From: an uncultured Bacteroidota bacterium | GTDB taxonomy: Bacteria > Bacteroidota > Bacteroidia > Flavobacteriales > UBA7312 | Direction: 5' to 3' | Assembly: GCA_902580855.1 (NCBI GenBank) | Contig: CACHMF010000008.1 | Coordinates: 1-53,241 of the forward strand | Length of the DNA stretch: 53,241 bases | Shown here: piece after piece, positions 1 to 53,241 of the stretch | How the letters are laid out: every line of letters begins with the position of its first letter | Position numbering within the stretch: position 1 is the first letter of the stretch | The notes under the pieces: generated by a model | The model's input: only the letters and a program-made list of their open reading frames with translations | Told to the model about the DNA's origin: nothing | Database searches by the model: none | Program-made: the position numbers and the translations under genes

Positions 1-1
1 T

Positions 2-1162
2 AAAATCGTTGAAGATACTGACACTGTTAATTTAATTGAAAATAATTCAATTTGGAAAATTGAAATTGCTGATGGTGGTGATTTTAATGGTAATGAGATT
101 TTTTGTTTTGAAATTAATGACTACAATCAATCAAACTCTAATCATGAATCAAATCCAATTTCGGATATTGTTTTTACAAGTGAAGGAGACAAGATGTACA
201 TAACAGAAAAGGGTATACAATCAGTTTGGTCTGTCCCTGGACAAACCATTCATGTTTTTGAGGGTGTGCCACATTGCTCAAGAGTCTTTGAATATGTATA
301 TGATTTTCAACTCATGGAATGGAGCCTCTCAAAACAATATTTTGTTGGAAATTATGATAAAAACAATAATACAAACGGTGGAGTTGCACTTGGTTCTAGA
401 AAGATTAATGGTAGTATGCAAACCGAAGAATTGTTGTGGGTTTCTGGCTCAGCATTAAGACATCCTTCTTACAATGACTTTCCAGGAGCATATGATTATG
501 TTTATGGAGCAACTGCTGTTCCTAGATCAGGAAATTCTCTTGTGCCTGTTTTGCCTAACTATGTTCAAACAAGCAGTATTTATGTTGATATTCAAACATT
601 TGGGGCTAATAATACACCAATTTTAAAAGAACATTCTATTTATATCCAAGATTTGATAGATCTTGATGAAGAAATTAAAATATACCATATCCATATTTTA
701 TTAAAAAACAGTGGTTTTATATTTTTTGATGTTGGACAGCTAAGTGTGAAACTTTCTGATAATTATAACTTATCACAAATTAAATCTATCGAACTGTTAA
801 AATCCTACGGTGTATATTGTGCAAACGAGACGTGGGAAATTTGCAGGAATCACAGTGTTTCTATGCCTGTTTATTTCTTGATTGGAGTAAGTGCTAAAGA
901 ATTTGAAAAAACAAGTTTAAATATGATAAAAGAAGCTTACAGAGTCGAAGCATTTCACAAAGATAATGATTCAAAAAAAAGTTATATAATAGAATGGCCC
1001 AACGGAACAATCAAAGAAGTAGGATTTGAACAAAACAAACAAAAAATAGGAGAATGCAAATATTTCAATGAAAAAGGCATAAATTTTAAGACAGAATATT
1101 GGATGCTTGATGCCTCAAATAATAGCTTTATTTATTCAACTATTAACAACAATAATATTTAA
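2..1162 (+). CDS. hypothetical protein, 5'-truncated by window start (possible beta-propeller-like N-terminal part)
   Basis: Frame 2 is open from base 2 (KIVEDTDTVNLIENNSIWKIEIADGGDF...SDIVFTSEGDKMYITEKG), so the listed ATG at 194 is probably internal. Ends TAA at 1162. Confidence 0.6.
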   Translation, partial: KIVEDTDTVNLIENNSIWKIEIADGGDFNGNEIFCFEINDYNQSNSNHESNPISDIVFTSEGDKMYITEKGIQSVWSVPGQTIHVFEGVPHCSRVFEYVYDFQLMEWSLSKQYFVGNYDKNNNTNGGVALGSRKINGSMQTEELLWVSGSALRHPSYNDFPGAYDYVYGATAVPRSGNSLVPVLPNYVQTSSIYVDIQTFGANNTPILKEHSIYIQDLIDLDEEIKIYHIHILLKNSGFIFFDVGQLSVKLSDNYNLSQIKSIELLKSYGVYCANETWEICRNHSVSMPVYFLIGVSAKEFEKTSLNMIKEAYRVEAFHKDNDSKKSYIIEWPNGTIKEVGFEQNKQKIGECKYFNEKGINFKTEYWMLDASNNSFIYSTINNNNI

Positions 1163-1166
1163 CTAA

Positions 1167-2159
1167 ATGAATAATTCAACATTAGTATTAGGTTTATTTT
1201 TATTTTTCTCGATGACGAATATTTATTCGCAATCAACAAACGAAGATTTAAGCAACATATTTAAGGATGCTTACTTAAGTGCTGAGAATCAAAACTATGA
1301 TCAAGCAATAGAAAAGTATTCAAACTATATAAATCTTTCTAGTTTTGAAGATTCAGTAGCAATAGCATTTTACAATAGAGGTCATTCTTATTTTGCTATT
1401 TCAAACTTCCAAAATGCTTATGATGATTTTGATACAACTATAGCAATTTTATCAAACTTAGATAGTCTTAAAAAAATTCCAAGACTAACTGCATTAGCAT
1501 TTAATTATAGAGGTCTATGTTGTGAAAATCTTGGAATGCTTGATGAAGCATCAATTGATTTCTTTATTGCTCAATTAAGTGATACAACTCTATTTGAGCC
1601 AGTATTTAATGGAGCAATGAATTGTGAAGCAAGAGAGGTATATGATACTGCAATTGATGAATATTACAGGGCTATTTATCTTAATTTAAAATATTCCAAT
1701 GATATAGATGCTTTACTACACATGCTATATAGAGCTGCAATGTTGAGTAGGAAACTAGAAAATTATGATAATGCAATTCAAGATTTTGAAATGTACCTAA
1801 GTATTGACTCTACAAATGTTGATGTAATTAATAAGCTTGGTAATACATACGCTTCTATGAAAAATGAAGAAAAAGCATTAAGTTGCTATTTAAAGGCAAT
1901 AGAATACAATCCAAATTTCCAAGATGCTGTTTTTAACACAGGAGTAGCTTATCTAAAGTTAGGAGATAATTCTAAATCAATTGAATATATAAGAAAAGCA
2001 ATTAAGTTAAATGATAAAAACTCCGATTACTACAAAACTTTAGGTGTTGCAATGTTAATTTCTAACGAACAAGATGGAAGTGTTTATGACTTTTGTTATC
2101 AATTTGAAAAAACCTGTGATTTTGGAGATTGTGAGTATTTAAATCAATACTGTTTCTAA
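1167..2159 (+). CDS. TPR-repeat secreted/periplasmic protein
   Basis: N-terminal signal peptide (LVLGLFLFFSMTNIYSQ) and repeated TPR-like units (AIEKYSNYINL, AIDEYYRAIYLN, ALSCYLKAIEYNPNFQDAVFNTGVAYLKLGD). Confidence 0.75.
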   Translation: MNNSTLVLGLFLFFSMTNIYSQSTNEDLSNIFKDAYLSAENQNYDQAIEKYSNYINLSSFEDSVAIAFYNRGHSYFAISNFQNAYDDFDTTIAILSNLDSLKKIPRLTALAFNYRGLCCENLGMLDEASIDFFIAQLSDTTLFEPVFNGAMNCEAREVYDTAIDEYYRAIYLNLKYSNDIDALLHMLYRAAMLSRKLENYDNAIQDFEMYLSIDSTNVDVINKLGNTYASMKNEEKALSCYLKAIEYNPNFQDAVFNTGVAYLKLGDNSKSIEYIRKAIKLNDKNSDYYKTLGVAMLISNEQDGSVYDFCYQFEKTCDFGDCEYLNQYCF

Positions 2160-2276
2160 AATTTATCGAATTTTTAATTTGAATTTTAACGTATTTATTA
2201 ACCTTTTTTTGACTAATTATTTAGTTATTTTTTAATGATTTTTTTAAATATTTTAAACCATTAACAAAGCTAGTAA

Positions 2277-2729
2277 ATGAAACTAAAAAATCTACATAAA
2301 AAAAATCAATTAGAGTTCTATAATGCTGAGGTAGGAACTATAAAAAAAACACCTTATTTTGAGGGTGGTGTTTCGGCAGGATTTCCTTCTCCTGCTGAGG
2401 ACTATATGCACGCTAAGTTAGATTTAAACGAACTTTTAGTAGAACACCCTTCTGCTACCTATTATGTACGTGTAAATGGTGATTCTATGTTAGGTGCGGG
2501 AATAGTAAGTGGAGATTTATTAGTTGTAGACCGATCACTTGAAGTTACAAATAACTGCATAGTGGTTGCTCATATAGACGGAGAATTTACTGTAAAACGA
2601 ATTAAAAAGATTAAAACAAAGATGTTCTTGCAAGCCGAGAATGAAAGTTATAAACCTATCGAGATTACAGAAGAAATGGACTTTGAGTTGTTTGGAGTAG
2701 TAGCTCACGCAATACACCATTTCGTATGA
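2277..2729 (+). CDS. umuD: UmuD-like S24 family peptidase
   Basis: Ala-Gly cleavage motif ([10 protein letters not shown]), catalytic Ser in VNGDSM, catalytic Lys in GEFTVKRIK; 4-nt overlap with umuC. Confidence 0.92.
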
Positions 2730-3976
2730 TAGGATTAGCCGATTGTAATAACTTCTATGCCTCTTGTGAAAGAGTGTTTAATCCCCAACTAAGAAATAAA
2801 CCTTTAGTGGTATTATCTAACAATGATGGGTGTGTAATTGCGAGAAGTAATGAAGCCAAAGCATTAGGTATTAAGATGGGAGAACCTGCCTTTAAAATAA
2901 AGGCATTGATTGAGAAACATAAAGTCAATGTATTCTCTACTAACTTTGCACTGTATGGAGATTTATCCGATAGAGTGATGAACACCTTAAAATCAGAGGT
3001 AGAAAGAGTAGAAATCTATTCCATAGATGAAGCCTTTTTAGATTTCTCAGAACTATCAACAACAGATAGAGCCGTATCTATAAAGAAGAAGGTGCAACAA
3101 TGGACAGGCATTCCTATTTCTCTTGGAATAGCACCAACTAAATCCTTAGCCAAAGTGGCTAACCATATTGCTAAAAAATATACTAAGAAGGGTGTTTTCA
3201 TCTTAGATGATGAAAACGTCATCAAAAGAGCCTTAAATTTCTTTCCTGTAGAGGATTTATGGGGTGTGGGTAGAAAGTATGCCAAGCGTTTGAAGCAATC
3301 AGGTATTAATACGGCATTAGATTTCAGAAATGTAGACCCAGAATGGTTAAGAAGAAACTTCTCTGTAAATGGTATTCGTTTACAAAAGGAACTTCAAGGA
3401 GAAAAGTGTTATGATTTAGAGCTAAATCCTGCAAGGAAAAAGAACATCTGTACAGCTCGTTCTTTCGGAAAAGAGATAGAGGATTACAAAAGGATAAAAG
3501 AAGCTGTTAGTACCTTTGCAAATACTTGTGCGACTAAACTCAGAAAAGAAAAGAGTTGTTGTTCTAAGATTTCTGTTTTCTTGATGACTAATCCGTATAA
3601 ACCAAATGCTAAACAATACCACCCACATATCACTTTAGATTTTCAGACACCTACCAATGATAGTGCTGAAATAGTAAGCATGGCAAATACGGCATTAAAA
3701 AGTATTTACCGAGATGATTGCATTTATAAAAAGGCAGGTGTAATCGTTCAGAATACGACACCACAAGAAGAGGTGCAGATGTCTTTATTTGATACGATTG
3801 ATAGAGATAAAAGGAGAAAATTGATGTATTCGGTAGATAAAATAAATATGCTAATGGGTAAAGATAAAATCCGATTAGCGTCTCAAGGATTTGAAAGAAG
3901 ATGGAAACTCAGGCAAGAGAAATTATCTCCTTGTTACACCACACGATTTGCAGATATTTTAACAATAGATATTTAA
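2726..3976 (+). CDS. umuC: Y-family DNA polymerase V subunit UmuC
   Basis: [70 protein letters not shown]. Confidence 0.95.
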
Positions 3977-4098
3977 AATAAAAATAGAAACAAAATCAGA
4001 AATTACTGATATGAAAAGTAATTACTAAGAGATAGAGTAATGAAAAAATATAAATTACATGGTAGTGGTAGTCCAATAGATACATAATGAAAGTTTAA

Positions 4099-5802
4099 TT
4101 ACTTTCCCCAAACCTTGCGAAAGACCTTTAGCTGATTTGTTGCTGCTGCTTTATGTAATTGTTGTAATGGATAATGAACCCCTGCTTGTAAAGTAATATA
4201 CTTGTTTTCAAAACGACTTTTAAGGTGAAAAGTGACTTCATTAACATCTCTTGATAAGTAGTCGTTCAAAGTCATTTCTATTGCGTTGTCATCAACGGAT
4301 AAAATTTCATCTTCTACCGCCATTCCGGCTTTATCGGCGACAGAATCGTTCATAATCTTTTTAATAATGCATTTACCATTTATCTTGGCTGATAAGAAAC
4401 CAAATAAACTAGCCGTAAGTGATGGATTTTCTAAATCATTAAGTTCTAAGGCAATTTTAGGTAATATGGCTTTCAATGAAGGAAGATAATCTTCCGTACC
4501 GTATATATGCTGAGTAAAAACTTGTGACACTTCTAACCCACCATACTTAACACACAAACTTTGGAAATCGTCTTCGGTGTAACCTTTACCTTTCAAGGCA
4601 TAATCGGTATACAAGACCTTCATAACATCATGTAAAGTATGCTTTCCTTCTGAATGAGAAATGATGAGCGCATCTATCATAAACATACATAAGGCACCTT
4701 CTGTATATATAGAAGTTTTCCGGTTTGGGATTCCTAATTCGTAACCGTCTAGCCAAGTATCGAAAGAGCTATCGGAAACAGATAAGTTGTGTCTTCCTTC
4801 GTTTTCTAAATGCCTTTTCAGGTTTTCGTTTTGAGTTTTGGAAAACTGTTGCCAATTAAAAACCCTAGATCTGTACAGCATCAGATCGCCCATATAGGTA
4901 GTAACACCCTCTGTAACAAAGCCAAGTCGACTGTAATTTTCCTGTGTGTAATTGTAAGGCAGCATTTCTGCTGGGCGAATAGATTTTATGTTCCAAGTAT
5001 GATATAGCTCATGGGAAGAGATGCCAAGTAAATCATCATAGCGCTCTTCAAAAACATCATTTTCCGAACCTAATAGTATGACCGTAGAATTGGTGTGCTC
5101 TACACCATGGTAACTTTTGTATGGTGTAATCTGAAACAAAAAGTGGAAATCTTTACATGGGAAACCACCAAAGCAATCAATCTGCTCTTGTGTGAAAGCG
5201 ACAAAATCCTTTTTAAGTTTTTCAAAAGGGGGTGTGCATGGTCCTTGAAACCAAAGGTTAAAAGGAATACCCTCAACCTCATACACATCATACTGCAAAC
5301 TGTTAGAAGCAATGAATGGCGATTCAGCTAATTCATCAAAGCAAAAAGCCCTCATGCTATGCTTGCCAGTTTTTTCTAAACCACAAGCTATTTCGTAGTC
5401 TGCTGGAACATCTAGTTCAACATTGCACTCCTCCTCTATTCTACCAACCACATACATACAACAGTTAACAGGGTTTACATACAATTGTTTCTCATCCAAG
5501 TAAGAAGATCCTGCATCTAACTTATTGGCGTAATAATTGTAGGCAATGGTAATGATTTTAGCGCCCAATGTATCTACCTGCCATTTATCTTTTGTTATTT
5601 TTTGATGAGGCAATTGCTCTCCTTTTTCATTATAGGCAGTCCACTTCTGAACATTTCTAGAAAAATTACCCAACTCGTAACGTCCAGGCCTCCAAGCAGG
5701 TAACTGAAAATACAATTGCTCCTCTCCTCTTACTTCTATCGTCATATCAATATCTACAAAGTGGCGGTGAGGATGGGTATATGAGAATAAATAATGTGCC
5801 AT
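4099..5802 (-). CDS. M61 family metallopeptidase (glycyl-aminopeptidase-like) with PDZ domain
   Basis: SSHELYHTWNIKSIRP zinc motif; C-terminal PDZ-like segment (IIKKIMNDSVADKAGMAVEDEILSVDD). Confidence 0.88.
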   Translation of the reverse strand: MAHYLFSYTHPHRHFVDIDMTIEVRGEEQLYFQLPAWRPGRYELGNFSRNVQKWTAYNEKGEQLPHQKITKDKWQVDTLGAKIITIAYNYYANKLDAGSSYLDEKQLYVNPVNCCMYVVGRIEEECNVELDVPADYEIACGLEKTGKHSMRAFCFDELAESPFIASNSLQYDVYEVEGIPFNLWFQGPCTPPFEKLKKDFVAFTQEQIDCFGGFPCKDFHFLFQITPYKSYHGVEHTNSTVILLGSENDVFEERYDDLLGISSHELYHTWNIKSIRPAEMLPYNYTQENYSRLGFVTEGVTTYMGDLMLYRSRVFNWQQFSKTQNENLKRHLENEGRHNLSVSDSSFDTWLDGYELGIPNRKTSIYTEGALCMFMIDALIISHSEGKHTLHDVMKVLYTDYALKGKGYTEDDFQSLCVKYGGLEVSQVFTQHIYGTEDYLPSLKAILPKIALELNDLENPSLTASLFGFLSAKINGKCIIKKIMNDSVADKAGMAVEDEILSVDDNAIEMTLNDYLSRDVNEVTFHLKSRFENKYITLQAGVHYPLQQLHKAAATNQLKVFRKVWGK

Positions 5803-5821
5803 TTTTTTGGTTTTGAAACTA

Positions 5822-5829
5822 CAAATGTA
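5822..5829 (-). promoter_or_regulatory. candidate Bacteroidota -7 element (TACATTTG on minus strand) for the M61 gene
   Basis: CAAATGTA on + strand matches TAnnTTTG on the minus strand, 20 nt upstream of the ATG at 5802. Confidence 0.4.
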
Positions 5830-5844
5830 GGAAGTATTTTTTTG

Positions 5845-5852
5845 TAAGTTTG
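5845..5852 (+). promoter_or_regulatory. candidate Bacteroidota -7 element TAAGTTTG for lpdA
   Basis: Exact TAnnTTTG match upstream of the ATG at 5879. Confidence 0.4.
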
Positions 5853-5878
5853 CAATCCTTTTTAATCAAATACGAACT

Positions 5879-7267
5879 ATGAATTTTGATGTTATTGTAA
5901 TAGGAAGCGGGCCGGGTGGATATGTAACTGCTATCCGTGCTTCTCAACTAGGTTTAAAAACCGCTATTGTAGAAAAAGAATCTTTAGGTGGTGTCTGCCT
6001 AAACTGGGGGTGTATCCCTACCAAAGCATTATTAAAGAGTGCGCAAGTATTCGAATACATTCAGCATGCTGAAGATTTCGGTATCACGGTAAAAGATGCA
6101 AATGCCGACTTTAAAGGTATAATCAATCGTAGCCGTGGTGTTGCTGATGGCATGAGCAAGGGTATTGAATTCTTGATGAAGAAAAATAAAATTGAGGTGA
6201 TTGATGGTTTTGCCAAAATAAAAGCAGACAAAAAAATAGATGTTATTGATTCCGATGGTAAAACAGCTGAATACAGCGCGAACCATATCATCATAGCTAC
6301 TGGTGCACGTTCAAGAGAACTTCCAAACCTTCCTCAAGATGGAGAGAAAATAATTGGCTATCGCAAAGCAATGACCTTACCTAAAGCACCTAAAAAGATG
6401 GTGGTAGTAGGTTCCGGTGCTATCGGAGTAGAATTTGCTTATTTCTACAATTCTATGGGTGTAGATGTAACTATTGTTGAATACATGCCAAACATTGTTC
6501 CTTTAGAAGATATAGATATTTCTAAGCAATTAGGGCGTACCTTCAAAAAAGCTGGGATTAATGTCATGACCAATGCCTCAGTAGAAAGTGTAGATACAAG
6601 TGGTGATGGATGTAAAGTATTAGTAAAAACCAAAAAAGGTGAAGAAACGATCGATTGTGATATAGTTCTTTCTGCTGTTGGTATTGTTGCTAACATTGAA
6701 GGAATCGGCTTAGAAGAAGTTGGTATTGCCACAGACAAAGGTCGCATCTTGGTAAATGATTACTACCAAACAAATATTCCAGGCTATTACGCTATCGGTG
6801 ATGTGTTACCAACCCAAGCGTTGGCCCATGTTGCATCTGCCGAGGGTATAACTTGTGTGGAAAAAATTGCTGGACATAACCCAGAAAAAATAGACTACAA
6901 CAACATACCGGGATGTACTTACTGTTCGCCAGAAATTGCTTCTGTTGGATACACTGAACAAGCTGCCAAAGATGCTGGCTATGAAGTCAAAGTAGGTAAA
7001 TTCCCATTCTCTGCTTCTGGTAAAGCTTCAGCTGCTGGACACAAAGACGGCTTTGTAAAAGTAATTTTTGATACCAAGTACGGTGAGTGGTTAGGTTGCC
7101 ATATGATTGGTTACAATGTTACAGAAATGATTGCTGAGGCAGTGGTAGGTCGCAAATTAGAAACTACGGGTTACGAAATCCTGAAAGCAGTTCACCCACA
7201 CCCTACTATGAGTGAAGCCGTAATGGAAGCTGTTGCTGATGCTTATGATGAAGTGATTCATATTTAA
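5879..7267 (+). CDS. lpdA: dihydrolipoyl dehydrogenase
   Basis: GGVCLNWGCIPTKALLKSA redox disulfide, GSGPGGY FAD motif, C-terminal AVHPHPTMSEAVMEA. Confidence 0.95.
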   Translation: MNFDVIVIGSGPGGYVTAIRASQLGLKTAIVEKESLGGVCLNWGCIPTKALLKSAQVFEYIQHAEDFGITVKDANADFKGIINRSRGVADGMSKGIEFLMKKNKIEVIDGFAKIKADKKIDVIDSDGKTAEYSANHIIIATGARSRELPNLPQDGEKIIGYRKAMTLPKAPKKMVVVGSGAIGVEFAYFYNSMGVDVTIVEYMPNIVPLEDIDISKQLGRTFKKAGINVMTNASVESVDTSGDGCKVLVKTKKGEETIDCDIVLSAVGIVANIEGIGLEEVGIATDKGRILVNDYYQTNIPGYYAIGDVLPTQALAHVASAEGITCVEKIAGHNPEKIDYNNIPGCTYCSPEIASVGYTEQAAKDAGYEVKVGKFPFSASGKASAAGHKDGFVKVIFDTKYGEWLGCHMIGYNVTEMIAEAVVGRKLETTGYEILKAVHPHPTMSEAVMEAVADAYDEVIHI

Positions 7268-7286
7268 ACAATACATTATTCATATA

Positions 7287-7318
7287 AAAGCCCTACTCAC
7301 TCGAGTGGGGCTTTTTTA
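7287..7318 (+). terminator. Rho-independent terminator after lpdA
   Basis: AAGCCCTACTC-ACTC-GAGTGGGGCTT hairpin followed by a T run. Confidence 0.85.
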
Positions 7319-7331
7319 ATATATTCAGGTT

Positions 7332-7826
7332 ATGAAACTTAATGAAATTCAATTAAGCCCAAAATTAGTCCGCTTGATACTTAATTTATTCCCTCCGCTA
7401 CTATTTAATCGAATAAAGATACAAAGTATCAAAAAGGATTTTATGGAAATTAAAGTACGTATTCGTCATTCAATCATAAATAAAAATTTACATCGGAGTA
7501 TCTTTGGAGGCACTATTTTTAGTGCTATTGACCCATACTTTCCTATTATGTATTGGCAGATTTTTTCACACAAAAATTTGCCTATGGAGGTATGGCTAAA
7601 AAGTGCTGAAATCAGCTTTAAAAATCCTGCTGAAACAGATCTTTATTTGATATTTACACTAAAAGAAAAAGATATTCATAATGCACTAAAAGGATTGGAA
7701 AAAGATGGAAGATTTCAGGTTTGGCATGAAGTAGAAGCTGTTGATGAAAATGGTATAATTTGTGCAGAAGGAAAAGTTTTGGTTTATATAAGAAATTACA
7801 AAAATCTTAAACTTAATACTTTTTAA
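7332..7826 (+). CDS. DUF4442 / hotdog-fold thioesterase-like protein
   Basis: Typical DUF4442 pattern (RNLH..IFGGTIFSAIDPYFPIMYW, KSAEISFKNPAETDL). Confidence 0.75.
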   Translation: MKLNEIQLSPKLVRLILNLFPPLLFNRIKIQSIKKDFMEIKVRIRHSIINKNLHRSIFGGTIFSAIDPYFPIMYWQIFSHKNLPMEVWLKSAEISFKNPAETDLYLIFTLKEKDIHNALKGLEKDGRFQVWHEVEAVDENGIICAEGKVLVYIRNYKNLKLNTF

Positions 7827-7999
7827 ATTACTATTCTAAAAAACCTATTTTCTTAAATTATATTTTAAAAAAATAAATTTGAAGTTTTATCACTTTCCTT
7901 ATCAGTGAGAAGTAAGTAAGTAAGTTTTATTAGTTGTAAGGTTCTATGCATATAGTAATACTAGATTGGCTTTTTTATGTATCTTTAGTTTGTTAAAAA

Positions 8000-8449
8000 A
8001 TGAAAAAAATGAAAAAATTATTCGCACTAACGATAGGTTTATTCTTCTCTTTAATCACACTAGCTCAATCAGAATCAGATGTTATTTTAGGAGATTGGTA
8101 TAACCAAGAAAAAGATGCTATCATTAAGATTTATAAGGAAGATGGAAAATATCATGGTAAAATTACATGGATGTTAAATCCTTTAGATAAAAACGGAAAT
8201 CCTAAAACCGATCCATTAAACCCAGATGAATCCATGCAATCAAGATCTCGAATGGGTATGATTATCATGTACAATTTCGAATATAATAGTGATAACGAAT
8301 GGGATAACGGAAACATCTACGACCCCAAGTCTGGTAATGAATACAGTGGCACCATGACACTTACCTCTAAAAATCATTTAAATCTAAGAGGTTATGTTGG
8401 AATTCCACTCTTTGGACGCACCAGCAACTGGAGTCGTAAATTAGATTAG
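8000..8449 (+). CDS. DUF2147 domain-containing secreted protein
   Basis: Signal peptide then ILGDWYNQEKDAIIKIYKEDGKYHGKITW...WDNGNIYDPKSGNEYSGTMTL...LRGYVGIPLFGRTSNWSR. Confidence 0.88.
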   Translation: MKKMKKLFALTIGLFFSLITLAQSESDVILGDWYNQEKDAIIKIYKEDGKYHGKITWMLNPLDKNGNPKTDPLNPDESMQSRSRMGMIIMYNFEYNSDNEWDNGNIYDPKSGNEYSGTMTLTSKNHLNLRGYVGIPLFGRTSNWSRKLD

Positions 8450-8479
8450 AACCCCCCTATTTTTTTCAAGCAAATAGCT

Positions 8480-8487
8480 TAATTTTG
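8480..8487 (+). promoter_or_regulatory. candidate Bacteroidota -7 element TAATTTTG for ribBA
   Basis: Exact TAnnTTTG match 16 nt before the ATG at 8504. Confidence 0.4.
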
Positions 8488-8503
8488 CAGCAAATTTTAA
8501 GGC

Positions 8504-9718
8504 ATGCTGAATACTATTGAAGAAGCTATTGAAGACATTAAAGCTGGGAAAGTCATCATTGTTGTTGACGATGAGGACAGAGAGAATGAAGGAGACTTTT
8601 TAGCTGCTGCTGAAATGGTTACTCCAGAAATGATCAATTTCATGGCTACGCATGGCCGTGGACTTATTTGCGCACCACTTATTGAAGATCGTTGTGAAGA
8701 ACTAGACTTGGAGTTGATGGTAGGTAAAAATACTGCCGAGTACGAAACGCCATTTACTGTTTCTGTAGATTTAATTGGACATGGCTGCACAACAGGAATT
8801 TCTGCCAGTGACCGTTCCAAAACTATTCAAGCATTAGTAAATCCTGACACCCGTCCTGCACAATTAGGGAAACCTGGACATATATTTCCATTAAAAGCTC
8901 GTAGAGGTGGTGTTCTTAGAAGAGCTGGACATACCGAAGCAGCTATTGATTTTGCTCGGTTAGCAGGAATGTATCCAGCTGGTGTCATAGTAGAAATAAT
9001 GAATGAAGATGGGACCATGGCACGTTTGCCTGAACTTAAAAAAATAGCAAATAAACATAAATTGAAAATTGTTTCAATAAAAGATTTAATTGAATACAGA
9101 TTACAAAATGAAAGCTTGATTGAAAAAGAAGTAAATGATATAAAACTTCCTACTACATTTGGAAACTTTAATTTACAATTATACAGTCAAATTACAAATG
9201 GTGACTTACATTTAGCATTAGTAAAAGGTAAATGGGATAAAAACGAACCGATTTTAGTTCGAGTACATTCCTCATGCATAACAGGTGATATTTTTGGATC
9301 TTGCCGTTGTGATTGTGGACCCCAATTAGAATCTGCAATGAAAATGATAGAAAATGAAGGCAAAGGTGTTATTGTTTACATGAATCAAGAAGGAAGAGGT
9401 ATTGGTTTACTAAACAAAATGAAAGCATATAAGCTTCAAGAAAATGGAAGAGATACGGTAGAAGCTAATGAAGATTTAGGATTGAAAGCTGATGCAAGAG
9501 ATTACGGAGTTGGTGCTCAAATTCTACGTGATTTAGGTGTTCATAAAATCAAATTAATGAGTAATAATCCAAAAAAACGAACAGGTTTAATAGGTTATGG
9601 ATTAGAAATAGTAGAAAACGTAAGTATCGAAATTAAATCTAATGAACACAATGAATTTTATCTTAAAACCAAAAGAGATAAAATGGGACACACACTCTAC
9701 AATTTAGATAATGAGTAA
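8504..9718 (+). CDS. ribBA: bifunctional 3,4-dihydroxy-2-butanone-4-phosphate synthase / GTP cyclohydrolase II
   Basis: [11 protein letters not shown] and [13 protein letters not shown] (RibB); [24 protein letters not shown] and NQEGRGIGL (RibA). Confidence 0.95.
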
Positions 9719-10733
9719 ACCCGTTACTATATTAGGAATAGAATCCTCTTGTGACGATACAGCAGCGGCAATCATTCAAGATAATCGTATTCTTTCCAAT
9801 GTTATAGCTAATCAAAAAATTCATGAACAATATGGTGGTGTTGTTCCTGAATTAGCCTCTAGAGCACATCAGCAAAATATAGTTCCCGTTGTAGATCAAG
9901 CAATCACTCAAGCAGGAATTTTAAAAGAAAATATTTCAGCCATTGCATTTACAAGAGGTCCAGGATTATTGGGCTCTTTATTAGTGGGTGTTTCTTTTGC
10001 AAAAGCTTTTGCATTGGGAAGAAATATTCCAATGATTGATGTAAATCATATGCAAGGACACATTTTAGCTCATTTCATAAAGGATAAAGACGGCAGCTAT
10101 AATATGCCTGATTTTCCTTTTTTGTGCTTAACTGTTTCTGGCGGGCATACTCAAATCATTAAAATTACTAATCATCTCGAATTTGAGTTATTGGGCGAAA
10201 CTATTGATGATGCTGCTGGAGAGGCATTTGATAAATCAGCTAAGATATTAGGTCTTCCATATCCAGGCGGACCACTCATTGATAAATTTGCTAAAGAGGG
10301 AAATCCTAAAGCTTTTAAATTTGGAAAACCCAAAGTAGATGGCCTTAATTTTAGTTTTAGCGGATTAAAAACAAGTATTCTTTATTTTATTCAAAAGCAA
10401 AAAAAATATAACCCAAATTTCATAGAAGAAAACAAAGCTGATATTTGTGCTTCTATACAACACGCAATCATTACCGTTTTAATGGAAAAAATTGAGAAGG
10501 CTATTCAAGAAACGGGTATTAAAAAAGTAGCAATTGCTGGGGGTGTCTCTGCAAACTCAGAACTTAGAAAAGCTCTCCTCACTCTTGAAAAGAAAGGTTG
10601 TAAAACCTACATCCCTCCTTTTGAATATTGCACAGATAATGCTGCTATGATTGCTATTACTGGCTATTACAAATACTTGAACAATGATTTTAGCAAACAA
10701 GATATTGCTGCTCAAGCACGACTACATATTTAG
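9711..10733 (+). CDS. tsaD: tRNA N6-threonylcarbamoyladenosine synthase TsaD
   Basis: [54 protein letters not shown]. Confidence 0.96.
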
Positions 10734-12775
10734 TTGTCTGTAATCTCAAACTCTGTTCTTCGGTTATTTGCTCTACCTTCCTTAGTATCATTTGAATCTA
10801 CAGGCTTACTTTCTCCATAACCAACAGCTAAAACCCGACTTTTATCTACTCCTCTTGAAGTTAAATACGCTCGCACAGCATCTGCTCTTCTTTGAGATAA
10901 ATTAAGGTTATACTCATCATTTCCTACATTATCTGTATGTCCAGATAATTCTATCTTTAATAAAGGTACATCTAGCATGAGTTGTATAAGTCTGTCAAGT
11001 TCAGGATAAGAGTCTATCTTCACTTCAGATTTCCCTGTTTCAAAAAACACATTTCTTAGAGCAATTTTGCTGCCAATATCAATATTTTTCAAGGCAATTT
11101 CTTTACTAACCATATTGTATGCAGAACCTACAGGAATGTTGAAGTTTTCTGAGTGAAAAAGATATCCTTCGGCTTCGACAGATATACCGTAATTTAAACC
11201 TGAAGGAAGGGAAAGTAAAAACTTACCTGTAGCACTGTTAGAACTTACGCTCGTGTATACTTCTCCAGTAGAATTGTCATAAATTTTAATCTTTGCTTGT
11301 ATTGGAGTCTGTAAAATTCCATCAAGAATTTTACCTTTAAATACAGTTAAACTATTCCGTTCTGAGATCTTTATAGTCTTAGGGACATAAGTATTTACAA
11401 CAGGTTCTGTAATACTAGCTATTAAATGATCTTCTGTAATCACAATTGGTTCTTTGGGAGAACCCCAAAATGTAGCTTTATAGATATCCATCCCTCCTTT
11501 TCCTCCTGCTCTGTTGGAAGAAAAATAAGCATACTTTCCATTTGCGGCAATAGAGAAATACAACTCGTCATAAGGAGTGTTGATAGGCGCCCCTAGGTTA
11601 AGTGGTTTTCCCCAAAGACCATGCTTATCTCTAAAAGAAACAAAAATATCGTAACCACCAATTGAAGAATGGCCTTGAGAAGAAAAATACATACTTTGCC
11701 CATCAGGAGCCATAAAAACAGATCCCTCATGAAAAGCCGAATTTACTTCATGTCCTGCGCTTTGTCCTTTTCCCCAATACTTCTCATCCTCATCTTTTTT
11801 GCCGCTAAAAATAATATCCTGATCACCTCCATGACCACCATCCGTCACATAGTAAACTTTGATGTCTTGCGGATCATAAGAGGCAAAAGTTTCGTTTGCA
11901 TCTGTATTTACTACTTTGGACATCTTTAATACTGGTTCTGACCAAGTATTTCCTTCTAATTTAGATTGATAGATGTCAGCTTGACCATTATTGAACTTAA
12001 ACAAAAGTATTCGTTGTCCATCATAAGCTAGGCTAGATGCTACATCATCTTCTTCGGTATTTAACTCTTCAATAGCTGTTATGTCTTTCCATTTTCTATT
12101 CTGCCGAGTAGAAATATAAATATCACTATTACCCAATCGGTTACTAGAAAATATAAGTTCACTTCTGTCGGCGGTAATACATGGTGATATTTCATCAAAT
12201 TCAGTATTCAACTCTTTCACATTATCTACCCACATTCGTCTTTTTATTGCAATATTTTCAACACCACTTTTGCATTCTTTTAAATGTTTTCTATTTAGTT
12301 TATTATATCTCTCTAATGTTTTATTATCTGCCTCAGAACCAAATTTTAAAAAGTATGTTTGGGCTGTCTCAAAATCTTGCTCTAATTGAAAAGATTTACC
12401 AAGCAAAAAATAAAGTATAGGTTCAGCATCTGAATTTAATTCTAAAGATTTAAGTAAATAGTCTTTTGCTAAATATGGCTCATTAGTGTATAAATAAGCA
12501 TGTCCAATTTTTCTATTTAATTCAGAGCTATTTGGATTAAATGTATGGGCAGGCAAGTAAAATTCTAATGCAGATTTAAATTCGTTTCCTGCATACTTCA
12601 TTAACAACACTTTTTCTTCTGCTATCTCTAATAAATCATTTCCTTTATCAATAGCTGTAACTGCTGCCTTAAACCCTTCTTTATCGTTTTTAAAGTTTCC
12701 TTTTTTGAAACTAATATCTTGTGCAAAGATATTCATCCAAAAACACAAGCATAGTATTGTAATTATAAGTTTCAT
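10730..12775 (-). CDS. OmpA family protein with TPR, PD40 and carboxypeptidase-regulatory-like domains (PorE-like architecture)
   Basis: PD40-type repeats (LIFSSNRLGNSDIYIS, YFSSNRAGGKGGMDIYKA), CRD-like GKILDGILQTPIQAKIKIYDNSTGEVY, C-terminal OmpA peptidoglycan-binding motif (IELSGHTDNVGNDEYNLNLSQRRADAVRAYL). Confidence 0.88.
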   Translation of the reverse strand: MKLIITILCLCFWMNIFAQDISFKKGNFKNDKEGFKAAVTAIDKGNDLLEIAEEKVLLMKYAGNEFKSALEFYLPAHTFNPNSSELNRKIGHAYLYTNEPYLAKDYLLKSLELNSDAEPILYFLLGKSFQLEQDFETAQTYFLKFGSEADNKTLERYNKLNRKHLKECKSGVENIAIKRRMWVDNVKELNTEFDEISPCITADRSELIFSSNRLGNSDIYISTRQNRKWKDITAIEELNTEEDDVASSLAYDGQRILLFKFNNGQADIYQSKLEGNTWSEPVLKMSKVVNTDANETFASYDPQDIKVYYVTDGGHGGDQDIIFSGKKDEDEKYWGKGQSAGHEVNSAFHEGSVFMAPDGQSMYFSSQGHSSIGGYDIFVSFRDKHGLWGKPLNLGAPINTPYDELYFSIAANGKYAYFSSNRAGGKGGMDIYKATFWGSPKEPIVITEDHLIASITEPVVNTYVPKTIKISERNSLTVFKGKILDGILQTPIQAKIKIYDNSTGEVYTSVSSNSATGKFLLSLPSGLNYGISVEAEGYLFHSENFNIPVGSAYNMVSKEIALKNIDIGSKIALRNVFFETGKSEVKIDSYPELDRLIQLMLDVPLLKIELSGHTDNVGNDEYNLNLSQRRADAVRAYLTSRGVDKSRVLAVGYGESKPVDSNDTKEGRANNRRTEFEITDN

Positions 12776-12776
12776 G

Positions 12777-13868
12777 TTATTCGCAGTTATTGATATAATA
12801 CGTTTTACCTTGTTGCAAGCCTAACTCTCCAGCTTTACTCCAATCATTACAAGCTCCTTCTTCATCTCTTAACATTTCTTTTGTTATACCTCTATTTAAT
12901 AAAATGGATGGATTTAATTTATCTAGCTCAAACGCTTTATTTAAATCAGCTAGAGCTGCTCCGTATTGTTCTCTGAGGTGATAAATAGCTGCTCTATTAC
13001 ACAACGCCAATATATAATTAGGATTTAAATCAAGTGCTTTATCAAAATCTATAAAGGCATCCTTATAGTTTTTATTTTCATAATACAAACTACCTCTATT
13101 ATTATAAGATACTGGGTTTGATAAATCTATACCAATGGCTTCATTAAAAGCTTGCTGGGCCTCTGCATACATTCCTTTTAATTTATAAACAGCACCTAAG
13201 TTGTTATACATAAAAGACTTAGGGTTCAATTCAATTGCAGAAATGTAGTCTTTTTCTGCTTTATCAAAATCTTCTATTAACCTGTAACAACTTCCTCTAT
13301 CATGCAATGCATATGCATTCTTATCATCTAAAGCTAAACATTTAGTAAAGGCAGTAATTGCAGATCTAAAATCTTTTTGAAGGTAATGTAAAACACCTAA
13401 TTCATAAGCTGATTTTGCGTGACTTGGAAACAACTCTAAAATCTGAGTAAACAATTCTTCAGATTGTTTAATATGATTATTTTCCTTGGCATAAACAGCT
13501 TGCTCAAAAAGAGCATCACTTCTAGTAGAGTCTAAATCATAAACAATCTTGAAATCTGCTATTGACAGCTCGTAATTATTTAATTTTTGTTGACAAACTG
13601 CTCTATTAAAATATGCATCTATATAGTTGGTATCTATAATCAAAACTTGATTTAAACACTTAATAGCATTGATGTAATCTTCATTATTCATGAAGTCGGT
13701 TGCAGCATTAAAATTTTCTTCAAGGAATTGCTGTTGTTCAGTTGCCAAGTTGATAGCAGCTATTGAATCTCGAAATTGATTTTCTGAGTTAATAAGTAAG
13801 GAATCAACATCTGATTGAGCCCAAGAAAATAAAGGGAAAATCAGAAATAAATAGGTGTAAAAACGCAT
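12777..13868 (-). CDS. TPR-repeat protein with signal peptide
   Basis: Tandem TPRs (AIKCLNQVLIIDTNYIDAYFNRAVCQQKLNNYELSIADF...); directly upstream of the OmpA gene. Confidence 0.82.
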   Translation of the reverse strand: MRFYTYLFLIFPLFSWAQSDVDSLLINSENQFRDSIAAINLATEQQQFLEENFNAATDFMNNEDYINAIKCLNQVLIIDTNYIDAYFNRAVCQQKLNNYELSIADFKIVYDLDSTRSDALFEQAVYAKENNHIKQSEELFTQILELFPSHAKSAYELGVLHYLQKDFRSAITAFTKCLALDDKNAYALHDRGSCYRLIEDFDKAEKDYISAIELNPKSFMYNNLGAVYKLKGMYAEAQQAFNEAIGIDLSNPVSYNNRGSLYYENKNYKDAFIDFDKALDLNPNYILALCNRAAIYHLREQYGAALADLNKAFELDKLNPSILLNRGITKEMLRDEEGACNDWSKAGELGLQQGKTYYINNCE

Positions 13869-13945
13869 TATAAAAGATTTGTCATAAAATTAGGACAGTA
13901 ATATCTTAGAATCAAATAATTATAATGAATAGTATTAACATTTTT

Positions 13946-14161
13946 TCAACTATCCCAAGCAGCGGAGTGAACTTGTATTTTAGTGTCTTTTTCGGAAATA
14001 ATTTTGATTGACTTGTAATTGCAAACTTCTTTTTCGTTTATTTCTCTATGTTTACCATCACAAAAAGGCATTACAGCGCTTGCACCACAAGTGCAAATAC
14101 TGTATCGTTTTCCCTTGATTATAGTAATTTCTTTAGAGCTCTCTGGAAATTCAATAGACAT
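13946..14161 (-). CDS. CDGSH iron-sulfur domain protein
   Basis: YSICTCGASAVMPFCDGKH matches the CDGSH [2Fe-2S] motif. Confidence 0.85.
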   Translation of the reverse strand: MSIEFPESSKEITIIKGKRYSICTCGASAVMPFCDGKHREINEKEVCNYKSIKIISEKDTKIQVHSAAWDS

Positions 14162-14547
14162 TATTTCACGATTTTCATTTGTTTATCTCCTATTTTCAAA
14201 ACATGTATCCATTTTGGAAGAAATAGCATGTCGATTTAAAGCAAAGAAAAGTTTATACAATAATGTAACAACTTTTCTATCAAGGTATTAAAGCGTACAC
14301 ATTTCTTTATAAAGAATCAGTAAATATATAATGAAATTATATAAGATGTGTAATTATAATGTACATATCTTACTCACTCCAAAAAAAGAATCAGAATGAT
14401 AATTTTCTTTATTCTAATAATGAGTTGCTCTATCCTAATCATCAATTTAGGTTTATATGACTTTTTTGTTGCCATAATTTTATTACAACACATTTCTTCT
14501 AGAAAGTTGAATAAACAAACTAATGTAAAAATGCTATTTTTGTTGAG

Positions 14548-15927
14548 ATGAAAAAATACATTTACTTATGTCTACTCAGCTTTTTACTTGCTGCATGTAA
14601 TTCACCTAAATCTCTTTATAAAAAAGGTATTAAACTTCAAGAACAAAACCTACATGAACAAGCATGTCTTTACTTTACTCAATCACTAGACAAAAAACCC
14701 GAATTTACAGAAGCTAACCAAGCCTTGAAAATCTCAGGACAAAGAGTTGTTAATAATTACCTGGATGAATTTTTTAAATCCAAAAACTTTCAAAAAGTTA
14801 AAGAAGCTGTGTATCTGTATCGTTCAGCTTTACTTTTTCAAAAAAAAGTTGAAAAATATAAGATACTAATAGAAATTCCCGCACATTACACAAAAGACTA
14901 CAATATTCTGATAGATAGCTATTTAGAAAATATTTACACTAAGGCACTTAATTTATTGTCAGAAGAAAAATTTAATGAAGCAGAAGAATTATTTAAAGAA
15001 GTTTCCTTACTCAAACCTTCTTATAGAGATGTAGATGATTTACAAAATGTAGCCACTTTTGAACCTATATATCGATCTGCAGTTTCTTTTTTAGAGATCG
15101 AAAAATTTAGAGCTGCTTATTATGAATTTAATAAAATACCTGACTCATATAAAGATACAAAAGCTTTACAAAAAATTGCACTTGAAGCCGGCCTATTAAC
15201 CATTGGTTTAATGAGTTTTGAAAACGCAACCAATCAAAAAGGAGGTGAAGCAAGTGTTTCAGCACATATTTCAGATAAAATGATAAAGCTGAACAACCCT
15301 TTTATTAAGTTAGTAGATAGGATTCACACACAGACACTTATTAACGAACAAATAATGGGCTTAAGTGGGCAAACAACAGATAACACTGCTGTAAATGCAG
15401 GTGAACTAATTGGAGTTAAAGCAATTTTAACAGGTAAGCTTATCAGTTTTTCAAAAACAAAAAAACCTATTAAAAAAGAAGTGAAGAAAGCTTGGATCGA
15501 ACGTAAAGTTAAAAAATATAATCCTGACACTGAAAAACATTATTTCGAAAACGAATATGAAAAAATCACTTATAATGAGTTTTACGGTAGTAATGAAGTA
15601 AACATTTCGTTTCAATACCAGCTTATTTCTACAGAAAGTGGAGAGATTTTATTAACTGACATCATTAATCTATATAAAAAAGATGAGGTGTATTTTGCTA
15701 CTTCAAATTATAACTACAGAAATATTGTTCCAGGATATTGGAGGTGGCCAAATAAAAAAGATTCCTCAGATAAGATCAACAAGTCTATTTTAGAAAAAAA
15801 TGCCCTTAAGAAACTGTTCAGAAACAATCAAAACTTAAAACCTGTTACTCAAATAGCTGATGAGATTTACAACGACATTGCTAAGAGAATAACACAGGAC
15901 ATTAACACATATAATCCAGAAAAATAA
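14548..15927 (+). CDS. lipoprotein with TPR-like N-terminus and CsgG/LpoB-like C-terminal domain
   Basis: Lipobox LLAAC; IGLMSFENATN...LVDRIHTQTLINEQIMGLSGQTTDNTAVNAGELIGVKAILTGKLISF resembles CsgG/LpoB/TolB-N type domains. Confidence 0.65.
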   Translation: MKKYIYLCLLSFLLAACNSPKSLYKKGIKLQEQNLHEQACLYFTQSLDKKPEFTEANQALKISGQRVVNNYLDEFFKSKNFQKVKEAVYLYRSALLFQKKVEKYKILIEIPAHYTKDYNILIDSYLENIYTKALNLLSEEKFNEAEELFKEVSLLKPSYRDVDDLQNVATFEPIYRSAVSFLEIEKFRAAYYEFNKIPDSYKDTKALQKIALEAGLLTIGLMSFENATNQKGGEASVSAHISDKMIKLNNPFIKLVDRIHTQTLINEQIMGLSGQTTDNTAVNAGELIGVKAILTGKLISFSKTKKPIKKEVKKAWIERKVKKYNPDTEKHYFENEYEKITYNEFYGSNEVNISFQYQLISTESGEILLTDIINLYKKDEVYFATSNYNYRNIVPGYWRWPNKKDSSDKINKSILEKNALKKLFRNNQNLKPVTQIADEIYNDIAKRITQDINTYNPEK

Positions 15928-17285
15928 TGCGCATAATATTCTGCTACTCACTTTTATTAATCCTCTTTGCTTGTGGATCTACAAAGCAAATTAATGACAT
16001 AGAAGACATTACTCCCGACTGGGTGAAAAACTACCCTGTTAGTGAAAATTACTATACGGGAATTGGAATTGCTAACAAAAGTAAAAATCCAGTAAATTAT
16101 ATTCAAGTAGCTCAACAAAATGCATTACAAAATTTAGCTTCTCAAATTAAAGTTAATATAGCTACACAATCTGTTTTTGTACAAATGGAAAGAGAGTATG
16201 GTTTTGAAGAAGAATTTAAATCCGATATAAAAATTAAAGCAGAAGAACACCTACAAGGATATGAATTAAAAGGAACACATCAAGCAGGTGATGAATACTG
16301 GGTATATTACAGCTTAAGCAAAAGAAAATACACTGAAGTTAGACAAGCTAGAATGGAAGAAGCTATGGAACAAGCCAAAACACTACTCTCCTTCACTACG
16401 CATCAGCATTCACCAAAAGAACGGTATGTACATTTTGTAAAAGCATTAGAAGTATTAAAACCATTTTTGAGTGAGCCTTTAGCTTGCCAAATAGATGGTA
16501 GAAATGTTTTTCTGGGTAGCGAAATAATTGCTCAATTTAGGTCCTTTATGGACAACTTCAGAATTCTTTCATTAAACAAAAAGGTAAAAGTAATGCTAGG
16601 TGATAAGCTAGGAGAATTAAAGTTCGCTGTAGAATTCAACAAAACAAGAGTTGAAAATATACCGCTTATTTTTGCTTCTGATTTACTAGATGTAAAACCA
16701 TTTAGCAACTCAACAGACGAAAACGGATTATTTATAGCTATTGTTCCAAAAATATCTAGTACCGAGAATGTTCAGAAAATGCAAGTAGGCCTAAACATTG
16801 AAGATTGGCTAAAAGAGGCTACTACAGATAATTTTACACAAAAGTTAGCAAGAGGAGTTAAATCACACCAAATAACAATGCCAATATATGTATACACTCC
16901 TTTAGTTTATGTTCAATCAAAAGAAAAGTATTTTGGCACACTTTATAGAAGTCAAGATTTAAAATTTGCCGCTGAAACCGCCCTGAATAAACTTGGCTTT
17001 TCTCCTACTGGAAGAAAAGATGAAGCTGAGTTATTTATGCAGATAGAAGCCAATACTGAAAAAGGAAGAACGCAAACAGGCCAAAAAATGTTTACTGCAT
17101 TTTTAAACATGAGTATTCAGGTGAAAGACAAGAATCAGATGATTGTTTTTAGTGAACAATTAAACAAATTAAAAGGAATTCAACTGAGTTTTGAACAAGC
17201 TAACACCTCTGCTTATGAAAAAGCACAAGAAGAACTAAACAAAAGTATTATCCCAAATTTTGTTAATAGTTTCATACAAAAATAA
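15927..17285 (+). CDS. LPP20-family-like lipoprotein
   Basis: Lipobox ILFAC; DWVKNYPVSENYYTGIGIANKSKNPVNYIQVAQQNALQNLASQIKVNIATQS is LPP20-like; start overlaps the preceding stop (TAATG). Confidence 0.65.
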   Translation: MRIIFCYSLLLILFACGSTKQINDIEDITPDWVKNYPVSENYYTGIGIANKSKNPVNYIQVAQQNALQNLASQIKVNIATQSVFVQMEREYGFEEEFKSDIKIKAEEHLQGYELKGTHQAGDEYWVYYSLSKRKYTEVRQARMEEAMEQAKTLLSFTTHQHSPKERYVHFVKALEVLKPFLSEPLACQIDGRNVFLGSEIIAQFRSFMDNFRILSLNKKVKVMLGDKLGELKFAVEFNKTRVENIPLIFASDLLDVKPFSNSTDENGLFIAIVPKISSTENVQKMQVGLNIEDWLKEATTDNFTQKLARGVKSHQITMPIYVYTPLVYVQSKEKYFGTLYRSQDLKFAAETALNKLGFSPTGRKDEAELFMQIEANTEKGRTQTGQKMFTAFLNMSIQVKDKNQMIVFSEQLNKLKGIQLSFEQANTSAYEKAQEELNKSIIPNFVNSFIQK

Positions 17286-17312
17286 AAAAGCCCGTTTGCA
17301 CGGGCTTTTTAA
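17285..17312. terminator. bidirectional Rho-independent terminator
   Basis: AAAAAGCCCGT-TTGC-ACGGGCTTTTT between convergent genes. Confidence 0.88.
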
Positions 17313-17329
17313 AATTAAATTAGCAAATA

Positions 17330-17905
17330 TTATTGATTAGCTATTTGTTCCATAGCTTCTTCAAATGTTTTCTTGAACTGTTCGTAGTTGTACTGGGCTT
17401 TAACTTTTTCATCTTTCGATAAACGCTCATGATACTTAGCAACTAATTTGTCAGCAGAAAGCTCAATAGCCATATAGCATTTGTATTTTCCTTCAGATGT
17501 TTGGGTAAATTTTTCACAAATTTTAATCGCTCCTCTTAATTCCTCATTAACTATGGTACGTGCCATTTCGTTAAAAGATTCTGTAACTTCTTCTTTGTTG
17601 TTAAATTCGGTCGAGCTCACATAATTATCACCTACAATTTGCATGGTCGATTTCATGGTTTTTGCCAATTCCGATTGAGCGTTAGAACGCGCTTTCTTTT
17701 TTGAAGTCATTTGATCTAAGCTCTCGCCAATAGCGCTGGCTCTAAAAGTCTTTTTATCAGAAAAGAAATCTTTTCCAGAGCAATACTGCTCTAGCAACAC
17801 CTCTCCTTGTTGTTTAGGTGAAACACCTACTTCTTCTTTGCTTTTACAGCCTACCACTAAAAGTGTAGAAAGAGCAAACAAAGTCATAATTTTAAATATT
17901 CTCAT
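17330..17905 (-). CDS. small LPP20-like lipoprotein
   Basis: Lipobox LLVVGC; ASAIGESLDQMTSKKKARSNAQSELAKTMKSTMQIVGDNYVSS and KCYMAIEL resemble the LPP20 core. Confidence 0.6.
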   Translation of the reverse strand: MRIFKIMTLFALSTLLVVGCKSKEEVGVSPKQQGEVLLEQYCSGKDFFSDKKTFRASAIGESLDQMTSKKKARSNAQSELAKTMKSTMQIVGDNYVSSTEFNNKEEVTESFNEMARTIVNEELRGAIKICEKFTQTSEGKYKCYMAIELSADKLVAKYHERLSKDEKVKAQYNYEQFKKTFEEAMEQIANQ

Positions 17906-18028
17906 AGGATTGATTTGTTTTAATTATGGTATAAAATTAAAATTATTTTAACTTGTAACAAAACATAAGAAGTGTTGGGTTTAAAAAAACTTACCAAAAC
18001 TGTATATTGAAGAAGTTAAATCCAAAAT

Positions 18029-18331
18029 TTAACAGCTATTATTACTGTCTAAACAATATCTTTTTTTAGCAATCCATTGATAAACCATATCTCTAACACT
18101 TTTAGGAATTATTCGTAAAACTGTTAAAAATTTGTAAGGATAAGGCAACCATTTAACGATGAATAAAACTGCATCAGAAGAATATAAAACTTTTTCTGTT
18201 AACCGAACCTCAATGCTATCGTTAGTTTTTTGTAATGGCAGAAATTCGAAAACAGTGGATTTTTGCTTAATAAACTTAATACATAAACAGCAAAAAGAAC
18301 AATTTGAATCGTATAATACTTTAGGCTTCAC
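18029..18331 (-). CDS. DUF393 / DCC1-like thiol-disulfide oxidoreductase family protein
   Basis: VLYDSNCSFCCLCIKFI...FEFLPLQ...DAVLFIVKWLPYPYKFLTVLRIIPKSVRDMVYQWIAKKR. Confidence 0.8.
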   Translation of the reverse strand: MKPKVLYDSNCSFCCLCIKFIKQKSTVFEFLPLQKTNDSIEVRLTEKVLYSSDAVLFIVKWLPYPYKFLTVLRIIPKSVRDMVYQWIAKKRYCLDSNNSC

Positions 18332-18340
18332 TGATAAATT

Positions 18341-18373
18341 AAAAAAGCCCCGCTATTCAGTTCGGCTTTTTAT
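18341..18373 (-). terminator. Rho-independent terminator downstream of the FKBP gene
   Basis: AAAAAGCC...GGCTTTTT hairpin with flanking A/T runs, just past the stop of the minus-strand FKBP gene. Confidence 0.65.
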
Positions 18374-18389
18374 TAAAATATAATTTAGA

Positions 18390-19049
18390 TTATTTAATGG
18401 AAATTAACTCAACTTCAAAAACAAGAGTTGAATTTGGTCCAATCATTTGTCCAGCGCCGCGCTCACCATATGCAAGGTCAGATGGAATAAATAATTTATA
18501 TTTCGCACCTGGCTTCATTAATTGTAAAGCTTCTACCCATCCAGGAATCACTCCATTTACTGGAAAAGTAGCTGGCTGGCCTCGCTCTACAGAGCTATCA
18601 AATACGGTACCATCAATTAAAGTACCGTGATAGTGTACCGTTACTTCATCAGTTACTTTTGGAGAATCACCCTCTCCTTTTACCAGTACTTCATACTGTA
18701 ATCCACTAGATGTAGTTATGATTTCTTCACGCTTCGCATTCTCAGCTAAAAAGGTTTTTCCTGCTTCAGAATTAGCTTCCAAAGATTTGTTTGCTAGCTT
18801 CTGAAAATACTCTTGCAAAATAACATTTGCTTCCTCCTCAGAGATAACCAACTCATTACCTTCAAATACATCTGCAAATGCTTGTCCAATAGCTTTTGGA
18901 TCTACACTTTCTAATCCTTGTGCTTTTACGCTATTTGCAACGCTTACACCTAAACTGTAACTTACTTTTTCCATTTCTGTTTTTAAATTTTGTGCACTTA
19001 ATGTTAAAACACCTACCATTAAAGATAGGCTAAATATTACTTTTTTCAT
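18390..19049 (-). CDS. FKBP-type peptidyl-prolyl cis-trans isomerase (Mip/FkpA-like)
   Basis: VTVHYHGTLIDGTVFDSSVERGQPATFPVNGVIPGWVEALQLMKPGAKYKLFIPSDLAYGERG; start moved from 19091 to the internal ATG that begins the signal peptide (MKKVIFSLSLMVGVLTLSAQ). Confidence 0.92.
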   Translation of the reverse strand: MKKVIFSLSLMVGVLTLSAQNLKTEMEKVSYSLGVSVANSVKAQGLESVDPKAIGQAFADVFEGNELVISEEEANVILQEYFQKLANKSLEANSEAGKTFLAENAKREEIITTSSGLQYEVLVKGEGDSPKVTDEVTVHYHGTLIDGTVFDSSVERGQPATFPVNGVIPGWVEALQLMKPGAKYKLFIPSDLAYGERGAGQMIGPNSTLVFEVELISIK

Positions 19050-19069
19050 ATTCAAATAATTTGAGTTCG

Positions 19070-19077
19070 CAAATATA
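19070..19077 (-). promoter_or_regulatory. candidate -7 element TATATTTG (minus strand) for the FKBP gene
   Basis: CAAATATA on + strand, 20 nt upstream of the ATG at 19049. Confidence 0.4.
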
Positions 19078-19146
19078 ACCGAATTATACACAAAGATTAA
19101 CGAAAATAATATGTGTTTTGTATCTTCGCAACTTTCCCTTTTTTCA

Positions 19147-19695
19147 ATGAATATTCAGCAAACATCTATACAGGACTTACTCATCATTAAACCACGCATA
19201 TTTTCAGATGATAGAGGTTATTTTTATGAATCTTATAATAAGGAAACATTCTTAAAACTAGGGTTAGATCTAAACTTTGTACAAGATAACCAATCTTTAT
19301 CTCAGAAAGATGTGTTGCGCGGACTACACTTTCAGAATCCTCCATTTGCACAAGGAAAATTAGTGCGTGTTATACAAGGAAGTGTATTAGATGTAGCTGT
19401 GGATATCCGTAGCAACTCTCCAACCTATGGACAACACGAAAAAGTATTTCTTAGCGGAGAAAATAAAACAATGTTTTGGATACCTCCTGGCTTTGCGCAT
19501 GGATTTCTTACATTAGAAGATAACACTATTTTCAACTACAAATGCACAGCCGGATACTCTAAGGAATCAGAGAGTGTTCTGATGTGGAACGACCCTACAC
19601 TTAACATAGATTGGGGTGTAGACAATCCTTTGGTATCGGAAAAAGACCAAGAGGCAGAACTATTTGAAAACTTTCAAAGTCAGTTCACCTCATGA
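19147..19695 (+). CDS. rfbC: dTDP-4-dehydrorhamnose 3,5-epimerase
   Basis: DDRGYFYESYN, FVQDNQSLSQKDVLRGLHFQNPPFAQGKLVRV, FWIPPGFAHGFLTL; start MNIQQTSIQDLLIIKP preferred over 19111. Confidence 0.93.
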   Translation: MNIQQTSIQDLLIIKPRIFSDDRGYFYESYNKETFLKLGLDLNFVQDNQSLSQKDVLRGLHFQNPPFAQGKLVRVIQGSVLDVAVDIRSNSPTYGQHEKVFLSGENKTMFWIPPGFAHGFLTLEDNTIFNYKCTAGYSKESESVLMWNDPTLNIDWGVDNPLVSEKDQEAELFENFQSQFTS

Positions 19696-20660
19696 AAAAG
19701 ACGTTTTACTCCTTTACACTCATCATAGCACTAATCGGTATCGCTAAGTTTTTTAGCTTTTCTTCTAACGAACTTGCTGATGATCAGTCTTTCATGAACC
19801 ACTTCAACAGCAAGTATTCCATTTTTGCACTACCCAAACCTACTGCACAAATGGATTTTTGCGGAGAGCGTGTTCCGCTTGAAAACCCTGATATCTGGGA
19901 GCGTTTTGATAAGGAACTCTTAAAAAACACTTATTGGCAATCCAACACTCTTTTGTTGCACAAGCGCGCCCACAAGTATTTCCCTATCATCGAACCTATT
20001 TTAGCAGAATACCAGGTACCTGACGATTTCAAGTACCTAGCGCTGATAGAAAGCGGTTTGGAAAATGTCATCTCCCCTGCTGGCGCTACAGGTTTTTGGC
20101 AAATCATGAAAGGAACTGCTAAAGAGTTTGATATGGAAGTGAATTCCGAAATAGATGAGCGCTACCATCTAGAGAAATCAACTATCCTTGCCTGTAAATT
20201 TTTATCGATAGGAAAAGAAAAATTTGGCTCATGGACCCTTGCTGCTGCTGCTTACAATATGGGGCGAACAGGGTTACAAAAACAAATGAACATTCAAAAA
20301 GCAAATAACTATTACGATCTACTACTGAACAACGAAACATCGCGTTATGTATTCCGTATCTTAGCCTTAAAGAACATTATAGAAGATCCTAAACATTATG
20401 GATTTCACTTAAGAGATAAAGACCTTTATCAGCATGTACCTACCTATTCGGTAAGTGTTGATAGTGCTGTAAGCGATTGGTCCGATTTTGCTAAAAAACA
20501 TGACATCAACTACAAGATACTAAAACGATACAACCCTTGGTTGAGAAAAAACTATCTAACAAACAGCAAAAGAAAGGTTTATAAAATAGATATTCCGCAA
20601 AAAGGATATTACACATTTCAACCATCAAAACCTACAGAAAGCATCGAATTAAGCAAGTGA
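19692..20660 (+). CDS. lytic transglycosylase (SLT domain), MltD-like
   Basis: YLALIESGLENVISPAGATGFWQIMKGTAKEFDMEVN...ERYHLEKST...AAAAYNMG. Confidence 0.9.
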   Translation: MKKTFYSFTLIIALIGIAKFFSFSSNELADDQSFMNHFNSKYSIFALPKPTAQMDFCGERVPLENPDIWERFDKELLKNTYWQSNTLLLHKRAHKYFPIIEPILAEYQVPDDFKYLALIESGLENVISPAGATGFWQIMKGTAKEFDMEVNSEIDERYHLEKSTILACKFLSIGKEKFGSWTLAAAAYNMGRTGLQKQMNIQKANNYYDLLLNNETSRYVFRILALKNIIEDPKHYGFHLRDKDLYQHVPTYSVSVDSAVSDWSDFAKKHDINYKILKRYNPWLRKNYLTNSKRKVYKIDIPQKGYYTFQPSKPTESIELSK

Positions 20661-23476
20661 AAAAAAAGGAGTATTTAAAGGTTTATGGTGCTAAAGAGCA
20701 CAATCTTAAAGACATCAATGTATCTATCCCCCGTAACGAATTAGTGGTGATTACCGGGTTAAGTGGTAGTGGAAAATCTTCATTGGCTTTCGATACTATT
20801 TATGCAGAAGGACAAAGAAGATACATTGAAACCTTTTCGGCTTATGCACGTCAATTTCTTGGCGGATTAGAACGCCCTAAAGTCGACAAAATAACAGGCT
20901 TAAGTCCAGTTATTTCTATCGAGCAAAAAACCACGAGTAAAAATCCAAGATCTACTGTAGGTACTATAACTGAAATTTACGATTTCTTGCGTTTGCTATA
21001 TGCAAGAGCATCTAACGCTTATTCTTCCAACACAGGAGAGCAGATGGTTTCATATTCTGATGAGGAAATTGTGCAAACCATAATAGATGAAATGAGTGGA
21101 AAAAAACTACTCCTTTTATCTCCTGTAATTCGCTCTCGCAAAGGACATTATCGAGAACTCTTTGAACAAGTTAGTAAACAAGGGTTTGTAAGAGTTCGAG
21201 TAGATGGAGAAATCCTAGAAATAGAACCAGGAATGAAACTAGATAGGTTCAAAACCCATGATATAGAAATTGTAGTTGATCGCCTTCTTGTAAAGAAAGA
21301 TAACGAAAGTCGCATTAAACAATCTATACAGACAACGTTAAAGCATGGTAAGGGATTAATGATGACGATGGATTATCAAACAAATAACTTACGATTTTTC
21401 AGCCGGCAACTCATGTGCCCATCAACTGGAATTGCTTATGCTTCTCCAGAACCTAATAGTTTTTCTTTCAACTCTCCAAAAGGTGCCTGTTTGTATTGTA
21501 ATGGTTTGGGAAGGGTTCACGAAATAGATATAGACAAGATATTACCCAATAAAAACTTAAGCATCAATAAAGGTGGGATTGCTCCTATAGCTGATCGTAA
21601 AGGTGAATGGATATTAGATCAACTGGAAATAATTGGTAAAAAATTCAATTTTGAACTTACCACTCCAATTAAAAATATATCCAAAAAAGGAGTAGATGCT
21701 ATTCTTTATGGAATCAATGAGAGTTTTCAAATGGAAATGAAAAATCTTGGTCTTAACAAGGTTTATAACATCAATTTTGAGGGCATTGTAAACTTCTTAG
21801 AAGAACAACATAAAAACTCTAGCTCTCCAAAACTAAAAAGATGGGCTGCTGACTACATGAATAAAGTTGATTGCAAAACATGTAACGGAAGTCGATTAAA
21901 CACAGAAGCGCAATATTTCAAAATAGACGATAAAAATATATCTGAGGTGGCGCAAATGGATATTGTAAGTCTGAAGAAATGGCTAAAACAGCTAGATAAA
22001 AAACTGTCTTATAAACAACAAGTTATAGCAAAAGAGATTCTAAAAGAATTGAATAAGCGAGTACAATTCTTACTTAATGTAGGTCTAAATTATTTAAGTC
22101 TTAATAGGTCTGCAAAAACACTCTCAGGAGGCGAAAGCCAGCGTATTCGTTTAGCTACTCAAATCGGCTCTCAACTTAACGATGTATTGTACATTTTAGA
22201 TGAGCCAAGTATTGGCTTGCATCAAAGAGATAATCAAAAACTTATTCATTCTTTAAAAGAACTACGAGATGTTGGTAATTCTGTCATAGTAGTGGAACAC
22301 GATAAGGACATGATTTTAGAAGCTGATTATGTGTTAGATCTCGGCCCTGGAGCAGGTATACATGGTGGACATGTTATAGCAAAAGGAACAGCACAAGAGT
22401 TTATTCAGTCACCTTCACTTACTACAGATTACATCAATGACATAAAAAAAATTGAGGTTCCAAAAAAACGCAGAAAAGGAAGTGGTAAAAAGATACAACT
22501 AAACGGTGCCAGCGGAAACAATCTTAAAAATATTGATGTTGATTTTCCTCTTGAAAAACTAATCTGTGTAACTGGCGTTTCTGGTAGTGGTAAAAGTACA
22601 CTTATCAATGAAACACTATACCCTATTCTAAATCAGTATTTTTTCAGGGGGGTGAAAAAACCTTTAACCTACACTTCTATTCATGGATTGGAATATATTG
22701 ATAAAGTAATTGAGGTTGATCAATCACCAATTGGAAGAACACCTCGCTCCAACCCTGCCACATACACAGGAGTATTTTCAGATATTAGAAACCTTTTTAC
22801 CAACCTTCCAGAAGCCAAAGCAAGAGGTTATAAACCGGGAAGATTTTCATTTAATGTTTCAGGGGGGCGTTGTGAAACTTGTCAAGGTGCTGGTTTACGC
22901 ACCATTGAAATGAACTTTTTACCCGATGTTCATGTTCCTTGCGAAAGCTGTCAAGGTAAAAGGTATAATAGAGAAACACTTGAAATTCGTTACAAAGGAA
23001 AATCAATTTCTAATGTACTTGACATGACAATTAATCAAGCTGTTGATTTCTTTCAACATATTCCTTCTATTGCTAGAAAGATTAAAACATTACTTGATGT
23101 TGGATTAGGGTATATTACACTTGGTCAACAATCTACAACACTTTCTGGAGGTGAAGCACAAAGAGTGAAGCTGGCTTCTGAACTTTCTAAAAAGAGTACA
23201 GGAAAAACTTTCTACATACTAGATGAACCTACTACGGGGCTTCATTTTGAAGATGTAAAAGTACTACTAGAGGTACTAAATAGATTGGTAGATAAGGGTA
23301 ATACCGTGGTAGTCATAGAACACAATTTGGATGTTGTTAAAGTTGCGGATCACATCATAGACCTAGGCCCTGATGGTGGTGAGGTTGGTGGACAACTACT
23401 TTGTAACGGAACTCCCGAATCGGTCGTAAAATGTAAGAAAAGTTATACTGCAGCGTTTTTAAAAGACGAACTATAA
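20657..23476 (+). CDS. uvrA: excinuclease ABC subunit A
   Basis: Two ABC domains ([52 protein letters not shown]), zinc-finger CxxC motifs, [12 protein letters not shown] and [15 protein letters not shown] start. Confidence 0.97.
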
Positions 23477-23494
23477 CCCTTACAACCACAACCT

Positions 23495-24208
23495 ATGAAC
23501 AAAAAGACCGAGAAAAAAATTCAAAAAGCATTCAAGAAAAAAAGTTGGAACGAAATAAAGATTGCCGATTCTTGGCAAATCTTTAAAGTTATGTCCGAAT
23601 TTGTAGAAGGATTCGAAAAAATGGCTAAGATTGGTCCTTGTGTATCAATCTTTGGATCTGCAAGAACACCAGCTGATAAAGAGTACTATATATTGGCTGA
23701 AGAGATTGCTTATCAGCTCACGCAAAAAGGGTACGGTGTTATTACTGGTGGTGGACCGGGAATTATGGAGGCCGGAAATAAAGGAGCACAAAGAGGGAAC
23801 GGAAAATCGGTAGGACTCAACATAGAACTCCCTTTTGAACAAAGTGCTAACCCATATATTGATGCAGACAAACTCATTGACTTCGATTACTTCTTTGTTC
23901 GAAAAGTTATATTTATCAAATATGCTCAAGGATTCGTTGTGATGCCGGGTGGTGTTGGAACGCTGGATGAACTTTTTGAAGCATTAACACTTATACAAAC
24001 TCAAAAAATAGGAAGGTTTCCTATCGTCTTAGTTGGAAGTGATTTTTGGAGCGGGCTTATTGATTGGATTAAAAAAGTAATGCTTGAAAAAGAAAAGAAT
24101 ATTAGCCCTGAAGATTTAGACTTATTTGCTGTAGTAGATACTGCCGAAGATGCAGTGGCTCACATTGATGATTTTTACAGCAAATATTTGCTCAAACCGA
24201 ACTTCTAA
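23495..24208 (+). CDS. TIGR00730/LOG family Rossmann-fold protein
   Basis: FGSARTP, GVITGGGPGIMEAGNKGA, VMPGGVGTLDELFEALTLIQT. Confidence 0.92.
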   Translation: MNKKTEKKIQKAFKKKSWNEIKIADSWQIFKVMSEFVEGFEKMAKIGPCVSIFGSARTPADKEYYILAEEIAYQLTQKGYGVITGGGPGIMEAGNKGAQRGNGKSVGLNIELPFEQSANPYIDADKLIDFDYFFVRKVIFIKYAQGFVVMPGGVGTLDELFEALTLIQTQKIGRFPIVLVGSDFWSGLIDWIKKVMLEKEKNISPEDLDLFAVVDTAEDAVAHIDDFYSKYLLKPNF

Positions 24209-24262
24209 TCATTCCCGAAAAATTATTAGCTTTACCATCGTACAAACACAATTTGTTTTTCG

Positions 24263-26356
24263 ATGAAAAAATATGCTGTTACGCTGCTTTTGGCTTTTAT
24301 TGCAAGCACCGTTACTTACGCTCAAATTCCTGGACCACAATACAATAACTACAAATACCAGGATTCCACTAATTTTGACAGACCTCATAAACACGGCAAC
24401 AATCTACAGCCAAGAGTGTTGTTTGGTTTAGGTCAATTTAACTTCGAAGGGGATATTTCTGACACAAGAAACAACGGATTGATAGGAAGAACAGGAATGC
24501 AATTCGGTCTTTCAGCTAATCTTAATGACTTTTTCGATGCCGCTTTAATCATCGAAGAAGGAATTGTAAGAGTTGAAGGAACAAATCATGAAGAACTGCC
24601 AGAAAACTTTATGAGTAATGTAAATACAGTTGGGCTTAGATTCGCATATAACTTCAAAACTGTTTTCAAAAACACAAAAATAAATCCATTTGCTACAGCT
24701 GGATTAACATACTTAAGGTTCGATTCTAAAGGGTCTAATGACGCTACCAACGAAGTATATGAGATCGATTTATTAGATGAATATCTTGTTGCTAATGGTG
24801 AACGATACAGTCAAAACAGCTTTTCGCTTCCTGTAGGTTTAGGTTTAAGCCTAGAAGTAAGTGATAGGATGAATTTCAATGTATCGACAGTGATGCACTT
24901 AACAGGCACCGATTACATCGATAACATTGTAAACGGAAGTCATGATGCATATACAGTAACAAGTGCTTCTTTTATTTATGATATATTCTGCTACACTTGT
25001 GAAGAGCGATATGAGCCAGAATATCATGATGACTATCTAGCAAATGTAAACTTCGAGGTATTAGACAAAGAGGACAGCGATCGTGATGGTGTTATTGATA
25101 TTGACGATTTCTGCCCGAAAACACCTAAAGGAGTCGCTGTAGACGAATTTGGCTGTCCGCTGGACACTGATTTAGATGGTGTTGCTGATTATAAAGACAT
25201 AGAGCCTGAAACTCCGCAAGGATCAATTGTGAACGCTCAAGGTGTTCAGCTTACTAATGCAATGGGGGAAAGACTATACCTTTCTTACATAAATGCAGGA
25301 ACAAGATCTGATGCAGATGCTTATTTCCAAGAAGCATACCCTACCGAAAAGTTTGTTAAGTTAACTAAGACTGTTGTCAACAAAAAAGGAGATACAATGC
25401 TTGTAAACATTTACAAGCCAAAAATTGTATTACTGATTGAAGAACAACAACAAAAAAACCTTGACGGAGTAATTGTTGGCACTCAAATTGATTTAAATGC
25501 TGGAATTGTATACAAAGTACAAATTGCCATGCATGACAAAGGAATGAAAGCTGAGGAAATCAATAAGCTAATGAGCATTCCTGACTTAAAGAGTACACTT
25601 GAAGGAAAGACAACCATCTATTCTACTGGAGAATTTGCTGATGTATTAGACGCTAGAGAGTACAAGCAACAACTAGCTAATAAAGGTTATTTAGGTGCTG
25701 TAGTAATGGAAGATAACAGAGGAGACTTAAGAGTGGTTAGTGAAGATGAAATGGATCGAGAAGAAAACAAAAGAACTTCTGCTTTAAAAGCTGAACTACC
25801 TCCTTTGGAAAATATCATTTTCAGAGTTCAACTAGGTGTTTATGAAGAAGTAGATGCTGACTTCTTTGACCTAGATGACTTGGTTTTATTTGAAGGAGCA
25901 AATGGATTTACACATGTTTTCTCTGGAAGCTTTGCTACTTTCGAAGAAGCAACAGAACACAGAAACGAAATTTATTTCTTAGGACATGATGACGCTAAAG
26001 TAATCGCCTTAAAAGATGGAGCAATTGTAAATGCTGACGAATACATGGATCATGGAAAGGAAGAAAGCACTCCAGCTGTTTTCGGAGATGTAACTTTCCA
26101 AATTCAAATCGGTATTTTAGGCGATAATGTAGATGAAGAAACGCTAGAGCCAATTATGGATTTAGACGGCATAAACGCTGCTGAAATGGGTGATGGATTG
26201 ATTCGATACACCGTAGGAAACTACACGAGCTTACAAAGTGCAATGATGAAACATTCTGCTATCGAGAAAGCAGGATTTGAAAATACATATATCATTGCAT
26301 TCTATAACGGAACACAAATCTCATTGAAGAAAGCACAAGAACTTATCGGTTTCTAA
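24263..26356 (+). CDS. outer-membrane beta-barrel protein with TSP type-3 repeats and SPOR-like repeats
   Basis: Signal peptide (ending VTYA/Q), barrel-like N-terminus, DSDRDGVIDIDDFCPKTPKGVAVDEFGCPLDTDLDGVADYKDIEPETPQG (TSP3), and three VQIA/VQLG/IQIG-led repeats. Confidence 0.75.
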   Translation: MKKYAVTLLLAFIASTVTYAQIPGPQYNNYKYQDSTNFDRPHKHGNNLQPRVLFGLGQFNFEGDISDTRNNGLIGRTGMQFGLSANLNDFFDAALIIEEGIVRVEGTNHEELPENFMSNVNTVGLRFAYNFKTVFKNTKINPFATAGLTYLRFDSKGSNDATNEVYEIDLLDEYLVANGERYSQNSFSLPVGLGLSLEVSDRMNFNVSTVMHLTGTDYIDNIVNGSHDAYTVTSASFIYDIFCYTCEERYEPEYHDDYLANVNFEVLDKEDSDRDGVIDIDDFCPKTPKGVAVDEFGCPLDTDLDGVADYKDIEPETPQGSIVNAQGVQLTNAMGERLYLSYINAGTRSDADAYFQEAYPTEKFVKLTKTVVNKKGDTMLVNIYKPKIVLLIEEQQQKNLDGVIVGTQIDLNAGIVYKVQIAMHDKGMKAEEINKLMSIPDLKSTLEGKTTIYSTGEFADVLDAREYKQQLANKGYLGAVVMEDNRGDLRVVSEDEMDREENKRTSALKAELPPLENIIFRVQLGVYEEVDADFFDLDDLVLFEGANGFTHVFSGSFATFEEATEHRNEIYFLGHDDAKVIALKDGAIVNADEYMDHGKEESTPAVFGDVTFQIQIGILGDNVDEETLEPIMDLDGINAAEMGDGLIRYTVGNYTSLQSAMMKHSAIEKAGFENTYIIAFYNGTQISLKKAQELIGF

Positions 26357-26377
26357 AAACGGAAATAATGGAAAAAT

Positions 26378-26404
26378 AAAAAAGCGGCTTTCAGCCGCTT
26401 TTTT
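26378..26404. terminator. bidirectional Rho-independent terminator
   Basis: Perfect hairpin AAAAAAGCGGCT-TTC-AGCCGCTTTTTT between convergent genes; it overlaps the last bases of the minus-strand gene. Confidence 0.92.
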
Positions 26405-27557
26405 ATTGCTTCTTCTGTTTCTTACTCCCTTCATACATTTCGTATTTCAAGAAACGACATTCGAGCTGCCCATTAAAGAGTTTTATTCTTCTTGTATGTT
26501 TTAAGCCAATGTGCTTTACTGCCTCCATATCCGAGGTGATAAGCCAAGCCGAACAGCCAGCATAATTCTTTTTAAAGGTGTCACCTATCTGTCCGTATAG
26601 CTCATTTACATCCGCCTCTAAACGCTCACCATAAGGAGGATTGAATAATACTACCCCCTTATTTTCAAACAAATAAGGCTTTTTAATAAAATTCATCCTA
26701 TGCACCTCAATAATATCATCTAATAAAGCATCTTTAATATTAGCTTCTGCTTTTCGAATAGAAGCAAACGCTCTATCACAAGCAATAATTTTTCCAGGAA
26801 AATCTTTCACTTTCTTTAGAGCTGAATCCTTGATTGTATTCCACAGCTGCTCATCAAAGTTTTTCCAATTCATAAAACCAAAACCTTTTCTATGTAGAGC
26901 CGGTGGTATATTACAAGCAATCATAGCAGCTTCAATCGCTAAGGTTCCCGAACCGCACATGGGGTCCAAAAAGTCGCTCTCTCTGTCCCAATCACTTAAA
27001 AGAATTAATCCTGCCGCCAATACTTCGCTAATAGGTGCATTATTGGTAACATGCCTATACCCCCTTTTATGCAAGGAATCTCCAGAACTATCTAAAGAGA
27101 TGTTACACTTATCATTAGAGATATGCACATTGATACGCACATCTGGATTTTTCACATCCACATTAGGACGCTTACCTCTGCTTTTGTCTCTGAAATAATC
27201 AACAATAGCATCTTTTACTTTTAATGCTACATAGTGGCTGTGATTGAAAAAATCTGAATTTACAGCAGCATTTACAGCAATCGTATTGTTTACATCAATG
27301 TACTGATCCCATTCAAACTTTTTTGCTTCTTCATACAACTGCACATCTCTTCTAGCAGTTAGCTGATGAATGGGCTGCAGAATACGAATGGCTGTTCTTA
27401 AACATAAGTTCGCTTTATACATGAAGCCAAGGTCGCCCACAAAACTTACCGCTCTGTTTAATACCGTCACTTCTTGAGCGCCTAATTGTCTAAGCTCTTC
27501 TGCTAAGACTTCCTCCAAACCCAATTGGGTTTTCGCTATCATTTTAAAATTCTGCAT
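26403..27557 (-). CDS. THUMP-domain class I SAM-dependent RNA methyltransferase (RlmL/Trm14-like)
   Basis: FLDPMCGSGTLAIEAAMIACNIPP, FNPPYGERL, N-terminal THUMP-like segment. Confidence 0.9.
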   Translation of the reverse strand: MQNFKMIAKTQLGLEEVLAEELRQLGAQEVTVLNRAVSFVGDLGFMYKANLCLRTAIRILQPIHQLTARRDVQLYEEAKKFEWDQYIDVNNTIAVNAAVNSDFFNHSHYVALKVKDAIVDYFRDKSRGKRPNVDVKNPDVRINVHISNDKCNISLDSSGDSLHKRGYRHVTNNAPISEVLAAGLILLSDWDRESDFLDPMCGSGTLAIEAAMIACNIPPALHRKGFGFMNWKNFDEQLWNTIKDSALKKVKDFPGKIIACDRAFASIRKAEANIKDALLDDIIEVHRMNFIKKPYLFENKGVVLFNPPYGERLEADVNELYGQIGDTFKKNYAGCSAWLITSDMEAVKHIGLKHTRRIKLFNGQLECRFLKYEMYEGSKKQKKQ

Positions 27558-27609
27558 GCTTGCTTTTTATACAGCTGTAAAATTACATTTTTATCTCTTC
27601 AAGAAGATT

Positions 27610-27617
27610 TATCTTTG
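27610..27617 (+). promoter_or_regulatory. candidate -7 element TATCTTTG
   Basis: Exact TAnnTTTG, 4 nt between its end and the ATG at 27622. Confidence 0.42.
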
Positions 27618-27621
27618 CATT

Positions 27622-28347
27622 ATGAAAAATTGGTTCGCTACATGGTTTAATACACCTTACTACCATCTTTTATATAAAGATAGAAATCAGTCGGAGGCAG
27701 AGCATTTCATTAATCATTTACTCAAACAGCTAAAACCATCTGAAGAAGCAATTTTTTTAGATGTGGCTTGTGGAAAAGGAAGACATTCCAAGTTAATACA
27801 CCGAAATGGTTTTAATATTCATGGAATTGATTTATCCATAGAAAGTATAAAAGAAGCAAATAAAGATATTTGTGAAAACTTGCATTTTCAACAACATGAT
27901 ATGCGTGAAATTTATCTAGAAAACTATTTTGATTATGTTTTAAATTTATTCACAAGCTTTGGTTATTTCGAAAAAGATAACGATAATCAAAAAGCAATTA
28001 ATGCAATGGCAAAAAACCTTAAAAAGGGAGGTAAACTCATAATTGACTTCATGAACTCTAAAAAAGTTATTACAAAACTAGTAGAAGAAGAAGTTAAAAC
28101 CATTGAGAATATTGATTTTAACATCAAACGAAAAGTAGAAAACGGATTTATCTTAAAAGATATTCATTTTATAGATGCTAATAAAAACCACCATTACCAA
28201 GAAAAAGTACAAGCATTAACCTTGGACAATTTCAGCCATTATCTTCAAAAAGCAGGAATGAATGTTGTAGATTTGTGGGGTGATTACGAACTTAATGATT
28301 TTAATGTTTTACATTCAGATCGCTTAATAATTGTAGCTCAAAAATGA
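27622..28347 (+). CDS. class I SAM-dependent methyltransferase
   Basis: FLDVACGKGRHSKLIHRNGFNIHGIDLS; start MKNWFATWFNTPYYHLLYKDRNQ preferred over the 27556 start. Confidence 0.88.
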   Translation: MKNWFATWFNTPYYHLLYKDRNQSEAEHFINHLLKQLKPSEEAIFLDVACGKGRHSKLIHRNGFNIHGIDLSIESIKEANKDICENLHFQQHDMREIYLENYFDYVLNLFTSFGYFEKDNDNQKAINAMAKNLKKGGKLIIDFMNSKKVITKLVEEEVKTIENIDFNIKRKVENGFILKDIHFIDANKNHHYQEKVQALTLDNFSHYLQKAGMNVVDLWGDYELNDFNVLHSDRLIIVAQK

Positions 28348-29054
28348 ATCCATTAACATATATTATTCTTTTTGGATCCGTAGTATTCGGTGCTTTAATT
28401 GTGAAGATTTTTAAAGCGCAATCAGGAAAACGCATGAAGTTACTGATTGCATTTAGTGGTGCTTATTTATTTGCTATTACAGTACTACACCTTATCCCAG
28501 AAATTTACCACACCAAAACTGACGGAACGTACATTGGATTATTCATTTTAATAGGGTTTTTCCTACAGATTATTTTGGAGCATTTCTCTCAAGGCATTGA
28601 GCACGGGCACGCACACTTACATGGAAGTGTTCCAGTCAGTATGATGATAGGGCTTTGTATACATGCATTTTTAGAAGGAATGCCTTTGGGAGATCATGTA
28701 CATCACCATCATCACCACACACACGATGCTCTTTTAACGGGAATTGCACTACATAAAATCCCCGTCAGCATTGTGTTATTGAGCATGTTCATCCACAATG
28801 GTATGAAAAAAACATACGCATATGCCTTACTCTTCTTGTTTGCCATCATGTCCCCACTAGGTGCATTTGTAAGTAATTACATCAGCCATATTGGACAGTT
28901 TTACGATGAGATAATGGCTATTGTAGTAGGTATTTTCTTACACATTTCTACAACCATCTTATTTGAAAGCAGCGAAGGACACCACTTCAACACACAAAAA
29001 ATGGTGGCTATCATTTTGGGTGCTGGAATAGCACTATTGGGTATGGTTATATGA
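28344..29054 (+). CDS. ZIP family metal transporter
   Basis: LHLIPEIYH, HAFLEGMPLG, TGIALHKIPVSIVLLSMF, His-rich loop HVHHHHHHTHD. Confidence 0.88.
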   Translation: MNPLTYIILFGSVVFGALIVKIFKAQSGKRMKLLIAFSGAYLFAITVLHLIPEIYHTKTDGTYIGLFILIGFFLQIILEHFSQGIEHGHAHLHGSVPVSMMIGLCIHAFLEGMPLGDHVHHHHHHTHDALLTGIALHKIPVSIVLLSMFIHNGMKKTYAYALLFLFAIMSPLGAFVSNYISHIGQFYDEIMAIVVGIFLHISTTILFESSEGHHFNTQKMVAIILGAGIALLGMVI

Positions 29055-29557
29055 TACAACGCTTCATCATTACAGGTGGGCCTGCTACTGGAAAAAGTAG
29101 CATTATTGAATATTTTCAACAAATAGGACACCCTTGCTTTGAAGAAGTTTCTAGAGGAATCATTCAGGATCAAAACATACAAACTTCGGCTAAGAACTTC
29201 GATTTTGAAGCCGCTGTCTTTCAAGAGCGAAAAACACAGTATTTAGCCGCTAAAAAACTACATTTTTACGATAGAAGCATGTTGGATGGATTAGCCTATA
29301 TGAAGTTGCAAAACATATCCATCCCACAGCAGATGCTAACAGACTTAACAACACACCGCTACGAATCAAAAGTTTTTATAGCTCCAGCATGGGAGGAAAT
29401 ATATCACCAAGATTCCGAACGACTTGAAAGTTTTGAAGAAGCTATTGCTATTGATAAATCTTTGCGAGAGATCTATCAGTCATTTGGTTATGAGTTAGTT
29501 GAAATACCACTCACTACTGTAGAAGAAAGGGTGAAGTTTATTCTTTCTCAAATCTAA
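29051..29557 (+). CDS. AAA family P-loop NTPase
   Basis: IITGGPATGKSSIIEYFQQIGHPCFEEVSRGII; 4-nt overlap with the ZIP gene. Confidence 0.82.
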   Translation: MIQRFIITGGPATGKSSIIEYFQQIGHPCFEEVSRGIIQDQNIQTSAKNFDFEAAVFQERKTQYLAAKKLHFYDRSMLDGLAYMKLQNISIPQQMLTDLTTHRYESKVFIAPAWEEIYHQDSERLESFEEAIAIDKSLREIYQSFGYELVEIPLTTVEERVKFILSQI

Positions 29558-29574
29558 TCCTTATATTCGTGGGT

Positions 29575-31479
29575 ATGCTCAGCCCACTGCAAATACTTAC
29601 CAAATATTGGGGATTCAACTCCTTCCGTTCTTCACAGGAAGAAATCATCAATGAAGTATTGGCTGGACGAGACACTTTAGCGCTACTCCCTACCGGAGGA
29701 GGTAAATCCATTTGCTATCAAGTGCCAGGTATGATGCAAGACGGTATTTGCTTGGTTGTATCTCCCCTCATTGCTTTGATGAAAGACCAGGTGTCTTCAT
29801 TACAATCAAAAGGAATAAAAGCCATGGCTTTAACTTCTGGCATGACACTATCCGAAGTAGACATTGCGCTAGACAACTGCATCTATGGAAGTTTCAAATT
29901 TCTTTACCTCTCTCCTGAGCGTTTACAAAACATAATGGTACAAGAACGACTCAAGAAAATGCACATCAATCTTATTGCTGTTGATGAGGCGCACTGTATT
30001 TCAGAATGGGGTTACGATTTTAGACCGGTCTATCTGAAAATAGCTGAAATCAGATCGTTTATAGACGCTCCTTTATTAGCACTAACTGCCACAGCAACTC
30101 CTGATGTGGTGGAGGACATACAAAAACAACTCCTATTCAAAGAATCAAATGTATGGCATAAAAGTTTCCTCAGATCAAAACTCTCTTATGTGGTTTTGGA
30201 ACAAGAAGATAAAGACGGGAAATTGTTGCGCGTACTTCAAAGAGTTAAGGGTTCTTGCATAGTTTATTGCAACACACGAAAAGAAACCAAACGCATTTAT
30301 CAGCTTTTACAAGAGCATAATGTATCAGCACATTTTTATCATGGCGGACTAGATATAGTTGATAGAGACACTAAACAAAAGCAATGGCAACAAAATCATG
30401 TACGAGTAATGGTGGCCACCAATGCTTTTGGGATGGGCATAGACAAACCTAATGTACGATTGGTGGTGCATATGCACTTACCTTCTTCTCCAGAAGCATA
30501 TTTTCAAGAAGCAGGGCGTGCTGGAAGAGACGAAAAAATGGCATACGCCATTTTACTCACCAATGGTTTTGATATCAGTCAACTCAAAAAACACATTGAA
30601 GAGCATTATCCTGCATTAGAAGAAATTAGGGGTGTGTACCAACATTTAGCTAATCATTTACAAATTGCTATTGGCTCTGCTGAAGGAGAGAGTTTTGAGT
30701 TTCATTTGCAAGAATTTTGCGACAAGTACAAATTACCACCTCTTAAAACCTATAACACACTTAAACTTTTAGAGCGCGAAGGATACATCAAACTAACGGA
30801 TGCTGTGCGACAACCCTCTCGTATACACTTCAAGATAAAACACGGAGAGCTTTATCAGTTTCAAATAGGAAACCCAATTTACGATCGTTTGGTTAAAACC
30901 ATTTTACGCTCTTACGGAGATGTTTTTGATAGCTTCACCAAAATTCAGGAAAGTATACTTGCTAAGCGCTCTGGACATAGCACACAAGAGGTAAAATACT
31001 ACCTTCAGAAATTACACAACATGAATATTCTGGAGTATTTACCTCAAAATAGTACACCTAAAATATTCTTCAGCATGTCGCGTGTAGATGCTAAAATGCT
31101 TCCTATATCAAAAGAAATATTGGTAAAACGAAAGTCAATTGAAGAGGGTAAAGCAGCAGTTATAGTTGCTTATGTGCAAAATAAATATCGTTGCCGGTCC
31201 TCATTCCTTCTAGATTATTTTGGCGAAGAAAAACTAGTTCGATGTGGTATTTGCGATGTGTGCTTAGAGCTTAACAAACTAGAAATAAACGATTTTGAAT
31301 TTGAAAAAATAGCACGTGCTATTGAGAACCTAATCACTGAAAACCCCATGAGAACTAATGATATAATCTTAAAAATAGTAGATTTTAAAGAGCGAAAAAT
31401 AATTCAAGTTATTCAGTTTTTACATGATAACGGACAGCTTGAATTTACAGAAGATGAAAAACTAATTTGGGTGCATTAA
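29575..31479 (+). CDS. recQ: ATP-dependent DNA helicase RecQ
   Basis: FRSSQEEIINEVLAGRDTLALLPTGGGKSICYQVP, DEAHCISEWGYDFRP, GRAGRD, CxxC zinc site; ATG at 29575 preferred over GTG at 29569. Confidence 0.95.
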   Translation: MLSPLQILTKYWGFNSFRSSQEEIINEVLAGRDTLALLPTGGGKSICYQVPGMMQDGICLVVSPLIALMKDQVSSLQSKGIKAMALTSGMTLSEVDIALDNCIYGSFKFLYLSPERLQNIMVQERLKKMHINLIAVDEAHCISEWGYDFRPVYLKIAEIRSFIDAPLLALTATATPDVVEDIQKQLLFKESNVWHKSFLRSKLSYVVLEQEDKDGKLLRVLQRVKGSCIVYCNTRKETKRIYQLLQEHNVSAHFYHGGLDIVDRDTKQKQWQQNHVRVMVATNAFGMGIDKPNVRLVVHMHLPSSPEAYFQEAGRAGRDEKMAYAILLTNGFDISQLKKHIEEHYPALEEIRGVYQHLANHLQIAIGSAEGESFEFHLQEFCDKYKLPPLKTYNTLKLLEREGYIKLTDAVRQPSRIHFKIKHGELYQFQIGNPIYDRLVKTILRSYGDVFDSFTKIQESILAKRSGHSTQEVKYYLQKLHNMNILEYLPQNSTPKIFFSMSRVDAKMLPISKEILVKRKSIEEGKAAVIVAYVQNKYRCRSSFLLDYFGEEKLVRCGICDVCLELNKLEINDFEFEKIARAIENLITENPMRTNDIILKIVDFKERKIIQVIQFLHDNGQLEFTEDEKLIWVH

Positions 31480-31485
31480 TTTCTT

Positions 31486-31493
31486 TAATTTTG
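31486..31493 (+). promoter_or_regulatory. candidate -7 element TAATTTTG for fmt
   Basis: Exact TAnnTTTG 18 nt before the ATG at 31512, with upstream TTTG at 31466-31469. Confidence 0.42.
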
Positions 31494-31511
31494 AAAACAA
31501 ATATTTTCTAG

Positions 31512-32447
31512 ATGAATAATTTGCGCATTGTATTCATGGGAACCCCAAATTTTGCTACAGCTTCTTTACAAGCTTTGGTAGAAAAAAATTACAATGTAGT
31601 GGGTGTTATAACCGTTCCTGACAAACCAGCTGGCCGAGGACAAAAACTGCGTTGTTCTTCTGTAAAAGAGTATGCTATTTCGCAAAATATACCAATTTTA
31701 CAACCAAATAATTTAAAAGATGAATCTTTTTTATTAAAACTAAAAATTTTAAATCCTGATATACAAGTAGTTGTAGCTTTTCGAATGTTACCTGAAGTAG
31801 TTTGGAATATTCCTAAACATGGTACTTTCAACCTACACGCCTCACTTCTACCAAAATACAGAGGTGCAGCGCCTATCAATTGGGCCATTATCAATGGAGA
31901 TACATCAAGTGGTGTAACCACCTTTTTCATTGAACATCAAATTGATACAGGAAACATCATTTTTCAAGAGAAAGTTAGTATAGAAACAGATGATGATGCG
32001 GGTATTTTACATGATAAACTGATGCGAATTGGCAGTCAATTAGTCTGTAAAACTATTGATTCTATTGCAGAGGACAAAGCTCCTAATATAAAGCAAGAAG
32101 GAACAGCAACAAAAGCTCCTAAAATATATAAAGATACATGTCAAATAGACTGGTATAAAGACTTACACACTATACAAAATCATATCCGTGGCCTATCGCC
32201 TTATCCTGGTGCTTGGACTACCCTAAGTAATGGAAAAAGTTTAAAGGTATACAAAAGCAGTAAAGAAGAAAGTCCGCATGAAGCAAAAATAGGTAGCATT
32301 TTAACAGATGGAAAAAGCCATTTTAAAGTAGCTGTAAATGATGGTTTTATTCATTTAAAGGAAATACAGTTAGCCGGTAAAAAACGTATGGCTATTTCGG
32401 ATTTTTTGCGAGGATTTGAAATGAATGAAACACTCACTGTTCAGTGA
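31512..32447 (+). CDS. fmt: methionyl-tRNA formyltransferase
   Basis: FMGTPNFATASLQAL, VPDKPAGRGQKL, NLHASLLPKYRGAAPINWAIINGD. Confidence 0.96.
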   Translation: MNNLRIVFMGTPNFATASLQALVEKNYNVVGVITVPDKPAGRGQKLRCSSVKEYAISQNIPILQPNNLKDESFLLKLKILNPDIQVVVAFRMLPEVVWNIPKHGTFNLHASLLPKYRGAAPINWAIINGDTSSGVTTFFIEHQIDTGNIIFQEKVSIETDDDAGILHDKLMRIGSQLVCKTIDSIAEDKAPNIKQEGTATKAPKIYKDTCQIDWYKDLHTIQNHIRGLSPYPGAWTTLSNGKSLKVYKSSKEESPHEAKIGSILTDGKSHFKVAVNDGFIHLKEIQLAGKKRMAISDFLRGFEMNETLTVQ

Positions 32448-33121
32448 AAGAATTAATCATACATCTTAGCTCTTTGGTAACAGAAGATCGTTGGAACCGC
32501 TTTCAAAAGGTGTTAATGGAGCGTACCCAATATATTACTATCGTTTTAGAAAACATTTATCAACCCCTAAATGCTAGTGCGGTATTACGTTCAGCTGATT
32601 GCTTTGGAATACAAGATGTACATGTAATTGAAAATAATAATGATTTTATACCTGATAGAGAAGTAGCGATGGGCTCTTCAAGATGGCTAAACATAAGGCG
32701 GTACAATGAGGAAGAAAATAACACTATCCAATGCATCCAAAAGCTAAAAAAAGATGGATACCGTATAATAGCTACCACTCCTCACAAAAGCGATAGAAAC
32801 CTTCAGGATTTTGATCTCACAAAAGGAAAAATAGCGCTTGTCTTTGGTACAGAAATGGAAGGACTAACAGATATTGTCTTAGAAGAAGCAGATGAATATT
32901 TAAAAATACCCATGTACGGATTTACCGAAAGTTTTAACCTATCAGTAGCAGCAGCTGTTTGTTTGCAACACCTCAGCCAACAGTTGCGTAAAGAAAACAT
33001 TAATTGGCAACTAGATGATGCAGCTAAAGAAGAAACTTTACTAAACTGGCTTCGATATTCCATAGACCGGTCAGAAATCGTAGAAGAAGATTTTTGGAAG
33101 AATAGGACCTTAAGGAGCTAA
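32444..33121 (+). CDS. TrmH-like SpoU family RNA 2'-O-methyltransferase
   Basis: NASAVLRSADCFGIQDVHVIE, LVFGTEMEGLTD, FTESFNLSVAAAVCLQHL; GTG start overlapping the fmt stop. Confidence 0.92.
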   Translation: MKELIIHLSSLVTEDRWNRFQKVLMERTQYITIVLENIYQPLNASAVLRSADCFGIQDVHVIENNNDFIPDREVAMGSSRWLNIRRYNEEENNTIQCIQKLKKDGYRIIATTPHKSDRNLQDFDLTKGKIALVFGTEMEGLTDIVLEEADEYLKIPMYGFTESFNLSVAAAVCLQHLSQQLRKENINWQLDDAAKEETLLNWLRYSIDRSEIVEEDFWKNRTLRS

Positions 33122-33745
33122 CCTAACAGCAATCCACTTACTCTCAACAAAGTGGAAAGAGAAACGGTCGTGCAAACGATTATTGCGCCCTTGCCAAAAT
33201 TCGATTTTTTGTGGTTTAACTAAATAGCCACCCCAATGAGTAGGTCGTGGCACATATTCAGGGAATTTTTCAGAAAACTGTAAGTATCGTTCTTCCAAGA
33301 TTGCTCTAGATTCTAAACTACTACTTTGCTCGGAAGCCCAAGCGCCAACTCGACTTTTATAGGGTCTACTTTGAAAATAAGCATCTGACTCTGCTTTAGA
33401 AACTTTTTCAACCACACCTTGTATTCGAACTTGCTTTTCTAAAGAAGGCCAAAAAAAATTGAGTGCTACTTTTGGGTTTAATTCCATCTCTTGTCCTTTC
33501 TGACTTTTGTAATTCGTAAAGAATACAAAACCTTTATCACTAACTTCTTTCAGTAGCAAAACTCTACTACTTGGAAAAGTATTTGCAGTTACAGTAGATA
33601 ATGTAAAAGCATTCGCATCTGACTCAATAGAATCCATCGCTTCATGTAACCAAATGTCAAAAAGTTGAATAGGATTTTCAGGTAAATCCTTACGGTTTAA
33701 CTCGTGTTTACTATAGTCCGTTCTGTAATCCTTAATACCACTCAT
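33110..33745 (-). CDS. pdxH: pyridoxamine 5'-phosphate oxidase
   Basis: PSSRVLLLKEVSDKGFVFFTNYKSQKGQEM, FFWPSLEKQVRIQG, C-terminal RNNRLHDRFSF...RLAP; track start at 33757 is a TTG, ATG at 33745 preferred. Confidence 0.95.
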   Translation of the reverse strand: MSGIKDYRTDYSKHELNRKDLPENPIQLFDIWLHEAMDSIESDANAFTLSTVTANTFPSSRVLLLKEVSDKGFVFFTNYKSQKGQEMELNPKVALNFFWPSLEKQVRIQGVVEKVSKAESDAYFQSRPYKSRVGAWASEQSSSLESRAILEERYLQFSEKFPEYVPRPTHWGGYLVKPQKIEFWQGRNNRLHDRFSFHFVESKWIAVRLAP

Positions 33746-33754
33746 AAAGCAATT

Positions 33755-33762
33755 CAAATTTA
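33755..33762 (-). promoter_or_regulatory. candidate -7 element TAAATTTG (minus strand) for pdxH
   Basis: CAAATTTA on + strand, 9 nt between element and ATG at 33745. Confidence 0.42.
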
Positions 33763-33764
33763 AC

Positions 33765-33772
33765 TATTTTTG
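33765..33772 (+). promoter_or_regulatory. candidate -7 element TATTTTTG for ispH
   Basis: Exact TAnnTTTG 20 nt before the ATG at 33793. Confidence 0.42.
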
Positions 33773-33792
33773 CATGTATATATCTGCACTAA

Positions 33793-35016
33793 ATGAAAAA
33801 TTTCGAAATACCCAATTTCTATCGATCCCCTATCATTAGTACAATTAAGAAGAGTCGTAAAGAATTGGATCCTAAGAAGAAAGACTTCTCTCCAACTATT
33901 GTTGATTTTGGGCCAGTACAATTTCACTTAGCTAGACACTTTGGTTTTTGCTATGGTGTAGAAAATGCTATTGAAATTTCTTACAGAGCTATAGAAGAAA
34001 ACCCAAACAAAAATATTTATCTCTTGAGCCAAATGATACACAACCCAACTGTAAATGATGACTTACAAGCAAAGGGATTGAAATTTATTATGGATACACA
34101 AGGGAAACAACTAATTGCTTGGGATGATATTACTAGTGATGATGTAGTAGTGACCCCAGCTTTTGGAACAACCATAGAAATACAAGAATTACTAGAAAAA
34201 AAAGGAGTTTCCTTGCAAAAATATGATACCACTTGTCCTTTTGTAACCCGTGTTTGGAAAAAAGCCGAAAACATTGGAAAAAAGGACTTTACCATTATCA
34301 TACACGGCAAGTATAGGCATGAGGAAACAAGAGCTACTTTCTCACACTCCAACCAAAATTCCCCATCTCTAGTTATTCGTGATATGGAAGAAGCAAAATT
34401 GCTATCTGAATTTATTATTGGAACTAGAAAGAAAGAAGAGTTTTATAAGCTATTTAAAGATAAACACTCTAAAGGTTTTGATCCTGAAAAGGATTTAGCA
34501 AAAATTGGTGTAGTAAATCAAACAACCATGTTAGCTAGCGAAACAGAGGGCATTTCAGAGTTCTTGAAATCGGCTATCATTGAGCGATATGATGAGGAAA
34601 ATTTCAAAGACCACTTTGCAGATACAAGAGATACACTTTGCTATGCTACCAACGAGAATCAAAAAGCAACTTACGGCCTTCTAGAAAAAGAAGCTGATTT
34701 AGCAATTGTCGTAGGTGGTTATAATAGCTCCAATACCTCCCATTTAGTAGAACTTTGCCAAGAAAAAGTACCTACATACTTTATTAAATCAGAAGAGGAA
34801 ATTTTATCGGAAGATTTGATACAGCACTACCATTACGAAAGCAAAAAGATACTACAAACACATAACTTCTTACCTGAAAAAAATAAATTAAAAATCATAT
34901 TGACTAGTGGTGCATCTTGTCCAGATGCAATTGTAGATAAAGTACTTCAAAAATTACTCTCATATTTTAAAGGAACACGCTCTATTAAAAGCGTTATAGA
35001 AGAGTTTACTTCATAG
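33793..35016 (+). CDS. ispH: 4-hydroxy-3-methylbut-2-enyl diphosphate reductase
   Basis: ARHFGFCYGVENAIEI, DTTCPFVTRVWKKAE, NQTTMLASET, TSGASCPDAIVDKVL. Confidence 0.94.
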   Translation: MKNFEIPNFYRSPIISTIKKSRKELDPKKKDFSPTIVDFGPVQFHLARHFGFCYGVENAIEISYRAIEENPNKNIYLLSQMIHNPTVNDDLQAKGLKFIMDTQGKQLIAWDDITSDDVVVTPAFGTTIEIQELLEKKGVSLQKYDTTCPFVTRVWKKAENIGKKDFTIIIHGKYRHEETRATFSHSNQNSPSLVIRDMEEAKLLSEFIIGTRKKEEFYKLFKDKHSKGFDPEKDLAKIGVVNQTTMLASETEGISEFLKSAIIERYDEENFKDHFADTRDTLCYATNENQKATYGLLEKEADLAIVVGGYNSSNTSHLVELCQEKVPTYFIKSEEEILSEDLIQHYHYESKKILQTHNFLPEKNKLKIILTSGASCPDAIVDKVLQKLLSYFKGTRSIKSVIEEFTS

Positions 35017-35680
35017 CTTGTTCACAATAATTTAGGATACGCTTAAACTGCTCATCAATAGATAGTTTGGTGTTGTCAATAATTATTGCATCCTTTGCTT
35101 GTTTCAAAGGATTTTCTGTGCGTGTACTATCATCAAGATCCCTATCTTCTAGATTTTTTATAATATCCTCTAAAGAAACGTCTTGTAGTTCTGCATGCCT
35201 TCTGTGTGCTCTTTCCTTTAAAGAAGCAGTAATAAATAATTTCAATTCAGCATCTGGAAAAACAACGGTTCCTATATCTCTACCGTCCATTACTACTCCT
35301 CTATGCTGACCTATAGCTTTTTGTATAGACACCATTTTTTCTCTAACTGCTTTGATCTTACTTATCTTACTTACATTCTCAGACACCCACAAACCTCTTA
35401 TTTCCTGTTCCACATTCATACCATTTAAATATGTTTCAGAAACATTTTTGTCGCTGTTATATTGGAAAGAAACTTCTATTTGGTTCAACTCACTTAACAA
35501 TCTTTTTTTATCTATTACGCCATCTAAAATAATTTTCGTTTGTAAGCAGTATAAACAGACTGCTCTGTACATAGCTCCTGTATCAATGTATAAATAAGAA
35601 AAATATTTGGCTAACTGCTTAGCAATTGTACTTTTTCCACATGATGAATGGCCATCTATTGCTATATTTATCTTTTTCAT
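35006..35680 (-). CDS. cmk: cytidylate kinase
   Basis: NIAIDGHSSCGKSTIAKQLAKYFSYLYIDTGAMYRAV, VVMDGRDIGTVVFPDAELKLFITAS. Confidence 0.95.
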   Translation of the reverse strand: MKKINIAIDGHSSCGKSTIAKQLAKYFSYLYIDTGAMYRAVCLYCLQTKIILDGVIDKKRLLSELNQIEVSFQYNSDKNVSETYLNGMNVEQEIRGLWVSENVSKISKIKAVREKMVSIQKAIGQHRGVVMDGRDIGTVVFPDAELKLFITASLKERAHRRHAELQDVSLEDIIKNLEDRDLDDSTRTENPLKQAKDAIIIDNTKLSIDEQFKRILNYCEQAMK

Positions 35681-36735
35681 TGGCGTTTGTAAAATTTTGA
35701 AAGATTGGTACCAACGGAGAAATAATTAGGAGCACCTGCTAAATGATATGTTGCTCTACCGTAATTTATGTAAAAATGAGACATTTTAAACCCTACACCC
35801 CAAGAAAAACCCACCATGCCTAAAAAGGAATTAGCGGTAAGTTCATGCCTACGTTGTGCATTATAACCCATGCGTAATTGTAGATATTTACCAATATTTA
35901 GTTCTGCTGAAGTAGTGAAATGACGAAAAAGTTTTTGTCCGAAACTTACTGTGTTTATAAGGTCTTCTCCTGTTACAGGATCGGTTGTAAGTGTTGGATT
36001 ATAATTATAGGTTAAATCCCAAGTTTCTAAATGATTATATCCGATAAAAAAACGAAAAGGTAAATGCTCTAATTTTTTTGATAACCCTATTTTCACCTCA
36101 AAAGGCAATGCTTCATTTTCGCCGTTATAAGAAGTGATTTGCCTACCAATATTTTGTGCTAAAACAGATGCTGAAAATTGACTTTCAGCGTTAAAAAAAG
36201 TAGCTCCTAAATCAGTTGCTATTCCAAAAGATTGGTAGCTTTCTAAATCAGAAAGTAGAAACTTTATAGCTCCGCCGATACTCCAATTTTCATATAGTTG
36301 CTTTCCAAAACCAGCAGTTAGAAGTTGTTCATTTGCTTTAAAAGACCCCAACTCTTCTGCATGTTCGTTTGTATGCGTAAACTGTCCTAAACTTAAAGAC
36401 TGTAAAGATACTCCAACTGTTCCTGCATCTCTGAAAGGAAAAGCATAAGCAAAAGAAACCATGTTGATATCAGAAAAATAGTCCACAAAGTTAAGTGCTA
36501 AACCGTCATTCATATTAGGGTTTAGCAAAGAAGGATTATAAATACCAAAATTTAGATCAGAACTCGAAATAGCAATCGGATTATTCAAGACTGCCATACG
36601 AGAAGAAACAGGGAGTTGCAGAACTTGATATGTAGCGCTCCCTCCTGTTTGCGCCAACAGCAAAGAAGGTAATAATACAAGAAACAAGAGGTGTTTAAGC
36701 ATAAGGCAAAGTAACAAATGTTTTAACGATTTCAC
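35677..36735 (-). CDS. porQ: type IX secretion system protein PorQ-like
   Basis: Outer-membrane protein with TGGSATYQVLQLPVSSRMAVLNN; downstream overlap with cmk. True start may be the internal ATG near 36702 (MLKHLLFLVLLPSLLLAQ). Confidence 0.82.
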   Translation of the reverse strand: MKSLKHLLLCLMLKHLLFLVLLPSLLLAQTGGSATYQVLQLPVSSRMAVLNNPIAISSSDLNFGIYNPSLLNPNMNDGLALNFVDYFSDINMVSFAYAFPFRDAGTVGVSLQSLSLGQFTHTNEHAEELGSFKANEQLLTAGFGKQLYENWSIGGAIKFLLSDLESYQSFGIATDLGATFFNAESQFSASVLAQNIGRQITSYNGENEALPFEVKIGLSKKLEHLPFRFFIGYNHLETWDLTYNYNPTLTTDPVTGEDLINTVSFGQKLFRHFTTSAELNIGKYLQLRMGYNAQRRHELTANSFLGMVGFSWGVGFKMSHFYINYGRATYHLAGAPNYFSVGTNLSKFYKRQ

Positions 36736-36797
36736 GAGTTACTTATTACAAAAAAAGCGCAGACTAACTGCGCTTATATTTTTGTAGAGTGCATATA

Positions 36798-37448
36798 TTA
36801 TAAAGCAATACCTATTGAAAAACCTACTTTTGGGACTACACCTGTGTAACCTCTATCACCTGCATGAAAAAGGTTAAATTTCTTACCGTCTATTTGAGCA
36901 CCTCTCACACCTCCACCAATAAACATATCTAAAGATAATGCTTTATTAATAATTTTTTGGAATCCAAATATAACACCACCTTCTCCTTGTTTGATATCAT
37001 AACTTTCTTTAACAGTCACCTCATCATACTCTCCTTGGTGCCAAACAGACTCTTCCCAATTTTCTGTACCATCTTTATTATAAACATATTCCCAATATGG
37101 CTCTACAATTGTATGCCATTCTCTCCATTCATTATATTCTTTAAAATATTTTCCATTTGCATATAAACCTGCATAAAATCCACTTAAAACAGATTTTCCA
37201 GCAAATTTTGAACTGAACAAATACTTACGTAATTGCAATTCACCCATCCAACCATAATCATTTCCGTTATCTGCTAGACGCAAACCTCCATCTAATTGAA
37301 TAGAACGATTATTTTCTAAAGTTTTCTCATAAGATACATATAGTGTACCATCAAAAAAATGAAAGGGACTTACTTTTACCAATGCATCCTGAGCAAAACC
37401 ATTTAATCCAATAATTACAAATACTGTACTAAATAATAATTTCGTCAT
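36798..37448 (-). CDS. putative outer-membrane protein, function unknown
   Basis: Signal peptide (TKLLFSTVFVIIGLNGFAQ) and aromatic-rich beta-strand pattern; no motif recognised. Confidence 0.6.
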   Translation of the reverse strand: MTKLLFSTVFVIIGLNGFAQDALVKVSPFHFFDGTLYVSYEKTLENNRSIQLDGGLRLADNGNDYGWMGELQLRKYLFSSKFAGKSVLSGFYAGLYANGKYFKEYNEWREWHTIVEPYWEYVYNKDGTENWEESVWHQGEYDEVTVKESYDIKQGEGGVIFGFQKIINKALSLDMFIGGGVRGAQIDGKKFNLFHAGDRGYTGVVPKVGFSIGIAL

Positions 37449-37492
37449 ATTATAATTTATTTAATTTTTTTCATAACGTGCAAATTTGTTGA

Positions 37493-39934
37493 TTATTTCA
37501 ACTTTTTAGGATTTTTAACTTTTTGACTTAAAAGAGCTATATCCAATACCTCATGCATTTCGTTTACATAATGAAAAGTTAAGCCCTTTGTATAGCGCTC
37601 GTTGATTTCTTCAATATCTTTTCGGTTTTCATCACAAAGAATGATTTCCTTGATACCCGCTCGCTTAGCAGCTAGTATCTTTTCTTTGATACCTCCTACT
37701 GGCAATACCTTTCCTCTTAAAGTTATTTCACCCGTCATTGCCAATTTATTCTTCAACTTTCGCTGGGTAAACAAAGAGGTTAAAGCCGTTAGCATGGTAA
37801 TCCCTGCTGAAGGACCATCTTTTGGAGTAGCTCCTTCTGGCACATGGATGTGCACATCGTAATTATCAAAAATACTGGAATTGATACCTATTGTATCGGC
37901 ATTAGCTTTGATATACTTCATAGCAATAGTAGAAGACTCTTTCATCACTTTTCCTAAATTACCTGTTATTACTAGCTTACCTTTTCCTTTACTTAAAGTA
38001 CTTTCAATAAAAAGTATATCTCCACCAACAGGCGTCCAAGCTAAGCCGGTAACTACGCCAGCAATGTTATTATCCAAATAACGGTCTTTATCAAATCGAG
38101 CAGGGCCTAATATTTCTTTCAAATCATCAACTTGGACTTCAGTATTATATTCCTGTTCCATAGCAATACTTTTGGCAGCATAACGCACCAATTTAGCAAC
38201 AACCTTGTCTAAACCACGCACACCAGACTCCTTTGTATATCCTTCTACTGCTTTTTTTAAGACCTTTTTAGAAACCTTTAAATTTGTCTTTTTCAAACCA
38301 TGCTCTTTCAATTGTTTTGGTAAGAGGTGTTTTATAGCAATTTCTGTTTTCTCCTCAATTGTATAACCATTGATTTCGATAATTTCCATACGATCGAGTA
38401 AAGCAGGCTGAATAGTATTTAAAGAGTTTGCTGTTGCAATGAACATAACTTTCGAAAGATCATAACCCATTTCTAAGTAATTATCATGAAAAGCATTGTT
38501 TTGTTCAGGGTCCAAAACTTCTAGCATAGCTGATGAAGGATCACCGTGTGTATCTCGAGTAATTTTATCAATCTCATCCAAAACAAAAATAGGATTGGAA
38601 GAATTGGCTTTTTTAATAGATTTGATGATACGACCTGGCATAGCACCGATGTATGTTTTACGGTGACCTCGAATCTCCGACTCATCACGCATACCACCTA
38701 AAGAAACACGCTCGTACTTGCGTCCCAAAGCCTCTGCAATAGATTTTCCTAATGAAGTTTTACCAACTCCTGGTGGACCGTATAGACATAGGATTGGTGC
38801 TTTCATATCTCCCTTAAGTTTCAAAACAGCTAAGTGCTCCAATATGCGCTCTTTCACTTTTTCCAAACCCGAGTGATCTCTGTCTAATATCTTCTTAGCA
38901 TGATTCAAATCGAAGTGGTCGTTGGTGTATTCTCCCCAGGGTAAATCCAAGACCAAATCTAAATAAGCACGCTGCACTGAATAATCAGCCATTGCAGGAT
39001 TCATACGGTGTAGCTTCTTTAATTCCTTTTCGAAGTTTTCACCAACCTCTTTAGTCCATTTCTTTTGCCTTGCGCGTTTACGCATTTCTTCTATTTCCTG
39101 ATCAGCAGAATCGCCCAATTCCTCTTGGATCGCTTTCAGCTGTTGATTCAGAAAATACTCTCGTTGCTGTTGATCTAAATCTAATTTAACCTTGTGTTGA
39201 ATTTCGTTCTTCATCTCAAGTTTTTGCAACTCTTTTGAAAGGAGTTCTAAGGTAAGTACAGAACGTGTTTTTAAGTTGCTTTGCATCAACAGCTCTTGTT
39301 TTTTTTCTACCGACACATCCATATTAGAACACACAAAATTGATTAAGAAAGATGGCGATTCTATGTTTTGGATAGCTACTTGTGCTTCTGTTGGAATGTT
39401 GGGTGACTCCTTCACAATCTGCAAGGCAATATCTTTTATAGAACTAACCAAAGCATCAAACTCCTCGTCCCCTTTTGCTGGCTTGACTTCTTCCATTGGA
39501 ACTACCTTCGCTTTTAGATATGGTTGCTCTTGAACTAATTCGGTAAGCTGCATCAGCTTACGTCCTTGTATAATCGCAGTAATGTTACCATCTGGCATGC
39601 GCAACATCTTCATTATGTGTGCGACAGTACCTGTGGTATGTAAATCAGCTAAGCTAGGTTCCTCAACAGTGAGGTCTTTCTGTGAAACAACACCTAAAGC
39701 CTTATTACCTTTGTATACTTCTTTAATCAGCTTGATAGATTTATCTCTACCCACTGTAATTGGAATAACTACTCCAGGAAATAAAACCGTATTCCTTAAG
39801 GATAGAATCGGTAATATTTCTGGTGTTTCTTCTTTGTTTATCTTGTCTTCATCCTCTTGGCTCATTAATGGTATGAACTCCGCTTCCTCATCAAATACTC
39901 CCGACAATGTGTCAATTAAAAGTCTATCATTCAT
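37493..39934 (-). CDS. lon: endopeptidase La (Lon protease)
   Basis: GPPGVGKTSLGKSIAEALGRKYERVSLGGMRDESEIRGHRKTYIGAMPGRI, DGPSAGITMLTAL catalytic Ser, KEKILAAKRAG. Confidence 0.97.
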   Translation of the reverse strand: MNDRLLIDTLSGVFDEEAEFIPLMSQEDEDKINKEETPEILPILSLRNTVLFPGVVIPITVGRDKSIKLIKEVYKGNKALGVVSQKDLTVEEPSLADLHTTGTVAHIMKMLRMPDGNITAIIQGRKLMQLTELVQEQPYLKAKVVPMEEVKPAKGDEEFDALVSSIKDIALQIVKESPNIPTEAQVAIQNIESPSFLINFVCSNMDVSVEKKQELLMQSNLKTRSVLTLELLSKELQKLEMKNEIQHKVKLDLDQQQREYFLNQQLKAIQEELGDSADQEIEEMRKRARQKKWTKEVGENFEKELKKLHRMNPAMADYSVQRAYLDLVLDLPWGEYTNDHFDLNHAKKILDRDHSGLEKVKERILEHLAVLKLKGDMKAPILCLYGPPGVGKTSLGKSIAEALGRKYERVSLGGMRDESEIRGHRKTYIGAMPGRIIKSIKKANSSNPIFVLDEIDKITRDTHGDPSSAMLEVLDPEQNNAFHDNYLEMGYDLSKVMFIATANSLNTIQPALLDRMEIIEINGYTIEEKTEIAIKHLLPKQLKEHGLKKTNLKVSKKVLKKAVEGYTKESGVRGLDKVVAKLVRYAAKSIAMEQEYNTEVQVDDLKEILGPARFDKDRYLDNNIAGVVTGLAWTPVGGDILFIESTLSKGKGKLVITGNLGKVMKESSTIAMKYIKANADTIGINSSIFDNYDVHIHVPEGATPKDGPSAGITMLTALTSLFTQRKLKNKLAMTGEITLRGKVLPVGGIKEKILAAKRAGIKEIILCDENRKDIEEINERYTKGLTFHYVNEMHEVLDIALLSQKVKNPKKLK

Positions 39935-40045
39935 AAGAATTTATTCTTTTTAGGTCAATATGGCAGTAGGTTATTCTTTTGCCTTTAAAATACAAATAAG
40001 CAATGACTGTGCCACAGTGATTAAATGACGGAATTTGGCAGAGCA

Positions 40046-41191
40046 TTAAAAGTTACGATGTTCGCTTGTCAGCTCAAAAACTTGTTGAAGGATAGATTTT
40101 TCTATTTCATCAAAAGTAACACCCCTGCGAGCCATTACTTTTTTTGCTACTTCAAATACTTTAGATAATTGATAAGTGCTATAACCGGCTGAACCACCCC
40201 AAGCAAAAGAAGGTACAAAATTGCGCGGGAAACCAGCACCAAAGATATTGGCACTAACCCCTACTACTGTACCTGTATTGAACATTGTGTTGATACCACA
40301 TTTAGAATGATCTCCCATAATGAGACCACAGAACTGTAATCCTGTTTTTTCAAAACAACCAGCATGCTCACTCCACAAGCGCACCTCTGCATAATTATTT
40401 TTAAGGTTAGAATTATTTGTATCCGCACCAATATTACACCATTCTCCTAAAACAGAATTGCCTAAAAAGCCATCATGCCCTTTATTAGAATAGGCCATTA
40501 AAACAGAATTATTGACCTCACCTCCGACTTTACAATGAGGACCTATTGTTGTAGCTCCATAAATTTTAGCACCCATTTTTACTACGGAATATTCACACAT
40601 AGCTAAAGGCCCGCGTACAATACTACCTTCCATCAACTCAGCATTTTTTCCAATGTAAATAGGCCCTGTAGTTGCATTTAGTATTGCACCTTCAACCTTT
40701 GCGCCTTCAGCTACAAAAATATTTTCAGAGCCCATCACAAGATTTGTATCACTTAAAGTTTGAGAGCTACGCCCGGCAGTTAGCAAATCAAAATCGGCTT
40801 GTAGTTCTTTAGCATTATACTGAAAGATGTGCCACAACTTTTTTATTTGAGTGAACTCTTCATTAAAATACACTTTTTGATGCGCTTCATTGCGGTAAGC
40901 CAAAAGGATATCTCCCGAAAATAAACCCTCCCCATCGGCAAGTTTCTGTATAGCTGTCACTAATGCTTTATTTGGGCATAAGCCACCACTGATATACACA
41001 TTATCCAACTCTTTATGTAAAGGATATTTGGTTTGTAGATACTCGGAAGTTTGCGTACTAAAATTTTTTCTAAAATACGTAGCCCATTTTTCTTTTATTG
41101 TTAAGATCCCTATTCGGATTTCTGAAATTGGTCGAGTATGTGTTAAAGGAAATAAAAACTCCCTATTTTCATCAAAAAGAATGTAGTTCAT
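40046..41191 (-). CDS. GlmU-family sugar nucleotidyltransferase-like protein (left-handed beta-helix)
   Basis: N-terminal FDENREFLFPLTHTRPISEIRIGILTIKEKW; hexapeptide region GPIYIGKNAELMEGSIVRGPLAMCEYSVVKMGAKIYG. Confidence 0.88.
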   Translation of the reverse strand: MNYILFDENREFLFPLTHTRPISEIRIGILTIKEKWATYFRKNFSTQTSEYLQTKYPLHKELDNVYISGGLCPNKALVTAIQKLADGEGLFSGDILLAYRNEAHQKVYFNEEFTQIKKLWHIFQYNAKELQADFDLLTAGRSSQTLSDTNLVMGSENIFVAEGAKVEGAILNATTGPIYIGKNAELMEGSIVRGPLAMCEYSVVKMGAKIYGATTIGPHCKVGGEVNNSVLMAYSNKGHDGFLGNSVLGEWCNIGADTNNSNLKNNYAEVRLWSEHAGCFEKTGLQFCGLIMGDHSKCGINTMFNTGTVVGVSANIFGAGFPRNFVPSFAWGGSAGYSTYQLSKVFEVAKKVMARRGVTFDEIEKSILQQVFELTSEHRNF

Positions 41192-41196
41192 ATGTA

Positions 41197-41204
41197 CAAA
41201 TATA
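41197..41204 (-). promoter_or_regulatory. candidate -7 element TATATTTG (minus strand) for the GlmU-like gene
   Basis: CAAATATA on + strand, 5 nt between its proximal edge and the ATG at 41191. Confidence 0.42.
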
Positions 41205-41403
41205 AACTATATAGGCGCAGTAAAAAAGTAATATCAGCAAGAGAGGCTATTTGCATTTGATTGTCTGAAATTGATTCAACTTGTATCTAAGATGCTATTA
41301 GTTATTACAAATAATAAATTAAATATATGAACTCTGCTTAATATGACTTGGTTTAAAAGTAAACTATTAGGCGGTCTAATAATTCAGAAGCGATAATGAA
41401 GAA

Positions 41404-44142
41404 CTAACGCCCACAAACACTTTTAAAGTCGCACCAATCGCAGGTGCTGAGCTTTGTAGTTTGTACAAAAGGCTCTTGGTCATCTATTATTTTTAATAGT
41501 AAATTTTGTAATTGTTTCTCAAACAACTGTAACTCATCCTTACCTACCACTAAAGCTTTGTTAATATTTTTCTGTTTAATACATAACAAGCCTTTTTTCA
41601 GATTTTTAAAAGATATATTACCCACTATTGCACTATTTTGATCTTTATTTTGTTTTAAATACAAATAAGCATACATCATGAGCTGAAAAGCCTTGGATTT
41701 ATTGCTATTTGTAATTAAATCTTCCCAACTTTCAATTCTTAAGTCTTTGGACTCTACCAATCCGGTTTTATAATCAATTATACGGCATTGTCCGTTTAGC
41801 AGATCTATGCGATCCACTTTTCCAAAAAGCTTAACTGATAATTCTCCTAACTTTAACTGATGCGTTATGCTTTGCTCTAAGCTCTGTAACTGCAGCGATT
41901 TTTTTGCTACAATCTGCTCCTTTTCAGTGGCTAAAAACTGCCTACACATTTGTTGGGCCACCTGATGTAACAAATGGTTTTTACCATGTTCAAGTCGTTG
42001 CTTGAATTTATGTTGTAAAATGGTGTTGAGCGCATTCAAACTCCTCGTTCTTATCTCGTTTATAGCAGCCTCATCAAGATGTTGGCCAACAAAGTCTTCA
42101 TAACCCTTCTCTAAAGCATCGTGTATAGCGCTTCCTAGAGTGCTACTTTCCATGAACTCTTCTACCTCCTCTTCTTGTCGGATACCGGCAATGTATCGGT
42201 AGTAAAATTGCAGCGGACAAGCAATGTAGGTGTTTAATGCAGAGGGCGATATTTTGTGCTGTGCCCAGTCGGCTATGCTTTTTTGCACGGCTGCTGTTTT
42301 CTCAATACAGATGCTGTTATCGCTCAAGTCGGGTAAGTCGGCAGTCAGTAGTTGCTGTTGCAAATCCAAAGTGGGTAGCTCCGCCTGTAGCTGTGTTAAA
42401 AAACGAGAGGGCTCTCCGCTGCCAAAGTCATCGTTTTGGGTGTTGTACACCAAATAGGCTTCCTCTACCCTTTGTAACAAACGGTAAAAGTGATAAGCAA
42501 AAACGGCATCACGCTCTTCGTGTGTAGGCATCTTGAAGTACTTTTTCAGTACAAAAGGAATAAAGGAGTTGTTGGATTTTCCTGCAGGAAGCTTCTCTTC
42601 GTTGACCGATAAGATGATGAGCTTCTTGAAATCGAGCGTACGGGTTTCTAGCAAGCCCATGAGCTGCAAGCCTTTTAGCGGCTCTCCTCTAAAAGGGATG
42701 CTTTCCTTGCCTATCAGTTGGTAAAAAACACTTTTCAGGGTTTTAATGCTCCACTCTTCTTGGCTATCTTCTAGGTAGTTGCGCAATTGCTTCAAGCTTT
42801 TCTGAAACTGAAAAAGCACTTCGGAAGCCAAGCTGGCTTTGTCGGTGATGAGGGTTTCCTTCAGTCGGTCTATCAGCGCTTGTAATTGCTGCAATGCGGC
42901 AGCGCTGTCCCAATGACTCAAGAAGTGTTGCAGCAGCTCGTCTGTCAGCTCCAAATGCTTGGCTTTTACAAACACCAAGTTTTTTTGCTTGATCTCTTGG
43001 AGCACTGCCTGCAATTGGGTTTGCTCAAAGAGGTATGCGCTATAGGGGTGGCGCAAGAGTTTTTGTACATCTCGGTAGTAAAAACCGCCTCTTTGGTATT
43101 GCTGATAGCGTACTTGCATGCGCAACAACAAATCGACCAAAGTGAACAAAGGAGTGCTGCTTAAAGGCGCTCCCATGGTAATGTTGAGGGTTTCTATGTC
43201 GGCTAGGTTATTCAGCACCGGAAAGAGCAGTTGCTCATCTGCTAATACGAGGGCTGTTTCTCCTTTGGCGATGGATTCCTTATCGAAAGTGGAAACGATT
43301 TGTCCTGCCACCCGACTTTGGCCTACATTTTTGGCACAACCTATCAAGCGTAGTTTCTTTTGCTGCTCCAACAGCTTTTGAGGCGATACTCCACCCCACT
43401 CCTGCTGATGCTGTCGCATAAACATACCGGCTTCATGCACTTGGTTGTCTACATAATGTGCATCGGCATCCCAAAAGAGTTTGGCCTTGCCCACATCCTT
43501 CAGGTGCTGTATGATGCGTTTTTCGGCCGTTGTAAGGGCGTTTAGCCCCACAAACCACACTTCCTTATGCGGAATGGATTTTAAGTGGATGTGCTCTGCC
43601 GCTTGTCGGTAAGCCATGCCTTGGTAAGCTAGACCTTCCTCCAAGAGTTTGTTTCTGAATGCCTCGTACCAGATGTATATGTGCTCAAAAAAGCGGATGT
43701 ATTGCTCTTGGAAAGGAGTTAAATCAGGTTCACTTAAGCTCCACTGCTCCAACTCTTTTAAGCTGCTCAGGTTGGTTAGCAAGCGCTTGGCATCTACCAT
43801 GTAGCGATCAATCTCATTGAAATCGTACAGCAAGGTTTGGCTCCATTGCAAGAATTGCTCCAAGCTATCCACTTCCTCCTTGTTGGCATGCGCTCGGTAT
43901 ACCTCATACAATTTGAATTGTAAACTGAGGTTATCGGCCAATTGCAAGCCGCTCTGCTCGGCAATAAAATCTTCAATAGAAATGAGTTTGGGCAACCAAA
44001 TGGGTTGCTCCAACTCCAGCGCCATGTAATGCTTTAAAAAGACGCTTGCTCTTCTAGAGGGTAACACCACAACGGTTTGCTGTAAAACAGCCGGAGATAG
44101 TTTTAGCAACTCTTGAGCGATATGTTGTAAAAAGGGCGTCAT
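41404..44142 (-). CDS. AddB-like PD-(D/E)XK nuclease/inactive-helicase protein with probable Fe-S cluster
   Basis: C-terminal SALNTYIACPLQFYYRYIAGI...IHDALEKG...CRIIDYKTG...LSTCDWCDFKSVCGR, the AddB-type nuclease and four-Cys pattern. Confidence 0.85.
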   Translation of the reverse strand: MTPFLQHIAQELLKLSPAVLQQTVVVLPSRRASVFLKHYMALELEQPIWLPKLISIEDFIAEQSGLQLADNLSLQFKLYEVYRAHANKEEVDSLEQFLQWSQTLLYDFNEIDRYMVDAKRLLTNLSSLKELEQWSLSEPDLTPFQEQYIRFFEHIYIWYEAFRNKLLEEGLAYQGMAYRQAAEHIHLKSIPHKEVWFVGLNALTTAEKRIIQHLKDVGKAKLFWDADAHYVDNQVHEAGMFMRQHQQEWGGVSPQKLLEQQKKLRLIGCAKNVGQSRVAGQIVSTFDKESIAKGETALVLADEQLLFPVLNNLADIETLNITMGAPLSSTPLFTLVDLLLRMQVRYQQYQRGGFYYRDVQKLLRHPYSAYLFEQTQLQAVLQEIKQKNLVFVKAKHLELTDELLQHFLSHWDSAAALQQLQALIDRLKETLITDKASLASEVLFQFQKSLKQLRNYLEDSQEEWSIKTLKSVFYQLIGKESIPFRGEPLKGLQLMGLLETRTLDFKKLIILSVNEEKLPAGKSNNSFIPFVLKKYFKMPTHEERDAVFAYHFYRLLQRVEEAYLVYNTQNDDFGSGEPSRFLTQLQAELPTLDLQQQLLTADLPDLSDNSICIEKTAAVQKSIADWAQHKISPSALNTYIACPLQFYYRYIAGIRQEEEVEEFMESSTLGSAIHDALEKGYEDFVGQHLDEAAINEIRTRSLNALNTILQHKFKQRLEHGKNHLLHQVAQQMCRQFLATEKEQIVAKKSLQLQSLEQSITHQLKLGELSVKLFGKVDRIDLLNGQCRIIDYKTGLVESKDLRIESWEDLITNSNKSKAFQLMMYAYLYLKQNKDQNSAIVGNISFKNLKKGLLCIKQKNINKALVVGKDELQLFEKQLQNLLLKIIDDQEPFVQTTKLSTCDWCDFKSVCGR

Positions 44143-47100
44143 ACTTGCATTACTTTTTCTTGTTCCTCCGTATAGATGATGAATTTTTTAATGTTGGTGT
44201 AGCCCATCTGCTGCAAGAGTCCTGCATACTTATTGATTTGCTTTCGATGCTCTTGCTCTTTTGTTTTAGAGCCTGTTTTATAATCGACTATCTGCAGCTC
44301 ATCTTCCCCTATCAGCACCCTGTCTGGCACATAAGCATCTCCTGCAGGGCTGAGTATTTCTCTTTCGGTAAGCACCTGCCATTTTTCCGCAAAGAAAGGG
44401 GTGATTTCTGGATCGCTTAGTAGTTCGTTTATTCGCGCTGTTAGCTGCTGCACTTGTTCCTTATCGATTAAGCCATTGAGCTGTAAATCTTTCAGGACCT
44501 TATCCGCATTCTCTAGGTAATGAATGTTGGCCATGGCTTGATGCAAAAGCGTACCCCACTCCTGCTTGCTTTGCGCTACATCCCAAAGCTGTTTGGCATT
44601 GTTTTTCAGCTGCACCACCGCTCTCCAATTAGGTATGCGCTGGTAATCCAACACAAAAGGTTCAAATTCGCTTTTCTTCTCTTCCACTTTGGGTGGCGAC
44701 ACAACACCTATACTATAAGGTACTTCTTGCTGTTGTTGTGTAAAGTAATGCTGGAAGAGTTTACCCAGGGTGTTCAGCTTGTTATCACCACTAGGAGATT
44801 GGGTGAAGACATACAATTGCTCGGAAGCTCTTGTCAGGGCCACATACAGCACATTTAAATCGTCTAGGTATGCTTTTTCTTGCTCTAGTTGTCGCTCTTG
44901 AGCATAGTGGGTGTCTTCTAGTTTTTTACTGTTAGAGATAAGCGCCACCTTCATTTGGGAAAGCTCCCCCTTAGCATCCACCCACAGCTCCTTGCTTCCT
45001 TTGCCTATTTTCCACTGAAAAGGGATGAATACGATCGGAAACTCCAAGCCTTTGGATTTATGTACGGTCATGATTTTTACCGCATCCATATCATCCGGCA
45101 GGACGATCGCTTCTTTTTCATTGTTTTCTTCCCACCACTCTACAAATTCGGCTACATCATTTCCTTGCTTCATGCTGAACTTCAGCACCACATCTAAAAA
45201 GAATTGCAAGTAGCTGTTTTGTGCCGGCAGCTTATACAACTGAATGAGCTTTTCTACCACATCATAAAGCGGTAGTTTCCACAAGCTCTGTTGCTTTAAA
45301 TCATAGCCGTAAGTTGCCATCAGTTGCTGAAAATGAGCGGTGTAATCATTCTCATCTAATACTTTTAGTAAACTATGTATACCGCTGTTTGTTTGATTGT
45401 TATGGAATATGTAATCAATTACCAAAGCCATGGAAACCTTGCAGGTAGGATGCGCCATTAAACGCAGTAACGCAACTAATAAATTTACCTCTTTGGAAGC
45501 GTTCAGCAAGAGGGCTTCATCGGACACAACCGCTATTTTCGGCTTTGCCTGACTTAAATAAAAAGCCACTATACTGGCGTCTTTTCGCGTTCTGCACAAC
45601 ACAGCCATACTCTTGAAGGCATGCCCTTGCTCCTGCAGTTCTTGCAGCTGCAAGACTACTTTTTGCATGATATCGTGCTTGGTGTCATCCGATTTATCTG
45701 TGAAATCGATATGCACATAACCTTCCTCCTGGCTTTGCGGCAACTGCTCGTGCGCTTTGTAGATGGCTTGTAAATTGGGTGATAAAGTTTCTTTTAAGGA
45801 AGTGAAAAGGTTGTTGTTGAATTGCACGATGTTTCGAGAAGAACGCCAATTGCTATCCAGCTTCACCTCTTGATGATTGCGCTGTATCGCTTGTGTTAAT
45901 TCCTTTTGATTCGGTAAGACCTCTCCTTTAAAGATTTGTTCTGGAAGTTCTACAAATTGCTCTACCTCACCACCCCTCCATCGGTATATAGACTGCTTAG
46001 CATCTCCCACAATCAAATTTTGATGCCCCATAGATAAAGCATGGTGTACCAAGGGTAATAAATTATGCCACTGCATGGTAGAAGTATCCTGGAACTCATC
46101 AATTAAAAAGTGCTTGTAACGCTCTCCTAATCGCTCGTAAATAAAGGGCGTGTGCTCTTTCCTGACAATGTTTGAGATTGCTCGGTTAAACTCGGATATA
46201 TGTTTGATATTTTGCTCTTGCTTGAACTCTTCCATCTCCTGCAAAAGCTCGTTTAAAACCGCAATGGAGTATATATTTCTGCTTACCAGTTTATGAAACT
46301 GATAAGATTTAAAATGCTGGGCAAGGTGCGACTGTACAGCATCGTACAAGCCTCTTAAAAACCCTTTGTGCTGTTCAATAATTTCTTGCTCAGCTGAGGG
46401 GACAGATTTGGCACACCAAAGATCCTCATCCATGTTGTTGCGCAAGGTATTGTTCGGCTTAAACTTATCAGGATTAAATGACTTTAAGTTAAGCATGTAA
46501 GCATGGAAATACCCTCTAAAAAAACTTTTCGGACTTAAAGGGTGTTGCGCCATGAAGTTCTCAAAAGCGACAACATACTTCATTAACTCTTGCTCGAAGG
46601 ACTCAATCTTTTGCTGTAATTCGTTTTTTACCGCTAAACAATCTTCTATGCCCACTTCTTTCAAAGCGTTGATGTAAGTTTGGTTTTCTTCTACAAAAAG
46701 GTGTTTCGCAAACTCTTCTAAATCGTATTCTAAATTGTAGCTTTTACCCTCCTCTGTTTTAGATAAAGCAAAAGACACCAAAGCCTTAGAGAGCTCCGGA
46801 TTAGTGCCCACTTTATTTATTAACATACCCACCACAGGCTGAATCAGCTTTCTGCTATCCATCTCCACCTCAAAGTTCTGCGACAAACTTAAGTCGTGTG
46901 CAAAAGTCCTGACAATGCGATAAACAAACTTGTCGATGGTAGATATAGAAAGATCGGTATATTGGTGCAGCACTTGTGTAAAAAGCTGATCGGACCGCTT
47001 TTGCACCTCCGCTACAGAAAGTGATGTATCCTCTTGTATATGGCTGAAAAAGGAATTTTCTTCTCCAGCACCTTTTCCGTTTTTTAAATCTTCCAAAAAA

Positions 47101-47288
47101 GAAAGCACGCGCTTTTTCATTTCAGAAGCCGCCTTATTGGTGAAGGTGATTGCTAAAATATGTCGGAAGTAAGTTGGCCTAAACCCATGCTCATCTCCCA
47201 ACAGCGCTAACTTGATATAGTTTCGTACTAAGGCATAGGTTTTTCCTGAGCCTGCACTAGAACGATATATTACAAATTTTTGCTTCAT
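44139..47288 (-). CDS. AddA/UvrD-like helicase with C-terminal nuclease domain
   Basis: YRSSAGSGKTYALVRNYIKLAL, ILAITFTNKAASEMKKRVL, LIDEFQDTSTMQW, VGDAKQSIYRWRGGE, MTVHKSKGLEFPIVFIPF, LQIVDYKTGSKTKEQEHRKQINKY. Confidence 0.92.
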   Translation of the reverse strand: MKQKFVIYRSSAGSGKTYALVRNYIKLALLGDEHGFRPTYFRHILAITFTNKAASEMKKRVLSFLEDLKNGKGAGEENSFFSHIQEDTSLSVAEVQKRSDQLFTQVLHQYTDLSISTIDKFVYRIVRTFAHDLSLSQNFEVEMDSRKLIQPVVGMLINKVGTNPELSKALVSFALSKTEEGKSYNLEYDLEEFAKHLFVEENQTYINALKEVGIEDCLAVKNELQQKIESFEQELMKYVVAFENFMAQHPLSPKSFFRGYFHAYMLNLKSFNPDKFKPNNTLRNNMDEDLWCAKSVPSAEQEIIEQHKGFLRGLYDAVQSHLAQHFKSYQFHKLVSRNIYSIAVLNELLQEMEEFKQEQNIKHISEFNRAISNIVRKEHTPFIYERLGERYKHFLIDEFQDTSTMQWHNLLPLVHHALSMGHQNLIVGDAKQSIYRWRGGEVEQFVELPEQIFKGEVLPNQKELTQAIQRNHQEVKLDSNWRSSRNIVQFNNNLFTSLKETLSPNLQAIYKAHEQLPQSQEEGYVHIDFTDKSDDTKHDIMQKVVLQLQELQEQGHAFKSMAVLCRTRKDASIVAFYLSQAKPKIAVVSDEALLLNASKEVNLLVALLRLMAHPTCKVSMALVIDYIFHNNQTNSGIHSLLKVLDENDYTAHFQQLMATYGYDLKQQSLWKLPLYDVVEKLIQLYKLPAQNSYLQFFLDVVLKFSMKQGNDVAEFVEWWEENNEKEAIVLPDDMDAVKIMTVHKSKGLEFPIVFIPFQWKIGKGSKELWVDAKGELSQMKVALISNSKKLEDTHYAQERQLEQEKAYLDDLNVLYVALTRASEQLYVFTQSPSGDNKLNTLGKLFQHYFTQQQQEVPYSIGVVSPPKVEEKKSEFEPFVLDYQRIPNWRAVVQLKNNAKQLWDVAQSKQEWGTLLHQAMANIHYLENADKVLKDLQLNGLIDKEQVQQLTARINELLSDPEITPFFAEKWQVLTEREILSPAGDAYVPDRVLIGEDELQIVDYKTGSKTKEQEHRKQINKYAGLLQQMGYTNIKKFIIYTEEQEKVMQV

Positions 47289-47414
47289 AAATTACAAGCA
47301 GAAAAGTACTCAATACAAACAAACAAACTATAATATTGTTAATGGAGTTATTCACATTTGTTAAGCGCGTAAGATTATACACACTTAGTGCTTTTATTTC
47401 ATAATGGTTTAAAT

Positions 47415-47422
47415 TAAATTTG
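47415..47422 (+). promoter_or_regulatory. candidate -7 element TAAATTTG for the mbnP-like operon
   Basis: Exact TAnnTTTG 20 nt before the ATG at 47443. Confidence 0.4.
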
Positions 47423-47442
47423 TAAATATTTTAAATGAAGAG

Positions 47443-48195
47443 ATGAGATATTTATGTATAATTTTTTGTGTTGTGCTTTGGATTTCTTGCAAAGAACCTG
47501 GTTGTACAGACCCCATTGCAACCAACTTTGATATTGAAGCAAACAAAGACGATGATAGTTGTGAATATGATTATCCCGTGAAAATAAATTTTGTAGTTAC
47601 CGAAAACGGAAGACCACTGAATGTATACGGAACTTATGATAACAACAATGTTTCTTATCGTTTGGAAACACTGAAATATTACCTATCTCATTTAAAGATA
47701 AACAATAAAGAGATAGCAAATGTTTTTCTATATGACGTAGAAAGTGACAACAATTTCATCTTAACACATCACAACAACAATATAATCAATGCAATTGAAT
47801 TTGGTCTAGGATTAACAGAATCACAAAACTATTCGGACCCCACTACTTTTGTGAGTACTCATCCATTAAGCTTTGCTCAAAACACCTATTGGTATATGAC
47901 TCCTCCATCATATATTTTTGTTATGGTAGAACAAAAAGCAGACACGGTCGGAAATGGAGCATACAACCTACCTATATCTTATCATTTAGCACACAATGAC
48001 TTATACAGACTTGTTCAAAAAGAGGTGAATATCAACTTGTCTTTAACAGATACTGTGGAAGTGACTCTATCTTTGGAACTTCCTGATTTAATGAATAAAG
48101 TTAATTATTCTGAAAATGTTCCACACATGTCTGAATCAACACCAATAGCAAATCTTCTTATGAATAATTTAGCCAATGCGTTTTCTATTCAATAG
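47443..48195 (+). CDS. MbnP-family-like protein with GCTDP motif
   Basis: Lipobox-like WISC, GCTDPIATNFDIEANKDDDSCEY, then KINFVVTENGRPLN...YRLETLKYYLSHLKI...NTYWYMTPPSYIFVMVE, resembling MbnP proteins; next to an MbnH-like gene. Confidence 0.78.
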   Translation: MRYLCIIFCVVLWISCKEPGCTDPIATNFDIEANKDDDSCEYDYPVKINFVVTENGRPLNVYGTYDNNNVSYRLETLKYYLSHLKINNKEIANVFLYDVESDNNFILTHHNNNIINAIEFGLGLTESQNYSDPTTFVSTHPLSFAQNTYWYMTPPSYIFVMVEQKADTVGNGAYNLPISYHLAHNDLYRLVQKEVNINLSLTDTVEVTLSLELPDLMNKVNYSENVPHMSESTPIANLLMNNLANAFSIQ

Positions 48196-49228
48196 TTTCA
48201 TAATTTGTTTTTTATTTATCTCTTGTGAAAGAGATATTCCTATTGAAATTCCAATAGAACCAATACCTTATAACCCAACTTTTGTTGAGTTTTTAAGTCC
48301 CATTGGTTTTCCTCCTGCAAACATTCCTATTGATAATCCTATGACTGAAGAAGGAATTTTACTTGGAAAAAAACTATTTAATGATCCCATTTTATCTGTA
48401 AACAACCAGCAAGCATGTGTTAATTGCCATATGCAAGAATTCAGTTTTACTGATCCCTTACAATTTAGTGTTGGAACAAGTGGAACAATAGGCAAAAGAA
48501 ATTCCATGGCTTTAGTAAATTTGGCCTGGGGAACATCAAATTTTTGGGATGGAAGCACCAGTTCCTTAGAAGAGCAAGCACTAGATCCAGTAACAAGTCC
48601 GATTGAATTACATTCAATTTCTTGGAGTCAGGTTATAAATGAATTAAAAAATACAGAAGATTATCCAGATTTGTTTTACAAGGCCTTTGGAGTGGTAGAT
48701 TTTGATTCTACTCATGTTGCAAAAGCAATAGCGCAGTTTGAACGCACATTAGTTTCTGCACAATCGAAATTTGACTTATTCATTCAACGTAAAACTAACC
48801 TAACTGATTCCGAGTTAAGAGGAATGGATATTTACATGACTGAAAAAGGAGATTGCTTTCACTGCCACTCATACCCATTTATGACTAATCACGACTTTCA
48901 TAACAACGGGCTAGATAATGAGCCTTTTACAGATAATGGACTTGGAGAATTTACTGGAGAATCCTTAGATAATGGCAAATTTAAAACACCAACACTTAGA
49001 AATATAGCATTAACAGCTCCTTACATGCATGATGGAAGATTTTCTACATTAGAAGAAGTTGTTGAGCATTACAACTCTGGTGGTATTGAATCAAGCACCA
49101 TAGACCCATTAATGAAACATGTTGGAAAAGGTCTAGGATTGACTGGGCAAGAAAAGACAGACCTGGTTAACTTTATGCTAACATTTACCGATACAGTATT
49201 CATTAACAATCCCATTTTTCAACAATAG
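48176..49228 (+). CDS. MbnH-like di-heme cytochrome c peroxidase family protein
   Basis: Two CXXCH motifs (QACVNCHM, GDCFHCHS), NSMALVNLAWGTSNFWDG, FKTPTLRNIALTAPYMHDGRFSTLEEVVEHYNSGG. Confidence 0.88.
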   Translation: MRFLFNSFIICFLFISCERDIPIEIPIEPIPYNPTFVEFLSPIGFPPANIPIDNPMTEEGILLGKKLFNDPILSVNNQQACVNCHMQEFSFTDPLQFSVGTSGTIGKRNSMALVNLAWGTSNFWDGSTSSLEEQALDPVTSPIELHSISWSQVINELKNTEDYPDLFYKAFGVVDFDSTHVAKAIAQFERTLVSAQSKFDLFIQRKTNLTDSELRGMDIYMTEKGDCFHCHSYPFMTNHDFHNNGLDNEPFTDNGLGEFTGESLDNGKFKTPTLRNIALTAPYMHDGRFSTLEEVVEHYNSGGIESSTIDPLMKHVGKGLGLTGQEKTDLVNFMLTFTDTVFINNPIFQQ

Positions 49229-49250
49229 TTTTATTAAATTTACAAAATCT

Positions 49251-51059
49251 ATGTTTAGGGGTATTCTTTTACTGTTTTTTTTAGGTTTTACTGTTGCTTT
49301 TGGACAAAAAAGATGCGGTAGTGCTGATAAACTTCTAAATCAGCTTGAAAACAAACCAAAACAGCTTGCCATTCACATGCAAATTGAAGAAAAAATTCAA
49401 AAATTTAGAAATGATAAACGAGGTGTGCCAATCATCAATATACCAGTTGTTTTTCATGTAGTTTATAAAAACAACACAGAGAATATTTCAAAAGCCCAAA
49501 TCCTAAGTCAACTAACTGTTCTTAATGAAGATTTTAGAAGACAAAACATAGATCAAATCAATACTCCCTCGGACTTTGCATCTTTATCAGCCGATACAGA
49601 AATTAACTTTTGTTTAGCCCAACGAACTCCAAGCAACGATACTACAAGCGGCATTACAAGAACTGAAACTTCTGTCAACTCATTTTCTTTATTTGACGAT
49701 CGAATTTTCTATGACTCATTGGGTGGAAAAAACATATGGGATAGTGAATTATATCTTAATATTTATATATGTGATTTATCTAGTGTTTTAGGATTTTCTG
49801 CATTCCCTAGTTCTAATTCAGAAATAGACGGTGTTGTTATTGATTTTGAAAATTTTGGAAACATTGGAACAGCTACAGCCCCCTATCACAAAGGAAGAAC
49901 TTGTACGCACGAAGTAGGTCATTGGCTTAACTTAATACATATTTGGGGAGACATGACTTGTGGAGATGACTTTGTAAACGATACCCCTGAACAAGAATCT
50001 CCTAACTATGGCTGCCCTGCTCATCCAAGTCCAAGCTGTTCAAATAATGGTGACATGTTCAATAACTATATGGATTATACTAATGATGCATGCATGAATA
50101 TGTTTACAATCGGACAAAAAACAAGAATGCAAGCGACTTTAGCAACTGCAAGACAAAGTATAGCTTCTTCAATGGCTTGTCTTATTCCATACGAAGATAT
50201 TGGCATCACAAAAATTAATTCAATTGATAATAATTCTTTTTGTGGAAATCAACTAAATATTGATGTTGAATTAAGTAATTTCTCATCAGATGAAATAAAA
50301 ACAGCTATCATTTCATACCAACTGAACAACCAAACTGTTGTTAATTATTATTGGAATGGTTATTTAGCACCAGGAAGTAGTGTTAACTTAATTATTGGAA
50401 CAGAAGTTATTACTGCTGGAAGCCACGAGCTTTTGGTTTATTCATCATCCCCTAACGGATTTCATGATTTAGATTTTTCAAACGACACTATTGAAGTACT
50501 TTTCGATGTTGTTGAAGGAAACGCTTATAACATCGACATCTTCACTGATAACTATGCTGAGGAAGTAAGCTGGGTGATTACCGACCAAAACAATGGACAA
50601 ATTGCAAGCGGAAATGACCTTTTAAACAATAGTTTAAATGAATTTGAAGTATGTCTAGAACTTGATTCTTGTTACATATTCACTATTTACGACTCATACA
50701 GTGATGGGATTTGTTGTGATTTCGGAAATGGTTTTTTCAGTATTAATGAAAATGTTTTTAGCGGCATTTATACTGATAGCTACAGCATTAATTTGTGTGA
50801 ATTAACTAATACTTCTCAAAAAATTAATCAAACGACAACCATTCATCCTAATCCATCACAGGGTAATTTTGTATTTTTGTCAAACAATATAATTTGTCAG
50901 CTAAAGGTTTATGACATTAATGGTAAGTTAATTTTAAGTAGAAAACCTTTAGACAAATCATTTAAAATCGACTTATCTACATTAAAGGCAGGATTTTATA
51001 CTGCACACATTAAAGATATTAATGGGAACCATAGCGTTCACAAACTAATAAAACATTAA
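49251..51059 (+). CDS. secreted M43 (pappalysin-like) zinc metalloprotease with T9SS type A sorting domain
   Basis: Signal peptide; HEVGHWLNLIHIWGD metzincin motif; NYMDYTNDACMNMFT; C-terminal IHPNPSQGNF...LKVYDINGKLI...YTAHIKDINGNHSVHKLIKH. Confidence 0.92.
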   Translation: MFRGILLLFFLGFTVAFGQKRCGSADKLLNQLENKPKQLAIHMQIEEKIQKFRNDKRGVPIINIPVVFHVVYKNNTENISKAQILSQLTVLNEDFRRQNIDQINTPSDFASLSADTEINFCLAQRTPSNDTTSGITRTETSVNSFSLFDDRIFYDSLGGKNIWDSELYLNIYICDLSSVLGFSAFPSSNSEIDGVVIDFENFGNIGTATAPYHKGRTCTHEVGHWLNLIHIWGDMTCGDDFVNDTPEQESPNYGCPAHPSPSCSNNGDMFNNYMDYTNDACMNMFTIGQKTRMQATLATARQSIASSMACLIPYEDIGITKINSIDNNSFCGNQLNIDVELSNFSSDEIKTAIISYQLNNQTVVNYYWNGYLAPGSSVNLIIGTEVITAGSHELLVYSSSPNGFHDLDFSNDTIEVLFDVVEGNAYNIDIFTDNYAEEVSWVITDQNNGQIASGNDLLNNSLNEFEVCLELDSCYIFTIYDSYSDGICCDFGNGFFSINENVFSGIYTDSYSINLCELTNTSQKINQTTTIHPNPSQGNFVFLSNNIICQLKVYDINGKLILSRKPLDKSFKIDLSTLKAGFYTAHIKDINGNHSVHKLIKH

Positions 51060-51064
51060 TTATT

Positions 51065-53241
51065 ATGAGAAATTTATTTTTGATTCTATTTTTATTTACT
51101 GCCTCGATAGTCAACGGGCAAATTAATCAAGGAGGAACCCCAAGTAGTTTTGAATTTTTTGACTTAAAAAATATTCCTTTAGTAAATGTTGATAAGCCAA
51201 ACATGGATCAAATCAGAATAGAAGACGATGTTGATTCAAAACAAGGAAATATTTATAAATATGGACGTTCTGTTTATACAAATATTGATTTACTAAAAAA
51301 CGGTTCAAAAGATGTCCTTCCAAATGGTAGAGAAATATATAGAATTATGCTTCATGCTGATGATGCATTAGCATTAGGTATAAACTTTTCAGAATTCTGG
51401 ATACCGAGTGGAGGAAAACTTTATGTATATAATCCTGATAAAAGTCAAATTTTGGGGGCATACACCTCAAAAAACAATCACAAAAGTAATGTTTTTGCAA
51501 TTGAACTTCTACAAGGATCAGATGCGGTAATTGAATATGAAGCACCATTAGAAAATGAAAAATTAGCCAAATTGATTATAACTGAATTAAACTATGCCTA
51601 TAGAGGAGTAAATCAATTATTTAGTTCAAGAGATTTTGGTGATTCTGATTATTGTCAAGTTAATATTAATTGTTCACCTGAAGGTGATTCATGGCAAGAT
51701 GAAAAAAAGCTGCATGTCGAATAAGTATAAAAGCAGGATTTTCTTACGGATGGTGCTCTGGTTCTTTAATCAATAACACAGCTAACAACTGTACACCCTA
51801 TGTTCTTACAGCAGATCACTGTGCGTTTGGACAAAATTCTTATGCAAGTGCTAATGATCATAATCAATGGATTTTTTATTTCAACTACGAAGCTCCAGGT
51901 TGTAGTAATCCTAATTCAAATCCTAGCTCAAATTCAATTACTGGTTGTAGTCAAATTTCTTACAGTGGCGCTATTGGAGGAGTAAATGGAAACATTGGTT
52001 CAACATCAGATTTTTATTTGGTTGAGCTTAATACTGCTCCACCACAAAATTGGGGATTATATTATGCAGGATGGGATCGTTCAACATCTGCTTCTAGCTC
52101 AGGAGTTAGTATCCATCACCCCTCTGGTGACATAAAAAAAATATCTACATATACTTCAAGTTTAACAAATGGAGCCTGGAACGGAAATTGGGGTGGAAAT
52201 ACTCACTGGAGAGTTACATGGTCTGGAACTCAAAATGGTCATGGAGTAACAGAAGGAGGGTCTTCTGGAAGTCCAATATTTAACAGTAATGGACATATAA
52301 TTGGTGATTTGTCTGGAGGGTCATCTTACTGTAATGCTACAAGTCAAACAGATCTTTATGGTAAATTTTCTGAGAGCTGGGATCAAGGAGGAACAGCAAA
52401 TAATGCACAGTTAAAACCATGGTTAGATCCAAATAATACTGGAGTAACATTTATTAATGGATTTTATTGCGGAACATCTGCATCTGCATCTTTTAGTTCT
52501 AATGAAACTAATTTTTGTGGGTCCGGACCACATACAGTAACATTCACTAATACTAGTTCAGGTAATATTAGTTCTTATAATTGGCAATTTACTGGGGGAA
52601 ACCCATCATCTGCTACTGGTCCAGGTCCACATAATGTAACTTATTCAAGTAACGGGTCATATACAGTGATTTTACAAATCACAGATAATCAAGGAAATGT
52701 TTCACAGTCGATTCAGCCAGCATACATTAATGTTTTAGTAGGCGATAATGTTAGTCTAGATTTTCTACCAGATTGTTATGGAGAGGAAACATCTTGGGTA
52801 ATAAATGATGCTAATGGTAATGAAGTATTTTCTGTACCAATGGGGTATTATCCAGGTGGTAGCACATCACAGACAATGGAATCAAATCCAACAATGGTTA
52901 ACCATGAAATATGCTTAAGTGAAGGATGTTATGATTTTATACTATCTGATGATTATGGTGATGGTATGTTTGGTTCACAACACTCTTGTGATTTTGATGG
53001 AGATTTTGTCATAAGTAGCAGTAATGGTGATATATTGGGTGAATTAGATGAGAGTCAATATCCAAACGCTGACTTTGGCAATTCATTATCACTTAACTTT
53101 TGTGTAGAGTCATCATCATCAAGCATTAATGATAATAAAAAATTATATAATTTTTACCCAAATCCTACATCTGGAGAAGTCAACATAAATATAGATGGTG
53201 ATTTCAATATATTTATTTATGACGTTTTGGGAAATGTTATT
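51065..53241 (+). pseudogene. secreted trypsin-like serine protease with PKD domain and T9SS type A sorting domain, frame-interrupted at A7 tract (51702-51708); 3'-truncated by window end
   Basis: 51065-51724 encodes signal peptide and pro-region ending ...SWQDEKKLHVE*. Frame 1 from 51709 to window end is open: AACRISIKAGFSYGWCSGSLINNTANNCTPYVLTADHC...GGSSGSPIFNSNGHIIGDLSGG...PKD...YNFYPNPTSGEVNINI. Confidence 0.85.

Follow-up and report, generated by a model that had tools for sequence, protein, structure and literature searches.

We found that a secreted protease gene in an uncultured Flavobacteriales-like bacterium is interrupted at a run of seven adenines, and that this split probably reflects a homopolymer-length error, or a consensus built on a minority variant, in the assembly. 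The break coincides with a dnaX-type slippery heptamer; the apparent split is most likely ordinary and not the sign of a special translation mechanism. The main evidence comes from intact homologues in related genomes, the preserved sequence past the break, a census of the same heptamer in sampled ORFs of the genome, and homopolymer-associated frame breaks in two more conserved genes of this assembly.

Results

The window analysed here is an entire contig of 53,241 bases (C8), one of 69 in an assembly that is 75% complete. Near its end, a forward-strand ORF of 219 amino acids (51065-51724) terminates in GAT GAA AAA AAG CTG CAT GTC GAA TAA, reading SWQDEKKLHVE* in the zero frame with the stop directly past the A run. 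This run is an A7 (51702-51708, + strand), and the heptamer AAAAAAG (51703-51709) has its first A in the third codon position, which gives the phase A_AAA_AAG. From 51709 to 53241 (+ strand) the remaining gene continues in the -1 frame as 511 stop-free codons that reach the window end, beginning with AACRISIKAGFSYGWCSGSLINN and followed by TADHC, SDFYLVEL, GGSSGSP, a PKD domain, and the first part of a tail of the sorting type. The contig ends 1.5 kb past the break, and because it stops at 53241, the final ~40 residues of the protease are missing. The original prediction, which had described an ORF split at the A7 with its remainder in the -1 frame and a heptamer in the zero-frame phase of the dnaX type, is thus confirmed in coordinates and reading. 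The genome's own contigs hold no second copy of the protease gene or of the contig end outside the window, and an Rfam search of the window gave no match.

From its sequence, the gene is a predicted secreted protease of the lysyl-endopeptidase type, otherwise ordinary. Past the break, the protein aligns with Achromobacter protease I (PDB 1ARB; related entries 4NSV/4NSY) over 241 residues (15-255 of the post-break protein; E = 5.3e-41), with the motifs of the His (TADHC, from 51808), Asp (SDFYLVEL, from 52006), and Ser (GGSSGSP, from 52255) residues of the trypsin-like catalytic triad aligned. In this alignment, the Asp in SDQYG of 1ARB is matched by TDLYG of the window protease, which may hint at cleavage after lysine. 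Unlike Achromobacter protease I, the window protease adds a PKD domain (PF00801, about 52480-52737), a further C-terminal domain (from 52738), and a tail (FYPNPTSG, from 53152), all on the + strand, and its assembled copy is frame-broken and truncated by the contig end. The tail breaks off at FYPNPTSG...NVI and has no Pfam Por_Secre_tail match, whereas intact relatives reach an end resembling a sorting tail. The predicted trypsin-type protease with its His and Ser motifs and PKD domain is therefore borne out. The part before the break had no match in a Pfam search; it is homologous to the N-terminal 215 or so residues of intact relatives, and its position and sequence suggest a signal peptide and pro-region that end out of frame in LHVE*.

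The protease has a mixed architecture relative to its paralogues. Its catalytic domain most resembles that of the syntenic paralogues (65-67% identity), and its PKD and C-terminal domains (52450-53241) are common to the nonsyntenic type (45-50%), the last C-terminal domain being absent from syntenic orthologues. This mixture could have arisen by domain exchange, or the architecture could be ancestral and since lost elsewhere.

We compared the locus with nine other genomes of the same family, a check that the original prediction had proposed. Eight of them yielded 13 homologues in total, and all 13 are read in one open frame across the break point. They are 638-766 codons long, apart from one of 524 that is truncated by a contig end. 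Their junctions read through in a single frame as DWQDVKRAVCRIS, DWQDIKRAVCRIS, DWQDAKTAVCRLS, NWQDIKRSACRIS, or AWENQKKSVCRIQ, for instance WQDVK-RAVCRIS or WENQK-KSVCRIQ. None of the 13 carries A_AAA_AAG at the junction; the break is thus confined to this assembly. In the assembled part of the same-genus genome (G001, about 60% complete), nothing matches the protease or its upstream neighbour, an M43 metalloprotease (49251-51059, + strand) that ends in a T9SS sorting tail and was recognised by domain matches. In seven relatives (G002-G008) the M43 and protease genes are adjacent, lying on the same contigs at neighbouring coordinates. A wider search of genome contigs returned distant matches only, most of which fall in the PKD or C-terminal part, and viral contigs had no match to the 25-mer beside the break.

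Two other features of the window lie outside this pair. At 47443-49228, a gene of the MbnP family (PF20243) overlaps the start of a gene of the di-haem cytochrome c peroxidase/MauG family (PF03150), a putative MbnP/MbnH-like pair by sequence. On the minus strand, a 680-base gap between larger ORFs contains a short frame (13970-14160) in which we recognised a CDGSH-like motif by eye; this frame likely encodes a small iron-sulphur protein.

The sequence past the break bears directly on whether the gene is dead. Its catalytic domain is 65-67% identical to syntenic orthologues, and the intact protein of one relative (G004) is 62-66% identical to the others. In the same comparison pN is about 0.25 and pS about 0.67, the latter saturated. 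Identity at the level of intact orthologues, together with pN far below a saturated pS, therefore indicates that constraint persisted until very recently or still persists. Given the absence of decay past the break, we reject a long-dead pseudogene.

To place the break in the context of the whole assembly, we compared sampled stretches amounting to 837 kb of its 1.34 Mb with the ORFs of two relatives (G003 and G007). A usable homologue was available for 296 ORFs. Three of these have an internal frame break, and all three breaks lie at homopolymers of 7 bases or more. Besides the protease, these are an MBL-fold hydrolase (PF00753) broken at a T7 (L028, about 2990-3040; G000:C6) and an FMN-binding protein (PF04205) broken at a G9 (L034, about 15631-15639; G000:C13), which we call NqrC-like from the FMN_bind match and a motif. 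The direction of the one-base offset differs among the three genes. Runs of at least 7 number 692 in 762 kb of ORFs, about 0.9 per kb, so about 5% of 60-nt stretches hold one by chance, and a chance origin of three homopolymer breaks out of three appears unlikely. G003 also has candidate frame breaks, several of them at homopolymers; hence the pattern is not peculiar to this assembly. The T7 and G9 breaks might also be real. Such G9 runs are rare, with only two in the 837 kb, and the second (L091, 10217-10225; G000:C7) lies inside an ORF of this AT-rich genome with no detected break.

Discussion

In the explanation we favour, the A7 would be one base off in the metagenome-assembled consensus near a contig end, whether through sequencing or assembly error or through a consensus that adopted a minority variant. 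The gene in the living population would then most likely be intact and translated without any frameshift, and we infer that the break is absent from the organism itself. The position of the break at a homopolymer, the intact relatives, the lack of decay, the two further homopolymer breaks, and the nearby contig end all point this way. Against a miscount, errors at A7 are uncommon in short-read data, the incomplete same-genus genome offers no matching gene, and a fixed or very recent mutation would look identical. The one-base discrepancies that break the frames of otherwise intact genes resemble homopolymer-length errors described in long-read assemblies (PMC8442456), a likeness by pattern only. 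The sequencing or assembly error that the original prediction took as its default is the best-supported reading.

A recent, real loss of function by slippage in the A tract of the sampled strain is possible, though clearly less probable. Only the signal peptide and pro-region would then be made, and the catalytic domain would be neither translated nor exported. Homopolymer slippage is a common genuine mutation, and a break specific to this lineage fits such an event. However, the 511 codons past the break are free of stops and keep every active-site motif, and the two other conserved genes broken at homopolymers suggest a shared artefact. The single protease copy in this incomplete genome, compared with up to two in relatives, is neutral in this respect.

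Phase variation, in which the length of the A tract would change often and switch the secreted protease on and off, is weakly possible and on balance improbable. Homopolymers in the coding part of secreted proteins are a usual site for such a switch. However, an A7 is short and common in this genome, whose sampled ORFs (762 kb) contain 356 A7 runs and 110 A runs that are longer, and homologues keep no long tract at the junction, so nothing appears to maintain it. Moreover, conserved genes broken alike favour consensus errors or minority variants over adaptive switching. We give an equally slim chance to a broader version, in which a real, population-mixed tract length would switch the protease or -1 slippage on the A7 would yield full-length enzyme at a low level.

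We also considered programmed -1 ribosomal frameshifting at a dnaX-type site, which would yield a truncated protein alongside the full-length one. The phase of the heptamer is right, a zero-frame stop follows closely, the -1 product would be the full protease, and the slippery A AAA AAG in this phase is shared with the E. coli dnaX site (PMC11162774). A dnaX-type site would also have a stimulatory structure some 6 nt downstream of the heptamer and an internal Shine-Dalgarno about 10 nt upstream, the latter being the spacing in dnaX-based constructs (PMC11162774). In contrast to E. coli dnaX, the window site has no downstream hairpin: the 81 nt past the heptamer have a minimum free energy of -7.9 kcal/mol versus a shuffle mean of -11.7 kcal/mol (z = +1.4), less stable than shuffles. 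Its Shine-Dalgarno-like AAGGTG sits too far away, at 16 nt. Nor is the site conserved, since the 13 homologues show neither frame break nor slippery site at this position. The heptamer is commonplace in ordinary genes of its own genome, where the 727 sampled ORFs (762 kb) hold 89 copies in phase, no more than the 105.6 +/- 9.9 expected from synonymous-codon shuffles. Five of those 89 fall within uninterrupted ORFs elsewhere in the window (20657-23476, 33793-35016, 26403-27557, 40046-41191, and 17330-17905). Moreover, truncation would leave a signal peptide and pro-region alone, with no evident use. With conservation, census, and folding all against it, we reject programmed frameshifting as highly improbable. 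The original prediction had already doubted it, citing the lack of a strong stem and a weak AAGGTG placed about 15 nt upstream, and both observations hold.

A programmed or phase-variable break would imply that this uncultured Flavobacteriales-like bacterium regulates a secreted protease. On the homopolymer reading favoured here, the locus serves mainly as a warning: one-base breaks at homopolymers affect about 1% of the checkable genes in this assembly, and "pseudogenes" and "slippery sites" called from it therefore need read support.
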